Shown piece by piece: positions 1 through 64,000 of a stretch of DNA of 64,000 nt. The translations under genes were made by a program, and so were the position numbers. Position 1 is the first letter of the stretch. Each line of letters opens with the position of its first letter. The notes beneath the pieces were generated by a model, which was given only the letters and a program-made list of their open reading frames with translations, made no database searches and was not told the DNA's origin. The stretch comes from Bartonella alsatica (GTDB lineage: Bacteria > Pseudomonadota > Alphaproteobacteria > Rhizobiales > Rhizobiaceae), in contig NZ_CP058235.1 in the NCBI RefSeq assembly GCF_013388295.1, positions 846,001 through 910,000 on the forward strand. Reading direction: 5' to 3'.

Positions 1-551
1 AGATGGCATTAGCTTTGCTATTTCAAATATAAAAAAGAAGCTATCAAATAAATATAAACAACAAACAGTACTTGGATATATAGTCAATGCTTTCTTATAA
101 AATTCTCTCTTTATATATAGAGAGATATTTTTATGCTGAAAAATAAGGAGTATTTTCCTTTTGCTCAAACAAATTTCTTAAGCCTATACGCAGAAAATCT
201 TAGGTCCAATAGCATAACAAATACAGTCTAAGCACAGCTAAATCATCATCTTTCATGGATAAAAACATATAAAATTAGCGCCCATGAAATCTAATGAAAC
301 ATCCTTTCCACTAATGATTGTCCAGCCAGTTAACACTAACCCGCTAAAACTTTTCATTCCATATTCAAAATCTATTTTCCTAATTAAGGTATTTATTTCA
401 CCCAAAAGACTTTCTCAAATATGATGATAGCTCTTTTAAATCCTCATACAAAAGTGGGCAAGTATAGATTAATCACCGTGAAATATCTAAAAGAGTGGCA
501 AAAGTATAATACCTACTCGTCACTCACACTACTTCCATTAACTGATAGTTT
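1..551. other. Non-coding stretch downstream of sdhB
   Basis: No reading frame on either strand resembles a protein I know. The stretch is AT-rich and broken by stops. The only structure seen is the short hairpin at 104-125. It is the 3' flank of the sdhCDAB operon. Confidence 0.6.
104..125. terminator. Weak AT-rich hairpin, possible terminator
   Basis: TCTCTCT at 104-110 pairs with AGAGAGA at 119-125 (7 bp, 8-nt loop). T-rich sequence follows on both strands. It lies about 430 nt past the sdhB stop, which is far for a terminator of that operon, so the assignment is weak. Confidence 0.25.
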
Positions 552-1331
552 TTAAAAACGACGCTCAACCATGAGTTTCTTAATTTCAGCAATTGCCTTA
601 GCTGGATTTAACCCTTTTGGACAAGTCTGCGCACAATTCATAATTGTATGGCACCGATAAAGACGGAAAGGATCTTCTAAATTATCAAGACGCTCACCAC
701 ACATCTCATCACGTGAATCAGCAATCCAACGATAAGCCTGGAGCAAAATAGCTGGTCCCAAATAACGATCGCCGTTCCACCAATAACTCGGACATGATGT
801 CTGACAACAAGCACACAAAATACATTCATAAAGACCATCAATTTTTCGACGATCAGAATAACTTTGTAACCACTCTTTCGCAGGTTCAGGCGAAATAGTT
901 TGCAACCAAGGTTCAATCACACGATGTTGGGCATAAAAGCGCTTCAAATCAGGAACCAAATCTTTAACAATCGGCATAGAAGGCAAAGGATACACTTTAA
1001 TGGGATGCTTCACATCATCCATACCTTTAGTACAAGCCAGCGTATTAGTCCCATCAATATTCATCGCACACGAACCACAAATACCTTCACGGCATGAACG
1101 GCGAAATGTTAAAGTTGGATCGATATGATTCTTAATGAACAAAAGCCCATCAAGAATCATAGGGCCACAAGCAGAACGATCTATATAATAGGTATCCAGA
1201 TGAGGATTTTCCTCATCATCAGGCGACCAACGGTAGACGTGAAATTCTGTCAATTGCGTAGCACCTTCAGGCTTAGGCCAAATTTTTCCCGGTTTTACTC
1301 GAGAATTTTTGGGAAGCTTAATTTGTACCAT
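552..1331 (-). CDS. sdhB: Succinate dehydrogenase iron-sulfur subunit
   Basis: SdhB carries electrons from the flavoprotein SdhA to the membrane quinone site in complex II, on the cytoplasmic face of the inner membrane. The 259-residue protein has all three cluster motifs. The [2Fe-2S] cysteines are C80, C85, C88 and C100. The [4Fe-4S] set is C170, C173, C176 with C237, and the [3Fe-4S] set is C180, C227 and C233. Length is normal for the family. It is the last gene of a tight minus-strand sdhCDAB operon, 14 nt after sdhA. The order C-D-A-B is the usual alphaproteobacterial one. Confidence 0.97.
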
Positions 1332-1345
1332 AATTTATTCTCCCC

Positions 1346-3190
1346 TTAATAAACACGTTTTTTAGGTGCGATACGTTTTAAGTCGATACCACCATCTGCT
1401 TCAGATGTTAACGGATCAACATGGACAGGCCGATACGACAAAGTTACCTTACCATCTTTTGACAAATGCGAAAGTGTATGTTTACGCCAATTTTTGTCAT
1501 CACGCTCTGGATAATCTTCACGCGCATGGGCTCCTCGACTCTCTAAACGTGCTTCTGCAGAATAGACAGTAGTAATTGCATTAGCCATCAGATTCTCAAG
1601 CTCTAATGTTTCAACCAAATCAGAATTCCATATCAGCGAACGATCTGTTACTTTGAGATCAGACAATTCATCCCAAATTCGACTTATCCGCTTACATCCT
1701 TGTTGCAAAGAATCCTTTGTACGGAAGACAGCAGCATCTTCTTGCATAGTTCGTTGCATTTTATCACGCAATACAGCTGTTGGCGTTGCCCCTTGAGCAA
1801 AGCGTAAACGATCAAAACGTGCCATAATTTCGTCAACAGCAGCCTCATTAAGAGGGGGAATTTCTGCATTTCGATCAATCACTTCACCCGCACGAATTGC
1901 AGCAGCACGACCAAACACTACAAGATCAATTAATGAATTTGATCCCAGACGGTTAGCACCATGAACAGAAGCACAGCCTGCTTCTCCCACCGCCATCAAA
2001 CCCGGTTGAATCCGATCAGGCGAATCAGTAGTTGGATTGAGAACTTCCCCATAGTAATTGGTAGGAATACCGCCCATGTTATAATGAACTGTTGGAAGGA
2101 CGGGGATAGGCTCTTTTGTCACATCAACCCCTGCAAAAATTCGTGCTGATTCCGAAATTCCCGGTAAACGCTCGTGCAATACAGCAGGATCAATATGGTT
2201 AAGAACCAAATAGATATGATCCTTTCTTGAACCAACGCCGCGCCCTTCACGAATTTCAAGCGTTATACACCGTGAAACCAAATCACGTGAAGCCAAATCT
2301 TTAAAAGAAGGTGCATAACGCTCCATAAAGCGCTCGCCCTCAGAATTAATCAAATAACCACCTTCACCACGCGCCCCTTCTGTAATTAAGCAACCAGAAC
2401 CATAAATCCCAGTAGGATGAAATTGAACAAATTCCATATCCTGAAGTGGTAATCCAGCACGTGCGATCATTCCACCACCATCACCCGTACAGGTATGTGC
2501 CGATGTCGCTGAAAAATAAGCACGTCCATAGCCACCAGTTGCGAGAACAACCATCTTAGAAGAAAAACGGTGGATTGTACCATCATCAAGATTCCATGCC
2601 ACCACACCTGTACACACACCATCAGTCATGATTAAATCAAGTGCAAAATATTCAATAAAAAACTGTGCATTGTGCTTTAAGCTCTGTCCATAAAGTGTAT
2701 GTAAAATTGCATGTCCTGTGCGATCAGCTGCTGCACAAGTACGTTGAACAGGTGGACCTTCGCCAAACTGTGTTGTATGGCCACCAAAGGGACGTTGATA
2801 AATTTTACCTTCTTGCGTACGTGAAAAAGGTACCCCATAATGTTCTAATTCATACACAGCAGCAGGTGCATTACGCACTAAATATTCCATTGCATCAGTA
2901 TCGCCTAACCAATCAGATCCTTTTACCGTATCGTATAAATGCCACTGCCAATTGTCAGGTCCCATATTAGCAAGCGACGCTGCAATACCACCCTGCGCTG
3001 CCACCGTGTGCGATCTAGTTGGAAAAACTTTTGTGATACAAGCTGTTTTTAATCCTTGCTCCGCCATTCCAAGTGTTGCACGCAAACCCGCACCACCTGC
3101 ACCAACAACAACAACATCGAATCTATGATCTACATAGCGATAAGGAGCATTACCTGCTACAGCGCCCAGAGATGATACTGTACTCGCCAT
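1346..3190 (-). CDS. sdhA: Succinate dehydrogenase flavoprotein subunit
   Basis: SdhA oxidises succinate to fumarate with covalently bound FAD. The 614-residue protein has the dinucleotide-binding GAGGAG at about residues 30-35 and the SHTVAAQGG motif whose H61 is the expected covalent FAD attachment. The HPTGIYGSG and EGARGEGG active-site segments are in the middle. I start it at 3190: a GGGAG ribosome-binding site lies just before this ATG, inside the end of sdhD. The frame stays open 22 codons upstream, but that extension overlaps sdhD and looks unlike the family. An SDHAF4-like assembly factor gene lies at 22243-22458. Confidence 0.96.
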
Positions 3191-3195
3191 ATTGT

Positions 3196-3582
3196 TTAAC
3201 TCCCTAACGCAATTTTCAAAAGGGCAAAAATGATAACTCCCCCTAAAACAAAACAAAACAAAATATTTAATGCCAGAAAGAATATTCGTACACCTTCACG
3301 TGGAATATAATCCTCAATAATTACCTGCATTCCAAGTTTCATATGATAAAGGACTGAAAAAGTTAGCAATCCCATTAAAATAGCCACGACAGGATGTGCA
3401 AGCCGTGCCCGCACAATGTCATAGTCCTTTCCAACAAGTGAAAGAATAAGAACAATAAAAAATATCAAAAGTGGTATATTTATAAAACCCGTCAAACGTT
3501 GTAACCAAAAGTGCTCTGTTCCTTCATGCGCACTTCCACGCCCGCGTACTTTGGCAAGTTCCGTTCGAAAATCTTTTTTCAT
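3196..3582 (-). CDS. sdhD: Succinate dehydrogenase membrane anchor subunit D
   Basis: This is one of the two small membrane anchors that hold haem b and the ubiquinone site of complex II. The 128 residues give three hydrophobic segments, at about 34-50, 65-80 and 98-125. The family pattern H80-x3-G84-x6-D91-Y92 is present, H80 being the candidate haem ligand. The stop codon lies 5 nt before the sdhA start and the gene begins 3 nt after sdhC, so the four sdh genes are surely cotranscribed. Confidence 0.93.
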
Positions 3583-3585
3583 AGT

Positions 3586-4002
3586 CTACTCCACCCCCAG
3601 ATAAACAATGGTATATCCAATAATCCAAATCGCAAGAGTAGCAAGAAAAGAAATAAACACAGTCGCCCACGCAGTAATAGTTGCCTTTTCTTTAGCCAAA
3701 AGGCAAGGTTTCAAATCCCAAATAATATGACGAATACCACCAATCATATGATGAATGCCAGCAAGGGTATAAAGAAACAAGATACAAAGCCCAGGCAAAG
3801 AACTATAAATCTTATGAATTATTCTAAACGTCTCAGCTCCACAGCTAACTGAAATTAACCAAATAGCAAGAAAAACCATTCCGAAATAAAGAGCCATACC
3901 CGTAATACGATGTGCAATCGACATCGCCATCGTTATGGTCCAATGATAAATACTTATATGAGGAGAACGAGGGCGCTCTTTTATCTTAATTGTCTCTGTC
4001 AT
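3586..4002 (-). CDS. sdhC: Succinate dehydrogenase cytochrome b556 subunit
   Basis: This is the cytochrome b anchor of complex II, with three membrane segments. The signature SPHISIY...SIAHRITG is at residues 13-35, where S28 and R32 belong to the quinone site. HHMIGGIRH at 84-92 holds the probable haem ligand. Two ATGs occur 6 nt apart, at 4008 and 4002. I prefer 4002 because the AGGA ribosome-binding site overlaps the first ATG and is better spaced for the second. First gene of the operon, with about 470 nt of upstream non-coding DNA that holds the likely promoter. Confidence 0.94.
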   Translation of the reverse strand: MTETIKIKERPRSPHISIYHWTITMAMSIAHRITGMALYFGMVFLAIWLISVSCGAETFRIIHKIYSSLPGLCILFLYTLAGIHHMIGGIRHIIWDLKPCLLAKEKATITAWATVFISFLATLAIWIIGYTIVYLGVE

Positions 4003-4089
4003 AAACATCCTGAATTAGCTTTTACTGCAACCACATCATGAGCGATAAGATCGCACAAAATGACCAAGTGTATTATCATTTCCATTTAT

Positions 4090-4116
4090 TTGGCATTTCA
4101 AAATGCCAATATTATA
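4090..4116 (-). promoter_or_regulatory. Probable sdhCDAB promoter -10 with overlapping palindromic operator
   Basis: On the minus strand TATAAT occupies 4116-4111. Immediately downstream is the perfect palindrome TTGGCATTTCAAAATGCCAA (4090-4109), with 9-bp arms and a 2-nt centre. A start site 6-7 nt past the -10 would fall inside the palindrome, so it is better read as a DNA operator than an RNA hairpin. No convincing -35 was found 17 nt upstream, which would suit an activated promoter. Confidence 0.4.
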
Positions 4117-4167
4117 GGTCGGTTGTCTCAAATAACGGATTAAAGGTCACGCATAAAAAAACCGAAT

Positions 4168-4193
4168 GTTTTACAGATATGTAGCCGTAAAAC
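4168..4193. promoter_or_regulatory. Inverted repeat upstream of the sdh promoter
   Basis: GTTTTAC (4168-4174) and GTAAAAC (4187-4193) are perfect inverted arms around a 12-nt centre, extendable by a wobble and one more pair. The site is about 50-80 nt upstream of the sdh -10 element, where an activator would bind. Function is inferred from position only. Confidence 0.25.
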
Positions 4194-4479
4194 GTGCCTT
4201 AATTTAATACAATTTTATCTTCACGTCAAAGGTCTAACATCGTTTCTCAAATATAAATATAATTCTTCAAGTCTACTCACACCTATTTCTGAATATCTAC
4301 AACGATCTCCAGAGATTTTAAATTTCAGCCACAATTTAAGAGAAATGAAATACAGAGACTTTTGAGAAGCTTAACGTTTTACACATACTCAAAGCCACTT
4401 CTTTAACTGAAAACCGAATCAGAAAACACAAAGAAGCGATATAAAGTTGCTTTTGTATAAATTTTAGCAAATGCAGTTA

Positions 4480-4920
4480 TTACTTAGCGATTTGCGTTGT
4501 AGAATCTGTACTCACAGTTGTTTCTTCTACAATCTCAACAATCTTTTCACCTTTTTTCCGGTAATCTCTCTTTTCAGCAATACGCGCAGCTTTACCTCTC
4601 AAACCACGAAGATAATATAGTTTTGCACGACGCACTTTACCCCGGCGCACAAGCTCAACACCTTCAATCAAAGGAGAGTAAACAGGAAAGACACGTTCAA
4701 CACCTTCACCATAAGAAATCTTGCGCACAGTAAAAGTCTCATTTATCCCACCACCTGAACGTGCAATACAAATTCCTTCATAAGCTTGAACACGTGTACG
4801 TGTACCCTCGGTGACGCGCACCATCACACGAACTGTATCCCCTGGCTGAAACGCTGGCAGTTGGCGTTTTTCTGCAATTTTTGCACATTGTTCAGCTTCA
4901 AGCTGAGCGATAATGTCCAT
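4480..4920 (-). CDS. rplS: 50S ribosomal protein L19
   Basis: L19 sits at the interface of the 30S and 50S subunits. The 146-residue protein has the L19 core, including [13 protein letters not shown] near 25-37, the [12 protein letters not shown] segment and [25 protein letters not shown]-terminal tail of about 25 residues goes beyond the usual 115-120, as in many Rhizobiales. In relatives it ends the ffh-rpsP-rimM-trmD-rplS cluster. Here it follows trmD after about 210 nt that contain a terminator-like hairpin. Confidence 0.96.
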
Positions 4921-4974
4921 TTCCTTTATCCTTCATGTTCTTTATCGAACAGTCAGAGCGCTCAACTCTTGCCG

Positions 4975-5004
4975 AAAAAAGCTTTTTATAAAAAAAAAGA
5001 AGCT
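4975..5004 (-). terminator. Terminator-like hairpin between trmD and rplS
   Basis: On the minus strand AGCTT-TTT (one bulged C) pairs with AAAAAGCT and is followed by a run of T (complement of 4975-4979). This is the layout of a rho-independent terminator or attenuator, though the stem is AT-rich. It lies between trmD and rplS, so it may reduce read-through within the cluster. Confidence 0.35.
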
Positions 5005-5132
5005 CTTTAAGCTATGCCTTACGCAGGAGCGAATACACCATTCCTTCATTATAATCGTAGAACTACAGAAAACCTCTCATAAGAAAATCCTTCAAAAAGA
5101 GAACCATGCAATACACCACCTTACAACATGAA

Positions 5133-5831
5133 TCAAGTTTTCTGCAAATTTTTATCATAACGCGCATAAAGATCAGGACGACGTTGACGTGTTAACAGTT
5201 CAGCTTGCTGTCGGCGCCAATCCGCAATAGCTTTGTGATTCCCTGACGTCAACACTGGTGGAATACCTCGTCCTTCGAAAAGAGGAGGACGCGTGTACTG
5301 AGGGTATTCCAGCAAGCCATTCTCAAAACTTTCACATATTGCAGAAGCCTCATTGCCCATAACGCCGGGGAGAAGACGTATAATAGCATCCAAGAGAACC
5401 AACGCAGCTGTTTCCCCTCCCGAAAGAATATAATCACCAATGGATACTTCTTCCAATTCTCGCGCTTCTATTATCCGTTCATCGACACCTTCAAAACGTC
5501 CACAAACCAGTGTTACTCCCGCTTCACGCGCCAAAGAACGCGCATAAGTTTGGTTAAAAAGCCGTCCACGCGGACTCATTAACAACCTTGGTGAATCATT
5601 TGGACAATTATCCAATGCAGCCGCTAATACATCCGCCCGCATCACCATACCAGCTCCCCCACCAGCTGGTTTGTCATCAACACTATGGTGCTTATCCAAA
5701 GCAAAATCCCTAATCTGCACTGTTTCTAGCGACCATATACCACGCTCTAAAGCTTGGCCGGCTAAAGAATAACCCAAAAAACCAGGAAACATTTCGGGAT
5801 AAAGTGTTAAAATGCGTGCTTGAAACTTCAT
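5133..5831 (-). CDS. trmD: tRNA (guanine-N1-)-methyltransferase
   Basis: TrmD methylates G37 of tRNAs reading CNN codons, which prevents +1 frameshifting. The 232-residue protein shows the SPOUT trefoil-knot motifs: [24 protein letters not shown] and [11 protein letters not shown], followed by [10 protein letters not shown]. The start at 5831 ([12 protein letters not shown]) follows a GGA element by about 7 nt. A TTG four codons upstream is less likely. It lies between rimM and rplS on the same strand, as in most bacteria. Confidence 0.95.
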
Positions 5832-6084
5832 TTTTTCATCCAAACCTTTAGCCCAAACTATACCATATCAGCACCAACCGGTTATCATCAACACCAGCAG
5901 TATTTATCCAAAGGAAAAGCGCCCATCTTCTCTATACCCAAGAGCCACATCCCCTATTTTAAAGCTTATCTGCTAATAATCCAAAAAACATTTCAAAGAA
6001 AAATGCTAACACATTTGTTTGGAAGCGTATTCTTATATTTTTTCATTTTACTTTTCGCCTTCATCTTCATTTTTCTGATTCAAG

Positions 6085-6630
6085 CTATTTATTACTTTTT
6101 CCCATGTCACTTAAACCAGCAGCCACTGGATCAACAACAAGAAAACCAGAAGCAATGCAAATTTCTGGCACTGCTGCCTTGCTAAAGGGAATAAGCACTG
6201 TTTTACGCGTATTCAAACGTATCTCAAGCAAATCACCAGCCCCAAAATTAAAAAAACCACTCACCTCACCCAAAATTTGACCAACATCATCCTGAACATG
6301 AAGCCCAATTAAATCGACTTGATAAAATTCATCCTCAGTCAAATCCTCCACCAATTGATCGCGAGTAACATAAAGGTGAAGCCCTTTTAAGTTCTCAGCA
6401 GCATTGCGATCTTCAATCCCTTTAAAATGCACAATCGCATTATCTTTTTGCATGCGAAGAGTTACAATTTCATAAGAACGTCCCATATCATCATAAAGAA
6501 TACCATACGCATTTAAATGCTGTGGTTTAGCACTTAAGACCTTAATCAAAATGTCTCCTTTTATACCATGAGCTGAACCAACGATAGCAAGATAGACTTT
6601 ATTTTTAAGCTTTTTTTTATTATATTCCAT
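6085..6630 (-). CDS. rimM: 16S rRNA processing protein RimM
   Basis: RimM helps mature the 3' domain of the 30S subunit and binds S19. The 181 residues contain the N-terminal RimM barrel (VGSAHGIKGD near residues 17-26) and a C-terminal PRC-barrel region around FYQVDLIGLHV, ending with VLIPFSKAAVPEI. It is separated from trmD by about 250 nt, wider than usual. Its usual upstream partner rpsP lies about 16 kb away at 22777-23160, still in the same orientation. Confidence 0.93.
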   Translation of the reverse strand: MEYNKKKLKNKVYLAIVGSAHGIKGDILIKVLSAKPQHLNAYGILYDDMGRSYEIVTLRMQKDNAIVHFKGIEDRNAAENLKGLHLYVTRDQLVEDLTEDEFYQVDLIGLHVQDDVGQILGEVSGFFNFGAGDLLEIRLNTRKTVLIPFSKAAVPEICIASGFLVVDPVAAGLSDMGKSNK

Positions 6631-6751
6631 ACAAAGTATTATCTCTCAAAATGAATTTTTCAATCTTGTAATTTTCTATTCAATTTTGTTGCCATAACAC
6701 AAACCGAAAAGTCTCTCTTGGTAACAAAAGCATTAATAAAGGAGAAGTCTT

Positions 6752-7573
6752 ATGGCCAATGTTATGCTGTTTTACAAAGATATCACCCCAATTAACAAAA
6801 TTTCCCATAAAAACCTGAAATTTTCTCCTCAAAATGATATGTCTTTTGCCAAAGATACCCATTGGGTTCCTTTAGCAATTAGTGAATATTTTCAAGCAGC
6901 ACTAGATTATCCTATTTTGTTTATGTGCGCAGAAGACGAACAAAAGAAACGGCACTATACATCCGCTGCTCTTGTAGGCCTTTCTAACGAAGAAAATGAC
7001 TACATCACCTCCGATAAAAATTGGAAAAAAAATACTTATGTTCCAGCGTTTGTCCGCCGCTATCCTTTTGTTCTTGCCCAATTTAGCAATGAAAAAGAAT
7101 TCTCCGTTTGCTTTGATCAAAAATCAGGCATGTTTAATGAAGTCGCAGGCACAGAACTTTTTAATTCTGATGGTTCTATTTCACCTTTTATGGAAGAGCG
7201 AATTCGTTTTCTTGAAAGCTTTAAAATTGCTATGGAAAAAACCGCTGAATTTATTGATGCCATTGTGGAAATGAATCTTTTAAGTCAAAAATCCATCAAT
7301 GTGAAAAACGATAAAGGTCTTTCAGCGCAATTAGAGCACTTCTGGATTGTTGATGAAGAAAAACTGAATAAATTATCCGCACACCAGCTTGCTAAACTCC
7401 ATAAAAATGGCTTTTTAGGATTAATCTTTGCGCATCTTATGTCAACGAATAATCTTGTAAAAATACTTTCTCTAAAAGGCGAGAAGCAGCTTATCAATCG
7501 TGAAGAACAATCTCAAAACAAAAACAGTTACTGTAACGATAAAAAATCTACAAAGAAAGAGACTCTTAATTAA
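6752..7573 (+). CDS. SapC family protein
   Basis: The 273-residue protein resembles the SapC family (a domain of unknown function named after a Campylobacter S-layer locus). Matching features are the early HWVPLAISEY, the FVRRYPFV segment and the aromatic and acidic middle. There is no signal peptide or membrane segment, so it is likely cytoplasmic. The C terminus (about residue 235 on) is rich in Gln, Asn and Lys. A strong AAAGGAG ribosome-binding site precedes the ATG. It ends 3 nt before xerC, so the two are probably cotranscribed. The role is unknown. Confidence 0.75.
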   Translation: MANVMLFYKDITPINKISHKNLKFSPQNDMSFAKDTHWVPLAISEYFQAALDYPILFMCAEDEQKKRHYTSAALVGLSNEENDYITSDKNWKKNTYVPAFVRRYPFVLAQFSNEKEFSVCFDQKSGMFNEVAGTELFNSDGSISPFMEERIRFLESFKIAMEKTAEFIDAIVEMNLLSQKSINVKNDKGLSAQLEHFWIVDEEKLNKLSAHQLAKLHKNGFLGLIFAHLMSTNNLVKILSLKGEKQLINREEQSQNKNSYCNDKKSTKKETLN

Positions 7574-7576
7574 GAA

Positions 7577-8545
7577 ATGTCTAGAAAAGATGACACGAGA
7601 AAAAACGAAAACGTCCTTCTTATACCAGCAGATCATGCTATTTTAACCGCAAGAAAAGATTGGTTAGATAGTCTGCTACAAACACGTCGTATGGCCATAA
7701 AAACAGTACAAGCCTATGAACGTGATACACGGCAGTTTTTGTCTTTTCTCTGTCAACATTTAGGAAATAAACCAACCTTCAATGATCTCGCCAATTTGCG
7801 CATCGTAGATTTGCGAGCTTATCTTGCTTATCGCCGTGCACGCAATATAAGTGCTCGTTCTTTAAGCAGAGCAATAGCTGGTCTACGATCTTTTTTCAGC
7901 TACTTATCCCAAGAAGGAATTGTCAATATTCCTGCTGCTAAACTTATTCGCCCCCCCAAACATCCTAAATCTTTGCCAAAGCCTTTAGCAATAAAATCAG
8001 CACTGCATTTAGTCAAACAAGAAAATCAACAAGAAAATGAACCATGGATTATCGCTCGTAATACTGCTGTTTTAGTGCTCCTCTATGGCTGTGGAATGCG
8101 AATATCAGAAGCCCTAGCACTTACACCAGAACAATTTTCTGATCCCGAAAAAAAAAATTTATTCGTAACCGGAAAAGGAGGGAAAACGCGTCTTGTTCCT
8201 CTCATAAAAGCTGTTCACGAAGCTGTACAGAATTATCTCAAATGCTGTCCATATCCTTTAGTAGATAACCAACCAATGTTCCGCGGTGCTCGAGGTGCTC
8301 CTTTGCAACCCGCTATTATTCAACGAACTGTGCGGAACTTACGCGCACACCTTGGTTTACCAGAAACAGCTACCCCACATACCTTGCGCCATTCTTTTGC
8401 TACTCATCTTTTATCACGGGGAGGAGATTTGCGTACTATTCAAGAACTCCTAGGCCATGCGAGCTTATCCACCACACAAGCTTATACCCATGTTGATACA
8501 GATCACTTATTGGAAATTTATCAAAAAGCACACCCTCGATCTTAA
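7577..8545 (+). CDS. xerC: Tyrosine recombinase XerC
   Basis: XerC acts with XerD (62233-63162) at dif to resolve chromosome dimers. The 322-residue protein has an N-terminal core-binding SAM-like domain (about 25-115) and a C-terminal catalytic domain. It has a full tyrosine-recombinase set: R175, K200, H268, R271, H294 and nucleophile Y303. I prefer XerC over XerD because XerD is clearly the other copy in this window, and over a phage integrase because length and context are chromosomal. It follows the SapC-family gene by 3 nt. Confidence 0.88.
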   Translation: MSRKDDTRKNENVLLIPADHAILTARKDWLDSLLQTRRMAIKTVQAYERDTRQFLSFLCQHLGNKPTFNDLANLRIVDLRAYLAYRRARNISARSLSRAIAGLRSFFSYLSQEGIVNIPAAKLIRPPKHPKSLPKPLAIKSALHLVKQENQQENEPWIIARNTAVLVLLYGCGMRISEALALTPEQFSDPEKKNLFVTGKGGKTRLVPLIKAVHEAVQNYLKCCPYPLVDNQPMFRGARGAPLQPAIIQRTVRNLRAHLGLPETATPHTLRHSFATHLLSRGGDLRTIQELLGHASLSTTQAYTHVDTDHLLEIYQKAHPRS

Positions 8546-8567
8546 AATATTTGAACAAAAAGAGAAA

Positions 8568-8846
8568 TTAAACAGATGCAACCTCCAGGGCCAAAGCATG
8601 AAGACAGGTGTCTAACTCCTTCTGTAAAACTTGATAAATCGCCCGATGGATCTCCACGCGTGTCATACCTGCAAAAGAAGAAGACAAAATTTTCACCCGA
8701 AAATGTGTTTCTCCTTTACCATCAAAAACGCGCTCACTATGAGAGTGTCCCGCATGGAGGTGACTCTCGTTAATTACCTCAAGTCTCTGGGGATGAAAAG
8801 CATTTTGAAGCTTCATCTTAATCGTTGTTTGAATTGCCGTAGACAT
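8568..8846 (-). CDS. bolA: BolA family protein
   Basis: BolA proteins work with monothiol glutaredoxins in iron-sulfur trafficking and affect the cell envelope. The 92-residue protein has the HAGHSHSERVFDGKGETHFRV core (split here at about residues 31-51) and the AIYQVLQKEL helix. H31 and H34 are candidate cluster ligands. The start at 8846 follows a GAAGGA site at the right distance. The frame is open 28 codons upstream but that part has no family resemblance. Convergent with xerC and divergent from the J-domain gene, a Rhizobiales arrangement next to cobS-cobT. Confidence 0.92.
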   Translation of the reverse strand: MSTAIQTTIKMKLQNAFHPQRLEVINESHLHAGHSHSERVFDGKGETHFRVKILSSSFAGMTRVEIHRAIYQVLQKELDTCLHALALEVASV

Positions 8847-8968
8847 TTTTGTTCCTTCACAAAATAAATGATGCAACGCATCTTCTTTTTTATTACTAAA
8901 TGAATGTGAAAATAAATTTTTAAAAGTCAATTCTTGTCAAATCAATTGATTTTGCATAAATCAAAGAT

Positions 8969-9589
8969 ATGACAATAACATCTAAATTATTCGACTCAAT
9001 TCGAATCAGCTCCAATAAAAAACAAAAAGCTGAATCAGAAACTCAGAAGTGCCAGTGGGAAGGGTGTGAAAAAGCAGCATTCCATAAAGCACCAGCAGGC
9101 CGAAATCACGAAGGACAGTATCTACATTTTTGCATTGAACATGTGCGTGCCTACAATAAAAATTTTAATTACTTCTCTGGCCTTAGTGAGAAAGATATCG
9201 CAAAGTTCCAAAAAGATGCTCTCACAGGACATCGTCCAACATGGCCTACCGATTTTAGCAATGGCACATCGAAAAAAACAGCTGCCAATTATGCGCGAAT
9301 TCGTTCTGGTACAGCTGCCTATCAAAATCGTATGCGCGATCCATTCACACTATTTACTCAACGTCATTCGACTAATAGTTTCTCACGAAAGTTAAAACCC
9401 TTAGAAGCCAAGGCTTTTGATACATTAGGGTTACCAGCAAATGCTTCAGCTGAAGATATTAAAACAAAATATAAAGAGCTGGTAAAAAAACACCATCCCG
9501 ATTCCAATGGTGGAAACCGCTCCTCAGAAGAACGCTTTCGCGATGTTTTACACGCCTATAATTTGCTCAAAAAGTCTGGTTTGTGCTAA
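8969..9589 (+). CDS. J-domain (DnaJ-class) protein
   Basis: The 206-residue protein has a C-terminal J domain (about 148-203) with the HPD motif at 176-178, which stimulates DnaK ATPase. The N-terminal part carries C28-x4-C33 and C55-x2-H58, which could bind zinc. It lacks the Gly/Phe, CxxCxGxG and C-terminal client domains of DnaJ, so it is a specialised co-chaperone. In Rhizobiales this gene stands between bolA and cobS, as here. Clients are unknown; the adjacent CobS AAA+ protein is an obvious candidate but that is inference. Confidence 0.85.
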   Translation: MTITSKLFDSIRISSNKKQKAESETQKCQWEGCEKAAFHKAPAGRNHEGQYLHFCIEHVRAYNKNFNYFSGLSEKDIAKFQKDALTGHRPTWPTDFSNGTSKKTAANYARIRSGTAAYQNRMRDPFTLFTQRHSTNSFSRKLKPLEAKAFDTLGLPANASAEDIKTKYKELVKKHHPDSNGGNRSSEERFRDVLHAYNLLKKSGLC

Positions 9590-9660
9590 AGATAATTAAT
9601 ACCTAATACAAATTTATTTTCGTTCGAACTATTATTATTTTCGCAAAATAGTAGAGAACA

Positions 9661-9690
9661 GAAAAGTCTTTTTTCATATGCAAGACTTTC
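9661..9690. promoter_or_regulatory. Inverted repeat upstream of cobS
   Basis: AAAGTCTT (9663-9670) and AAGACTTT (9682-9689) form perfect 8-bp arms with an 11-nt centre, extendable to the G at 9661 and C at 9690 with one bulge. A TATA-like stretch follows. It lies about 80-110 nt before cobS and has no following T-run, so an operator is likelier than a terminator. Confidence 0.3.
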
Positions 9691-9771
9691 ATTATAGGGC
9701 ATTGCATAAGTGCTCTAACTCTTGTATCGTTTTTTAACGAACGAAATGCATCCTTTCCCTTCCAGAAAACA

Positions 9772-10758
9772 ATGACAAAAACAAAGCCTACAGTCGAAAA
9801 TGTACCCGATATCACACTCCGCGCTAGCAGTCTGTTTCATATTAATACAGATATGAAAGTCCCTGCTTTTAGCACAAAAAGCCCCCACGTTCCGGATATA
9901 GACCCCGATTATCTTTTTGATCAGCAAACGACTTTAGCGATTTTAGCAGGTTTTGCATTTAATCGCCGTGTCATGGTTTCCGGCTATCACGGCACAGGCA
10001 AATCGACACATATTGAACAAATTGCTGCACGTCTTAATTGGCCTTGTATCCGAATTAATCTTGACAGTCACGTTAGCCGTATTGACCTTGTGGGAAAAGA
10101 TGGCATTGTTTTAAAAGATGGCTTACAAATTACTGAATTTAAAGAAGGCATTTTGCCATGGGCTTATCAAACCAATGTTGCTCTTGTTTTTGATGAATAT
10201 GATGCAGGACGCCCTGATGTTATGTTTGTCATTCAACGCGTTCTTGAAGCTTCTGGACGCTTAAGCTTGCTTGACCAAAGCCGTGTTATCGCTCCTCATC
10301 CAGCATTTCGTCTTTTTGCAACTGCGAATACCATTGGTCTTGGCGATATAACAGGGCTCTATCATGGCACACAACAAATCAATCAAGCCCAAATGGATCG
10401 TTGGTCTATTGTAACAATACTTAATTATTTGCCGCATGATAAAGAGGTTGACATCGTTTGTTCAAAGGTCAAATCTTTTCAAACAACAGAAGGGAAAAAA
10501 ATAGTTTCACAAATGGTTCATGTTGCTAATATGGTACGCCAATCTTTTATCAACGGAGATCTTTCAACAGTCATGAGCCCGCGTACTGTCATCACTTGGG
10601 CAGAAAACACAACAATTTTTCAAAACGTCGGTTTTGCCTTCCGGCTCACCTTTCTGAATAAATGTGATGAACTCGAACGTAGTACTGTCGCAGAATTTTA
10701 TCAACGTGCTTTTGGAGAAGAACTTCCCGAATCACTCATTCATGGTGTTACGCCTTAA
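9772..10758 (+). CDS. cobS: CobS-like AAA+ ATPase (cobaltochelatase subunit family)
   Basis: CobS with CobT forms the AAA+ chaperone part of aerobic cobaltochelatase, which together with CobN inserts cobalt into hydrogenobyrinic acid diamide. The 328-residue protein has Walker [10 protein letters not shown] at 71-79 and Walker B LVFDEYD at 138-144. It then has the MDRWSIV segment typical of MoxR/CobS-type ATPases. No cobN or other corrin gene is in this window, so the substrate may differ. The stop is followed at once by the ribosome-binding site of cobT, so the pair is an operon. Confidence 0.9.
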
Positions 10759-10772
10759 GGAATGTGTCAATC

Positions 10773-12662
10773 ATGGCAATCAATACTGGCGACAACAAAA
10801 ATTTAACAAATGATTCTCTCAACAGTACTCTTGATGCTAGAGCTTTTAAAAAAGCACTTTCCACCTGTATTCGTGCAATTGCTGGCACACCTAACCTTGA
10901 GGTCTCTTTTAGTCATAATAAACCAGCTTTAAGCAAAAATTATGCACATTTACCGGAATTGCCACAACATGCAACAGATAAAGACATAACAATCATCCGT
11001 GGATTAGGCGATTCCATAGCTCTCCGCACAGCATGGCATGATACGCGTATTCACACACAATTTTCTCCACTAGAATCAGAAGCACGTGCCATCTTTGATG
11101 CTCTTGAGCAAACACGTATTGAAGCAATCGGTACTTTAGCCATGAAAGGTATTGCACGAAATCTTGATGTAATGCTTGCCGATAAGTATCAAAAAGCCCA
11201 TTACCAAAAGATTAGCACCCAAAATGAAGCACCTATTGAAGAAGCAATTGCGCTTTTATTACGCGAAAAAATAACAGAACGCCCTCCCCCCAAAGAAGCT
11301 GGATCTGTTTTAGAGTTATGGCGTCAAGAAATTGAACAAAAAGCTGCAACAGAACTGAATGAACTAACACATCATATTCAAAACCAACAAGCATTTGCAC
11401 AAATTGTTCGTCAAATGCTTGTTGCATTAAAAATGACAGCTCAACCTGAAGAAACGTCTAACAACGAAAAACTAAGAAACGGATGTGAACTTCAAAAAGT
11501 AGCAGAACAAAAAAGCAAAAACCAAAAACACGCCAAACTTGAAGAACAAACAGGTACTGAAGAAGAAAGTGATGTGCAAGACAGAGGAAAAACTCGAGCG
11601 ATACAACCAAACAGCGATGATAAAGACAAAGAAGAGCAAAAAAGAGCTTCTTGGCAAGAAAAATCGAGCCAATCCAAACGTCTTTTCACTGTTTTAGAAC
11701 AAATGGAAAAACTTACTGATTATAAAGTTTTCACCCGCCAATTTGATGAAGTTTTGGAAGTAACAGATTTTTGTTCTGAAAGCGAATTAAATCATTTGCG
11801 CCATTATCTTGATAAGCAAGTCAATCATCTCCAAAATATTGTTGGGCGCTTAGCAAATCGCCTACAACGCCGTCTTATGGTACAACAAAATCGCAATTGG
11901 AACTTTGACCTTGAAGAAGGATATCTCGATACAGCACGACTCTCTCGCCTTATCATTGATCCTATGCAACCACTCTCATTCAAAATGGAAAGCAATACCC
12001 AATTTCGAGATACTATTGTTTCACTACTCATTGATAATTCTGGCTCAATGCGAGGGCGACCAATTACGGTTGCAGCAAGTTGTGCAGATATTTTGGCGCA
12101 AACTCTTGAACGTTGTAATGTAAAAGTTGAAATTCTAGGCTTTACTACTAAAACTTGGAAAGGAGGGAAATCGCGCGAACAGTGGCTCAAGCAAAACAAA
12201 CCCAATCATCCTGGCCGTCTTAACGATTTATGTCACATTATCTATAAAAGTGCTGATACCCCATGGCGTCGAGCACGGCGCAATCTAGGTTTAATGATGC
12301 AGGAGGGATTACTGAAAGAAAATATCGATGGTGAAGCATTGATTTGGGCGCATCAACGCCTTTTATCACGACATGAACAACGTCGCATTCTTATGGTCAT
12401 TTCTGATGGAGCCCCTGTTGACGATTCGACACTATCGGTTAACCCCAGCAATTATCTGGAAAAACATTTACGCGCAGTGATTAAAATAATCCAAACACAT
12501 TCACCTGTAGAACTCATTGCTATTGGAATTGGTCATGATGTCACACGTTATTATCAACACGCTGTAACAATCATGAATGCCGAAGAACTCGCAAGTGCTA
12601 TAACAAAACAATTAGAAGTGCTCTTTAGCGATAAAAAAACTCATCTTCATAAGAGACTCTAA
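10773..12662 (+). CDS. cobT: CobT-like VWA-domain protein (cobaltochelatase subunit family)
   Basis: CobT is the von Willebrand A partner of CobS. The roughly 629-residue protein has an N-terminal helical region and an acidic, Lys/Gln/Glu-rich linker (about residues 225-310). A C-terminal VWA domain has the metal-ion site DNSGSMRG near residue 419. I choose the ATG at 10773 because AAGGA lies 11 nt upstream. A GTG at 10764 gives only 3 extra residues and sits too close to that site. Length is normal. Pairing with CobS mirrors MoxR-VWA chaperone systems. Confidence 0.9.
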
Positions 12663-13497
12663 AAAACGCGCCTTGTATTTTAAATGGCTCCTTTTCCGAA
12701 AAACTAGTTCACCACAAGATAAAAATACAAGCTAAGTTATTTCGCTCCTTTCTTTCCTCATCCCTATCATAAACAGTCCCACTGCCATTAGAAAATTGAC
12801 TACAGCACAGTACCAAAACCAAACCACTATGCATTCCCTCATAAATCTCATCTACTTATGAAGGTAAAAGCTAACACCACCATTCTCTTTTCCAGCGTTC
12901 AATGCACTTTCTCTTATATTAAGATAGTTCATAAGAAACGTCATCTTTTATAAAATGATTTTTATCTACTCACCAATCCCATTTGTGACATACAATAAAC
13001 AGTTTTTATTGATTCATCACGAACAGATTTCAAATAAGAAATTACGATATTTGAAACTTCCATTCAAATTGCAAACGATGAATTATCCTTACAAATCAAT
13101 GTATACTTTTTTACTTGATCATTGGTAATAACTAAAATGATCATCATTTTTTAGCTTTCTAAATTTCAGAGTACAGCTTTCCCCCGAAAAGTTTTTTAAA
13201 ACCACACTTCATTAAATAATAGTTATTTGTAGAACATTCTTTATGTTTTCGTCATCCCCCCAAAAAGCCACATTTGAAAGAATTAAATTGTCCACAACAC
13301 ACAACTATGACTCTTTGGTGGACTATTATCTCCCAAACTCAAATAATAGCTTGAGATATATTAAAACATGAAATATCTATAGCGAAAATGGTTCTAAAAT
13401 GCCGCTCTTCTAAAAGGCAATAGGCAATTCTCTCACTTTCAAGAAAACAAAAAGACAAAACTTATTATTTACTACCAACAAAAGATGAATCACCTTT
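12663..13497. other. 835-nt gap with no recognised gene
   Basis: Frames on both strands are short and stop-rich. A 39-codon minus-strand frame at 12732-12851 encodes one hydrophobic segment followed by a basic tail. It resembles the last membrane helix of a transporter, but this is too little to call. A 7-bp AT-rich inverted repeat (CTATTAT...ATAATAG) lies near 13320-13350. The gap looks like decayed DNA. Confidence 0.5.
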
Positions 13498-14151
13498 TTA
13501 ATTACTTTGATAAAGAGAGAGTCTCACAGCTCTAAGAATTGTTCCATAAGGAATTAACATAAATAAACTCATAATGATTTTTACGGCAAAATCGCCAAAA
13601 GCAAGTGAAAACCAAACTGGAATCCCAATCCCTCCCCAAATAAAGCTCCTTACAAGTGAACTATCAGCATAACCTGTCATCTGATCGATAAAGGCAAAAG
13701 AGCTAGAAAAAGCAAGAGCAAAAAATAAAACCGTATCCAAAGCTGAACCCACAAACGCCGCTGCTAAAGGTGCTTTCCACCACGTTTTACGCCGCAAAGG
13801 AGTAAAAATAACAATATCAAGAAGTTGCCCAAATAAAAATGCCAAACTTGAAGCAATTGCAAGCCGCGGAGTAACCAAAATCCAAGAAACAAAAACACCA
13901 GCGAAAAAACCAGCATAAACCACACGCCGTGCAGCAGCTGGTCCATAAAAGCGATTAGTCAAATCATTAATCAAAAAAGCAAATGGATAAGTAAAAGCAC
14001 CGTACGTCAGCAACTCATTTAAACCAAACCAATAAACAGGATACTGAACCAGAATATTAGAAGCGATCACAACAAGACACATTGCAAAGATAGAAAAAGC
14101 GATACATTTTCTCTTTTGTTGTGCTAACAAAAAACCGTATGTTGAAAACAT
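13498..14151 (-). CDS. Queuosine precursor transporter (YhhQ/VUT family)
   Basis: Integral inner-membrane protein of the VUT family (PF02592), whose characterised member YhhQ imports preQ0/preQ1 for queuosine synthesis. The 217 residues give about six hydrophobic segments. The conserved ELLTYGAFTYPFAFLINDLT (residues about 45-64) and RFYGPAAARRVVY segments identify the family. I start at the ATG at 14151; an upstream TTG at 14202 has no support. No preQ1 riboswitch-like sequence was found upstream. The presence of a salvage transporter fits a host-dependent organism. Confidence 0.85.
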   Translation of the reverse strand: MFSTYGFLLAQQKRKCIAFSIFAMCLVVIASNILVQYPVYWFGLNELLTYGAFTYPFAFLINDLTNRFYGPAAARRVVYAGFFAGVFVSWILVTPRLAIASSLAFLFGQLLDIVIFTPLRRKTWWKAPLAAAFVGSALDTVLFFALAFSSSFAFIDQMTGYADSSLVRSFIWGGIGIPVWFSLAFGDFAVKIIMSLFMLIPYGTILRAVRLSLYQSN

Positions 14152-14266
14152 TTTTTTACTGGAGATATGAAACCAATCAATATAACAATCTAAAAAGTAC
14201 AAAACTAAAAAACAGTACCTCTATAGAACGGAAAAAACCACTTTAGGATGAACAAAAGCGATTGCA

Positions 14267-14554
14267 CTATTTGTTTAGTTTTTTCTTAACGATCTGACGC
14301 TTTAACAAACGCGCACGTTGTGACAATTTCTTATCATCAGCTTTGAGCAAAAAACCATCCAAGCCACCGCGGTGCTCAACAGAACGCAAAGCACTTGCCG
14401 AAACACGCAAACGGAAATTTTGCTGTAACACTTCCGAAATCAATGTCACATTGCAAAGATTTGGTAAAAAACGACGACGGGTTTTATTGTTCGCATGGCT
14501 AACATTATTGCCATAAAGAACTGTTTTTCCTGTCAATTCGCAAGCACGAGACAT
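14267..14554 (-). CDS. rpmB: 50S ribosomal protein L28
   Basis: The 95-residue protein begins [10 protein letters not shown] and has the [15 protein letters not shown] core and the [20 protein letters not shown] segment of L28. It lacks the paired Cys zinc motifs. The ATG at 14554 follows AAGGTG by 6 nt. A GTG three codons upstream overlaps that site. A strong promoter overlapping an inverted repeat lies at 14666-14726, giving a leader of about 105 nt. Confidence 0.96.
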
Positions 14555-14665
14555 AAACTTCACCTTATAAACTCTAAGAAACTCCTAAATCCCAATACCC
14601 GTAAAACAGAATGAATGCAACACACACCACTTCCGGAAACAGATATTATTGAGGATTTGTGTTTT

Positions 14666-14726
14666 TAATAGGGTGTCGATACCAAAAGGTCAAGTCTTTT
14701 ATAAAACCTTTTGTATCCTTATCGAC
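14666..14726 (-). promoter_or_regulatory. rpmB promoter with overlapping inverted repeat
   Basis: On the minus strand CTTGAC (14694-14689), a 17-nt spacer and CTATTA (14671-14666) closely match the alphaproteobacterial housekeeping promoter. Overlapping it is a nested inverted repeat: GTCGAT (14675-14680) with ATCGAC (14721-14726) outside, and AAAAGGT (14684-14690) with ACCTTTT (14706-14712) inside. The inner arm covers part of the -35 element, as expected of a repressor site. surf1 is divergent on the other side. Confidence 0.55.
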
Positions 14727-14825
14727 TCATTCTACTATCTGTTCCTATAAAGGCGAAGAAAATATTTTTTTTTAACTCTCACCGTGCTAAAAGAATACTT
14801 ACCATCCTAAAAGGAAGCATTAATC

Positions 14826-15611
14826 ATGAATAAAATAGATCCTTCCATGAAAAAGCTTCAACAAGAATATATCCGTTTTTCTTCACTTCTGTTTGGTATA
14901 TTATGCGTGTGTTTTTTTCTTCTTTTTAGTGCACTAGGTGTATGGCAAATACAACGATTAAACTGGAAAACAAATCTTATTACCAGTGCTAAGCAACGGA
15001 TTCATTTGCCTCCCATAAAAGCACCATCCCAAAATCAATGGGCACATATTACTTTTGAAAAAGACGAATATCGCCCTGTCGTTATCACAGGAAAATTTTT
15101 ATCAAATAAAAATATTTTAGTCACTGCTGTTGCTCAAGATACCACGGGCTACTGGGTTTTGACTCCTTTACAAACAGCCGATAATACTCTGACCTTTGTG
15201 AATCGTGGTTTTATCCCCATGGACGCACGCAATGACTTTCAAAACTCAGAAAAATCACACACTAGTGCCCCACCTCATAAACATTCTGCAACAGATACAA
15301 AGCAAACCACAATTATAGGGTTATTGCGCATGAGTGAAAAAAATAGTTTTTTTCCACGCAAAAATAATCCTGATAAGAATTTATGGTACACGCGGGATCT
15401 CTCTGCTATGGCACAAAAACTTGGTTTATCCGATGTTGCACCTTATTTCATTGATGCTGGAAAAAAAACAGCCAAGCAAGAAGCCTTTCCCATTGCTGGT
15501 CTCACTATTGTGCATTTTCAAAACAATCATCTGATCTACGCTATTACATGGTTTATCTTAGCCGCTGGTGTTCTAGGAGCTTCTCTTTTTCTGCTAAGAC
15601 AAAAAAGATAA
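14826..15611 (+). CDS. SURF1 family cytochrome oxidase assembly protein
   Basis: SURF1 (Shy1) proteins assist haem a insertion into the aa3-type cytochrome c oxidase. The 261-residue protein has the typical two-helix topology: a membrane segment at about 20-40 ending in the signature GVWQIQRLNWK, a periplasmic domain, and a second membrane helix at about 236-257. In many relatives surf1 follows the cox genes and precedes ispH; neither is here, so it has become separated. A GGA ribosome-binding site precedes the ATG. Confidence 0.88.
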   Translation: MNKIDPSMKKLQQEYIRFSSLLFGILCVCFFLLFSALGVWQIQRLNWKTNLITSAKQRIHLPPIKAPSQNQWAHITFEKDEYRPVVITGKFLSNKNILVTAVAQDTTGYWVLTPLQTADNTLTFVNRGFIPMDARNDFQNSEKSHTSAPPHKHSATDTKQTTIIGLLRMSEKNSFFPRKNNPDKNLWYTRDLSAMAQKLGLSDVAPYFIDAGKKTAKQEAFPIAGLTIVHFQNNHLIYAITWFILAAGVLGASLFLLRQKR

Positions 15612-16194
15612 GAAACAAGGTACCTAACCTTATGAAATATGATTGTTAACAGTATTGCTTTAAGCAATATACATTCCACAACAGATCATATCTTCTTCCT
15701 TTTGTTAAGAATTTTAAAACAAAGATATTTGTTTTTTCAAAAAACAGCATGCAATGATCACCAAAGAAAACACATTACGCCTCCCTTAAATATGCTCTAT
15801 TTACCATACCCAAAATAGAGGAAAACACCCACTCTGCACCTCTTCTCACAACAAGGTGCCTGTTACAAATACCATCATAAATAATCTTAGAAAAACTTGT
15901 AGGAATAATGCCATACAATTAAATCAATATTGTCATGATAAACGCTAAGATCATTAAGTCCACACGTTGAAGATGACTCCATACATTCACCTTCCTCCAA
16001 TAACAGCACTAATTACTACAGGAGCGTAAAATATTCATACTGTTATTCAAATCTGATATTACCCTTTTTGAGGCAGAGAACAGAGGAAATCACAAAAAAG
16101 AGTTGTATTATAACTTCATGATAGATATGCACTTACAACATAAGAAGTTTATTTAAAATTCATCTCGTTTAAAAAGAACAACCACCAAAATCCG
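15612..16194. other. 583-nt gap with no recognised gene
   Basis: No protein remnant could be read in either strand. A near-perfect 17-nt palindrome (TATTGCTT-T-AAGCAATA, 15653-15669) lies about 40 nt past surf1 and has no T-run after it. In related genomes ispH-thrB-rnhA often follow surf1; I see no trace of them. Confidence 0.5.
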
Positions 16195-17811
16195 TTAATG
16201 GCGAAAATGCCGTACACCTGTAAAAACCATAGCTAAACCATGTGCATTAGCAGCAGCAATCACTTCTTCATCACGCATTGATCCGCCTGGTTGAATAACT
16301 GCCGTAGCTCCTACTTCAGCAGCAACTAATAAACCATCTGCAAAAGGAAAAAAGGCATCCGATGCAACTACTGACCCTTTCGCAAGAGATTCCATTAAGC
16401 CTGCTCTTTGAGCACTTTCTTCAGCTTTACGCGCAGCAATCTTAGCCGCATCGATTCGGCTCATTTGGCCAGCACCAATTCCAACCGTTGCACTATTTTT
16501 TGCATAAACAATAGCATTCGATTTGACATGTTTAGCGACCCGAAAAGCAAATTGAAGATCACGCATTTCATCTTGACTTGGAGCCCGCTTTGTTACAACT
16601 TGCAGTTTAAGATCATCAACCACCACATTATCACGTGACTGCACTAAAATCCCACCTGCAAATGTTTTAGCAATAAATCCTTCATACCGTGGATCAGGGA
16701 CACCCCCTGTTATTAGTAAACGAAGATTTTTTTTCCTCGCAATAATTTCACGTGCTGCTCTTGTCGCATCAGGAGCAATAATTACTTCCGTAAAAATTTT
16801 AACAATCTCTTCCGCACATTCTTCATCAAGGGGTTGATTTAACGCAATAATTCCACCAAATGCCGATACATTATCGCACATAAGAGCTTTCAAATAAGCC
16901 TCTTTCAAACTCCTCCCTTCTGCAACACCACAAGGGTTAGCATGTTTAATAAGAGCAACAGCAGCAGTCTTTTGGGGATCAAATTCTGCCACAAGTTCAA
17001 ATGCCGCATTTGTATCATTCATATTGTTATAAGAAAGTGCTTTACCTTGCAAAAGTTTGGCCGTTGCAACACCAAAATGCTTATCTCTATTGCGATAAAA
17101 TGCCGCCTTCTGATGTGGATTTTCCCCATAGCGCATAACACTTTCAAGATGACCAGAAAAGCTCTGCCAAGATGGCGTTTCAATTTTCAAATCCTTTGCA
17201 AACCACGCTGCTATCGCTGCATCATAAGCAGCCGTATATGCATAAGCGCGCATTGCTAACTGACGTCGCATGGAAAAACTTAAACACCCATCATGTTGTT
17301 TTAATTCAGCGAGAACCAAATCATAATCACTCACCGCTGTTACCACACCGGTATAAGCGTAATTTTTTGCCGCAGCGCGGATCATTGCTGGACCCCCGAT
17401 ATCAATATTCTCAAGAATTGTTTGTCCATCAGCTCCAGACTGGACAGTCTCTTCAAAAGGATAAAGATTCACCACCAAAAGATCAATTCCATGGATGCTA
17501 TGCTTTTCCATAGCATCCTTATGGCTAGGATTCTCTCTTACTCCTAACAAAGCACCATGAATCAAGGGATGAAGTGTCTTGACACGTCCATCCATTATTT
17601 CTGGAAATCCTGTAACTTCAGCAACATCTTTTACCGGTAAACCAGCAGCCATTAAGACTTTAGCTGTTCCTCCTGTCGAAATTAATTCAACACCGTAAGC
17701 ATGAAGGGCTTGTGCAAACACAACTACATCCGTTTTATCAGACACAGAAAGAAGAACACGACGAACCTGATGAAGATCAGGTATGGGAAAATTTTTTGCA
17801 ACAATACCCAT
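16195..17811 (-). CDS. purH: Bifunctional AICAR transformylase / IMP cyclohydrolase
   Basis: PurH performs the last two steps of IMP synthesis. The 538-residue protein has an N-terminal MGS-type cyclohydrolase domain (about 15-200, with STGGTAKVL and DGRVKTLHP). The C-terminal transformylase domain contains the KHANPCG motif and the terminal [10 protein letters not shown] segment. The ATG at 17811 follows AGGA by 8 nt. The open frame further upstream is not family sequence. In Rhizobiales it follows the heparinase and rsmB genes, as here, but 130 nt apart. Confidence 0.96.
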
Positions 17812-17941
17812 TACAGAAATCCTAAAAATAACATAGTAAAATTCTCGTAAAATAAGCTTATACATTCATAGCATAAGCCTTTATCAAAATACACCGAAAG
17901 AATATCTTTACGCTTTATCAGTAACTATAAGAAAAAAATCA

Positions 17942-19678
17942 TTATTCTAATGGACAGCGGATGAAGCGCCAACGAACTTTTTCCTGAACTGCAGGGCGAA
18001 AATATAAAACAATTTGTTGTGTACGTTGCGGACCTGTTAACTCAGCAAAATCGATTGAATCTTCAAGGTAAATATCCGCATCAGGTGATATAAAATACCA
18101 CACTTGCCCATCCCTCACAGCTAAACGCACACGCTTACCATCATAATTAACTTTCACTTGCGGATGAAGATGAAATCGAACAGCAACATTATTGCGTTCA
18201 CTTTGAGCTACCTTATGTCCCTTTGACAACCCTTTTTTTGGCACAAAAAACCGATCAAAACCTTCGATCATTTCTCCATTTGTCGCTAAAATAAGCCCAC
18301 GCTCATGAACAAGATTAAAAGGCCGCACATAACCATTATGACTAGCAATAAAACCAGTCTTTTCTGAATCTTCTACACGATGCACTTTAACATTCGTTGG
18401 TCCCTCAAGCAAAAATGAAACACCACTTCTTTTTTTATAAAAAATACCCACCGAACAATCATTAACCGTTGCTGTTGAATGTGCTGGAGTAATACGCCCT
18501 AAATGTCGATATTCTTCACGCCCATAAGGATTAACACCGGTATTGATAATAAAACGGCTTCCCTGTGAAGACATTTCAAAAGACAAACATCCCGAACCAG
18601 CATGTTCTGCGGCACAACGTGGTGGAAACTTTCCTGTATCGGCAAGCACTGTTGTTTGATTAGCTTGTAAACGCTGAAACCCTGAATAACGTGCATAACT
18701 AAAAGGTTTCCCTGCCGTCTCATCAAGTTCTAAAAGTGCCGATAACTGTTCCGACACAAGAGGACCAACCCCATTAAAATGTGCCAATGTTTGATCTTCA
18801 TGGATAAAAAACCGTAAAGCCGGCAACATACGCTCAACAGAATCAATCAAAATACGCGGTGCTGTTTCATTGCTGTGCATAAAAAGATGACGTAAAGACA
18901 ATAAATCCGATAACAAATTGAGCAAGACCACAGGACTACGAGAAATATGACCGCCATCAATCAAAATCTGACGTGAAAGTTCTTCAAAAAGAAAAGTTTG
19001 CACCTTTTTTTTCATTTCCACCGAAACAGGCAAAGCAAGAGATGCAAATGTCAAAGCTGCTGCTGCTTGTAAACGTTGTTCATTGTTTTCCATACTAAAA
19101 ATCGTTATGCGCAAATAACGAAATTGGAAACCAAGTGCACGCAAAAAGCGCTTTTTAAACCGCTCACTTGCCCCTTGCAACAACATTTTCGAATGACAAA
19201 TCCACGAAATTAAACGCCGTGCTACAACCGGCGCACTCCAAGCAAGCCCTTTTACTTTTTTGCCACTATGATTAAGCCAATCTTCTAAGAGAGATCGTGC
19301 ATGTGCCGCAGCCAAATCACTCTCTGCTGCCGCCATATGCCGTAACCAATGAAAATCATGAAGAGCTGCTTCCCATTCCGGCGTTGGTGGAACTAATAAA
19401 AAAGGTGAAATAGCACCAGAATAAACAATATGGCCAGCAAAAGCAAAACGACCGTGATAAAATTCGTGCGCCATCATCGGATCAGCTACATGCAAATCAA
19501 TGGGATATGCTAAAATTTTATGGGGACGAAACCCTGAAAATCGCCAACGAAACAATGGCCCAACCCATAGACGCCGTATAAATTGATGTGCCCTATACAC
19601 AAAATCTGACGTCTTTACCTGTGAACCTTTTATCGCAACCGCCAAATCACATCTCCACTTGTGCTGAATCGAGCACAA
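17942..19678 (-). CDS. Heparinase II/III family protein
   Basis: The protein of up to 578 residues has an alpha-toroid N-terminal half (about 60-320) and a beta-sandwich half beginning near YARYSGFQRL. This is the layout of heparinase II/III-like polysaccharide lyases. The real substrate in Rhizobiales is unknown. There is no signal peptide. The start is uncertain: the frame begins with TTG at 19678, 31 nt after the rsmB stop. A nearby ATG (about 19693) is in another frame and stops after 13 codons. Conserved sequence begins near RRLWVGPLFR. Likely cotranscribed with rsmB. Confidence 0.8.
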   Translation of the reverse strand: MCSIQHKWRCDLAVAIKGSQVKTSDFVYRAHQFIRRLWVGPLFRWRFSGFRPHKILAYPIDLHVADPMMAHEFYHGRFAFAGHIVYSGAISPFLLVPPTPEWEAALHDFHWLRHMAAAESDLAAAHARSLLEDWLNHSGKKVKGLAWSAPVVARRLISWICHSKMLLQGASERFKKRFLRALGFQFRYLRITIFSMENNEQRLQAAAALTFASLALPVSVEMKKKVQTFLFEELSRQILIDGGHISRSPVVLLNLLSDLLSLRHLFMHSNETAPRILIDSVERMLPALRFFIHEDQTLAHFNGVGPLVSEQLSALLELDETAGKPFSYARYSGFQRLQANQTTVLADTGKFPPRCAAEHAGSGCLSFEMSSQGSRFIINTGVNPYGREEYRHLGRITPAHSTATVNDCSVGIFYKKRSGVSFLLEGPTNVKVHRVEDSEKTGFIASHNGYVRPFNLVHERGLILATNGEMIEGFDRFFVPKKGLSKGHKVAQSERNNVAVRFHLHPQVKVNYDGKRVRLAVRDGQVWYFISPDADIYLEDSIDFAELTGPQRTQQIVLYFRPAVQEKVRWRFIRCPLE

Positions 19679-19708
19679 TTTCAGCCATTTTAGTAAATGA
19701 ACCGTTAA

Positions 19709-21076
19709 TTAAGCCACTTTTCTTAAGCGCGCTGCAAAAAAACCATCCATTCCTAAAAACATGTTTTTCTCAGCGTTAAAATTTTCCTGACAAAAATCTG
19801 CAGGCGTTGTGCGCAAAGTCCCCTTAGCAGAAAGCAAATGCGCCATAACGCCCATTTCCTCTATACGAATAGGCTCTAAAATAATGTCATTGCGTGTTGA
19901 CAAAATTTTCTCAATAAGATCTTCACCTTCTTCTTTTGCCAATGAACAATTGGAAAAAACAATACACCCTCCCTTCTTCACCAAAGCAATTGCTGCCGAA
20001 AGCAAACTATATTGCAGCGCCGCTAAATTGACGATATCGTCCATAGATTTCGTCCATAAAATATCCGGATGACGACGTATTGTGCCTGTAGAAGAACAAG
20101 GAGCATCAAGAAGAACAGCGTCAAAAAGCTGTTCTGGATGAAAATTTCTCACATCTCCCTGCCAAGTAGAAACCGAAAAATGAAGTCGCTCCATATTTTC
20201 TTTTAAACGCTTTACTCGACTAGCAGAGAGTTCAATTGCTGTCACATCAGCCCCTTGTAGTGCCAATTGTGCTGTTTTTCCCCCAGGGCTTGCACAAAGA
20301 TCAACAACCTGTTTTCCCTGAATATTTCCAAGTAAACAAGCAGGCAACGCCGCAGCAAAATCCTGAACCCACCAAGCTCCTTCTGTATAACCTGGTAAAT
20401 CAGAAACAGAACAATCCAAATTGCTCAACCGAACAGAACCATTGGGTAAAACAATGCCCCCAAGCCGTTTAGCCCATCCCACACTATCGGATTTGACTGT
20501 AACATCAAGAGGAGGCTCAACATTTTGAATTGCTAAAATCTGTTTAGCTTTTTCTTTTCCATAAGTTGACACTAAAAGCTGTCTAAACCATGCTGGAATT
20601 CCTTCAATGCTAGGAACCAGTTGGCGCAAAAATACCGCCTCACGTGCAACATTGCGTAAAAGAGCATTTACTACCCCTGAAAAGCGGCGCAGACGTGGGT
20701 CAAGTTTAGCCACATGTACTGCCAAATCAATAGCAGCATGATCAGGAATATCGAGGTAAAGAATTTGCGCCACACTGATATGCAAAAGATGCTGAAGCGA
20801 AAACGCTTGTGAAGGCAAAGGGCGTAACAAAAAACGTGACAAAGCGGTCGTAATCTGCCCCCGATGACGCAATGCTACTACCAAAATAGCGCGACATAAC
20901 AAACGATCTCGATGTGAAAGCCCTAAATATTTTGGATGTCCATGTTCATTATCTGTTAAATTTGAAAGAGATACATGCTTATCAAGCACCGCCCCTAAAA
21001 AACGAACACACAACTGCCGAACAGCTAATCCCGGAATATTCATTTCGGACACACGCCCCGCTTTTTCGTGTTTCAA
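19709..21076 (-). CDS. rsmB: RsmB family 16S rRNA (cytosine-C5) methyltransferase
   Basis: The 455-residue protein has an N-terminal NusB-like helical domain (about 15-150) and a Rossmann methyltransferase domain. The SAM loop is VDLCASPGGKTAQ, the PC motif is LDAPCSSTG, and the catalytic-cysteine motif is FSNCSLAKEEGED. In that last motif the usual Thr before Cys is Asn. RsmB methylates C967 of 16S rRNA in E. coli. The start is probably the TTG at 21076, which has AAGGG about 8 nt upstream; an in-frame ATG lies 11 codons later. Confidence 0.9.
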   Translation of the reverse strand: MKHEKAGRVSEMNIPGLAVRQLCVRFLGAVLDKHVSLSNLTDNEHGHPKYLGLSHRDRLLCRAILVVALRHRGQITTALSRFLLRPLPSQAFSLQHLLHISVAQILYLDIPDHAAIDLAVHVAKLDPRLRRFSGVVNALLRNVAREAVFLRQLVPSIEGIPAWFRQLLVSTYGKEKAKQILAIQNVEPPLDVTVKSDSVGWAKRLGGIVLPNGSVRLSNLDCSVSDLPGYTEGAWWVQDFAAALPACLLGNIQGKQVVDLCASPGGKTAQLALQGADVTAIELSASRVKRLKENMERLHFSVSTWQGDVRNFHPEQLFDAVLLDAPCSSTGTIRRHPDILWTKSMDDIVNLAALQYSLLSAAIALVKKGGCIVFSNCSLAKEEGEDLIEKILSTRNDIILEPIRIEEMGVMAHLLSAKGTLRTTPADFCQENFNAEKNMFLGMDGFFAARLRKVA

Positions 21077-21118
21077 AGCAACACCCTTTATGTTTTATTC
21101 TCTTATAGATTTCCATGA

Positions 21119-22159
21119 TCAAGTCTTTTTTGAATCTTTATAATGAAGCCAAGATGGACGTTTTGTAATGCGCTGGAAATTACTATTATTCTGATCACCT
21201 GATACATGAGTTTGAGCAATGCGCTCTAGAACTCCATAATCTAAACCCTTATTTTTTTCATGCAATCTATCTTCTTCATGCCATTCTATGCTTTTGGCCA
21301 TCAATCCCTTCATTTCATCCGCTTGTCGATAAAGAGCAGCAATACGATTTGCTGTCGCAGGATGCGTAGAGAAAAGGCTATCAGCTCCCTCTCCGCTCAA
21401 GGGATTAATAATAAACATATGTGCTGTTGCTGGATTATGCTCTGCTTCTTCATTATATACTCTACGTCCACTATCAGAAATTTTACGCAACGCTGAAGCT
21501 AACCATAATGGATTACCACATATTTCAGCCCCCCGACGATCAGCAGCATATTCGCGCGTGCGACTAATAGCCATTTGTACCAACATAGCCGCAAAAGGCG
21601 CCACAAGTAGAGCAATAATAGCTCCAAGCCCTCCACCATGAGAATGACCCGAAGAATTACGCGTACCGCCCATAAAAAAAGCGAAATTACCAAGCATCGA
21701 AATTGCTCCCGCAATTGTTGCAGTCAACGTCATCGTTAACGTATCACGATGTTCAATATGTGCTAGCTCATGCGCCATAACTCCCGCAATTTCCTCTTTA
21801 GTTAACTGCTTTAACAATCCGGTACTTGCAGCAACGGCTGCATTTTGAGGATTGCGTCCCGTAGCAAAAGCATTTGGCTGCACATTATCAATAATGTAAA
21901 CCTTTGGTTGAGGAAGAGAAGCTTTCTTAGCTAAATCACTTACAATCTTATAATAAACTGGTGATGAATGCTGATTAACTTCACGCGCACCGTACATGCG
22001 TAAAACGATTTTATCCGAATTCCAATAAGAAAAAAAATTTAAACCACTCGCCATCAAAAGCGCAATGATCATGCCACTGCCCCCTCCAACAAGATAACCA
22101 ACTCCCATAAAAAGAGCGCTCATAAAAGCTAAAAGCATTGCCGTACGCATTATATTCAT
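21119..22159 (-). CDS. htpX: Membrane zinc metalloprotease HtpX
   Basis: HtpX is an inner-membrane M48 protease that degrades damaged membrane proteins together with FtsH. The 346-residue protein has two N-terminal membrane segments (about 5-45) and the zinc motif H130-E131-L-A-H134. Two more hydrophobic stretches lie at about 145-195, followed by the third-ligand segment [14 protein letters not shown]. It is about 40 residues longer at the C terminus than E. coli HtpX, as in many Rhizobiales. Confidence 0.95.
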
Positions 22160-22242
22160 TACTCAAAAAACTCCATGATAAAACGTAATCAATGTTATAT
22201 GATGGGGTTTTCTTTCTGCTTCTTCAATGGAATAGGTGTAAA

Positions 22243-22458
22243 ATGGATAAAAAAGACGAAAAAATGGGCAAACAAAATAAAACCATAAATAAACAACAAT
22301 CCCTTTCTCCTGCAGCACAACGCGCCCTCAAAGAAGCTGAAGAAAGGCGTAAATATCAAAAAAACGAAGAAAAATCCTTAGAAAATGGTGGACGTAGTGG
22401 CAAAGACCCTTCACGCTATGGAGACTGGGAAATTAATGGCCGTGCTATTGATTTTTAA
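22243..22458 (+). CDS. SDHAF4-like succinate dehydrogenase assembly factor (DUF1674)
   Basis: The 71-residue protein ends with the family signature GKDPSRYGDWEINGRAIDF, matching DUF1674 (PF07896). Eukaryotic SDHAF4/Sdh8 in this family binds flavinylated SdhA before holoenzyme assembly. The rest is short, charged and probably disordered. The ATG at 22243 follows AGGTG by 5 nt. The longer frame from 22192 adds a hydrophobic stretch not typical of the family. Divergent from htpX, as in other Rhizobiales. Its likely partner SdhA is encoded in the same window. Confidence 0.88.
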   Translation: MDKKDEKMGKQNKTINKQQSLSPAAQRALKEAEERRKYQKNEEKSLENGGRSGKDPSRYGDWEINGRAIDF

Positions 22459-22776
22459 AAACATATTCATTTACTTAAAGAAGATAAGCTTTTGGCAAAA
22501 AACCGGCAACAATCACTGCTCTTTATATAAAGAAAATGCTTTTACAAAATATATATGAAGCTAAAATCTTAGAAAAAGTAGGTGTAGAAACAAAAATCCA
22601 TCACACTAAGGAAACAGAAAATTAAAACCACACCACAACTTTTAAAAATTGTATTCATTTAAAAAAAATCAAATATCTATTTAAATAAGGCCTTTTTTCG
22701 TCTGTCAAAAACGAATAATACTTATTTTTTGCTTCTAAAAGTTTTTAAAAGCAGAATTGATTATTTTTAAACACAA
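22459..22776. other. Gap downstream of rpsP
   Basis: This is the 3' flank of two convergent genes. No gene remnant was recognised. An imperfect hairpin-like stretch (GCTTCTAAAA...TTTTAAAAGC, about 22731-22752) is present, but its T-run is on the wrong side to be a terminator for rpsP. Confidence 0.5.
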
Positions 22777-23160
22777 TCATACTTCTTGTGATACCGAAGT
22801 AGATTCTGCTTCAGCAGCCGCTGCTTCTTCAGCAGCTTGCTTTGCAGCAGCTATACGCTCTTGTGCCTTTTTACCCGGTTCACCTTTTTGTGGATTATTA
22901 CGGATTGGGCGTTTTTTCAAACCAGCTGCATCCAAAAACCGTAAAACGCGATCTGTTGGCTGCGCACCTTGACCAAGCCAATATTGGATACGCTCTTCAT
23001 CAAGTTTTACACGCGGACCATCCTTCGGCAACATTGGAGCCCATGCACCAACACGTTCAATAAACCGTCCGTCGCGCGGACTACGGACATCTGCAACAAC
23101 GATGTGATAGTAAGGACGCTTTTTTGAACCTCCACGGGACAAACGAATTTTTAATGCCAT
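22777..23160 (-). CDS. rpsP: 30S ribosomal protein S16
   Basis: The 127-residue protein has the S16 core [18 protein letters not shown], then [18 protein letters not shown] and the tryptophan-containing [11 protein letters not shown] segment. The C-terminal tail of about 40 residues is rich in Ala, Glu and Gln, as in other alphaproteobacteria. A good GGAG site precedes the ATG. It normally leads into rimM; here it is followed by a non-coding gap and rearranged DNA. Confidence 0.96.
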
Positions 23161-23193
23161 ATTTTATCTCCTATTGTCAGTCCTGGCTTTCGT

Positions 23194-23508
23194 TTAAATT
23201 GATTTGCTTTGTTTTTGCTCTTCAGCAATCACCTCATGGTGATGCACAACCTCTTTAATAACAAACTTCAAAAATCTTTCAGCAAAATCGGGATCAAGAT
23301 GACTATCTATAGCCAATTGCCGCAATCGTGCAACTTGACGTTGCTCACGCAGAGGATCGACTGCAGGCAAATCATAACGAGCCTTTAAATGCCCCACAGC
23401 CTTCGTACACCGAAACCGTTCTGCTAAAATATGAATCAAGGTTGCATCAAAATTATCAATGGATTCTCGTAAATGTGCCAATTCATCTAATATTTTTTCT
23501 TGCTTCAT
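23194..23508 (-). CDS. AroQ-class chorismate mutase
   Basis: The enzyme converts chorismate to prephenate, the entry to phenylalanine and tyrosine. The 104-residue, all-helical protein shows the AroQ pattern: ELAHLRESIDNFDATLIHIL at the start, then AERFRCTKAVGHLKA and a DPLREQRQVARLR segment. It lies between ffh and rpsP, a conserved Rhizobiales position. A prephenate dehydrogenase (49400-50332) and shikimate kinase (63424 on) are also in the window. Confidence 0.9.
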   Translation of the reverse strand: MKQEKILDELAHLRESIDNFDATLIHILAERFRCTKAVGHLKARYDLPAVDPLREQRQVARLRQLAIDSHLDPDFAERFLKFVIKEVVHHHEVIAEEQKQSKSI

Positions 23509-23529
23509 ACTTTTTTCCCTCTTTGCATC

Positions 23530-25098
23530 TTATTTCTTCTTAGGACGCAGAGGAAAATTTCCCCTATCAATAATGCTATCAGAAAGACCAGGAAATGGAA
23601 TCCTATGCCCTGGAAGACCAGGTAAGGTCTTTTCTCCATAACCCCTTCCAATTTGCTTTTGAAGTGTTGAGAGGCGCTTTGAATCAAACCCCGATAAATC
23701 GGGCAAAGTTCCAGAATTTTCGCCAACATCTTCCATACCACCAAGCCCCATCTTAGAACCAAATCCACTTAACATTTTTCCCATCAAACCGCTTTTACCT
23801 TTGCCTCCTATAGCTTTGACCATATCAGCCATTTGGCGATGCATTTTTAAAAGCTTATTAATATCAGCAGCACTTGTACCAGAACCTTTAGCAATTCGTT
23901 GTTTACGACTGTGTTTTAACAGCTCTGGATTGGCTCGTTCTTTGGGTGTCATTGATGAAATAATAGCCAATTGACGATTAAACAAACGATCATCGAGGCC
24001 CGCAGCAGCAATCTGATCTTTTACCTTACCTAAACCCGGCAACATTCCCATAATGCTGCCCATTCCCCCAAGTTTTTTCATTTTCTGCAATTGTTCTGCA
24101 AGGTCATTGAGATCGAATTTTCCAGCTTGCATTTTTTTTGCAAAAGCGGCTGCTTTTTCATGATCTATCGTTTCAGCAGCTTTTTCAACTAAAGAAACAA
24201 TATCACCCATTCCGAGAATACGATCTGCAATACGTTGAGGATGAAACTCTTCCAAAGCATCTATTTTTTCACCGATTCCAATTGCTTTAATGGGTTTTCC
24301 TGTAACAGCACGCATTGAAAGAGCAGCACCACCACGTCCATCACTATCCATACGTGTTAAAATAATTCCTGTAATCCCTACACGCTCATCAAAAGAACGA
24401 GCAAGGTGAACAGCGTCTTGACCAGTAAGACTATCAGCAACCAACATAATTTCATGAGGAAGGGAACACGTTTTAATTTCAGCTAATTCAAGCATCAAAC
24501 CTTCATCAATATGGTTGCGCCCTGCCGTATCCAAAAGAAGCACATCATAACCACCCAATTTGGCGGCTTGAACCGCACGTATTGCAATATCGACAGGAGA
24601 CTGACCCGGGACAATAGGTAAACTTGCAAGTTTTGCTTGTTCTCCTAATTGACGTAATTGTTCCTGTGCCGCAGGACGACGCGTATCTAATGACGCCATG
24701 AGAACTTTTTTATTATTTTTCTCCGTTAAACGTTTAGCAAGTTTTGCTGTTGTTGTTGTTTTCCCGGAACCTTGCAAACCAATCATCATGATAACAACAG
24801 GAGCTGGTGCATTTAAATCACTCAGAACCCCTTCATTTCCAAGGACATTAACCAATTCGTCATGAACAATTTTAACAACCATTTGGCCAGGTTTAATTGA
24901 TTTAACAATTGCGGCCCCAACAGCTTTTTCACGAACCCTATCGGTAAAAGAACGCGCAACATCAAGTGCAACATCAGCTTCCAACAAAGCGCGACGAATT
25001 TCACGCAGCGCCGTAGCTACATCCTGATCCGACAAAGCTCCCCGCCCTGTCAAATGAGACAGTATGGAACCAAGCCGTTCTTGTAAGGATTCAAACAT
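23530..25098 (-). CDS. ffh: Signal recognition particle GTPase Ffh
   Basis: Ffh binds the SRP RNA and signal sequences and delivers ribosomes to FtsY at the membrane. The 522-residue protein has the N domain (1-95) and the G domain with P-loop GLQGSGKTT at 107-115, DTAGR near 195 and TRMDSDGRGG near 252. A Met-rich M domain (about 300-450) is followed by a Gly-rich tail. It is followed by chorismate mutase after 21 nt. Upstream is a GC-rich structured element that would be its leader. Confidence 0.96.
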   Translation of the reverse strand: MFESLQERLGSILSHLTGRGALSDQDVATALREIRRALLEADVALDVARSFTDRVREKAVGAAIVKSIKPGQMVVKIVHDELVNVLGNEGVLSDLNAPAPVVIMMIGLQGSGKTTTTAKLAKRLTEKNNKKVLMASLDTRRPAAQEQLRQLGEQAKLASLPIVPGQSPVDIAIRAVQAAKLGGYDVLLLDTAGRNHIDEGLMLELAEIKTCSLPHEIMLVADSLTGQDAVHLARSFDERVGITGIILTRMDSDGRGGAALSMRAVTGKPIKAIGIGEKIDALEEFHPQRIADRILGMGDIVSLVEKAAETIDHEKAAAFAKKMQAGKFDLNDLAEQLQKMKKLGGMGSIMGMLPGLGKVKDQIAAAGLDDRLFNRQLAIISSMTPKERANPELLKHSRKQRIAKGSGTSAADINKLLKMHRQMADMVKAIGGKGKSGLMGKMLSGFGSKMGLGGMEDVGENSGTLPDLSGFDSKRLSTLQKQIGRGYGEKTLPGLPGHRIPFPGLSDSIIDRGNFPLRPKKK

Positions 25099-25134
25099 TA
25101 TCTACCTCATGCTGCATAACAAACAAACCAAAGT

Positions 25135-25222
25135 GGCATCCAAGAACGCATCGCGCCGTTGGATGTTGACCTCTGAGATCTCTTTACACCCTTCCACTGG
25201 GGTCTCAGTCGGTGGCTCCAAG
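25135..25222 (-). ncRNA. GC-rich structured leader or small RNA upstream of ffh
   Basis: Between ffh and the carbonic anhydrase gene, 49 of the 86 bases at 25135-25220 are G or C, against AT-rich flanks. Hairpin 1 pairs CATCCAA (25137-25143) with TTGGATG (25159-25165); its loop has a further CGC/GCG pairing. Hairpin 2 pairs CTGAGATC (25173-25180) with GGTCTCAG (25201-25208, one G-U) and may extend through ACC/GGT. It matches no RNA family that I could recall (not SRP RNA, 6S, tmRNA, RNase P, glycine or SAM-II). The minus strand is preferred because it would form the ffh 5' leader. Confidence 0.5.
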
Positions 25223-25249
25223 TTAATTCTGTCACTGAAAGCTTATTCT

Positions 25250-25278
25250 TTCAAACAATAAAACCCTACCTTTGTCAA
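25250..25278 (-). promoter_or_regulatory. Possible ffh promoter
   Basis: On the minus strand CTTGAC/TTGACA lies at 25279-25273. A 17-nt spacer leads to a poor -10 (TTTGAA, 25255-25250). The -35 is strong and alphaproteobacterial -10 elements are loosely conserved. Transcription from here would run through the GC-rich element into ffh with a leader of about 145 nt. Confidence 0.3.
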
Positions 25279-25321
25279 GATTTATCATACAATTCCTTTT
25301 AAAAGACAGTAAATGTTAGAC

Positions 25322-25972
25322 TTAAAAACTCCCCACCTCAACACGCACAAAACAACCTGTTTCCTGTTCTATACTCCATAATTCACCGCTTGAAATATCA
25401 AACCAAACTCCGTGTAATGTTAAAATGTTCTGATCTTTACGTAACTTTATCCACGGAAATGTCTCTAAATTCTTCAACGAATAACGAATAGAAAGCTGCT
25501 CTAACGCCATCTGTCGCTCTAACATAGTTAGGGATTTATTGTTAAAAATCTTTTGCGCCGCTGGTGCTAAAAGACTTATCCATTGACCAATAAAATCATT
25601 TGACGATAAAGACTTACACGTCTCCTTAAGAGCAGTACTCACCCCTCCACAATGTGCATGACCAAAAACAATAATATGCTTCACCTCAAGCAAGTGCACG
25701 GCATATTCAATCGCTGCTGATGTTGCGTGATATTGGTTATCAGGAGAATACGGAGGAACCAAATTTGCTACGTTGCGCAACGTAAAGATTTCACCTGGTT
25801 TAGCATCAAAAATCGTTTCTGGCACTGCCCGCGAATCACAACAAGCAATGATTAAAACTTCAGGTTTCTGCCCTTCAATCGCCAATTTTTGATAATGTGC
25901 TGTTTTATATGAAAAATGATTTTTTATAAAAGACTTGTAACCACTTAAAAGTTTCTCAGGTAAACGCGTCAT
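25322..25972 (-). CDS. Beta-class carbonic anhydrase
   Basis: The enzyme interconverts CO2 and bicarbonate. The 216-residue protein has the beta-class zinc ligands: C44 in the CxDxR motif (C44, D46, R48) and H105/C108 in GHAHCGG. Length and the ending (ETGCFVRVE) are typical of bacterial cytoplasmic enzymes. Bicarbonate supply would serve acetyl-CoA carboxylase (accA is in this window) and purine synthesis. It is not obviously in an operon. Confidence 0.94.
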   Translation of the reverse strand: MTRLPEKLLSGYKSFIKNHFSYKTAHYQKLAIEGQKPEVLIIACCDSRAVPETIFDAKPGEIFTLRNVANLVPPYSPDNQYHATSAAIEYAVHLLEVKHIIVFGHAHCGGVSTALKETCKSLSSNDFIGQWISLLAPAAQKIFNNKSLTMLERQMALEQLSIRYSLKNLETFPWIKLRKDQNILTLHGVWFDISSGELWSIEQETGCFVRVEVGSF

Positions 25973-26128
25973 TCTCTATTTACTTTCATTTTGTATATTT
26001 TTAAGAACAAACTATTAACATACAAAAATACTAAAAATGTCCTTTCATCGACGCAAAATAGCTTTTTAGAATAACAGATTATTACTGTAAAATGGAAAAA
26101 ACAACTTTATCATGTCAAATAAATAACT

Positions 26129-26173
26129 ATTCTCTGTAGTAAGAAGATGTTACATTACAGAGAATGATATAAT
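26129..26173 (+). promoter_or_regulatory. gdh promoter with 10-bp perfect inverted repeat
   Basis: ATTCTCTGTA (26129-26138) and TACAGAGAAT (26156-26165) are perfect 10-bp inverted arms. An inner GTAA (26139-26142)/TTAC (26150-26153) pair nests within them. TATAAT follows at 26168-26173, 48 nt before the gdh start. The repeat covers where a -35 element would lie, so it is probably an operator for an activator or repressor of gdh. Confidence 0.5.
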
Positions 26174-26220
26174 AATCCGCTCCTAGTGAATAAAAAGACC
26201 CTAAGAGCAAAAAAGGGAAG

Positions 26221-29200
26221 ATGAATGTGTTACAACAAAAAACATCAAAAACAAAAAACAACCAAGATAAAATAGAACAAATCCTTTTTGCTCATACTGA
26301 TAAAGAAGATATTAGCTGTTATAAAAGCAAAGAACTCGAAAAGGCTACAACCACTGCCATTGCAGCTTTTAATTTGCATCAAGCTGGAAAAAGTATCATC
26401 TGCTTTGAACAAAATTTGACCCGCAATAACAAACCTATAACCGTTATCACACTCGTTAACGATAACAAACCTTTCCTCCTTGATTCTATTTTGAATGTCT
26501 TTAATCAACATAAAAGCCATATTTACTTGATTGCGCACCCTGTACTTGACTGCGACTCTGGACAACGCATCAGCCTAATGCAAATCCATATTGAGTCCTT
26601 AAACGAACAGCAAATACAAAAGCTTAAAGATGAACTTACCTTAGTCCTTGAACAGGTCAACGCTGCTGTGCAAGACTGGCAACCTATGCTTAAAGAAGTC
26701 AAAAAACATATCCATGCCTATCAAATAAACCTCCCATCACACTACAAACAAGAAGGTGAAAAAGCCATTGAATTTCTTAACTGGCTGATGAACAATAATT
26801 TCATCTTTCTTGGCATGCGCACTTATAATTTCATCAAAAACCAAGAGCCTACAAAAGCCTTTATAGCCAGCGATATTGAACTTGGCATTCTCACAGATGC
26901 CTCTATCCGTATTATTGGTGATGCACGCGTAGAAGAACCTCCTCAAGAAATCCTCTCCTTTATAGAAAGTGACAATCTACTTATTGTAACAAAAGCTAAC
27001 AGCCGCTCAAAAATTCATCGTCCTGTTTGGCTCGATTATATTGGTCTTAAAATTTTTGATAAAGAGGGCCAACTGCACGGAGAGTTGCGTATTGTAGGGT
27101 TATTTACCTCCTCAGCTTATACGCACTCTATTTTGCAAATTCCTTTCTTAAAAGAAAAAGCAAATACCATCATTCAACGACTTGGATATAATAGTGCTGA
27201 TTATTCTGGAAAAGCACTTATCAGTGTTTTAGAAACCTATCCAAGAGATGAAATGTTTCGCTCTGACATTGATACATTGACAGAAAACGCCAAACTTATC
27301 TTGCAATTAGATGAACGTCCACGTTTGCGAGTGCTTGCCCATATTGATTCTTTTGGACGTTTTGTTTCTATACTCGTCTATATACCCCGTGACCAATACA
27401 GCAGCAACATTCGTGAAAAAATTGGCGAATATTTTGTTGACCTTTATCAAAGTGATTTTCTTGAATCCTATCCTCTGTTTTTAGAAAGCACACTTATCCG
27501 CGTTCATTATATCATCCATCGCAAAAGGAGTGAAAGTGCTCCTCTTATTGAACGCACCACACTTGAACACCATGTACGTTCCATAGCACGAAGTTGGGAA
27601 GAGAGTGTTCAAGCTATCGCTCTTACCCGTAAAACAACAGAACAACAAACGCGTTTAGCCAGCCAATTCCCCAATAGCTATCGTGATCTATTTTCAACTG
27701 AAGACGCCATTGAAGATGCCGGACATATTTTAAGCCTTCATGATAAAAAACCGCTTTTTGTTACTTTTTATCAAGCACACAACAAAGAAAAACGAAACAT
27801 TTCTCTTCGGCTCTTTCACCGCCATGAAGCACTTGCTCTTTCCAAACGCGTACCAGTCCTTGAAAATATGGGATTTCGGGTCATTGCCGAACAAACGCTT
27901 GAATTACCAGATAGTAACGGACATTCTGTGTATCTGCATGATATGCAATTAGAAAGTGCTTTCCAACTCTGTATCGATTTCAACAAAAATGGTCAAAAAC
28001 ATGCCGAAACATTCGAAGCTATTTGGTCTCAAAATGCTGATAATGATGCCTTCAATGCCTTAACTCAAACAGCTGAGCTTAATTGGCGTGAAATTGTTAT
28101 TTTGCGTCATTATGGACGCTATCTTCAACAGGCTGGAATTCCCTATTCACAAGACCGCGTTGCTCAAACTTTAAACGCTTACCCTGATATTACCAAAGAT
28201 CTCTATGCTTTGTTTCATTTGAAATTTCATCAAAGCCATACAAAAAAAGAGCGAGAACAAAACCAACAGATTATTCAACAACGCATTGAAGAAAAATTGC
28301 AGAAAGTATCAGGTTTAGATGATGACCTTATTTTACGCCGTTATCGTAATCTTATCGATGCAAGTTTACGAACCAATGCCTTTACCCCTCTTCAAGATGG
28401 TAGTCCACGACGTATTTTAGCAACCAAGTTAGATCCACGTCAAATTGAAGATTTGCCTGAACCACGTCCCTATCGAGAAATTTTTGTTTATGGACCAGAA
28501 GTTGAAGGAGTTCATTTACGCTTTGGTCCCATTGCGCGCGGTGGAATTCGTTGGTCAGATCGTGCACTGGATTACCGTACTGAAGTGCTTAACTTAGTCA
28601 AAGCCCAACAGGTTAAAAATGCCGTTATTGTTCCTGTTGGCGCAAAAGGTGGATTTTATCCTCATCGCCTTCCACAAACGAATGATCGCGCTGTAATTAT
28701 AGAAGCTGCACGACAAGCTTATATTGACTTTATCACGGCTTTGCTCTCCATTACTGATAATCTGATTAACGATAAAATAACCCCTCCTTACAATATTATC
28801 TGCCATGATGATCATGACCCATATTTTGTTGTCGCTGCAGACAAAGGCACAGCAACATTTTCTGATACAGCCAACACCATCAGCCAAGCGAACCATTTTT
28901 GGCTCGATGACGCTTTTGCCTCTGGAGGTTCAGCAGGCTATGACCATAAAGCCATCGGTATTACAGCCAAAGGTGCATGGGAAGCGGTTAAAAGACATTT
29001 TCGAGAATTATTTAATCACGATATTCAAACAACCCCCTTCACCTGTGTCGGGGTTGGTGACATGTCTGGCGATGTTTTTGGCAATGGAATGCTGCTTTCC
29101 AAACAAACAAAACTTATCGCTGCCTTTGATCACCGCGACATCTTTATCGACCCAGATCCAAATATAGCTGAAAGCTATGCAGAACGTATGCGCCTTTTTC

Positions 29201-30936
29201 AACTTCCTCGTTCAAGTTGGCAAGATTACGACCAAACAAAATTATCAAAGGGTGGAGGCATTTTCTCACGCACCATGAAAACCATTACGCTTTCACCCGA
29301 AGCAGCACAAGCCATTGGCTTTGAAAAACAAACAGGTACACCCTTTGAAATTATTTCTGCGCTTCTCAAAGCGCCCGTTGATCTTTTATGGTTTGGCGGC
29401 ATTGGTACTTATATCCGTGCAACAACAGAAACTGATGCACAAGTAGGAGATCGTGCAAATGATGCACTCCGCATTACTGGTGAACAAGTTCGTGCGAAAG
29501 TTATTGGTGAAGGTGCTAATCTTGGCGTTACACAACGTGGTCGAATTGAATATGTCTTAAATGGTGGACGATGCAATACAGATGCCATTGATAATTCTGC
29601 AGGTGTTAATTGTTCAGATGTGGAAGTTAATATCAAAATTGTTCTTGCATCAGCACTTCGTGCAAAAACGCTTACCCGCGAAGCGCGGGATGAACTCTTG
29701 AAAAAAATGACTCCACAAGTTGAACAATTAGTTCTGCGCAACAACTACTTACAACCCCTTGCTCTTTCTTTAGCTGAAAGCCAAGGTATCATTGATTTAC
29801 CTTACCAAATACGCTTTATGCATGATTTAGAACAGAAAAAACTTCTAGATCGTCGAGTCGAAATCCTTCCTGATGAACAAAGTTTGCGGCAAAGAATCGC
29901 ACAAGGACAAGGACTTGTACGTCCAGAACTTGCCGTTATTTTAGCATATGCTAAATTAACCTTAAAAGAAGAAATCGCTCACAATCCCATTGTTGATGAA
30001 TGTTATTTCGACACAATCTTGTTGCATTATTTTCCGTCTCAAATTCAGACAAGCTTTGAGAAAGAAATTATTAACCATCAGTTACGTCGTCATATTATTG
30101 CAACTCTTATTGCCAATGATATTGTAAATCGCGGAGGGCCTACTTTTGTCAATCGACTACAAGATGCAACAGAACAAAAGACTGAAAATATTATTCGTGT
30201 TTTCATTGCATTGTGTGATGGTTTTGATATACCCAAATTGTCTGATCAAATTGATAAACTTGATAATAAAATACCTGGTCTTATTCAAAACAAATTCTAC
30301 GCAGCCATTACTTCAATGCTTTTTGAGACGACAAGGTGGGGCTTGTGCAATATGGATCTCTCGATTTCATTAGAAGAACTTGTGAAAACAATGAAGCAGG
30401 CTCGTACTGTTATTGAAAAACTGCTTACACATTCGAATGATAAAGATATCAATCAAAAAATTAAAGAAAAAGCGATGCATTATAATGAAGAAGGAGCGCC
30501 AAAAACTTTAGCAACACAATTAGCTCTCTTGGAAGCTGCTCCAATAATTTGTGATATTTCTTTAATTGCAAAACAAAGTAACAGCGACCTTATTAAAACC
30601 GCAGAAATCTATTTCTCACTTACGCAAATCATCCGTATAAATCGCATTAATGAAGCAAGCCGAACAATTCCTGTACTTGATTATTACGATAGTATGGCCT
30701 TAAGCCAAGCAAAAGAAAATATTGCCGAAAGCTTACGGAAAATTGTTATGAAAATTCTAAAAAATTATGGAGTAAAAGAGAATCCGTTCTTAGCCTGGAG
30801 CAGAAAAAGTGAAGAACAAATTCACAATGTAACAAACCGCATTGGCGCCCTCATTGAGAATGATCTCAACATTTCTCGTTTTACCTTTGCAGCAGGGTTG
30901 ATTGCTCAACTCGAAAACACTGCTTTTCAAACTTAA
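26221..30936 (+). CDS. NAD-specific glutamate dehydrogenase, large (180 kDa) class
   Basis: It deaminates glutamate to 2-oxoglutarate with NAD, feeding host-derived glutamate into the TCA cycle. The 1571-residue length matches the large GDH class. There is a long N-terminal ACT-like/regulatory half. The catalytic region has FGPIARGGIRWSDRALDYR, the VPVGAKGGF segment and the later FGGIGTYIRA and GANLGVTQRGRIEY segments. No frameshift was seen across 4.7 kb. It stands alone, with an inverted repeat over its promoter and a short hairpin right after the stop. Confidence 0.95.
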   Translation: MNVLQQKTSKTKNNQDKIEQILFAHTDKEDISCYKSKELEKATTTAIAAFNLHQAGKSIICFEQNLTRNNKPITVITLVNDNKPFLLDSILNVFNQHKSHIYLIAHPVLDCDSGQRISLMQIHIESLNEQQIQKLKDELTLVLEQVNAAVQDWQPMLKEVKKHIHAYQINLPSHYKQEGEKAIEFLNWLMNNNFIFLGMRTYNFIKNQEPTKAFIASDIELGILTDASIRIIGDARVEEPPQEILSFIESDNLLIVTKANSRSKIHRPVWLDYIGLKIFDKEGQLHGELRIVGLFTSSAYTHSILQIPFLKEKANTIIQRLGYNSADYSGKALISVLETYPRDEMFRSDIDTLTENAKLILQLDERPRLRVLAHIDSFGRFVSILVYIPRDQYSSNIREKIGEYFVDLYQSDFLESYPLFLESTLIRVHYIIHRKRSESAPLIERTTLEHHVRSIARSWEESVQAIALTRKTTEQQTRLASQFPNSYRDLFSTEDAIEDAGHILSLHDKKPLFVTFYQAHNKEKRNISLRLFHRHEALALSKRVPVLENMGFRVIAEQTLELPDSNGHSVYLHDMQLESAFQLCIDFNKNGQKHAETFEAIWSQNADNDAFNALTQTAELNWREIVILRHYGRYLQQAGIPYSQDRVAQTLNAYPDITKDLYALFHLKFHQSHTKKEREQNQQIIQQRIEEKLQKVSGLDDDLILRRYRNLIDASLRTNAFTPLQDGSPRRILATKLDPRQIEDLPEPRPYREIFVYGPEVEGVHLRFGPIARGGIRWSDRALDYRTEVLNLVKAQQVKNAVIVPVGAKGGFYPHRLPQTNDRAVIIEAARQAYIDFITALLSITDNLINDKITPPYNIICHDDHDPYFVVAADKGTATFSDTANTISQANHFWLDDAFASGGSAGYDHKAIGITAKGAWEAVKRHFRELFNHDIQTTPFTCVGVGDMSGDVFGNGMLLSKQTKLIAAFDHRDIFIDPDPNIAESYAERMRLFQLPRSSWQDYDQTKLSKGGGIFSRTMKTITLSPEAAQAIGFEKQTGTPFEIISALLKAPVDLLWFGGIGTYIRATTETDAQVGDRANDALRITGEQVRAKVIGEGANLGVTQRGRIEYVLNGGRCNTDAIDNSAGVNCSDVEVNIKIVLASALRAKTLTREARDELLKKMTPQVEQLVLRNNYLQPLALSLAESQGIIDLPYQIRFMHDLEQKKLLDRRVEILPDEQSLRQRIAQGQGLVRPELAVILAYAKLTLKEEIAHNPIVDECYFDTILLHYFPSQIQTSFEKEIINHQLRRHIIATLIANDIVNRGGPTFVNRLQDATEQKTENIIRVFIALCDGFDIPKLSDQIDKLDNKIPGLIQNKFYAAITSMLFETTRWGLCNMDLSISLEELVKTMKQARTVIEKLLTHSNDKDINQKIKEKAMHYNEEGAPKTLATQLALLEAAPIICDISLIAKQSNSDLIKTAEIYFSLTQIIRINRINEASRTIPVLDYYDSMALSQAKENIAESLRKIVMKILKNYGVKENPFLAWSRKSEEQIHNVTNRIGALIENDLNISRFTFAAGLIAQLENTAFQT

Positions 30937-31031
30937 AGCCGTACAAAACGGCCAGATTTTAAAAGTTTCAGTCTCACACACACATGAGTAATAAGCAAGA
31001 AGAAAAGGGAAATGCTATCGGCATCTTTACC
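30933..31031 (-). pseudogene. Degraded duplicate of the DUF2125 gene 3' end
   Basis: On the minus strand 33 codons align without gaps to the last 33 codons of the adjacent DUF2125 gene (31085-31183). By eye I count 63 of 99 identical bases. The translated ends correspond: KDADS to KNADG, LLITH to LFVSH, and LLKSGRFVRL-stop to FLKLGRIAPL-stop. A stop lies in frame just upstream. This looks like the fossil of a tandem duplication; its final stop overlaps the gdh stop codon. Confidence 0.5.
30938..30960 (+). terminator. Hairpin just after gdh
   Basis: GCCGT (30938-30942) pairs with ACGGC (30948-30952) around a 5-nt loop, and a short T-run follows (30957-30960). It starts 2 nt after the gdh stop. 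The same bases also belong to the DUF2125-like remnant on the other strand, so a terminator role is only possible. Confidence 0.35.
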
Positions 31032-31084
31032 TCTCATCTATCCAGAAAGATTGAATGCACAAATTTAAAAGATGCCTTTCAGAT

Positions 31085-32071
31085 TTAAAGCGGCGCAATA
31101 CGGCCAAGTTTTAAAAACCCTAATTTTACCCATCCATGACTAACAAACAAAGGAATAACAGGATATCCATCTGCATTTTTAGGCATAGCACCTAAAACAA
31201 AAAATAAAGCTTTTAGGTTATCAGCTTGCTCAGGAAACAAATGCTGCACAGCTGTAAGAAGCTCCATATGTTTAACAAAGACAAGTTCAAATTTTGCTGA
31301 CAAATATCCTTCATCATCAAAGGAAAAAGGCCCACTGATACGTAATATACCACCTGAATGAAAAATCAATTCACTGCGCTTTAAAACACCACTTTTCCCA
31401 TACAAACGTTGTTTCCAATTCTCTCTACCATTTTCAAACAGATGAGATACATCATCGAAAATCCATTTTATATTGCCATCAATTTTTGGAACACCCACAA
31501 AGTAAGGCGCAAAAAACATAGAAGAATCAAAATTATCAAAAGTAATATGTCCTAATAAATGATTTTTTTCATGTTTAAGATCAAGACGTAAAAATTCTGC
31601 CGTTATTTTTTGTGGTGTATTTTTTTGATCTAATGGAGACGCAATCACATCCAGAGCATCTTTGAAAAATGCTTGATCACCAATATTTTCTTGTATCGTC
31701 TTTTTGCCTTTTTTCTGTGATTCCAATTTTTCCTGAAATTTCTGATCTTCAAGAAATGAAGCAACAACGGAAATTTCATGACCTTCAGCCAAAAGTCTAA
31801 ATGTCTTAGTCGTTTTCCAATAAGGTTCTGTTTCAATTACCAGATCGCGCCAGTGTGACACTATAGGAGTTTTTCCAACGAAAACGATTGATGCAGGAGA
31901 ATGAACTTTAAACTCTACCCAATGAGGTGTATAAATTGGTGCACCAACCGTTAAATGCCTTGTGGATAAAGAAAACCCGAGCAAAGGCCAAGTAAAAAGA
32001 AATCTATCACAAGTAACACCGATCCGTAATGGATAACCATTCTTACGTAAATGCTCACATACAACCGTCAT
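31085..32071 (-). CDS. DUF2125 family protein, 5'-frameshifted
   Basis: The 328 residues readable from the ATG at 32071 match the envelope-located DUF2125 family: the conserved CEHLRKNGYPLRIGVTCD near the start and a GWVKLG...LGR ending. This family normally begins with a membrane anchor, which is missing from this frame. The anchor is found upstream in another frame (32116-32238), joined at a run of nine A (32128-32136). Between the A run and 32071 the present frame stays open and reads like family sequence. The gene is therefore frameshifted, slippage-rescued, or translated from an internal start. Probably cotranscribed with the amidotransferase upstream. Confidence 0.75.
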   Translation of the reverse strand: MTVVCEHLRKNGYPLRIGVTCDRFLFTWPLLGFSLSTRHLTVGAPIYTPHWVEFKVHSPASIVFVGKTPIVSHWRDLVIETEPYWKTTKTFRLLAEGHEISVVASFLEDQKFQEKLESQKKGKKTIQENIGDQAFFKDALDVIASPLDQKNTPQKITAEFLRLDLKHEKNHLLGHITFDNFDSSMFFAPYFVGVPKIDGNIKWIFDDVSHLFENGRENWKQRLYGKSGVLKRSELIFHSGGILRISGPFSFDDEGYLSAKFELVFVKHMELLTAVQHLFPEQADNLKALFFVLGAMPKNADGYPVIPLFVSHGWVKLGFLKLGRIAPL

Positions 32072-32115
32072 ATCATGGGCAGATGCTCTTGCAAATAGAT
32101 TAGAAACATGATCTT

Positions 32116-32238
32116 CTATTTTACGTGAAAAAAAAACCAGAGTGAGCTATAAATGCATATAAGAACAAGACAAAATAATCCATAAAACAAATAGATTAAA
32201 GAAAAGCTTTTCCGTATTGATTTCAATGAAGAGAACAT
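32116..32238 (-). pseudogene. Detached 5' part of the DUF2125 gene (membrane anchor)
   Basis: A 40-codon frame from the ATG at 32238 encodes a short basic start and one hydrophobic helix ending YSSLWFFF. It then meets a stop just after the nine-A tract (32128-32136). Adding one T (or removing two) on the coding strand would join it to the frame reading SRKIEDHVSNLF, which continues in frame into the protein at 31085-32071. The joined N terminus would be anchor plus body, as in the family. Confidence 0.6.
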
Positions 32239-32282
32239 AGACAAAATAAAAATTTCCCTTATCTTATGATGATAAAAAATTC

Positions 32283-33035
32283 TTAACTCTCATGCATATG
32301 TAACGGGTACACAAAAATCTGTCGTAATGCATTTTCAAACCATTGGCTCAAAGCTTGATCATAGATTAAACGGCCTTGCAAATGTGCAGAAGCGGGTTGA
32401 GCGCCTTTTTCGGTTAATTTGTGTGCCGAACGCACTACCAAACGTCGCATCATAGCACGTGTGAACTCGGCATGAAATTGCAAACCCCATGCATTTTTTC
32501 CATAACGGAAAGCTTGTGTAGGATATACATCTCCCGTTGCCAAAAGCACTGCCTCTTTAGGTAAATCATAAATACCTTCATCATGAAAATGATAGACCAT
32601 TTCTGGCCAATTCATCAATACCTTTCCTTGCGAGGTTGGTTCCAACGGATACCAGCCAACTTCAACGGTTCCATCACTTCTTGTATTCACACGCCCACCT
32701 AAATTTCGGGCTAACATTTGTGCACCAAGACAAATACCCAAAAAAGGCTTATTCTCTTTTAGCGATAAAGAAATCCAATCAATTTCCTCACCAATATAGG
32801 TATCTTTATCATTCACACTCATAGGTCCCCCTAAAATGACAACACCAGCGTAATACTTCAATGTGTCGGGGAGTTTCTGACCTAAAATAGGACGGTAAAT
32901 ATCAAGAACAAAACCACTTTGTTGCAAAAATTTTTCCAAACGACCAGTATATGTAGATCGACGATGAATAACCACCGCAATTCTTGGTTTGCTTTTTTTT
33001 TGTTTTTTACCAAAACACCTTGGACTTAAAAACAT
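32283..33035 (-). CDS. Class I glutamine amidotransferase-like protein
   Basis: The 250-residue protein has the class I triad: nucleophile C102 in GICLGAQ, and H188 and E190 in GLQFHAE. The VVILGGPMSV segment precedes it. It resembles stand-alone GMP-synthase-type amidotransferase homologues rather than GuaA, since there is no synthetase domain. Substrate is unknown. It lies 44 nt upstream of the DUF2125 anchor frame on the same strand. Confidence 0.85.
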   Translation of the reverse strand: MFLSPRCFGKKQKKSKPRIAVVIHRRSTYTGRLEKFLQQSGFVLDIYRPILGQKLPDTLKYYAGVVILGGPMSVNDKDTYIGEEIDWISLSLKENKPFLGICLGAQMLARNLGGRVNTRSDGTVEVGWYPLEPTSQGKVLMNWPEMVYHFHDEGIYDLPKEAVLLATGDVYPTQAFRYGKNAWGLQFHAEFTRAMMRRLVVRSAHKLTEKGAQPASAHLQGRLIYDQALSQWFENALRQIFVYPLHMHES

Positions 33036-33131
33036 TTTTTAACCAATCACTTCTACAAATAAGTCAAATTTCATTTTTTAAGCACAAAAAAACACTTTCG
33101 GCTAACAATATTCACTAATAACCCTCTTTGT

Positions 33132-34691
33132 TTAAAAGAAACGAAATTTCTTTCTCGACAAAAATTTCTCTTCTTCTTCTGTTTTCACTCCTGGATTATC
33201 GACATTTAAATGCGTTTGGGTGAATATCTTAGCATCTTGTTTTTTTGTATCTTTTTTCTCTGTCTGCAGATTATGTAAAAGATAATTTTCAGCAGGAGGT
33301 AATTCTTTAAGCATTTTATTTTCAACATCAACATTTTTTTCCACAATACCTTCATCATTCTGCTTATTTGGCACAACATTGGCAACCTCCAATGTGAAAG
33401 GAGGCATACGGGGAGGCGCTTTCCACTCAAAGCAACCCAAACGCCCACTTATTGGAGAAACTACTGACCAAGAAGGAAAAATAGTACCGTCACACATCCA
33501 CACGGGATCACGTTCAGCACGAAGTGCCAAGGAAAGCCATTGACGTACTGCTACTTGATTATTTCCTTGTGCTTCTTCAATATCTGCCAACAATAAATAA
33601 ACACTCTCCCGTGGATGATACTGAAGTGCTTTCTGTGCCTGTTCCCTTGCTAATATCATTTCACCAGCATCCAAAGCTGCTTTAGCAATAAGAAAAGCCG
33701 ATTCAAATGAATCTTTAGAAGAAGCAAGTATCTTAGCCTTTTTCAATCGCCCAACAGCACTTTCTTCTCTTTCAAGATAAAGCGCCGCTAAATCAGGATG
33801 AGGTTCTTTCTGCCAAGCTGTGATAATCATTTTATCAGCTTTACGTATCTCATTTAATTTATAAAGAATATCAGCAGCAATAACTGTTATTGGAACAAAA
33901 TCAGGCACCAATTTATGTGCTTTCAAAATGGCTGCACGTGCTGCTGCAGGATGTGTCTCAAATAGATGACGAGCCTGCCCACAAAGCAGTAAAGCCTGTG
34001 TATGTTGACGCTCTACAGTTGAACGGATAGAGTAGGGTAAAGTTCTTTGCGCACGTTCAAAAACAGCAAGTGCTTTATCCCACTGCCCGCTCACGCTAAG
34101 CTGATCAAGCACAGCTTGATACGCCCATAAAAGTGCTGGTGATAAAGCCAGCGCTTTTTCTGCATATTGCTGTGCTGCTTCATAAGCTTTGCTCTTTATA
34201 GCTTCGTGAAACAAACCGTAAAGCCCAGCCAATTTTGTAGATGCTTCTTCTGTCATTTCCTTATAAAGACTGATGGCAGAAGCAGAATTATTTTGCAAAG
34301 ACAAAGTTTGAGCTTGTAAGAGTTTCACCAACGGTTCATGTGTACCTGTAAGATATTTGTTAACACGTGCCTCCATTTTTTGCGCCAAAACACTATCACC
34401 TGCAAAAACTGCAAGCATCCCTTGTGAAAGAGCTTGATAACCATGTTTTTTATGGCGTTTATAAAAATAATTGGAAAGAGCGTTAGGTACAGAAAAAAGT
34501 ACAGAAAAAAACCACCATAAAAACGCCAAACTACCAAAAAACAAAATAAGTAAGCTCAATACTGTAAGCAATGAAGCAGAAAATCGAAAATGCAAAAATG
34601 TTAAAACCACAACATCATTATAATTAGCAACCCACCCGAACGCTAAACCGAGCACACATATAATAAAACTATAAATAAAAACACGTATCAT
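33132..34691 (-). CDS. hemY: HemY-like membrane protein with TPR repeats
   Basis: The 519-residue protein has two N-terminal membrane helices (about 2-22 and 38-66), the HemY_N arrangement. A long helical TPR-like region follows (about 85-420) and then a low-complexity, charged tail. Despite the name, this HemY has no proven enzymatic role in haem synthesis. Its start overlaps the mitofilin-like gene by 4 nt (ATGA), so the two are translationally coupled. In Rhizobiales hemC-hemD precede this pair; they are absent here. Confidence 0.85.
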   Translation of the reverse strand: MIRVFIYSFIICVLGLAFGWVANYNDVVVLTFLHFRFSASLLTVLSLLILFFGSLAFLWWFFSVLFSVPNALSNYFYKRHKKHGYQALSQGMLAVFAGDSVLAQKMEARVNKYLTGTHEPLVKLLQAQTLSLQNNSASAISLYKEMTEEASTKLAGLYGLFHEAIKSKAYEAAQQYAEKALALSPALLWAYQAVLDQLSVSGQWDKALAVFERAQRTLPYSIRSTVERQHTQALLLCGQARHLFETHPAAARAAILKAHKLVPDFVPITVIAADILYKLNEIRKADKMIITAWQKEPHPDLAALYLEREESAVGRLKKAKILASSKDSFESAFLIAKAALDAGEMILAREQAQKALQYHPRESVYLLLADIEEAQGNNQVAVRQWLSLALRAERDPVWMCDGTIFPSWSVVSPISGRLGCFEWKAPPRMPPFTLEVANVVPNKQNDEGIVEKNVDVENKMLKELPPAENYLLHNLQTEKKDTKKQDAKIFTQTHLNVDNPGVKTEEEEKFLSRKKFRFF

Positions 34692-35896
34692 CGGGTACCT
34701 ATTTGCATCTTTGTTGCCTTAAAAGATCCCTGTTGCACAGACATCAACAACTTCTGAAGCAACTGATGAACAGTAATGTGTGTTTCAAGGCGATGAACGA
34801 AATCTACCGAAACATCTTTTGCATTTTGGGGCAATGTTTGCCATTCGCTCAAAGCCTTTTCGTAATCGCCCGCTTGAATAGCAACTTCCATCCGTGCCAC
34901 AATTGCCCCCAATGACGTACCTTTAACATTTCCAATCGGACGTGAAACAATAAGACCTTTTATCCATGCTAAAACCTGTTCAAAAAAACTAGCATCTGGC
35001 GCAACAATATTTTGTGTACCAACGATTTCATCTGCAACACGAGCAAAAACAGCTGAAAGTTCTGCTGGATTTTGAAGACCTACAGTAGCTGTCTTTTTCA
35101 ACAAATCGAGTCCATCAATCGAAGGCGACAATTGTTCTAATAGCTTTAATTCATCACTATACGGTCCACCCCGTTCTACAGCATTTTTGAGGGAACTAAT
35201 TGCAGTAAACAGTGCAATATTTATTTCTTTTTTCTCATTCTTTTTAGCTGCAATTTTTTCCTGCAGAATTTCTAACTGTTGTTTTAATACAGTAAGAGTA
35301 TTTGCATTGGTTTTTCCAACGGACAAAGCCGTTTCCATATCTTTTGAAACTCCAATAAAAGCTTGCACAGATTTTTCAAGATCATTTATTTTTTTTGCTA
35401 AAACAACAAAAGTTTTTCTGCTCTCTTCTAGCGATGCTTCATCACTTTGAATTGTTTCAGTCTGTTGTGATGAAAAAGAGGCAAACTCTGCTTTCAAAGC
35501 ATCAATTTCTTGAAGCATATGCCCTAATTGTTCGTTTGCTTGTTCACCTAGACTTTTCGCTGTTTCGGCAATTTGTAAAGCCTTTTCCCCTCCGACACGA
35601 TTATCCATCAAAGAAAAAGGAAGCACGCCTGCCCACTGAAGTCCCATAAAAAGACCTAAAGCGATGAGACCACCAAAAATTCCCGAAATAAGTAAATAAA
35701 GCCAAATCATATTAGGCATATGTTGGTGCTGCATGCTTTCTTTGCTTTGTTTCTCTATTGTATTCGACTCTGCTGAATTTTTCGTTTGCTCTGAATCATG
35801 ATTTACAGTTTTATGTTCAATCACAAGCTTTTTACGGCGCGTATCAACATAATGTGGTTTAACTTTTGGTTTTGAAGAATCTACCATCTTTGTCAC
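34688..35896 (-). CDS. Mitofilin-like (COG4223) membrane protein
   Basis: The 402-residue protein has a charged N-terminal cytoplasmic part (1-62), one membrane helix (about 64-88), a coiled coil (about 110-235) and a C-terminal helical domain. That is the architecture of the alphaproteobacterial mitofilin homologues, thought to shape the envelope or inner membrane. The conserved C-terminal VARMEVAIQAGDYEKALSEW fits this family. It is coupled to hemY downstream and divergent from tsaD. Confidence 0.85.
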   Translation of the reverse strand: MTKMVDSSKPKVKPHYVDTRRKKLVIEHKTVNHDSEQTKNSAESNTIEKQSKESMQHQHMPNMIWLYLLISGIFGGLIALGLFMGLQWAGVLPFSLMDNRVGGEKALQIAETAKSLGEQANEQLGHMLQEIDALKAEFASFSSQQTETIQSDEASLEESRKTFVVLAKKINDLEKSVQAFIGVSKDMETALSVGKTNANTLTVLKQQLEILQEKIAAKKNEKKEINIALFTAISSLKNAVERGGPYSDELKLLEQLSPSIDGLDLLKKTATVGLQNPAELSAVFARVADEIVGTQNIVAPDASFFEQVLAWIKGLIVSRPIGNVKGTSLGAIVARMEVAIQAGDYEKALSEWQTLPQNAKDVSVDFVHRLETHITVHQLLQKLLMSVQQGSFKATKMQIGTR

Positions 35897-36265
35897 TTTT
35901 TGTGCACACTTTCTTTAAAGATAAAATAATAAAATGAAAAAAGTTTTAAAAATTAAGTTTTTTTCAAACATAATAGCTTGTTTTACAACCTTTTTATAAA
36001 GAAAATAACACTCACCAAAAAGTTTAACATTCCATCTTTATTAGGAATAATTTATAATTATATACTTCAATAATCTTTTGAAAACAAAGCAGTATTTGAT
36101 ACCGAAAAATGCAGTTTAGTTTTTTAATTAACGAAACAATTACATCAAAAAAGAATTAAAATGCATTTTTTCCTAAAACATCAATTTTAAGAGAAGTTCT
36201 TTGCATCTTTGCCCGTCCATGATACGCACACAGAAAAGAATCTTCAACATAAGGTTTTGTCTAAA
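35897..36265. other. Divergent promoter region between the mitofilin-like gene and tsaD
   Basis: This AT-rich DNA holds no recognisable remnant of hemC or hemD, which sit here in related Rhizobiales. A TTG-initiated 19-codon extension of tsaD lies at its right end but has no family resemblance. Confidence 0.5.
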
Positions 36266-37360
36266 ATGCGTCTGTTAGGAATAGAAACAAGTTGCGATGA
36301 AACTGCTGCTGCTGTTGTTGAATACAACAATGAAGGAAACAGTCAAATTCTTTCCAATATTGTTTGGAGTCAAATTGAACATCATGCACCTTACGGTGGT
36401 GTTGTTCCTGAAATTGCCGCGCGTGCCCATGTTGAAATTCTCGATAGTTTAATTCTGAAAGCCTTAACAGAAGCAAATATGAAATTAACAGAGATCGATG
36501 CCATTGCAGCTACGAGTGGCCCTGGTTTAATAGGAGGGCTCTTAGTAGGCGTTATGAGTGCAAAAGCAATCTCTCTTGCCACTGGAAAACCTTTTATTGC
36601 CGTAAATCATCTAGAAGGACATGCTTTAACCGCTGTGCTAACACATAATGTTAACTTTCCCTATTTATTACTGTTAGTTTCAGGTGGACATACACAAACA
36701 GTTCTTGTTCATGAGATAGGCAATTACCAACGCTTAGGGACCACCATTGATGACGCATTGGGAGAAGCTTTTGATAAAACAGCAAAACTCTTAGGTCTTC
36801 CTTACCCTGGGGGCCCAGCACTTGAAAAAGCGGCTTTATTGGGTGATAAAAATCGTATTCCCCTTCCACGACCTTTAAAAGGTGAAAAACGATTGGATTT
36901 TTCTTTTTCAGGTCTTAAAACTGCTGTGCGACAAGCCGCAACAGCCATGGCTCCTCTTACAGAAAGCGATGTTGCTGACATTGCGGCAAGCTTTCAAGCA
37001 GCAGTTACCGACACAGTGCATGATCGCGTTCATTTGGCTCTGCAACACTTCACCCATCAATATCCCCTCTCTCATTATAAAGGACGTCATCCTCCTGCTT
37101 TAGTTGTCGCAGGCGGTGTAGCCGCCAATCAAGCTATCCGTTCTACATTGCACAAACTTTCTCACCAACATGGTTTCGAATTTATAGCTCCCCCTCTTTC
37201 TCTGTGTACTGATAACGCTGCAATGATTGCTTTTGCTGGTGCTCAAAAGCTTGCACGGGGAGAAACAAGTTCCCTTGATATCGCCCCTCGCTCACGCTGG
37301 CCATTGGACGAAAAATCTAGTCCCTTGATCGGGATGGGTCGCCGTGGAACAAAAGCTTAA
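36266..37360 (+). CDS. tsaD: tRNA N6-threonylcarbamoyladenosine transferase subunit TsaD
   Basis: TsaD transfers the threonylcarbamoyl group to A37 of tRNAs reading ANN codons. The 364-residue protein begins [16 protein letters not shown] and has the metal ligands H115 and H119 (NHLEGH). It also has the SGGHTQ phosphate loop and a C-terminal [12 protein letters not shown] with the third ligand. The ATG at 36266 has AAGG about 10 nt upstream and matches the conserved N terminus. In relatives gpsA and a YciI-like gene follow; here the next gene is the EVE protein after 470 nt. Confidence 0.96.
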
Positions 37361-37833
37361 CAAAAATAAATTAGTCTTATGTAATCCACAAAGCACAGTA
37401 TGCATCACCATCATTTAACATCTTAGTTACTATTATCATTATAGATTGTAAACTGTTTGAAACCAGTTTTCCTACACCACTTTTTTCAACGCAATGCTAT
37501 CATAGACAGCGTTTTCTAGACCAAAGTCAAAAAACAACTAAATTTGTCAGACCGAATGTTTTATTTTTAGTTTATTTTCCAGTTCACCTCATATCTTCTC
37601 TTTTAAAAGTAAACAAAAAACAAGACACCTTCACACAATCTATAAAACAGGTAAAAAGTATCGCGCCTTATTTTACCTCAATTCGATTATTTCTAAAAAA
37701 GAAGAAACAAATCGATAATGTGCATTCTTTGTTTCATTTTAATTAAAAATCATTTTGGTAGTGTTATACAAGTGCAATATAAAAAGACGTGTATATCTTA
37801 TGAAATACAGACAATCTGAAAAAAGGAGAGCTC
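37361..37833. other. 473-nt gap between tsaD and the EVE gene
   Basis: Stop-rich AT-rich DNA. I looked for remnants of gpsA and YciI, expected here by synteny, and could read none. The promoter of the EVE gene is presumably near 37740-37820. Confidence 0.5.
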
Positions 37834-38268
37834 ATGGCTTATTGGCTTTTTAAATCTGAACCTTATAAATGGTCATGGGACATGCAAAAACAAAAAGGTG
37901 CTAATGGCGAACAATGGGATGGTGTACGCAATTATCAAGCCCGTAACAATATGCGCACCATGAAATATGGTGATAAAGGATTTTTCTATCATTCCAATAA
38001 AGGATTAGAAATTGTTGGCATTGTAGAAGTATGTGCTGAAGCACACCCTGATTCTACTACTACTGACTCACGCTGGGAATGTGTAGATATCCGCGCACTT
38101 TGTGATATGCCAAATCCTGTTTCATTAAAACAGATTAAAGCTAATCCAAAACTGAAAAATATGGTTCTGGTCAATACCAATCGTTTATCGGTACAACCCG
38201 TGACTGAAGATGAATGGAAAGAAGTTTGTTTGATGGGCAATCTTAAAAGAAACACGCTTTTATTTTAG
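37834..38268 (+). CDS. EVE domain protein
   Basis: The 144-residue protein is a single EVE domain, a PUA-like fold. Recognisable features are MAYWLFKSEPYKWSWD at the start, then WDGVRNYQARNNMR and GDKGFFYHSN. Members of this family (Thyn1-like) bind modified bases such as methylated or hydroxymethylated cytosine. The bacterial role is unclear. A strong AAAGGAG site precedes the ATG. Its 3' end overlaps a convergent L,D-transpeptidase pseudogene by about 9 nt. Confidence 0.88.
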   Translation: MAYWLFKSEPYKWSWDMQKQKGANGEQWDGVRNYQARNNMRTMKYGDKGFFYHSNKGLEIVGIVEVCAEAHPDSTTTDSRWECVDIRALCDMPNPVSLKQIKANPKLKNMVLVNTNRLSVQPVTEDEWKEVCLMGNLKRNTLLF

Positions 38269-38755
38269 CATAATAGTCTTTGTCCGTCGATTAATATGCC
38301 GGAAAAGACGTACCATATCGCGGCGGATAAGCGCAATAGATCCTTCTGTGAGCGCATATAATTCTCTCGTGCTAAATGCATAAATATGGCACTACCTCTT
38401 GCCATTTTCCGTTCCGTAATATTCCTATCCAAAACCAAAAAATTTTAAAGTCCATCTTCATGATGCATTTTTTCAGCACTTTTACCATAAGGAAAACGTA
38501 TCAAACGATTATAATTGGTATTATCACTTGCATTCGAATACAACGAAAAAACAAAACAGAACGTAGAAAGAAACGACAAGAATTGCCACAAAATCCACTC
38601 AAACAGCACATATGTGCTAAAGGTGTGGTTTTATCTCCTTTACGCTTAAAAGCAGAAATACCAGTCCGTTCTAGAGCACAAAAAAATGATTTTGGCCAAC
38701 ACACAAAATACCCTACGCGCAATTACCTGCTTACTGACGAACGATTATAGAAGTA
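38260..38755 (-). pseudogene. L,D-transpeptidase (COG3786/YkuD type) pseudogene
   Basis: Reading the minus strand across frames recovers family segments in order: SIIVRQ (about 38750), ERTGISAFKRKGDKTTPLA, NYNRLIRFPYGKSAEKM, HHEDGL-stop, RGSAIFMHLARENY, then after a frameshift TEGSIALIRRDMVRLFRH and NRRTKTIM near the end. In active members the motif is EGCIAL. Here the catalytic Cys is Ser (codon TCT). There are in-frame stops near the start and after DGL (TAA where TAT/Tyr is expected), and at least two frameshifts. The enzyme would have cross-linked or trimmed peptidoglycan. Confidence 0.75.
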
Positions 38756-38796
38756 ACAAAATTCCGTTTTTTATAGGTTTTCTTTTTCAATTTTCC

Positions 38797-38823
38797 TTGC
38801 ATGAAATCTCATTTTTCATGAAA
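38797..38823. promoter_or_regulatory. Inverted repeat upstream of the CenR-like gene
   Basis: CATGAAA (38800-38806) and TTTCATG (38814-38820) are perfect 7-bp arms around 7 nt. With one mismatch the arms extend by 3 nt on each side. It lies 50-70 nt before the regulator start, in the promoter zone, and could be an autoregulatory or partner site. Confidence 0.3.
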
Positions 38824-38869
38824 CTACTTTCCACCAACCGGCGCATCAATATATCTTTAAGGAAAAAAA

Positions 38870-39553
38870 ATGAACCGCTATACCCTTTTAATTGTTGAAG
38901 AAGATAATGATCTGCGCCCTATTTTGGTAGAACAATTGCAAATCCATAAGGAATTTGAAGTATTCCAAGCAAAAACAGCTGAAGCAGGCATAAAAATAAC
39001 TCAAGAGAAAAATATAGATCTCGCTATTTTTGGTATTGGACTGTTTGATCTTGCTAGCCGTGAAGCCGTTAAACAATTACGCTCTCAAGGATTTCGCTCT
39101 CCCATTATCATGATCACAAATCATGATACAGACTGCGATACCCTTTTAAATCTTGAAGTAGGTGCCAATGACTATGTAAAAAAACCCTTCCGCTTTGCGG
39201 TGTTATTGGCACGAATCCGTGCTCAACTGCGCCAATATGAGCAAAATGACGATGCAATTTTTTACATCGGACCCTATACTTTTAAACCCGGGCAAAAACT
39301 TCTCATTGATCAGCAAAACAACGAAATTCGTCTTACAGAAAAAGAAGCAGCCATTCTAAAATACCTCTATCACACCAATGACAAAATCGTGAGCCGTGAA
39401 ACACTATTAGAAGAAATTTGGGGCTACAATGAAAACATCATCACTCATACCTTAGAAACCCATATCTACCGTTTGCGACAAAAAATCGAAAAAGATCCCT
39501 CCAATGCACAAATTCTCATTACTGAGCAAAACGGTTATCGATTAAACCTTTAA
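38870..39553 (+). CDS. CenR/OtpR-like OmpR-family response regulator lacking the phospho-acceptor Asp
   Basis: The 227-residue protein has a receiver domain (1-118) and an intact winged-helix domain (about 128-227, with TEKEAAILKYLY and THTLETHIYRLRQKIEK). Sequence and its place beside the transpeptidase remnant resemble CenR of Caulobacter and OtpR of Brucella, regulators of envelope genes. In the receiver the acidic pocket (E10, E11, D12), T83 and K105 are kept. The position five after D50, normally Asp, is G55 (codon GGT), and the following loop reads GLFDLAS instead of the usual GLPD-hydrophobic-DG. Phosphorylation in the normal way looks impossible. No kinase gene is adjacent. A good AAGGA site precedes the ATG. 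Confidence 0.85.
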   Translation: MNRYTLLIVEEDNDLRPILVEQLQIHKEFEVFQAKTAEAGIKITQEKNIDLAIFGIGLFDLASREAVKQLRSQGFRSPIIMITNHDTDCDTLLNLEVGANDYVKKPFRFAVLLARIRAQLRQYEQNDDAIFYIGPYTFKPGQKLLIDQQNNEIRLTEKEAAILKYLYHTNDKIVSRETLLEEIWGYNENIITHTLETHIYRLRQKIEKDPSNAQILITEQNGYRLNL

Positions 39554-39939
39554 ATCCTCCGTGATATTGACTGCTTCAAAAATATCCTGACTGTCTTTAA
39601 TTTTTTCTAAAGCATAATGGATCCCCAAAAAGATACCATATTTTAGATTTACAAAGATAGTTCATGGTTTTACAATTTAAGTGAAAGTCTCTAATAGAAT
39701 AAGATCTCTCATTGTGGACTCATTATATAAAAATCAATAAAAATCTTTCACTTGTACACCACCAACGGGGCTCGCTTAAAGATAAAAGTCGTTTGAGATA
39801 AAATCCAGCTATATCTCTTATGAACTGTCTCAATCAAAAGCAATAGCAACACGGTAAACTAGTAAAACGAATGATAACATTCGTTTGTACTTTGATAAGT
39901 AAAGAGATTATCCCAACAGATTTTGCGTTATATCCTTCA
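39554..39939. other. Convergent gap after the CenR-like gene
   Basis: No gene or remnant was recognised. The only clear structure is the hairpin at 39865-39886. Confidence 0.5.
39865..39886 (-). terminator. Hairpin downstream of the methyltransferase
   Basis: AAACGAATG (39865-39873) and CATTCGTTT (39878-39886) form a perfect 9-bp stem with a 4-nt loop. On the minus strand it lies about 55 nt past the methyltransferase stop and is followed by TTTTACTAGTTT. It could serve both convergent transcripts. Confidence 0.45.
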
Positions 39940-40701
39940 CTAATGCTGTCGTGAAATGGAATTTGAAACAAAATGTGAAGAGCTTTCATAGGCTTGAGGC
40001 GATAATGCAGGAATAAAAACACGCCGCGATTGACGACGCTGTACAAACAAACCTTGATAAACACGTTTTTGCGCTTGACACATTAAGAGTCCACCAAAAT
40101 AAGGCAAAAGATAGCGTGCAAATGGCTCATAAAAAAACGAGAATAATCGCGAAACATAACTTGAAGAAGGTGTATAGTATACAATTTCTTGCACTGGCCC
40201 AGAAATAAAATTTGTTTTTCCAAACAAACGAGCAATTTGTTGTCGGCTATAAGGTTGTCCATAACCAAAAGGTGTACAAGCGTTGCGTGCCCAAAAGCCA
40301 GAGCGATTAGGAACAATAACAATCAAACTACCATTAGGAACTAAAACACGCCATATTTCATTCAGCGTTTCGAAAGAATTCTCTGTATATTCAAGTGCAT
40401 GTACCAACAAAACACAATCAACGGAAGCATCAGGAAGCGGTAAATCTTCTTCAAAAACAAGTGCTGTAGCAACTTTCTCAGCACAAGGCCAAGGCAAAGC
40501 ACCTTGAGCAGCAGGCATAAAAGCAAAACATTGTTGTGCACGTATACGTAACACAGAAAGATAAGGAAGCGCATACCCCAAACCCATAACCCGTTTATCA
40601 GAAAGATCAGGCCACCATAAATTTAATTGGTCACACAATGTCGCCTGCACACGCAATCCAAGCGTTGAAGCATAAAAATCTTTCAGTGTAACTATATCCA
40701 A
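39940..40701 (-). CDS. Class I SAM-dependent methyltransferase
   Basis: The 253-residue protein has motif I around KRVMGLGYALPYL (about 36-48). An acidic DASVDCVLLVHALEYTEN segment is typical of the Methyltransf_11 type, followed by EIWRVLVPNGSLIVIVPN. The C-terminal third is basic. Substrate is unknown. In Rhizobiales this gene usually neighbours gloB, which is not here. Nothing in the sequence suggests truncation. Confidence 0.8.
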   Translation of the reverse strand: MDIVTLKDFYASTLGLRVQATLCDQLNLWWPDLSDKRVMGLGYALPYLSVLRIRAQQCFAFMPAAQGALPWPCAEKVATALVFEEDLPLPDASVDCVLLVHALEYTENSFETLNEIWRVLVPNGSLIVIVPNRSGFWARNACTPFGYGQPYSRQQIARLFGKTNFISGPVQEIVYYTPSSSYVSRLFSFFYEPFARYLLPYFGGLLMCQAQKRVYQGLFVQRRQSRRVFIPALSPQAYESSSHFVSNSISRQH

Positions 40702-40959
40702 CTCAACAGACCGTAAAAAAAACTTTAAACATCACAGACTTTCATATACCGCATTTATATGGACTTCTGCCTTTTCTTCGCAATGTCAAAAACTTTAGTA
40801 TTTCATATTTTAAACCCAAATAATAAAAATCTATACAAACATTTTGATGATTACTTCAGATAAGCGCTTTAATCATGCCATTTATTTTTAAAGCTTTTGC
40901 CCTATAAAGGCTTCAATGCACTCTTTCTTTTTTCATAGGTTAATAGAAAAATGAAATGA

Positions 40960-43389
40960 TTAATTAAAATGAAGCAACCTTTCAAGATAGTTTTTTTCTG
41001 CCTCTAGAATATGCTCCTTACCAAGACGTTTGCGAATTTCTTCCAAAATCTGCCGTGCTCGTATCTGATCACTTTCTCTTGATATAATCGTATTTTCTTG
41101 CTCTTCATCTGTTTTTGAAGAAAGTGGGCGTCCTAATGGATCTTCAAGACTGGAAGCAGCATTTCGATTATCTGCAGCTTCTTTAAAAATTTCACGCATT
41201 TTTTCTAAAACATTTTGTGCACCCAGCCGCAAAGATTCTAAAGCATCTGTCTGATTTTGCATAGATATTTTATTTTTTCCTTGATCAAGAGCATTTCCAG
41301 CAAAATTCATTTTTTCTTCTGCTTTTTTAAATGCACCATTTGATTCAAACCCTTGTGCCAATAATTCTTTTTCTAAAGTTGACAATTCAGACTGCAATTC
41401 ATCTTGTTTTTGTTTTAAAGATTTTCTTTGCTGTTCTGGTATGCTTTCTCCACGTTTTTGTTCCATTTCTAATCGATGTGTTTCATTAAGAATTTCTTGT
41501 TGACGACGCATCAAATCTCCAAGTTTATCCATTTTTTCTTTCATCTGCGCAGACTGGCTCTGATGCTTTTGCCCACCTTGATCACCTTTTTGAACTTGCA
41601 AATGATCAAGAGTCTGTTCAACTTCAGCCAACAGCTGTTCAGCTGCTAAAGAGGAACCGATTTTAGCCATTTCTTCAATTAAATCGAGCTTTTTTTCTAA
41701 TGTGTCCCGTGAAAGATTGGAACGGCTAAAATTGTTATTGTTAGAATTACCATTGTCTTGTGCTTTTTCACCCAAAGCGTGAATATACTCATCCATGGCT
41801 TTGCGTAAATCCGCCATAAGTCGTTCAATTTCTGTAGCTGGAGCACCATAACGAAGTGCATCACGCAAAGCAGCTTGTGCCTGCTTTAAATTTTTCTGAA
41901 CGGATTCAAGCTGATTACCTTCAATACCCAAAGCAATCTGCCATAAATAATCGACCACATCACGCAAATCATCCTCTGTCTCTGCCATAGAAAGCCTTGT
42001 CCATGCACTCTGTAGAACAAGAAAATGCGCGAAATTTTGCAGCCCCTCTTCTGGCCGCACAAGTAAAGCAAAAAGCATATCGAGCACACGCTCTTGCGCA
42101 GAAACATCAAGAGCTAATATACGACGTAATTCACTCACCGCACGTGCAACAGGATTTGAAAATACACGCTGTGGCAATGTCATAACAAAAGTTTTGCTGC
42201 GACCTTGCTGCTGCGCATCATCTTCTGCCACCAAAGTAATTTTGACTTCTGAACCAGCCCATGGATGTGCTGATACATCTTGTACCATTCGCATTTTACC
42301 CTTTCCACCACGCGGCAAAAGAAGTTTTATTTCAGGTGCTTTATAAAGAGCAGAAGCACTTTTGTAATGATTCAAAAAAGGTTCCATTTCAACAAAAGCC
42401 TTTGCCACTCCATAATCATCATCTAGTTCATATTGTAATTCTAACGAACCAGTCAAAATCCGCCCTGGCTTTTCCAACCAATGAATTGTTGGGGGCTGAT
42501 CTCTAATAACCTGCAAACGCCACTGCCATTGCTTATGACGTGAAGAGACAAACAAAACTATTGAATGTTCTAAATGTGTTTCAAAATGAACGATTGGATT
42601 TAAAGCCATTTTTTCATTTTTTTTTGAAAACAAAATTTCATGTGCATCTTCTTCAGAGATTGCTTTTACTGTAATGCCAGCACCATTGACAATACGTACA
42701 ACTAGATTACTCCCTTCAGGAATTATCAGCTGTGTTTTCTCATCTTTTGTTAAATAAATAGGCGCAACACCGGTATAAACAGGTGGTGTTACCCAAGCAT
42801 CAATTCGCATTGATGTTTCATCGACTATAGGACGGAAATCAAATGCATCTGCCAAACGTCCCCCTTGAGAACCAAACGAAAAACTAAAGGCGCATACACA
42901 AAGCAGAACAAACACAGCCCTCAGAGCTAAAGGATCATAAGCCGCACTATTAGGATAAATAAATCCTGTTTTCAAAGTGTGTAATTGTTTCGCCATACGA
43001 CGTTGATGTTCACGCCAAACAATTGCACTAGAACCATCATCATTCTCAGAACATAAACTATCTGCTTGAATGCTTAAGGGTTGATTTTTAAGACCGTTTA
43101 CTCGTTCAAGACGCTGATTAATTTCTCTCGTTGTGGGAAACCGAAAACGAATAAGGAAAAATAAACTCGCCAACGCCGAAAAAAGCATAAGCCCAAGTAA
43201 AAGCAAATGTGGCCAATAATCTAGAATGCTAAAAATGCCAAACCAACTAAGCGAACAAAAGAGACTAAGAACTAGGAGAAACGGCAACAACCGTACCCAT
43301 ATACGCTCAAATGAAAGGATAAACCACATCAAAATGCGCACACACAAAAGTTTTATTATTGCAAAACTTTCGATGTTTTCATTTTTCAT
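40960..43389 (-). CDS. TIGR02302/DUF4175 family membrane protein
   Basis: The protein of about 809 residues has membrane helices near the N terminus (about 15-85) and another near residue 155-175. A beta-rich central part follows and then a long Gln/Glu/Lys-rich coiled-coil tail (about 520-760). This is the architecture of the alphaproteobacterial TIGR02302 family, of unknown function and always near lysA. I prefer the ATG at 43389. The frame stays open to a GTG at 43539, but that stretch overlaps a dispersed repeat (43447-43535) and has no ribosome-binding site. Confidence 0.8.
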   Translation of the reverse strand: MKNENIESFAIIKLLCVRILMWFILSFERIWVRLLPFLLVLSLFCSLSWFGIFSILDYWPHLLLLGLMLFSALASLFFLIRFRFPTTREINQRLERVNGLKNQPLSIQADSLCSENDDGSSAIVWREHQRRMAKQLHTLKTGFIYPNSAAYDPLALRAVFVLLCVCAFSFSFGSQGGRLADAFDFRPIVDETSMRIDAWVTPPVYTGVAPIYLTKDEKTQLIIPEGSNLVVRIVNGAGITVKAISEEDAHEILFSKKNEKMALNPIVHFETHLEHSIVLFVSSRHKQWQWRLQVIRDQPPTIHWLEKPGRILTGSLELQYELDDDYGVAKAFVEMEPFLNHYKSASALYKAPEIKLLLPRGGKGKMRMVQDVSAHPWAGSEVKITLVAEDDAQQQGRSKTFVMTLPQRVFSNPVARAVSELRRILALDVSAQERVLDMLFALLVRPEEGLQNFAHFLVLQSAWTRLSMAETEDDLRDVVDYLWQIALGIEGNQLESVQKNLKQAQAALRDALRYGAPATEIERLMADLRKAMDEYIHALGEKAQDNGNSNNNNFSRSNLSRDTLEKKLDLIEEMAKIGSSLAAEQLLAEVEQTLDHLQVQKGDQGGQKHQSQSAQMKEKMDKLGDLMRRQQEILNETHRLEMEQKRGESIPEQQRKSLKQKQDELQSELSTLEKELLAQGFESNGAFKKAEEKMNFAGNALDQGKNKISMQNQTDALESLRLGAQNVLEKMREIFKEAADNRNAASSLEDPLGRPLSSKTDEEQENTIISRESDQIRARQILEEIRKRLGKEHILEAEKNYLERLLHFN

Positions 43390-43446
43390 AGACAAGCGTT
43401 TGTCCTCTTTTACAGTGGTAAATTTAGATCTTGACCTCCTCCTTAT

Positions 43447-43535
43447 CTTAAAGAACGAAGACCCTTCACCCCTCTCAATCCTGTCATCAAATTGGTTTCT
43501 CTTGAGAGAATTCCACCTGCTGACTTCTTGTGTGA
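43447..43535. repeat. Dispersed repeat, copy 1
   Basis: It shares CTTAAAGAACGAAGA exactly with copy 2 at 60076-60090. A further 70 nt or so of interrupted similarity follows, including TCAATC, TCTTGA and AGA-TTC blocks in the same order. Both copies are in the same orientation, in intergenic DNA. The family is not one I recognise. Confidence 0.5.
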
Positions 43536-43673
43536 TCACTTCATAGGCTTACCAAGCAAGTTCTGCCCTGAATATTTTATAACCGTATACTTTTACACTT
43601 AGTTGACGCAAAAGAAAACTGAAAACAGAAGAAATGACGTTGTATTTTTGATATCCATAAATGTACCTTATAT

Positions 43674-43703
43674 TACCGTACTTAAAGCAAATGTTTTACG
43701 GTA
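43674..43703. promoter_or_regulatory. Inverted repeat between lysA and the TIGR02302 gene
   Basis: TACCGTA (43674-43680) and TACGGTA (43697-43703) are perfect 7-bp arms around 16 nt. It is about 83 nt past the lysA stop and 300 nt before the preferred start of the next gene. It could be a terminator stem without a good T-run, or an operator. Confidence 0.25.
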
Positions 43704-43785
43704 TTAAGGATAACCCCACATAAAACAATTTCCAAAAAAATAAATTATCTCATCAAAATCAAGTAAAAATTAAGATCAAAAACAC

Positions 43786-45060
43786 TTAACAACACTTGAT
43801 CCAATCTGGAATATGATCACATTCTAACAATTGTGCATAATCAAGACGTGGACGAATGACCGCATAACGTGTATCCTGAACAAGAACTTCCGGTACTAAA
43901 AGTCGGCTATTATAGGTACTTGCCATCACTGCACCATAAGCACCTGCCCCTGTAATAGCCAAAAGATCACCTGGTGCCAAAATTGGCACACAGCGATTTA
44001 ACGCCAAATAATCACCGGTTTCGCAAACTGCACCAACAATATCTGCCCGAATGAGCGCTGCATCTACTGGTGTTTGTTTCACAAGTACCACATTTTGCCA
44101 TGCATCATAAAGCGTTGGGCGTATAAGATCATTCATTGCCGCATCAACAATAACGAAATTCCGCCCTTTTCCTTTCTTTAAATAGAGAACAGATGTCACC
44201 AACACACCAGCTTCGCCAACAATGCTACGTCCCGGTTCCACGATAATATTGATTCCTAAAGGTGCAATATGTTTCTTCACCAGCGCTGCATAATCAAAAA
44301 AAGAAGGTATGATATGTTCTTCATTACCGTATGTAATACCAAGCCCACCACCAATATCTATATGTGTTATCGCATAACCATCGCTCCATAATTGACGCAC
44401 AAAATTTGCAATAACAAGAAATGCCTCCTCAAAAGGTTTTAAATCACAGATCTGACTACCAATATGCATATCGACACCGCTAACCTGCAACCCAGGTAAA
44501 GAAGCAGCTTTTTTGTAAGCATTTCTTGCAAACAACAGTGGAATACCGAATTTATTTTCAGATTTTCCTGTTGTAATTTTTTTATGAGTTTTTGCATCAA
44601 TATCTGGATTAATACGCAATGAAACACGTGCTGTTTTTGAAAGCGCTACAGCACGTTGTGACAATTGTTCGAGTTCTGGCTCTGACTCAACATTAAAACA
44701 ATAAATATCCTGGGAAAGAGCAAAATCTATCTCTCTCACTGTTTTCCCAACACCAGAATAAACAATACGATGTGCAGGAATACCAACAGCAAGCGCACGC
44801 CGTAATTCACCTTCTGAAACCACATCAGCTCCCGATCCATTCGCTGCTAAAAGTTGCAAGACTGCTTGATTAGAATTGGCTTTGACCGCATAAGCAATCA
44901 AACTTGGCATCTCTTGAAAAGCCTTTTGACAGTCTCTAAAACGTGTAACTAAAGCGTTAGCCGAATAACAATAAAAAGGTGTCCCTACCTCCTGCGCAAG
45001 AGCAGAAAGCGAAAGACCTTCAACATAGAGCATACCTTGATGATAAGGGAAAAAATGCAC
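43786..45060 (-). CDS. lysA: Diaminopimelate decarboxylase
   Basis: LysA decarboxylates meso-diaminopimelate to lysine with PLP. The 424-residue protein has the PLP lysine K60 in AYAVKANSN. It also has GSGADVVSEGEL, the HIGSQ segment and the second-domain CETGDYLA motif, whose Cys completes the active site across the dimer. The start is GTG at 45060 with GGAGG 4 nt upstream. It follows the LptM-like gene by 9 nt, in the conserved argH-lptM-lysA-TIGR02302 order. Confidence 0.96.
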   Translation of the reverse strand: MHFFPYHQGMLYVEGLSLSALAQEVGTPFYCYSANALVTRFRDCQKAFQEMPSLIAYAVKANSNQAVLQLLAANGSGADVVSEGELRRALAVGIPAHRIVYSGVGKTVREIDFALSQDIYCFNVESEPELEQLSQRAVALSKTARVSLRINPDIDAKTHKKITTGKSENKFGIPLLFARNAYKKAASLPGLQVSGVDMHIGSQICDLKPFEEAFLVIANFVRQLWSDGYAITHIDIGGGLGITYGNEEHIIPSFFDYAALVKKHIAPLGINIIVEPGRSIVGEAGVLVTSVLYLKKGKGRNFVIVDAAMNDLIRPTLYDAWQNVVLVKQTPVDAALIRADIVGAVCETGDYLALNRCVPILAPGDLLAITGAGAYGAVMASTYNSRLLVPEVLVQDTRYAVIRPRLDYAQLLECDHIPDWIKCC

Positions 45061-45069
45061 ATTTCCTCC

Positions 45070-45249
45070 CTACTTTATCAAACGATCAAGAATAAAAAGT
45101 TTGTCTTCTTCACTTTTAGCAACAGATGTTCCTTGCCCAGGCTTCTCCACACTTGGAAGAGGCATCTCCAATGATCCCTTACGCCCACACCCAACAAGAA
45201 TAATACCCCCCAAAAGGACAATTGTTAAATTCCTTAAAATAATTTTCAT
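45070..45249 (-). CDS. LptM-like small lipoprotein
   Basis: A 59-residue gene reading MKIILRNLTI then a hydrophobic stretch to the lipobox LVGC, with Cys21 as the lipidation site. A Gly-Arg-Lys-Gly motif and a short Pro-rich tail follow. LptM (YifL) lipoproteins help mature the LptDE LPS translocon. AGGAGAG lies about 10 nt upstream of the ATG. It sits between the argH remnant and lysA, where LptM-like genes are found in Rhizobiales. Easily missed because of its size. Confidence 0.85.
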   Translation of the reverse strand: MKIILRNLTIVLLGGIILVGCGRKGSLEMPLPSVEKPGQGTSVAKSEEDKLFILDRLIK

Positions 45250-45285
45250 ATGCCCTTTTCTCTCCTATTGATATTTCTTTTTATT

Positions 45286-46605
45286 CTATTGAACAGTAAA
45301 TCCAACTTTTAAAGCTGTAACAAGACGTTTTTTTCCATAGGTAATTTGATAAAGCATTTCTAAAAGCTCCACGCCACTAAAACTTTTACGGCTCTTATGA
45401 TTTTTCAACCGTTAAAACATTAAAAGTGTTGCATTAAAGATCTGAACATATCGTTTAAAGTTCACTCAATGACAAATCATTGAGACAATATTTTTTTCTG
45501 TTAATGCCACAGCATATCCACATAAATGGTGTGCTTCACGAAAAGGAAGCCCTCATTTACGCACCAGCTAATCAGTAAGCCCCTTGCCGTTGCTAACTAG
45601 TATTAGCTACCTGTTTCACAGCGTCTTTATTGACATCAATATTCCCTATAATTCCTTTCTATTTCTGCCAACAATAATTTTAGACTCAAAACTCCATCAA
45701 ACACATATTCTTTATCTCCTTGTATATCTTTTGAATAAATAAGGCTAATCCTTTCATCATGGTTAACAACCCCATAGATGCATATTCAGTTGTCCACCTT
45801 TAGCAAGCACAAATTCTGTCGCATCAGAATTTCACTTTTGTAGCATAATAGATAAGCCGATGGAAAAACGTCCGATAAACGAATAAAACTTGAACAAAAA
45901 ATAATTTCTTTCGCTAAATGCAAAAGATGTGTTGCGCAACGAGCACCAGCACTTTAAAAATTTCAAGGCACAATCACAGTCCGAAACATTATCGATCGAA
46001 TTGTGTGTGATCCTCAAAAGCCTAGCAACTTCTACTGTCATAAAACGACTAATTGGAAATCTTGTACCAATTAAAACCCGCACCCCTTAAAGGTGATTTA
46101 TTATTCAATCACATCATGCATCTGTAATAAATCTCGACCCAATATTTCAATATAAGCCATCATATAATGACAAAATGTTACGAGTTGTGCTGTTTGTGAA
46201 TACATAAATTCAAGTATAAAGGTGTCAACATGTTGTTCTGCTCGAATAAGCAATTGCTCTTTCATTCCCTTTAAAGCGTGGGTTATGCTCTGTGTTGCCT
46301 TACAAACCCACAAATGCAAATCAACGGCAATTTGATTATTGTGTAAATGAACCGTATGCAAGCATCTTACAACAGAACCAATCAACTCACTCAACTATAC
46401 CTCAATATTCACAGAATATCCTCGAGCTTTCCGAAAAAACAAATGTATCGTCTTCAACTTCCTGGCAAATAAGCTTTAAACTATAAACAATTTTTTCATA
46501 ATATGATTGTGAAATGATCTTCATTTGCAAAAACGTAGCTGTACGAGAAAGGAATCTACAATATCTTGTCGACAAAGTTTTTGGTCAAATCAATTGAGGT
46601 GTTAA
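45286..46605 (-). pseudogene. argH: argH (argininosuccinate lyase) pseudogene
   Basis: Nearly full-length remnant, about 1.3 kb. Reading the minus strand across frames gives, in order: INTSIDLTKN (about 46600), then EVEDDTFVFS and LIGSVVRCLHT. HLHNNQIAVDLHLWV follows, where active enzymes have the RSRNDQ motif. Next come YSQTAQLVTFCHYMMAYIE, then SIDNVSDCDCALKFL and SIMLQK (family SSIMPQKKNP), LPFREAHHLCGYAVALTEKN (about 45480-45560) and TVEKS...SRKSFSG near the 3' end. Stops and frameshifts are numerous. ArgH would make arginine from argininosuccinate, so arginine synthesis is broken at its last step. Its place before lptM-lysA is the ancestral one. Confidence 0.85.
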
Positions 46606-46713
46606 TCTTTTTTATAATTGCACCAGATTCTGCTGCAAATCAAACACTCTAAATTTGGTTCTTTAATCTCTTATTTATCGTACTCTGAAAATACCTATAA
46701 AAGGATAAAAATC

Positions 46714-47409
46714 ATGCTTTTTCAAACTTTTATAAATCGAAAAAAGAAAAACAAAAAGAGGCTCTTTACCGCCTTCTTTTTTATTGCCATGACCTTAGCT
46801 GCTGTAAGTTTATACGCCACAAAGAACTCTTATAATAGGATAGTACCCTTTTTTACCAATTCTATTTCAGAAAAAAATACCGAAAAAATACAAGAAGAAA
46901 AAATGATATTAATAAAAAAAGCAGCAAAAGGCTTTTTTGCAAACATGCGATTTGCCGAAATCCCTTATAATATGAACAAACTTTCTTTTAAAGATATTCA
47001 AGGTAAAGAACACACACTCGACGAATTTACCGGAAAACCGTTACTCATTAATCTGTGGGCTATTTGGTGTTTACCCTGCCGTACAGAAATGTCAGAATTA
47101 GCGCAATTAAAACGTGAACTGGGAGGAGAAAACTTCGATGTCATGGCTATCAACATCGATAAAGCTACCTCTCCTGAAAAAATTCAGAAATTTTTACAGG
47201 ATGTCCATGCGGATAATTTGCTTTACTATCGCGATGAAACAATGGCTATTTTCAACAGCGTCAGAAAACAAGGACTCGCTTTAGGTTTGCCTATCACATT
47301 TCTCATCGATAAAAAAGGATATCTTATTGCTTCATTCAACGGTGCAGCTCCATGGGCTAATGACGATGCCAAAGCGCTTATAAAAGCTGTCATACAAGAA
47401 ACACGATAA
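46714..47409 (+). CDS. tlpA: TlpA-type membrane-anchored thioredoxin
   Basis: TlpA reduces disulfides in the periplasm, notably for cytochrome oxidase copper sites. The 231-residue protein has a basic N terminus, one membrane anchor (about 17-36) and a thioredoxin-like domain with the redox motif C119-L-P-C122 (WAIWCLPCRTEM). The ATG at 46714 has AAGGA 8 nt upstream. A frame open to 46618 lacks such support. Divergent from the dead argH, the same arrangement as in relatives. Confidence 0.9.
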   Translation: MLFQTFINRKKKNKKRLFTAFFFIAMTLAAVSLYATKNSYNRIVPFFTNSISEKNTEKIQEEKMILIKKAAKGFFANMRFAEIPYNMNKLSFKDIQGKEHTLDEFTGKPLLINLWAIWCLPCRTEMSELAQLKRELGGENFDVMAINIDKATSPEKIQKFLQDVHADNLLYYRDETMAIFNSVRKQGLALGLPITFLIDKKGYLIASFNGAAPWANDDAKALIKAVIQETR

Positions 47410-47427
47410 CTTAATAACTGCACCTTT

Positions 47428-47876
47428 TTAAATTTGTATAATAAGATCCAATGAAGACAAAAAAGTAGAACGGTCTTTGCGATAAAAAGTTCGTGGCCCT
47501 CCTATTATACTGCCTTGTCCTCGCAAATCTTCTTAAAATTGCACATCGCTAAAGCGTGACTAATTGAATTTACATCAAAAATGCGTCTTGTCGGAGAAAG
47601 ACAAACACCACCCCTCCGTATAACACGCGCCGCTAAAAGAATACCACTTGTGATAACAAATACCAGCCTCATGCACAAATTCTACAATCTAATTATCTGC
47701 ACTATTAGGCTCTTCAGCTACAACCACTCCTTCAAGAAGCATTTCATCCGGAAAAACCAAAAACGATTTGCCACAAAAAATATCTTGAGTTGGTAACGGT
47801 TCATAACACGATAAATTTCAGCTTTTACAGGACAAGCATCTGCATCAATCAACAAAATGATGGCAGATTTTATCAT
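47428..47876 (-). pseudogene. YaiI/YqxD (UPF0178) family pseudogene
   Basis: The minus strand from the ATG at 47876 reads [20 protein letters not shown], the UPF0178 N-terminal signature with DADACPVK, then [13 protein letters not shown]. After stops and frame changes it gives LLAARVIRRGGVCLSPT and DVNSISHALAM. After another frame change it gives GGPRTFYRKDRSTFLSSLD near the end. Total length (449 nt) fits the 150-residue family but is not a multiple of three. The family is PIN-like and of unknown function. Confidence 0.8.
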
Positions 47877-47914
47877 GGATTTATCTTTTGGCTTTCACAC
47901 AAAAACAGATTTTT

Positions 47915-48769
47915 TCATTCATCTGAATGTCGCAAATAATTGCGATAAAATATTATCGCTGCGTTTATTTCGCCTCCCAAAATAAAAATTGCGCTTAACA
48001 TGTAAAGAAAAATTATGGCAACCATAATAGATGCTAAACCTGCATAGGTAGAAATATAATCAAACATTGTCAAATACTGCGCAAAAGCAATAGATGCCAT
48101 AAACCACACCGACATTGTCACCACAATTCCTGGTAAAACATCTATAAATCTCCGTTGCTCAGCTGGGAGCCACTTATGAACAATTAAGAGACTTACAAAT
48201 AAAACAATTGCTGCAATTATATAACGCCATAAACGAATAATACTAATATATTCAGGAATGAAGAAAGAATGATTTTGCATAATTTTGATCAGCAAAGGTG
48301 CTAAAATCAACAAAAAGCTGATCACAACAAGACCGACAGCTCCAAGGATGACGAAAAACAAACTCTGAAAACGACAAAACAACAAACTACGGCGATCAAC
48401 AACGCGATAAGCTTTATTCAAAGCCGTACGCAATGCCTCTACCCCATTAGAGGCAAAATAAGCTGCTCCAATAATAGAAACCGTCAACACTCCTCTCCGT
48501 TGAATGGTTAAAACATTGATAATTTCTTGTGATAAAGGCTCTGCAATGATATCAGGCAATAACTGGACCAAAGCTTTTATTTTTTGCGGCGTGTACGTAA
48601 AAGCGCCGATAAAACTAGCAAGAGATGTTCCAAAAATAAAAAAAGGGAAAAATGCTAAAAGCCCTGATAAAGTGACATGGCTAGCAAAAGCACTCCCATT
48701 ATCACGCCAATAATGGCTCACTGCATCAACAAGAATACGATAGCTATACCAAAAGATATTTCTTAACAA
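47915..48769 (-). CDS. YihY/RbnBN (BrkB) family inner-membrane protein
   Basis: The 284-residue protein has six hydrophobic segments. The family features are GSAFASHVTLSGLLAFFPF near the start, a mid-protein GVEALRTALNKAYRV and the late WLPAEQRRF...PG segment. The family was once called ribonuclease BN and includes the Bordetella serum-resistance protein BrkB. The actual function is unsettled. It ends 38 nt past the YaiI pseudogene start; intact and of normal length. Confidence 0.88.
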   Translation of the reverse strand: MLRNIFWYSYRILVDAVSHYWRDNGSAFASHVTLSGLLAFFPFFIFGTSLASFIGAFTYTPQKIKALVQLLPDIIAEPLSQEIINVLTIQRRGVLTVSIIGAAYFASNGVEALRTALNKAYRVVDRRSLLFCRFQSLFFVILGAVGLVVISFLLILAPLLIKIMQNHSFFIPEYISIIRLWRYIIAAIVLFVSLLIVHKWLPAEQRRFIDVLPGIVVTMSVWFMASIAFAQYLTMFDYISTYAGLASIMVAIIFLYMLSAIFILGGEINAAIIFYRNYLRHSDE

Positions 48770-49399
48770 ATCTTAATACTTTCTGGTAATACTCTTTCTT
48801 AATCTATCCAAGCTTTATAAAAAACATCAAAATTAAAAAGATAGTCTTTACTATAAAGGGCAATGATCAATACGGTCAAGTTCAATTTTATACCAAAACT
48901 GAAAAGAACAAAGCAACAAATTTTACTTATCAAGAACCAAAGACGGTAAAGATTAGTAGACACCAATCATTAATATGTCGATAAAATAGATGACGCATTT
49001 CTATAAATCTACACAAGCAAATCTTGCAATGTTGCACACTTGACTAAATAATAAATGATCTTTTTTTGATTTCAGAATATGACAACTGCAGCTGGAGAAA
49101 ATCTAAGTATAAACGCACCGGTATGAGCTTATCGAGAAATAACCTTTAAATAAACAAAAAAAGCATTGCGTTACAGTAAATTCTAAAACCGTTTAATTTT
49201 GAGCACCTTATTTTAGATTCTGCGTTCCTTTTTATACAATCACATATGAGCCATTAAGAATAATCCTACTCCATAAAACATTTGAACACTGGCTATCTTA
49301 TACGCAAACGATCGCCTTTTTTCTTTATGGCAATGCACAACTTTAAAAGATAGAGATTTCTAGAAAAAATCAGCAAACTTCAATAAAAATTCGTTATTT
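48770..49399. other. 630-nt gap with no recognised gene
   Basis: A plus-strand frame of about 65 codons (about 48790-48990) lacks a start, a ribosome-binding site and family resemblance. The rest is stop-rich on both strands. It probably contains decayed sequence. Confidence 0.5.
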
Positions 49400-50332
49400 T
49401 CACTCACTCTTTTTAGAAGCACTACGACGTCCAAAATCAGGAGCATCAATTTCTTGACCAGCAGCAATAATATTACGGCGTACAGCACGCATACGTGTAA
49501 AAAAATTAAACAATGTCGTACCATCTCCCAAACGAATTGCTTGTTCTAAAGAAGCAAGCCCTTCGCTAAAACGGCTCAACATTTCTAAAATAGCATCTTT
49601 ATTATGCAAGCAAATATCTCGCCACATAACAGGATCAGAAGAAGCCAAACGCGTAAAATCACGAAAACCTGAAGCGGAATAAGCAATTACTTCCGAATTC
49701 GTCACTTTTTCTAAATCACTGGCCGTTCCAACAGTATTATAAGCAATCAAATGCGGCAAATGCGAAACGATAGCCAAAACAAGATCATGATGTTTAGCAT
49801 CCATCTTCTCGACATGCGCACCACAAGCTTCCCAAAACGCCGTCAATCGCGTTACAGCTGTAGTATCACTTTCAACAAAAGGCGTCAAAATACACCAGCG
49901 ATTCATAAACAAATCAGCAAAACCAGCATCCGGTCCTGAATCTTCTGTTCCAGCAATCGGGTGACCAGGAATAAAATGAACTGTTTTTGGCAATAAAGGT
50001 GCCATTTCCGCGATAACCAACGCTTTCGTAGAGCCAACATCACTCACAATCGCTCCAGGTTTTAAATAATCACGAATGGTTTTTGCTACCTCAGCGCTTG
50101 CCCCAACAGGAACAGAAATAATAACCAGTTCTGCTCCTTCAACAGCTTCTGCGTTATCGGTTGTATAAAAATCTCCAAGTCCCAACTCGCGCGCTCTTTT
50201 CAATGTTTCTTTCCGACGCGTTGCAATAGAAATTCGAGCTGCAAGATTTTTCTTTTTAATCACCCGTGCTAAAGAAGATCCAATCAAACCGATTCCAATG
50301 AGTGCTATTTTTTCAAACTGAATATGGAGCAT
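49400..50332 (-). CDS. Prephenate/arogenate dehydrogenase
   Basis: The enzyme oxidatively decarboxylates prephenate (or arogenate) toward tyrosine with NAD(P). The 310-residue protein has the nucleotide-binding GIGLIGSSLA at 13-22, the SDVGSTK segment and HPIAGTEDSG with the catalytic His. The helical dimerisation half contains AIVSHLPHLIAY. There is no fused chorismate mutase; that is separate at 23194. In relatives hisC lies directly upstream; here there is a gap of 735 nt. Confidence 0.93.
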   Translation of the reverse strand: MLHIQFEKIALIGIGLIGSSLARVIKKKNLAARISIATRRKETLKRARELGLGDFYTTDNAEAVEGAELVIISVPVGASAEVAKTIRDYLKPGAIVSDVGSTKALVIAEMAPLLPKTVHFIPGHPIAGTEDSGPDAGFADLFMNRWCILTPFVESDTTAVTRLTAFWEACGAHVEKMDAKHHDLVLAIVSHLPHLIAYNTVGTASDLEKVTNSEVIAYSASGFRDFTRLASSDPVMWRDICLHNKDAILEMLSRFSEGLASLEQAIRLGDGTTLFNFFTRMRAVRRNIIAAGQEIDAPDFGRRSASKKSE

Positions 50333-51067
50333 CTTTCACCTTTACAAGCTCTTTGAAAACGGCAACAAAGCCAAAATACGTCAGTCTATTCGTTCAAATG
50401 TTATGTATCAAACATTTAAAAAACCACAATAAACAAAAGAAAATGAACAATTAAATCATGCGCCATTTATTAACATCTAGACAAGCCACTAACAGATTAC
50501 TTTTATCTGGAAAATATATCCCTAAAATTGGTAATAGAAAATGTAACATCAAGCTCTAAAATTTGTTAATTCAGTGCTTCTAAACATTCATCACAATAAA
50601 AATCTAATGCTCTCACAAGTTTTTGATCAATAATAACAAGCGCTCTATACAAAATATTATAAATTTTAGTTCCCAAAACTCTCTGTAAGCAGATTCCAAT
50701 ACTTTGCAAATTAGTTGAACTACAGTAGGTAAAATCCTAAAATAGTAATAATCAAAACACTTTTTCAAATATTGAAAATTCCACTAAAAAACTCATGAAA
50801 AAGATGCCATTAACTTTAAAAGCTTATCTTCCTCCCTTCCCTCAAAGCTATAAATTAAGCTAATGAAAAGTGCCCTATCAATAAAGCGAGTTTGATAACG
50901 ATAATAACTTTAAAATTGTTTTTATTAGACAGATTGATTGTAAAAATGATGCTAACTTTTTATCAAATGTGTAAACATGAAAAATAAATAATTTTATGAG
51001 AAACAATTTATTTTATAAAATCTTCAAAATCTGCAACTAAACTCCTCTCACAATATAAATCAATATT
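50333..51067. other. 735-nt gap with no recognised gene
   Basis: hisC is expected here by Rhizobiales synteny, but I could not read a remnant. A minus-strand open stretch of about 55 codons (about 50560-50740) has no start codon and matches nothing I know. Confidence 0.5.
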
Positions 51068-52111
51068 TTAAGCTGTTATTTTGCGCTGTGCAACAACTGC
51101 TAGTCCCAACAAAGCTTGACGAATGATAGCTTCACTCAAAATTGGATTTTTACGACTGTCCAAAACAGCACGTTGGATTCGTTCCATTGCATAAGAAATC
51201 TGTTCTAATCCCCAATAATTTAAAGCACGTTCAACTGTTTTTTTCCGCTGAAAAAAAATGGGCGGCTGTGCTTGAGAGATCACTGAAAAAGTGTTTTTAC
51301 CTTCAACATCTATTTGATAACGTAAAAGTTGCAATTGCTGAAAATGCCTTTGTGCAGTACTTAAAATAAGAAAAAGTGCACTTTGCATACTCGTATGTCG
51401 TCTAAAGTGCGCTTCAAAACTTGCTATATCTCCCAGTAAAACAGCGTCGATTACTTCATCTTGCGAAAGCGCACTAACATCGCTTACCACAGCTTTTACA
51501 TCCTCAAGAGTAATATGTGTTCTCTCCACAGCATAAAGACAGAGTTTTTCCAATTCACAACGCGAAACAAGATGATCCCCTCCCAAATGATGAAGCAACC
51601 ACTTGCGTGCATCCAAAGAAAGAGTCATCTTAAACTGACTTAAGACTTCATCAATTAATGTATCAAGAGCACGGATATCATCTGCAAAACAAGGTAAAGC
51701 CATTGCTGTCGATGCCTGCTCAATAATATTACGCAGTCCTGTCCCCTTTTTGAGATCACCTGCTTCGATGAGAATAAAACTTTTTTCTGGTGGTTCTTTG
51801 ATTAAAAGCTTAAGTACTGCAAGAAAGTTTTTTTGATTAGAGCCATTAGACACCCATATCAAACGATCACCACCAAAAAGCGATAAAGTACGTGCTTCAT
51901 CTACCAATCGAGCGGGATCTTTATCAATCTCACCAGCATCCAAACGGACAGTGAAAAAAGGATCTTCTACAGCGATCTGGGTGAGCTTAATAAAACGCTG
52001 TACACGCTCGCAAACAAGACCCCGATCAGGTCCATAAATGAGAACAACAGGAAAAGAACGCGAAAAATGCGTTAGAAAATGTCCAACTTCATGCGCTTTT
52101 TTCTGAGCCAA
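51068..52111 (-). CDS. holA: DNA polymerase III subunit delta
   Basis: HolA opens the beta sliding clamp within the clamp loader. The 347-residue protein has the N-terminal VVLIYGPDRGLV segment, the GGDRLIWV motif and the helical C-terminal collar domain. The start is TTG at 52111, supported by the MAQKKAHEV N terminus that I recall as conserved in the order. It begins 4 nt after the ABC ATPase stop, so it is probably cotranscribed with the transporter. In relatives it usually follows leuS and lptE, so this junction is a rearrangement. Confidence 0.88.
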   Translation of the reverse strand: MAQKKAHEVGHFLTHFSRSFPVVLIYGPDRGLVCERVQRFIKLTQIAVEDPFFTVRLDAGEIDKDPARLVDEARTLSLFGGDRLIWVSNGSNQKNFLAVLKLLIKEPPEKSFILIEAGDLKKGTGLRNIIEQASTAMALPCFADDIRALDTLIDEVLSQFKMTLSLDARKWLLHHLGGDHLVSRCELEKLCLYAVERTHITLEDVKAVVSDVSALSQDEVIDAVLLGDIASFEAHFRRHTSMQSALFLILSTAQRHFQQLQLLRYQIDVEGKNTFSVISQAQPPIFFQRKKTVERALNYWGLEQISYAMERIQRAVLDSRKNPILSEAIIRQALLGLAVVAQRKITA

Positions 52112-52115
52112 AAGA

Positions 52116-52910
52116 TTAATCCATTAAGAGTTCATCATTATCAAGAACTTCACCACGAACCTTTTGGAACATACCTATAAGATCACTCACATTCAATCCT
52201 TTACGTTCTTCTTGACGCACATCGAAAATCACTTTTCCCCCATGCAACATTAGCGTGCGATCTCCATAATCAAGAGCTTGGCGCATAGAATGCGTCACCA
52301 TAATAGTCGTTAATTTCTTCCTTTCAACAATTTTTTCTGTCAATTGCATCACAAACTTAGCCATTCCTGGATCTAATGCCGAAGTATGCTCATCAAGCAA
52401 TAAAACATCCGCATGTGCTAAAGTAGCCATCACAAGACAAATAACTTGGCGTTGTCCACCTGACAAACTATCCATAGAATTATGAAGATATGTCTCAAGA
52501 CCAATGCCTAATTGGGCAATTTCATCTCTGAAAAATTGGCGTTTTTCATAATTTAAAGCCGAACGCAACCCATGACGCTTCCCCCGAAGAGCAGCAAGAG
52601 CTAAATTTTCTTCAATTGTTAAAGAACCACAGCTTCCCATTGATGAATCTTGAAAAACACAAGCAACCCTCCCTGCTCGCTCATTTACTGATTGTAGAGA
52701 AACATTTTGTCCATTAATCACCACTTTTCCTTCTGTAGGAAGAGTTGCGCCGGCTAAAACACTAAGTAAAGTTGATTTACCAGCACCATTTGAACCAATA
52801 ATCGTAACAAAACTGCCCCGATCAATCTTAAGATTAATATCAATTAATGCTTGTTTTTTTAAAGGCGTTTGTGGGTTAAAGGTAACCCCGACATGAGAAA
52901 GCTCAATCAT
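52116..52910 (-). CDS. ABC transporter ATP-binding protein (Trp/Tyr-type importer)
   Basis: The 264-residue ATPase has Walker A GSNGAGKST (about 39-47), the signature LSGGQRQV, and Walker B DVLLLDEHTSAL with the switch His in VTHS. It overlaps the permease gene by 8 nt and forms one operon with it and the binding protein. The three-gene type resembles the TrpXYZ importers of streptococci, which take up aromatic amino acids. Substrate is inferred from that resemblance only. Confidence 0.9.
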   Translation of the reverse strand: MIELSHVGVTFNPQTPLKKQALIDINLKIDRGSFVTIIGSNGAGKSTLLSVLAGATLPTEGKVVINGQNVSLQSVNERAGRVACVFQDSSMGSCGSLTIEENLALAALRGKRHGLRSALNYEKRQFFRDEIAQLGIGLETYLHNSMDSLSGGQRQVICLVMATLAHADVLLLDEHTSALDPGMAKFVMQLTEKIVERKKLTTIMVTHSMRQALDYGDRTLMLHGGKVIFDVRQEERKGLNVSDLIGMFQKVRGEVLDNDELLMD

Positions 52911-53799
52911 GTTTACAGCTCCTCCAATAGCGTGATACAGTAAGGGTCACAACAACTAAAAGCGCAGTGATCAATTGAAGATCCGTTGACGTATCAATAC
53001 CAATCCCGTGTGCCTCAAACGCAAACTGTACTGCCACGCGGTAAAAAACAGATCCAATAATACAACTGATAATAATCCAAAAAATATTGCGCGTCCGAAA
53101 TAATGTTTCACCAATAATAACTGCAGCTAAACCGAAAACAATCGTACCAGCTCCACCTGTAATATCAGTAGCAATCGCGGTTTGAATATAAAGGGAACCT
53201 CCAAGTGCAACACACGCATTTGAAAGACCCATACCAAAATAAATTAAGGCCGATGGATGAACCCCCTGTGCTGTAGCCATCCGCGGATTAGCTCCTATTG
53301 CTCGCATAGCAAGTCCCATCTCACTTTCCAAAAAGCGCCAAATAAAAAACACCACAACGAGTAGTACAAAACAAACAAAAAGAGGACGCACTAAAATATC
53401 AGGCAAGCCAAACATGTTATAAAAGGGAGTTAAGGCAGTATCAGCAAGTGCTAAATTAACATTCGACCCACCCATAATTCCCATAATACGAAGATTAACT
53501 GTATAAAGTGCTGACATTGTTAAAATTGAAGCTAGAAGATTTAAAATGCCAAAATGCAAATTCAGCAAAGCTGTTAATAAACCAGCCATCAAACCTGCAC
53601 AAAAAGCGCATGCCATAGCCGTCCATGCACTGAAACCTAAAAGAATCAAAACACCACAAACACATGACCCAAGAAGAAATGAACCGTCGACAGTTAAATC
53701 AGGAAAATCTAAGACACGAAATGAAAGATAAACTCCAATTGCAACAAACGCATAAATAAGACCTAATTCCACAGCACCAGAAAACGCAAATATATTCAT
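52903..53799 (-). CDS. ABC transporter permease (BPD_transp_2 type)
   Basis: The 298-residue protein has about eight hydrophobic segments. It has the family features ELGLIYAFVAIGVYLSFRVLD and FPDLTVDGSF at the start, and RAIGANPRMATAQGV in the cytoplasmic coupling loop. This permease family also serves branched-chain amino acid and sugar importers. The partner binding protein of the ABC_sub_bind type points to the TrpXYZ group. Confidence 0.9.
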   Translation of the reverse strand: MNIFAFSGAVELGLIYAFVAIGVYLSFRVLDFPDLTVDGSFLLGSCVCGVLILLGFSAWTAMACAFCAGLMAGLLTALLNLHFGILNLLASILTMSALYTVNLRIMGIMGGSNVNLALADTALTPFYNMFGLPDILVRPLFVCFVLLVVVFFIWRFLESEMGLAMRAIGANPRMATAQGVHPSALIYFGMGLSNACVALGGSLYIQTAIATDITGGAGTIVFGLAAVIIGETLFRTRNIFWIIISCIIGSVFYRVAVQFAFEAHGIGIDTSTDLQLITALLVVVTLTVSRYWRSCKHD

Positions 53800-53868
53800 C
53801 TAAAGATCTCCCCCATTATCATGAAAACTTAAGTACTTTTATTGTATCAATATCATTTTAATGGAAGC

Positions 53869-54846
53869 CTATTGAATAATCTTTGTCGCGCGTTCAATAA
53901 CTGCCTTTGGAATAACAATACCAACCTTTTTAGCTGCTTTCATATCAATACGGATGTCATTATTAGCCGCCTGTACAATATCAATATCGCCAGGTTTTTC
54001 ACCTTTCAAAATACGCACAACCAATTTACCAGCATCAACCCCTACATCATAGAAATTCACACCCTGTGTCATAAAAGGGCCTCTTCCCATAGAGTTAGAA
54101 TCGACAGTAAATAAAGGAATACGTGCTTCCTGTGTGACTTTTGTTGCTCCTTCTAAAACAGAAAGAACCGTATTATCAGCAGGAATAAAAATAACATCCA
54201 CCTTACCAATTAAAGCTCGTGTTGCCATTTGAACATCAGAAGGTTTAGGCGCTGATGAAGGAATGACATCAATTCCAATTTTATCTGCTACATCCTTTAA
54301 CATCTTAAGCGTTGAAACAGAATTAGCTTCAGAGGCATTATAAAGATAACCAAGTTTTTTCAAATCTGGTTTTACTTCCTTTAAAAGTCTAAGACTCTCG
54401 GCAATATCTATACGATCAGAAGTTCCTGTCACATTGCCACCAGGCTTAGTAAGCGAAGAAACTATTTTTGCCCCGATAGGATCAGAAATTGCAGCAAAAA
54501 CAATAGGAATTTTTCTCGTTGCCGCAAGCATTGTCTGTGCTGAAGGTGTGCTAATTGCAATAATCACATCAGGTTTATCACCAACAAATTTACGTGCAAT
54601 CTGTGTTGCTGTAGAAATATTGCCCTGCGCTGATAAAAAAGTAAGTTCGAAATTTTCTCCCTGCTTATAACCATCTTTAGCAAGGGCATCCATAATCCCC
54701 TTACGAACAGCATCTGCAGCAGGATGTGCCATAATTTGTGTCAGTGCAATTTTAATGTGTTTAACGTAATCTCCTGCTTTTGCAAAACTATTCATGATAA
54801 AAACAGTTGCAATTACAATCCATAATATGTTTACTCTTTTCAACAT
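53869..54846 (-). CDS. ABC transporter substrate-binding protein (ABC_sub_bind, TrpX-like)
   Basis: The 325-residue periplasmic protein has a signal peptide (about 1-23, cleavage after AKA). It has the two-lobed PF04392 pattern: IALTQIMAHPAADAVRKGIMDAL, AQGNISTATQIARKF, PIVFAAISDPIGAKIV and FIPADNTV. First gene of the importer operon, with a very strong AGGAGG site before the ATG and 69 nt to the permease. Tryptophan or tyrosine is the likely ligand class, from the family; not proven by the sequence. Confidence 0.9.
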   Translation of the reverse strand: MLKRVNILWIVIATVFIMNSFAKAGDYVKHIKIALTQIMAHPAADAVRKGIMDALAKDGYKQGENFELTFLSAQGNISTATQIARKFVGDKPDVIIAISTPSAQTMLAATRKIPIVFAAISDPIGAKIVSSLTKPGGNVTGTSDRIDIAESLRLLKEVKPDLKKLGYLYNASEANSVSTLKMLKDVADKIGIDVIPSSAPKPSDVQMATRALIGKVDVIFIPADNTVLSVLEGATKVTQEARIPLFTVDSNSMGRGPFMTQGVNFYDVGVDAGKLVVRILKGEKPGDIDIVQAANNDIRIDMKAAKKVGIVIPKAVIERATKIIQ

Positions 54847-54976
54847 TCTACTCCGCCCCTCCTTTGCAACAATTTTAAAGAGAAAGAAATCTATTGAAGA
54901 GTACTATCAAAATCAATCTTTATTTTTATTTCTGAAATATTTGCAAAATAAATCAAATTGAAATGTTATTTTTTTG

Positions 54977-55005
54977 TTGCAATTCACTAAAGCCTACGCC
55001 ATACA
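54977..55005 (+). promoter_or_regulatory. Probable tRNA-Gly promoter
   Basis: TTGCAA (54977-54982), a 17-nt spacer and CATACA (55000-55005) are 25 nt upstream of the tRNA. Spacing is ideal, the hexamers moderate. Confidence 0.4.
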
Positions 55006-55030
55006 AGCAGCACATGTTTCGAATCGGTGA

Positions 55031-55105
55031 GCGGGTGTAGCTCAGGGGTAGAGCACAACCTTGCCAAGGTTGGGGTCGTGGGTTCGAATCCCATCGCCCG
55101 CTCCA
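55031..55105 (+). tRNA. tRNA-Gly(GCC)
   Basis: A 75-nt cloverleaf including an encoded CCA. The acceptor stem pairs GCGGGTG with CGCCCGC, the D arm is GTAGCTCAGGGGTAGAGCAC, the anticodon stem-loop is CCTTGCCAAGG with anticodon GCC, and the T arm contains GGTTCGAATCC. It reads the GGC and GGU glycine codons. A 26-nt tandem duplication begins at its last base. Confidence 0.97.
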
Positions 55106-55156
55106 TGTAAATTTTGTGTTTTTATAATTAATGTAAATTTTGTGTTTGTATAATTA
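55105..55156. repeat. 26-nt tandem duplication next to tRNA-Gly
   Basis: Positions 55105-55130 and 55131-55156 are direct repeats with one mismatch in 26 (T/G at the 18th base). Copy 1 begins at the terminal A of the tRNA. The unit is AT-rich and T-rich on the plus strand and could add a T-run behind the tRNA. Confidence 0.85.
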
Positions 55157-55497
55157 ACTGTAGTTTGTCATCAGTGTAGCTTGCCAGCAAGTTTTGTATA
55201 TTTTAGCACTAGATTTTGTACCAATTCATTTTTTTCAAAGAATTTTAAAGGTGTCCTCAAAGGGTCTCCAAAGAGCTTTCAAAGTCTTCTATCATTTTTG
55301 CTGCCAAATTCCAATTTTTGCTATTTTTCACTCTTTTTTGCAACTTTCACTGTCAAAATAGATTCTGTCAAAACATGCATTTAATGGTAAAAAATATGCA
55401 TAAAAATAATAAATTACTACGTATTCCTCTCTTCCTACTTAATACAAAAGTTCAATTATAATTGCTTCTAAAATTATTCCTTTCCAAGAATTTCCCT
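55157..55497. other. Gap between tRNA-Gly and thiD
   Basis: A 67-codon plus-strand frame (55181-55384) has no ribosome-binding site and is dominated by Phe and Ser from T-rich DNA, so I do not call it. No integrase remnant or second copy of the tRNA 3' end was found nearby. Confidence 0.5.
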
Positions 55498-56361
55498 TTA
55501 TTTTTCACCCCATAATTCATAAAAATGATGGACTGGACCACGTCCTTTTCCTACTTGCAAAATACTTGAAGCCTCTAAAGCATTATTGAGGTACGCTTTT
55601 GCTCTTTTCACCGCACAAACTAAAGGCTCTGTCGGCAAAAGTGCTGCAATTGCAGCTGCAATAGTACAACCTGTGCCATGATCATTAGTAGTTATAAGAC
55701 GTGAAGCTTTAAGCGTCACAATCCCCTCAGAATCACAATAAAGATCTGGACTGGAATGATCGTAATTGACCTCATCCGTGTGAGCAAGAATACTCAAATG
55801 TCCACCTTTTAATAAAACCGCATCACAACCAAGAGCCAAAAGCTGCGGACCATATTGATACATAGCATTTAACGACCATCGCACTTCACGTCCTAACAAC
55901 ATAGCTGCCTCAGGTAAATTGGGCGTAATCAAAGTTGACAATGGAACAAGAACATCACGCACAATTTCAACCGCATCAGGCTTTAAAAGGACATCACCAC
56001 TTTTTGCTACCATAACCGGATCAAAAACAATAAAACGGGCTTTATGGTAAACTAAACGCTCTGCAATAGTTTGAGCAATCTGAGCATTTGCTACCATACC
56101 AATTTTCACTGCATCAACATGAACATCTTCAAAAACCGAATCAATTTGATCGGCAACAAAAGACGCATCTAATGCATGAAAAGCACGTACACCTTTTGTA
56201 TTTTGTGCAACAACAGCTGTAACTACACTCATACCATAGGTTTTCATGGCTGAGAAAACCTTTAAATCAGCTTGCATCCCAGCGCCACCAGAAGGATCAG
56301 TCCCTGAAATAGATAAAATCCGTGGAATAAAAAATTTATCTTGGTTATCGTGTAGTCTCAT
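55498..56361 (-). CDS. thiD: Hydroxymethylpyrimidine/phosphomethylpyrimidine kinase
   Basis: ThiD phosphorylates HMP and HMP-P in thiamine synthesis or salvage. The 287-residue ribokinase-like protein has ISGTDPSGGAGMQADLK near residues 18-34, the FDPVMVAKSGD segment and the C-terminal anion hole TNDHGTGCTIAAAIAALL with the catalytic Asp. Length is slightly above the usual 265. No other thiamine gene is nearby, so salvage is plausible. Confidence 0.93.
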   Translation of the reverse strand: MRLHDNQDKFFIPRILSISGTDPSGGAGMQADLKVFSAMKTYGMSVVTAVVAQNTKGVRAFHALDASFVADQIDSVFEDVHVDAVKIGMVANAQIAQTIAERLVYHKARFIVFDPVMVAKSGDVLLKPDAVEIVRDVLVPLSTLITPNLPEAAMLLGREVRWSLNAMYQYGPQLLALGCDAVLLKGGHLSILAHTDEVNYDHSSPDLYCDSEGIVTLKASRLITTNDHGTGCTIAAAIAALLPTEPLVCAVKRAKAYLNNALEASSILQVGKGRGPVHHFYELWGEK

Positions 56362-56476
56362 CAGCCTTTTTCCTTATATTTTTAAATATCAGAAAATAGA
56401 TATTTGAAAAAAAACACAGAGAGATGTTTCATCATATTAAAGTACGTTATATACATATTCTCCTTGTAAATATAAA

Positions 56477-57283
56477 ATGGAAAACACAGTGCTTATTTTT
56501 CGTTCTCTTCTTTTTACGTTCGCTTTTTATACAACTACTTTTATACAAATGATTCTTTATGCTCCCATCTATTTTTTAATGCCACGCAAAAAAGCGTGGA
56601 TCATCCCTAAAATATGGGCACGCGTCACACTCTTTTTACAAAAATACATTGCAGGCACAAATTACGAAATTGAAGGATTAGAAAATCTTCCAAATGGAGC
56701 TTATATCATCGCTCCAAAGCATCAATCTGCATGGGAAACCTTCAGTCTTATTCCCTACTTTGATGACCCCGCTCTCATCCTAAAACGTGAACTAACATGG
56801 ATTCCCTTCTTTGGCTGGTATATGGCAAAAACACAAATTATCCCAATTAACCGAACAACCCCCATTAAAGCTTTAAAAACCATCATACAAAAAGCAAAAG
56901 AAAAAGCAAAATTAGAGCGTCAAATTCTGATTTTTCCTGAAGGGACACGCCGACAGCCAGGCCAAGAACCAGATTATAAATCGGGAATTGTTGCTCTCTA
57001 TAATGAACTGAAACTTCAGGTTGTTCCTATTGCACACAATGCCGGTTTATATTGGCCACGAGGTAATTTTCGCCGTTATCCTGGAACAATTCGCGTTCGC
57101 ATTCTCCCCCCTATAGCTACTGGTTTAAGCAAACGTGATTTCCTAGATCAACTGGTCAAAAAAACAGAAGAAGCCTGTGATGAATTACTTTTGTTAGCAG
57201 CACAAGATCCTAACCCTCCGCCTATGCCACCCTGTGCTGTTAAAAAACTTCAAAAAATGAGTCATCATGAAGCAATACATTGA
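56477..57283 (+). CDS. plsC: 1-acyl-sn-glycerol-3-phosphate acyltransferase
   Basis: PlsC makes phosphatidic acid from lysophosphatidic acid at the inner membrane. The 268-residue protein has an N-terminal membrane helix (about 8-35). The acyltransferase motifs follow: KHQSAWETF (H82-x4-E87, the Glu variant of HX4D), then the FPEGTRR substrate motif and PIAHNAG. It stands alone, divergent from thiD. Confidence 0.92.
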   Translation: MENTVLIFRSLLFTFAFYTTTFIQMILYAPIYFLMPRKKAWIIPKIWARVTLFLQKYIAGTNYEIEGLENLPNGAYIIAPKHQSAWETFSLIPYFDDPALILKRELTWIPFFGWYMAKTQIIPINRTTPIKALKTIIQKAKEKAKLERQILIFPEGTRRQPGQEPDYKSGIVALYNELKLQVVPIAHNAGLYWPRGNFRRYPGTIRVRILPPIATGLSKRDFLDQLVKKTEEACDELLLLAAQDPNPPPMPPCAVKKLQKMSHHEAIH

Positions 57284-57782
57284 TTCATCAAGATAATGAA
57301 CCACTTTTCCATATTGAATGGAGAATACCAAATACAGGAATATTTTTTCATTTAAAAATCCTCTGATTCAGAATCAAAAAAACGTTTGCTTACACATCAC
57401 AAGAGAAATTGATGTGTAGATAAAAGTGATCTGAAAAAACTTAATATATCTTTTATGAATCATTCATTGCAAAAGCGATTAGCAATATTAAGAGATGTCT
57501 TTTTAAGTACAACTGCGAATAATAACACACTCTTTTTCGTGAAAAGCATAACCTTACTAAAAAACGTGCGAAATAAAAATGTAAGTTATTTAAAATCCCT
57601 ATTTTAAAATATTGTTCTCGATATTTTTAAAATCATAAAACTGAACTAATAGATGATGGCTTTAATTTTTAAAAAACTAATATGTAATTAACCATTTCTC
57701 CTTATCTATTATGGACTCAAAAGTATTGTATGCTACATTAAAACAATCCTAAATTATTGATAAAAATATTGGACTTCACGTA
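57284..57782. other. 499-nt gap with a 9-bp hairpin
   Basis: No gene was recognised. TACACATCA (57391-57399) and TGATGTGTA (57410-57418) form a perfect 9-bp stem with a 10-nt loop about 110 nt after plsC. It has no T-run, so it may be an operator, or a stem in a plsC 3' end. Confidence 0.45.
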
Positions 57783-58880
57783 ATGCGTTACCTCCTCTAT
57801 AATTTGTTTTTTTCTTTTTTTTTGAGTTTGTTGAGCCCCTTCGCTTTAGCCCAACCCTTTCTCTCCGTTGAAGTTGCAACTGGACGCATATTAAATCATA
57901 ATCAAGCCTTTGAGCGTTGGTATCCTGCCTCCTTAACAAAATTAATGACCGCTTATATTATTTTTCGGGCCATGAGCACAGGAGAAATTTCACCCAATAA
58001 ACACATCACTATCAGCGAATATGCCGCAAAAGCTCCTGCGTATCATTCAGGCTATAAAGCTGGATCCGTTCTCACACTTGATACAGCCTTAAGTATCACT
58101 ATGGTTAAATCTACCAATGATTTGGCCATTGCCATGAGTGAAGCGGTTGCTGGTTCACAAAAAGCCTTTGTACAAAAAATGAATGCTGAAGCTAAACGCC
58201 TCGGCATGGTTGGTACCCATTTTTCCAATGCAAGTGGCTTACCAGACCCACAAAATTATTCTACAGCACGTGATATCGCTCTTTTAGCGGTTCAGATTCG
58301 TCGAGAATTTCCTCAATATGCACATTATTTTTCTATCCCTGCCATTGATTTTGGTGGCAAACAAAAAATCCAACCCAATTCAAACAATCTCATTGGTCGT
58401 TTTGATGGAATAGACGGCATGAAAACAGGTTTTATTTGTGCTTCTGGTTTCAATCTTGTTGCCTCAGCAACCCGTAAAAACCGCACAATTATTGCTGTCA
58501 TTTTAGGATCTAACAACGTAAGTGAAAGAGAAGAAAAAGCCGCACAACTTCTTGAAGCAGGTTTTTCTCAACAAGAATCGTCCCAATTAACATTGGCAAC
58601 ACTGGTACCTTATGGAACAAAAATGACACAAGCGACCGATATGAAACAACAAACATGCTCACCTGAAGCCACAAAAATGCACGCTCGTTTTTATGACGAT
58701 AAAGGGAATGTTATCCTTACTTCACCGTTCATCACTGCTTCACCTACCTCCTCTTTTCCTTTACCAGTACGCCTTATTTCTACACCACAAACACATAAAA
58801 CCAAAAGAAAACCGCTAAAAAAATTGCCCATTCCGGATAAAAAAAGCAAAGCAACCTATAACAAAAGCAGAAAACCATAA
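57783..58880 (+). CDS. D-alanyl-D-alanine carboxypeptidase (DacA/DacF type)
   Basis: This penicillin-binding serine peptidase trims the terminal D-Ala of peptidoglycan pentapeptides. The 365-residue protein has a signal peptide (about 1-23, cut after ALA). The S11 triad of motifs is complete: SxxK at S50-K53 (PASLTKLM), SxN at S110-N112 and KTG at 214-216. The C-terminal tail (about 320-365) is strongly basic. It is 12 nt upstream of the CobW gene, so the two are probably cotranscribed. Confidence 0.93.
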   Translation: MRYLLYNLFFSFFLSLLSPFALAQPFLSVEVATGRILNHNQAFERWYPASLTKLMTAYIIFRAMSTGEISPNKHITISEYAAKAPAYHSGYKAGSVLTLDTALSITMVKSTNDLAIAMSEAVAGSQKAFVQKMNAEAKRLGMVGTHFSNASGLPDPQNYSTARDIALLAVQIRREFPQYAHYFSIPAIDFGGKQKIQPNSNNLIGRFDGIDGMKTGFICASGFNLVASATRKNRTIIAVILGSNNVSEREEKAAQLLEAGFSQQESSQLTLATLVPYGTKMTQATDMKQQTCSPEATKMHARFYDDKGNVILTSPFITASPTSSFPLPVRLISTPQTHKTKRKPLKKLPIPDKKSKATYNKSRKP

Positions 58881-58892
58881 TCGATAATTAAT

Positions 58893-59951
58893 ATGGAAAC
58901 AACGCGTATTCCTATTACTCTTATAACTGGCTTTTTGGGTTCCGGTAAAACAACTTTACTCAACCGGATGCTACGCGATCCTCTTTTGAATAATAGTGCT
59001 GTTATCATTAATGAATTCGGTGAAGTAAGTATTGACCATTTTCTGGTTGAAAAAACGACAGAAGGAATTATTGAACTTGCAAATGGTTGCTTATGCTGTA
59101 ATTTGCGCAGTGATCTCATTGATACATTAACTAATTTGATTGATCGCATTCATGCAGGAAATCAGCACCTTAATCGCATTATCATCGAAACAACAGGGTT
59201 AGCTGATCCAGCTCCTATTGTACAAGCTCTTCTAAGCCACCCACTCTTAATTCAAGTTTTGTCGATCGATACTCTTCTTGCAACATTTGATACATTAAAC
59301 ACACCTACTATACTCGAACGCTATCCTGAAATACAAAAACAATTAGCACTTGCTGACAAAATTATTCTCACAAAAACAGATCTTACTGACTCCAAAACAC
59401 TCTCAAATACACTCCTCAGTACACTCAAAACAATTAATCCTATAGCGCAAATTATCGATGTCCATTCTGATCATTACTGTTCAAGGGGATTAATAAGTAA
59501 AACATTATGGGATGAAAAAGCAGAAAATACACAATTTAAACAATGGCGTACCCTCGCTCCCTACGATCATGCCCACAACTGGACAATTCGTGCTTTTTCA
59601 TTAAACTGCGAAGAGCTTATGGATTATACTAGCCTTAGTACTTTTTTAGATCTCCTAAAAGACCTGTATGGTACAAAATTATTACGCATTAAAGCAATTA
59701 TAGCAATGCGTGATGACCCCCAACGTCCTCTTGTCTTACACGGTATACAAACATTTTTCCATCCACCAATAAGACTTCCAGCATGGCCAAAAGGAATAAA
59801 ACAAACACGTTTTGTCATCATTACTGATGGTATTGAAAAAGAAACAATACAAAAACTTTTCAATGCTTTTTTAAACAAACCAGCAATAGATACTGCAGAC
59901 AAAACCGCCATATTGAATAATCCCCTAATTATTCCAGGAATGAAGTTCTAA
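58893..59951 (+). CDS. CobW/COG0523 family GTPase (metal chaperone type)
   Basis: The 352-residue protein has the P-loop GFLGSGKTT at 13-21 and the metal-binding C66-L-C68-C69. NGCLCC is the family hallmark. TKTDL is the guanine-recognition motif, and a CobW_C-like domain makes up the C-terminal half. COG0523 proteins deliver zinc or other metals. A role in cobalamin synthesis is unlikely here. No zinc-uptake regulator or visible Zur box was identified. Confidence 0.88.
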   Translation: METTRIPITLITGFLGSGKTTLLNRMLRDPLLNNSAVIINEFGEVSIDHFLVEKTTEGIIELANGCLCCNLRSDLIDTLTNLIDRIHAGNQHLNRIIIETTGLADPAPIVQALLSHPLLIQVLSIDTLLATFDTLNTPTILERYPEIQKQLALADKIILTKTDLTDSKTLSNTLLSTLKTINPIAQIIDVHSDHYCSRGLISKTLWDEKAENTQFKQWRTLAPYDHAHNWTIRAFSLNCEELMDYTSLSTFLDLLKDLYGTKLLRIKAIIAMRDDPQRPLVLHGIQTFFHPPIRLPAWPKGIKQTRFVIITDGIEKETIQKLFNAFLNKPAIDTADKTAILNNPLIIPGMKF

Positions 59952-60400
59952 TTTTTACTCCAACCTTCAATGAATAAAAATCTTTAGTGCACAATACCAC
60001 TGCCTTTCGAACATACTCTATTACATACATTGCGCCACAAATGTTATTAGCACATCAGATGTTCTTCTTTTTCACCTTAAAGAACGAAGATTCTTACCCT
60101 TCATCAATCTGTAAACAGATTTGTTTATCTTGAACAGATTCTATCTATTAATCACTTATGTGTTTCAATTTACAAGTCCACCGGACAAACCTTGTGTAAA
60201 TATTCCACTCAAACTATATACTTCTTCACTTGGCTAATGCAAAAAACTAAAATAAAAAAGAAATAAAATAATATTTTTAATATGCGTGAATGTACTTTAT
60301 CTCAATCGCACTGAAAGACAATATCTACAGCATTACAGATAAAAGAATAAAGCATTCTGAAAAAAATTAAAGGTGAACTCCACTTTACGATAAGATAACA
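59952..60400. other. Convergent gap holding repeat copy 2
   Basis: No gene was recognised. The dispersed repeat at 60076-60165 is the only identifiable content. Confidence 0.5.
60076..60165. repeat. Dispersed repeat, copy 2
   Basis: It shares CTTAAAGAACGAAGA (60076-60090) exactly with copy 1 at 43447-43461, and interrupted similarity continues for about 70 nt. It lies between the convergent CobW and L,D-transpeptidase genes. Boundaries are approximate. Confidence 0.5.
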
Positions 60401-61150
60401 TCACGGCTTTAAAGCACTAGAAACCTTATCAAGACCACGATTAAAAACATAATGTTTTTCATAAACATCAACCGTGGGAGGCATACGATTTTCTTCAAAA
60501 AAATCATAACCTTTCTTAAGCATAACCCAGAATTGATAATGGGGATCAGATCTATGACGTACCATATTAGCATCGGTCATGCGAAAAGGAAAAGCATGCA
60601 ACTGAAATTCTTTCTGTCCCCCTCTAAAAGCATCCCGCGCAAAAGCATAAATCTGTGCCATATTTTTATCACTCATAGAGTAACAACCAGCAGAAAAGCA
60701 AGAACCATGCACCATAAGATTACTTCCTGTTCGGCCATTCGCTTGATCATAAAGGTTGGGAAATCCTATATTAAAAGCAAGATAATATTTTGAATAAGGA
60801 TTCATTTGATTTGCACTAACGGTGTAAAAACCTTCTGGTGTTTGAAGATCACCTTCCTTATATTTAGGTCCAAGCTGACCTGACCATTTACAAATGCTAT
60901 AACGTGCCAACAACACAAAAGCCCCTGATCGGGACTGCTTCCAAATTTCGGCAACATTCTCTTTCTTAAAAAATCGCATCATAATCGGCGCATAAGGATC
61001 AATATTATGTAGAACCATTCTATTTCGGATTTCTTGGGGAAGTGGCTGCTCAACTTTAGCACGGATAGAAGCTGGCAACCTTCCCTCACATGCCGTCAGT
61101 ACTCCTATTGTAAACAATATACATACTGTGAAGAACCTGTTGAAAACCAT
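60401..61150 (-). CDS. L,D-transpeptidase family lipoprotein (YafK-like)
   Basis: The 249-residue protein has a lipoprotein signal with lipobox LTAC (C21) and a YkuD-type catalytic domain. The active-site segment HGSCFSAGCYSMS runs from H148 to S160, with C156 as the nucleophile. It resembles murein L,D-transpeptidases of the YafK group. The ATG at 61150 has GGAG 9 nt upstream. An in-frame TTG at 61165 coincides with that site. This is an intact member in contrast to the dead copy at 38260-38755, which is of a different subtype. Confidence 0.88.
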   Translation of the reverse strand: MVFNRFFTVCILFTIGVLTACEGRLPASIRAKVEQPLPQEIRNRMVLHNIDPYAPIMMRFFKKENVAEIWKQSRSGAFVLLARYSICKWSGQLGPKYKEGDLQTPEGFYTVSANQMNPYSKYYLAFNIGFPNLYDQANGRTGSNLMVHGSCFSAGCYSMSDKNMAQIYAFARDAFRGGQKEFQLHAFPFRMTDANMVRHRSDPHYQFWVMLKKGYDFFEENRMPPTVDVYEKHYVFNRGLDKVSSALKP

Positions 61151-61188
61151 AAAATAAAACTCCAATACCTCCCCTCACAAAAAATGAC

Positions 61189-62145
61189 TTATGTTAAAGA
61201 CCTACCAATTTGAAGATATTTTTCCCAACGGTCTTTTTTAAGAACTTCACCATCTTTTCCAGCCATAGCCTTTAAAGCTTCTGAAATAACGTCACCCGTT
61301 TCATCAATCACGGTCTCTTTGCTTCGATGTGCTCCTCCTAAAGGCTCAGGAATAATGCCATCGATAATCTTTAACTGATACAAATCTTGAGCGGTAATAC
61401 GCATATTCATTGCAGCATCTTTTGCACGAGTAGGATCACGCCATAAAATAGAAGCTGCTCCTTCTGGTGAAATGACAGAGTAAATTGCATGTTCTAACAT
61501 ATAAACTTTGTTGGCCGCAGCAATTGCTATCGCCCCTCCTGAACCGCCTTCTCCAATAACGACCGAAACAACAGGAACCTTTAAGCGCAAAGTTGCCGCT
61601 GTTGATTGAGCAATTGCTTCAGCTTGTCCGCGTTCTTCAGCACTCACACCAGGATAGGCACCTGCTGTATCTACAAAAGTGAGTAATGGCAAACCAAAAC
61701 GGTCAGCCATTTCCATAATACGTACAGCTTTGCGATACCCTTCTGGACGTGCAGAACCAAAATTATAGCGCAACCGTGTTTGCGTATCGTGACCTTTTTC
61801 CTGACCTATGTAAGCAACTGCTTCACCTTTAAAGCGCGCAAATCCTGCTTGAATAGCCTCATCTTCAGCAAACTTGCGGTCGCCTGCCAAAGGTGTTACA
61901 TCACTCAATAACCGCGCAGAATAGTCCATAAAATGAGGACGATCAGGATGGCGAGCTACTTGTGTTTTTTGCCATGGCGATAATTTTTTATAAATATCGC
62001 GCAATGCCGTTTGAGAACGTGCTTCTAAGCGGGCGATCTCTTCGCTCATATCAAGACTTCCTTCTTCCTCAGAAATCTTTTTTAATTCGAGAATTTTCCC
62101 ATCGAGATCAGCAACCGGTTTTTCAAAATCAAGATAATTATACAT
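61189..62145 (-). CDS. accA: Acetyl-CoA carboxylase carboxyltransferase subunit alpha
   Basis: AccA with AccD transfers the carboxyl group from biotin to acetyl-CoA, the first step of fatty acid synthesis. The 318-residue protein starts MYNYLDFEKPV. It has the PEGYRKAVRIM, DTAGAYPGVSAEERGQ and GEGGSGGA segments of the crotonase-like carboxyltransferase. The start at 62145 matches the family; the TTG three codons upstream is less likely. Confidence 0.95.
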   Translation of the reverse strand: MYNYLDFEKPVADLDGKILELKKISEEEGSLDMSEEIARLEARSQTALRDIYKKLSPWQKTQVARHPDRPHFMDYSARLLSDVTPLAGDRKFAEDEAIQAGFARFKGEAVAYIGQEKGHDTQTRLRYNFGSARPEGYRKAVRIMEMADRFGLPLLTFVDTAGAYPGVSAEERGQAEAIAQSTAATLRLKVPVVSVVIGEGGSGGAIAIAAANKVYMLEHAIYSVISPEGAASILWRDPTRAKDAAMNMRITAQDLYQLKIIDGIIPEPLGGAHRSKETVIDETGDVISEALKAMAGKDGEVLKKDRWEKYLQIGRSLT

Positions 62146-62232
62146 TGCACCCAACTTATTTGGTGTAAGTTATACACTCATAATTCACTTTATAAAGTAT
62201 TTTTCAAAAACATCACCACCTCTTTACCTAGT

Positions 62233-63162
62233 CTACTGCTCATCGGCAAGTGGATGATGTTCATTAACTAAACGATAAAGACCTGCTTCCAAAACATGAG
62301 TATAAATCTGAGTGGTAGCAATATCAGAATGTCCTAACAATTGTTGAACAGCACGCAAATCAGCACCATTCTGCAAAAGATGACTAGCAAAAGCATGGCG
62401 CAACACATGGGGGGAAAAGTTATTACTTTTTATTCCTGCTCTTGTGGCGAGACTTTTCAACTCCCGTGCAACAACTTGTCGAGCAATATACCCTGTTTCT
62501 GACCGTGCAGGAAAAAGATAAAGGCTTGCCGCATCCTTTCCTTGATCACGTAGGTTCAACCACTGCAAAAGAACTTGGTATGCTTTTTTTGATAAAAGCA
62601 CCATTCGTTCTTTTTTTCCCTTACCGCGAACTAAAACACTGTACCCCTTTCCCCGGACAGCCTGCACCGGAAGACTCACCAATTCACTAATACGTAATCC
62701 TGTAGCATAAAGCATTTCAATCAATACCTGAAGACGCAATGCGCGGAAATAATCTTTGGACCCATAATCTGCTTGATTCACTTCCAACTCTGCCCAATCA
62801 AGCAACTTTGTTACCGCATCTTCACTCATAATTTTGGGTAAAGGATATCCTTGACGAGGTGCGTCAATATCATGAGAAGGATCATCTGTTCTCAATCCTT
62901 CGGCATAAAGGAATTGATAAAATTGACGCAATGTTGATAAACGACGCGCTTGTGAAGACGCTGCCCAACCAAGAGTGTGCATAAGCGACAAAAGACCAAT
63001 TAAATCTTTTTTTTGTGCTGAAAAAAGTGAAACAGACTGCGAAGACAATACTTCCTGTGCCCACTGTAAATCATGCTTATAAGCCGCAAGCGTATGAGAA
63101 GAAGCCCCTCGTTCCACGCTCATCATCTCAAGAAAATGATCTATCACAGCACCATTTTTCAT
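62233..63162 (-). CDS. xerD: Tyrosine recombinase XerD
   Basis: Partner of XerC (7577-8545) in dimer resolution. The 309-residue protein has the core-binding domain (about 5-90) and the full catalytic set R157, K181, H252, R255, H278 and Y287. The start at 63162 is 1 nt after the stop of the small membrane-protein gene, implying coupled translation. The frame open further upstream overlaps that gene. Followed by accA 87 nt downstream, on the same strand. Confidence 0.92.
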   Translation of the reverse strand: MKNGAVIDHFLEMMSVERGASSHTLAAYKHDLQWAQEVLSSQSVSLFSAQKKDLIGLLSLMHTLGWAASSQARRLSTLRQFYQFLYAEGLRTDDPSHDIDAPRQGYPLPKIMSEDAVTKLLDWAELEVNQADYGSKDYFRALRLQVLIEMLYATGLRISELVSLPVQAVRGKGYSVLVRGKGKKERMVLLSKKAYQVLLQWLNLRDQGKDAASLYLFPARSETGYIARQVVARELKSLATRAGIKSNNFSPHVLRHAFASHLLQNGADLRAVQQLLGHSDIATTQIYTHVLEAGLYRLVNEHHPLADEQ

Positions 63163-63163
63163 T

Positions 63164-63325
63164 TTATTGATTCGCTTCTGCAGAAAGATTCCAGGAATCC
63201 AAGGGAACATTGATATACATATCTACAGTTACTGGTTCAACCCAAACCACAAGAGCACCCATTATAATGAAAAGAACAGAAAGTAAAATGAAAAGAATCA
63301 TCAAAAATCTGGTCAATGTTGGCAT
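63164..63325 (-). CDS. Small single-pass membrane protein between aroK and xerD
   Basis: A 53-codon gene reading MPTLTRFLMI, a hydrophobic helix to about residue 28, then a short acidic periplasmic-type tail with EPVTVDMYINVP. The stop is 1 nt before the xerD ATG. A small gene at this place between aroK and xerD is, as I recall, a Rhizobiales feature. AGG lies about 11 nt upstream of the ATG. Function is unknown. Confidence 0.7.
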   Translation of the reverse strand: MPTLTRFLMILFILLSVLFIIMGALVVWVEPVTVDMYINVPLDSWNLSAEANQ

Positions 63326-63423
63326 AACACAATAACCTACCTAAAAATATTCTATCTCTTAATTATACTTCACAAAGATTAACAGGAATTGACTTTAAAG
63401 CGGATAAATGCCGAAATAAAATT

Positions 63424-64000
63424 ATGAGAAATAATCGATCTAAACATATTCCGATAACACAAATAAAAAATCAACTCTTATCGTCTCTTGATAAACGAGC
63501 ACTTGTATTTGTTGGTCTTATGGGTGCAGGTAAATCAGTGATTGGGAAACGCGTCGCCACCATGCTCCATTTACCTTTTTATGATTCTGACCAAGAAATT
63601 GAAAAAGTTGTGCAAATGAAAATTACTGAAATCTTTAAAATTTATGGTGAACCGAAATTCCGAGCTCTTGAACAGCGTGTTATACTAAACCTCATAAAAA
63701 AAAGTCCTCTTGTTTTAGCAACAGGTGGTGGTGCCTATATAAATCAAGCCATCCAAAAAGCCATTCATCAAAATGGTATATCCATCTGGCTCAAAGCCGA
63801 TCTTGATACCCTCATGCGACGTGTTTCGCGCCACCCAACGCGACCACTTCTTCAAACAGCAAATCCTAAAGAAACCATGAGAAAACTCATGGAAGAGCGT
63901 TATCCTATTTATGGAAAAGCAAACTTGACAATTAACAGTCATAAAGAAAGCCGTTTTACCGTAGCAAAAAATGTCGTACGGTCTGTACAGCATTACCTCG
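63424..64000 (+). CDS. aroK: Shikimate kinase, cut by the window end
   Basis: AroK phosphorylates shikimate at O3 on the way to chorismate. 192 codons are visible without a stop. The P-loop GLMGAGKS is near residues 36-43, followed by the shikimate-binding FYDSDQEIE with its Asp, the GEPKFRALE Arg and the TGGGAY glycine triplet. The usual length is 190-200 residues, so only a few codons are missing. Divergent from the small membrane-protein gene and xerD. Confidence 0.95.
   Translation, partial: MRNNRSKHIPITQIKNQLLSSLDKRALVFVGLMGAGKSVIGKRVATMLHLPFYDSDQEIEKVVQMKITEIFKIYGEPKFRALEQRVILNLIKKSPLVLATGGGAYINQAIQKAIHQNGISIWLKADLDTLMRRVSRHPTRPLLQTANPKETMRKLMEERYPIYGKANLTINSHKESRFTVAKNVVRSVQHYL

What the first reader, a model, noticed from the sequence alone, without database searches (positions are those of the whole stretch)
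38870..39553. CenR-like response regulator without its phospho-accepting aspartate
In the receiver domain the acidic pocket (E10, E11, D12), T83 and K105 are kept, but the residue five after D50, where OmpR-family regulators have the phosphorylated Asp, is G55 (codon GGT, one base from GAT). The loop after it is also altered: Phe for the usual Pro, and Ala-Ser for Asp-Gly. The DNA-binding domain looks fully intact. CenR/OtpR controls envelope genes in related bacteria and is normally phosphorylatable. Here it would act as a phosphorylation-independent or constitutive factor, or be on the way to loss. The flanking transpeptidase is dead, hinting that the envelope circuit has been rewired.
Basis: partly seen in the sequence, partly recalled or inferred. 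Interest (0 to 1): 0.7.

Follow-up and report, generated by a model that had tools for sequence, protein, structure and literature searches.

The report
Envelope regulator without its phosphorylation site
A bacterial cell-envelope regulator called CenR has lost the one residue that normally switches it on by phosphorylation in many Bartonella species, yet the gene is kept under selection and was found missing or broken only where its likely partner regulator EssR is missing or broken too, which suggests it now works as a switch-free partner protein.

Summary
In detail: the window (a 1.66 Mb Bartonella genome) encodes an intact 227-aa CenR with Gly at 55, the phosphoryl-accepting position. It is not an oddity of one genome. 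Of 71 genomes of the genus, 69 have a CenR match and 67 an intact frame; 39 of these 67 lack Asp55 (35 Gly, 2 Glu, 2 Ala), and so do records named B. henselae and B. quintana. All 28 loci read from other genera of the family keep it. The gene is not plainly decaying: in the main Asp-less clade dN/dS is 0.48 around the phosphorylation loop but 0.14 over beta4-alpha5 and 0.17 in the DNA-binding domain. In Brucella, CenR binds the regulator EssR by its receiver and speeds EssS-to-EssR phosphotransfer (PMC10746171). EssR is found in 70 of 71 genomes, with its Asp in 70 of 70. All 4 genomes with CenR missing or broken also have EssR missing or broken; three other regulators are intact there. Best reading: CenR became a phosphorylation-free DNA-binding partner of EssR. 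In the window's genome the EssS kinase gene is broken too. The 'dead flanking transpeptidase' is not supported. New variant of a known kind (aspartate-less receiver), with a natural transition series. No function was tested.

The parts
38870..39553 (+). cenR: OmpR-family response regulator, 227 aa, aspartate-less receiver
   Evidence: ORF and Pfam; one 57-67% identical match in each of 142 of 149 genomes from other genera of the family
38888..39220 (+). receiver domain (residues 7-117), fold retained
   Evidence: Pfam Response_reg; AlphaFold2 mean pLDDT 86, below 50 at residues 90-95 in the alpha4 region; single receiver domains in the PDB match at TM 0.88-0.90 normalised by target
39032..39034 (+). 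codon 55, GGT (Gly) in place of the phosphoryl-accepting Asp
39035..39058 (+). altered loop after beta3 (IGLFDLAS); Gly57 and Phe59 occur in none of 38 other intact CenRs of its clade
39101..39223 (+). beta4-alpha4-beta5-alpha5 (residues 78-118), containing the face by which Brucella CenR is predicted to bind EssR; most constrained part of the receiver
   Evidence: dN/dS 0.138 against 0.476 for beta3-loop-alpha3; the interface is from PMC10746171 (structure prediction, plus two-hybrid mapping to the receivers)
39320..39544 (+). winged-helix DNA-binding domain (residues 151-225), intact
   Evidence: Pfam Trans_reg_C; dN/dS 0.166 over residues 136-227

Best explanation
It is the Bartonella CenR, turned into an aspartate-less receiver. 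It can no longer be switched by phosphorylation at residue 55. It most likely works as a constitutively competent DNA-binding protein that pairs, through the alpha4-beta5-alpha5 face of its receiver, with the phosphorylatable regulator EssR, supporting EssR and acting at shared envelope promoters. The signal would enter through EssR, or in the window's own genome, where the EssS kinase gene is broken, through another phosphate donor or through protein levels alone. Shown here: loss of the acceptor, its spread over the genus, continued constraint on the beta4-alpha5 part and the DNA-binding domain, relaxed constraint around the phosphorylation loop, retention of EssR with its Asp, joint loss of CenR and EssR. 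Inferred: the pairing itself, its effect on EssR, and the genes controlled.
For: Asp55 is missing in 39 of 67 intact Bartonella CenRs but present in 28 of 28 loci read from other genera (28 of the 142 matched there). In the Asp-less clade (37 genomes) dN/dS is 0.476 at beta3-loop-alpha3, 0.138 at beta4-alpha5, 0.166 in the DNA-binding domain; none of 100 permutations of receiver sites reached the contrast between the N-terminal half (0.394) and beta4-alpha5. In 12 Asp-keeping genomes of the same half of the tree the loop is at 0.172 while the other two are alike (0.162, 0.140). EssR keeps its Asp in 70 of 70. Of the 39 Asp-less CenR genomes, 37 have an intact EssR and 33 an intact EssS. CenR is missing (no match at 1e-40) or broken in 4 of 71 genomes, by 4 separate changes on an rpoB tree, and EssR is missing or broken in all 4 (Fisher p 3.6e-5 ignoring the tree), while three other regulators are intact there. 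In B. ovis, CenR and EssR bind by their receivers, CenR speeds EssS-to-EssR transfer, and D55A binds EssR about as well as wild type (PMC10746171, sections 14, 16).
Against: No binding or function was tested, and I found no paper on CenR in Bartonella. In B. ovis, D55A and D55E rescued the macrophage defect only partly, so the Asp does matter there (PMC10746171, section 10). In B. ovis D55E weakened EssR binding, and two Bartonella genomes have Glu55. EssR is broken while CenR is intact in 3 genomes (G012, G031, G037), so CenR is not simply an EssR helper. Four losses are too few for a tree-aware test (3 independent pairs cannot reach 0.05), and one of the four, G015, is less sure: its frame breaks within the first codons and a public record (P0069) reads a 220-aa protein without them. 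The loop contrast between Asp-less and Asp-keeping sets holds in 93 of 100 bootstraps only, and residues 4-48 are equally relaxed in both (0.342, 0.302). By invariant columns alpha4-beta5-alpha5 is less conserved in the Asp-less set (13 of 33) than in the Asp-keeping set (19 of 33). The alpha4 region of the model is poorly predicted, and no Asp-bearing control model could be run.
Confidence: 0.58

Rival explanations
1. CenR works alone as a constitutive transcription factor (like HP1043, CosR or ChxR), homodimerising through alpha4-beta5-alpha5 without phosphorylation; EssR is incidental.
For: The constrained face is also the usual homodimer face of the family (PMC12632262, passages); EssR is broken while CenR is intact in 3 genomes; CosR and an entry titled atypical orphan phosphorylation-independent regulator (2hqr, recalled as HP1043) are among the structural matches, next to many ordinary regulators.
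Against: In the 4 genomes where CenR is missing or broken EssR is too; B. ovis CenR showed no self-interaction in two-hybrid (PMC10746171, section 14).
Confidence: 0.22
2. The gene is in slow decay: the kinase input went first, then the phosphorylation site, and the rest will follow.
For: CenR missing or broken in 4 of 71 genomes; EssS broken in 10 of 70 examined (two of them, G030 and G045, also show a split rpoB frame and may be sequencing errors); the window's loop has extra changes; CenR dN/dS is higher in the Asp-less clade (0.239) than in the 13-genome outgroup clade (0.021).
Against: Asp-less CenR persists with an intact frame in 37 genomes of one clade with dN/dS 0.14-0.17 in two regions; a 14-genome basal group, 12 of them with Asp, is nearly as relaxed overall (0.202).
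Confidence: 0.14
3. CenR is still regulated by another input at the same pocket or elsewhere (another modification, a ligand, or phosphorylation of another acid).
For: K105 is invariant (67 of 67) and the first acid is kept in all 39 Asp-less proteins.
Against: The second acid is Asn or Ala in 7 of 39 and residue 55 drifts among Gly, Ala and Glu (6 synonymous steps against 6 departures from Gly, one of them to Asp and one in a broken gene), which argues against a preserved new site.
Confidence: 0.05
4. Sequencing or assembly artefact.
For: None beyond the one-base difference from an Asp codon.
Against: Asp55 is lacking in 39 of 67 genomes, and 39 of the 120 homologues listed have Gly55.
Confidence: 0.01

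Closest known systems
CenR of Brucella ovis (OtpR of B. melitensis), with EssR-EssS
   Same: Same family by the criteria testable here; no CenK known; EssR and EssS kept alongside in most Bartonella; D55A still rescues plate stress phenotypes in B. ovis (PMC10746171)
   Different: Brucella has Asp55 (as reported in the paper) and needs it for full fitness in macrophages; most Bartonella of one large clade have lost it; the window's genome also has a broken EssS gene
CenK-CenR of Caulobacter, Rhodobacter, Sinorhizobium
   Same: Same regulator family with the same domains
   Different: There CenK is the kinase of CenR: R. sphaeroides D56A takes no phosphate (PMC9275681, passages read), and deletion of cenK abolishes srlA promoter activity in S. 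meliloti (PMC9561847, passages read)
Aspartate-less receivers / pseudo-receivers (ChxR, RitR, HP1043, CosR, WhiI, CmrT)
   Same: Receiver fold kept, key phosphorylation residues replaced, DNA-binding domain kept
   Different: A change inside one genus, with Asp-keeping sister species; Gly type, which the 2015 survey names as the one among the frequent substitutions without a characterised, solved example (PMC4395418, passages read)
BldM-WhiI heterodimer of Streptomyces
   Same: A regulator that needs no phosphorylation acting by pairing with another regulator (PMC12632262, section 19 read)
   Different: Another regulator family (NarL type, recalled); here the partner EssR keeps its phosphorylation site

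Membership tests
CenR/OtpR | Full-length similarity to alphaproteobacterial CenR, single copy | tested here: met
CenR/OtpR | REC plus Trans_reg_C domains | tested here: met
CenR/OtpR | Phosphoryl-accepting Asp at 55 | tested here: not met
   Gly55; 28 of 28 loci read from other genera have Asp
CenR/OtpR | Cognate kinase CenK in the genome | tested here: inconclusive
   Ten kinase loci in G000 (13 HATPase_c hits less three read as ParE, GyrB and MutL by eye): five sit beside a regulator gene, one lies near a PhyR-like regulator (recalled), one is CckA-like, three are orphans of 759-858 aa; no CenK reference was at hand
Aspartate-less receiver / pseudo-receiver | Recognised receiver domain without the phospho-Asp | tested here: met
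   Pfam Response_reg above cut-off with Gly55
Aspartate-less receiver / pseudo-receiver | Activity without phosphorylation | not testable with these tools
   needs the bench
EssR-EssS partner | EssR present with intact Asp and frame | tested here: met
   window's genome: EssR-like protein of 235 aa, intact, Asp63, 32% identical to CenR; that it is the Brucella EssR rests on gene order, length and Asp position as reported, not on a direct comparison
EssR-EssS partner | EssS kinase intact | tested here: not met
   in the window's genome the EssS frame is in 5 pieces; intact in 60 of 70 genomes examined
EssR-EssS partner | Physical binding of CenR to EssR | not testable with these tools
   reported for Brucella only (PMC10746171)

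The most novel reading that the evidence does not exclude
Across a large clade of Bartonella, a phosphorelay-regulated transcription factor has been converted into a phosphorylation-free partner subunit of another regulator, and in the window's species the kinase has gone too, leaving a kinase-less two-regulator switch that works by pairing and protein level. The genus then holds every step of the conversion: Asp kept, Asp replaced with the relay intact, Asp replaced with the kinase broken, and both regulators lost.
Probability: 0.35. Interest if true: 0.75.

Novelty: new variant of a known kind. Interest (0 to 1): 0.58.

Why it matters
How pseudo-receivers are activated and inactivated is an open question (PMC12632262, abstract, calls it a mystery). 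Bartonella offers closely related species with and without the acceptor in an otherwise constrained protein, plus a known partner in a related genus, so the claim that CenR acts through EssR and not through its own phosphorylation becomes testable by comparison. It also warns that the named B. henselae and B. quintana proteins annotated simply as response regulators lack the usual acceptor.

Tried and rejected
Considered and rejected: an alternative Asp in the beta3 loop (D50 and D60 are ordinary conserved positions); an assembly error; positive retention of Gly at 55 as a new function (6 synonymous steps against 6 departures in the clade by one parsimony reconstruction, no clear excess); a dead transpeptidase beside CenR. 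A first rpoB tree was discarded because eight loci were in reverse orientation; one search replaces it. The dN/dS runs gave no ratio in the table read and were replaced. The fraction of invariant columns per region does not separate the sets as dN/dS does and partly points the other way (see evidence against). Rows dropped: G045 is absent from the rpoB tree (frame split, not fetched) and from the outgroup dN/dS set; the Asp-less dN/dS set of 37 leaves out G034 and G018 (Asp-keeping), the broken G015 and G069, and the separate pair G042 and G014; EssR alignments use 64 and EssS 60 of 70 genomes. An Asp-bearing control model was not obtained. CenK could not be tested for want of a reference sequence. 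The Fisher figures were superseded; the one on EssS counted G005 without a search for EssS there. Not done: a search for weaker CenR remnants in G005 and G033 below 1e-40.

Full report
What is there. The ORF at 38870-39553 (+) encodes 227 aa with a receiver domain and an OmpR-type DNA-binding domain. Residue 55 is Gly, codon GGT at 39032-39034. Alignment with two solved family members without a gap there and an AlphaFold2 model (mean pLDDT 86, beta3 at 51-55) place it exactly at the phosphoryl-accepting position. The model matches OmpR/PhoB-type regulators, and single receiver domains in the PDB match at TM 0.88-0.90 normalised by target, so the fold is kept; only the alpha4 region (90-95) is below pLDDT 50. 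The window lies in G000, a single contig of 1,659,117 bases; that it is Bartonella follows from the named relatives. Eleven of the twelve receiver domains found in that genome keep the Asp.

How widespread. Of 71 genomes of the genus searched, 69 have a CenR match at 1e-40; G005 and G033 have none and G069 has it in two pieces. Residue 55 over the 69: Gly 35, Asp 28, Glu 2, Ala 2, Asn 1, Ser 1. The Asn (G015) and Ser (G069) proteins have broken frames, leaving 67 intact, 39 without Asp. G015 is the less certain case: the frame breaks within the first codons and a public record named B. doshiae reads 220 aa without them. The protein search scored 8,000 candidates and kept 7,998; of the 120 it lists, the window's own included, 77 have Asp, 39 Gly, one each Glu, Ala, Asn, Val. 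Named ones without Asp include B. henselae (Ala), B. quintana, B. vinsonii, B. clarridgeiae and B. koehlerae (Gly); named ones with it include B. bacilliformis, B. rochalimae, B. tamiae, B. ancashensis and B. rattaustraliani. From other genera of the family, 28 of 28 loci read, out of 142 genomes matched of 149 searched, have Asp, together with both acids, Pro59, Thr83 and Lys105.

When it happened. Parsimony needs three changes between Asp and not-Asp: two losses and one return. The AAT codon of G015 is one step from GAT but two from any Gly codon. The choice between these histories is open.

Is it decaying? In the 37 intact Asp-less proteins of that clade dN/dS is 0.239 overall: 0.342 over beta1-alpha2, 0.476 over beta3-loop-alpha3, 0.138 over beta4-alpha5, 0.166 in the DNA-binding domain. 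The contrast between the N-terminal half of the receiver (0.394) and beta4-alpha5 was reached in 0 of 100 permutations of sites; over 40 bootstraps the 5-95% ranges were 0.325-0.488, 0.091-0.203, and 0.124-0.224 for the DNA-binding domain. In 12 Asp-keeping genomes of the neighbouring lineages the loop is at 0.172, with the other regions about the same (0.162, 0.140); the loop difference, codon 55 left out, holds in 93 of 100 bootstraps. The N-terminal part (4-48) is equally relaxed in both groups (0.342 and 0.302), so relaxation there is not tied to loss of the Asp. In the 13-genome outgroup clade (bee-gut and tamiae type; the habit is recalled) everything is tight (0.021). For the window's own protein against six relatives dN/dS is 0.12-0.16 overall and 0.05-0.11 in the DNA-binding domain; only three residues are unique to it among 39 intact proteins of the clade, two of them in the loop. 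Invariant columns tell a less clean story: alpha4-beta5-alpha5 has 13 of 33 in the Asp-less set and 19 of 33 in the Asp-keeping set. The ratios are one-ratio models per region, not branch-site tests.

The partner. In Brucella ovis CenR has no known kinase; D55A and D55E both rescue growth under envelope stress; CenR and EssR bind by their receivers, predicted through alpha4-beta5-alpha5; CenR speeds phosphotransfer from EssS to EssR; D55E weakens binding and D55A does so not significantly; but both alleles only partly rescue growth in macrophages (PMC10746171; abstract and sections 7, 8, 10, 12, 14, 16, 18 read). In the window's genome an EssR-like regulator (235 aa, Asp63, 32% identical to CenR, the figure the paper gives for Brucella) lies at G000:C1 388277-388981, and the kinase gene after it is in five pieces. 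Over the genus EssR is found in 70 of 71 genomes at 1e-40 and its Asp is kept in 70 of 70; its frame is broken or truncated in six (G012, G015, G031, G033, G037, G069). EssS is broken in 10 of 70 genomes; two of these, G030 and G045, also have a split rpoB frame and may be sequencing errors. Of 39 genomes with an intact Asp-less CenR, 37 have an intact EssR and 33 an intact EssS; of 28 with Asp, 27 and 27. EssR and EssS in the Asp-less clade are tighter than CenR (0.136 and 0.082).

Joint loss. CenR is missing or broken in four genomes (G005, G015, G033, G069), four separate changes on the tree, and EssR is missing or broken in all four; the reverse does not hold (three further genomes have EssR broken and CenR intact). 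Ignoring the tree, Fisher p is 3.6e-5; with the tree only three independent pairs are available, nearly always in the same direction and never the other, which cannot reach significance. As a control, three other OmpR-type regulators are intact in these four genomes, in G012 and in the window's (18 of 18), so this is not general decay of regulators.

Mechanism. I take CenR here as a phosphorylation-free, DNA-binding partner of EssR. The loss of the acceptor, the constraint pattern and the joint loss are shown; the pairing and its effect are inferred from Brucella. In the window's own genome EssR cannot be served by EssS; another donor or protein level must do, or the branch is in decline. A B. 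henselae protein that UniRef names transcriptional regulator ompR is among the nearest relatives of the window's EssR (85% identity); a B. quintana paper cites work linking OmpR to endothelial invasion in B. henselae (PMC3595295, passages read), so the pair may matter in infection, but that these are the same gene is my inference.

Not in print, as far as the library shows. Searches for CenR with Bartonella and OtpR with Bartonella found no paper; searches for atypical, pseudo- or aspartate-less receivers with Bartonella, and for EssR/EssS/TcbR with Bartonella, listed none whose title or abstract bears on this (two reviews on hypoxia that hold both words were seen in the listing only). The aspartate-less receiver survey names Bartonella only in a list of taxa in its methods. 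The library holds open-licence papers only.

Noticed in passing
L118 (G000:C1:387977-390781), outside the window: The EssS histidine kinase gene next to EssR is in five open pieces in the window's genome, while intact in 60 of 70 Bartonella genomes examined.
   Followed up: yes
19 of 69 CenR proteins (e.g. L017, L037): A one-residue deletion in the beta1-alpha1 acidic loop of CenR (VE-DDDLR), in Asp-less members and in the two Asp-bearing genomes G018 and G034.
   Followed up: partly
L090 / P0104 (named B. ancashensis): Keeps Asp55 but the following loop is very different (DIASPNYNE), so an Asp at 55 need not mean a working site.
   Followed up: no
P0004: A protein named 'sensory transduction protein regX3-like [Rattus rattus]' is 87% identical to this CenR: probably a Bartonella contaminant in a rat assembly.
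   Followed up: no
L103 (G000:C1:1168120-1168443): A receiver domain in a 544-aa frame keeps its Asp but has IHP in place of the usual KP motif, so it may also be atypical.
   Followed up: no
window 60401-61165 (-): YkuD-family protein of 254 aa with HG...SAGCYSM; looks like the YafK/DpaA type rather than a dead L,D-transpeptidase (type recalled).
   Followed up: partly
G030 and G045 rpoB: rpoB frames are split in these two genomes, a sign of base errors in the assemblies; their broken EssS frames should not be trusted.
   Followed up: partly
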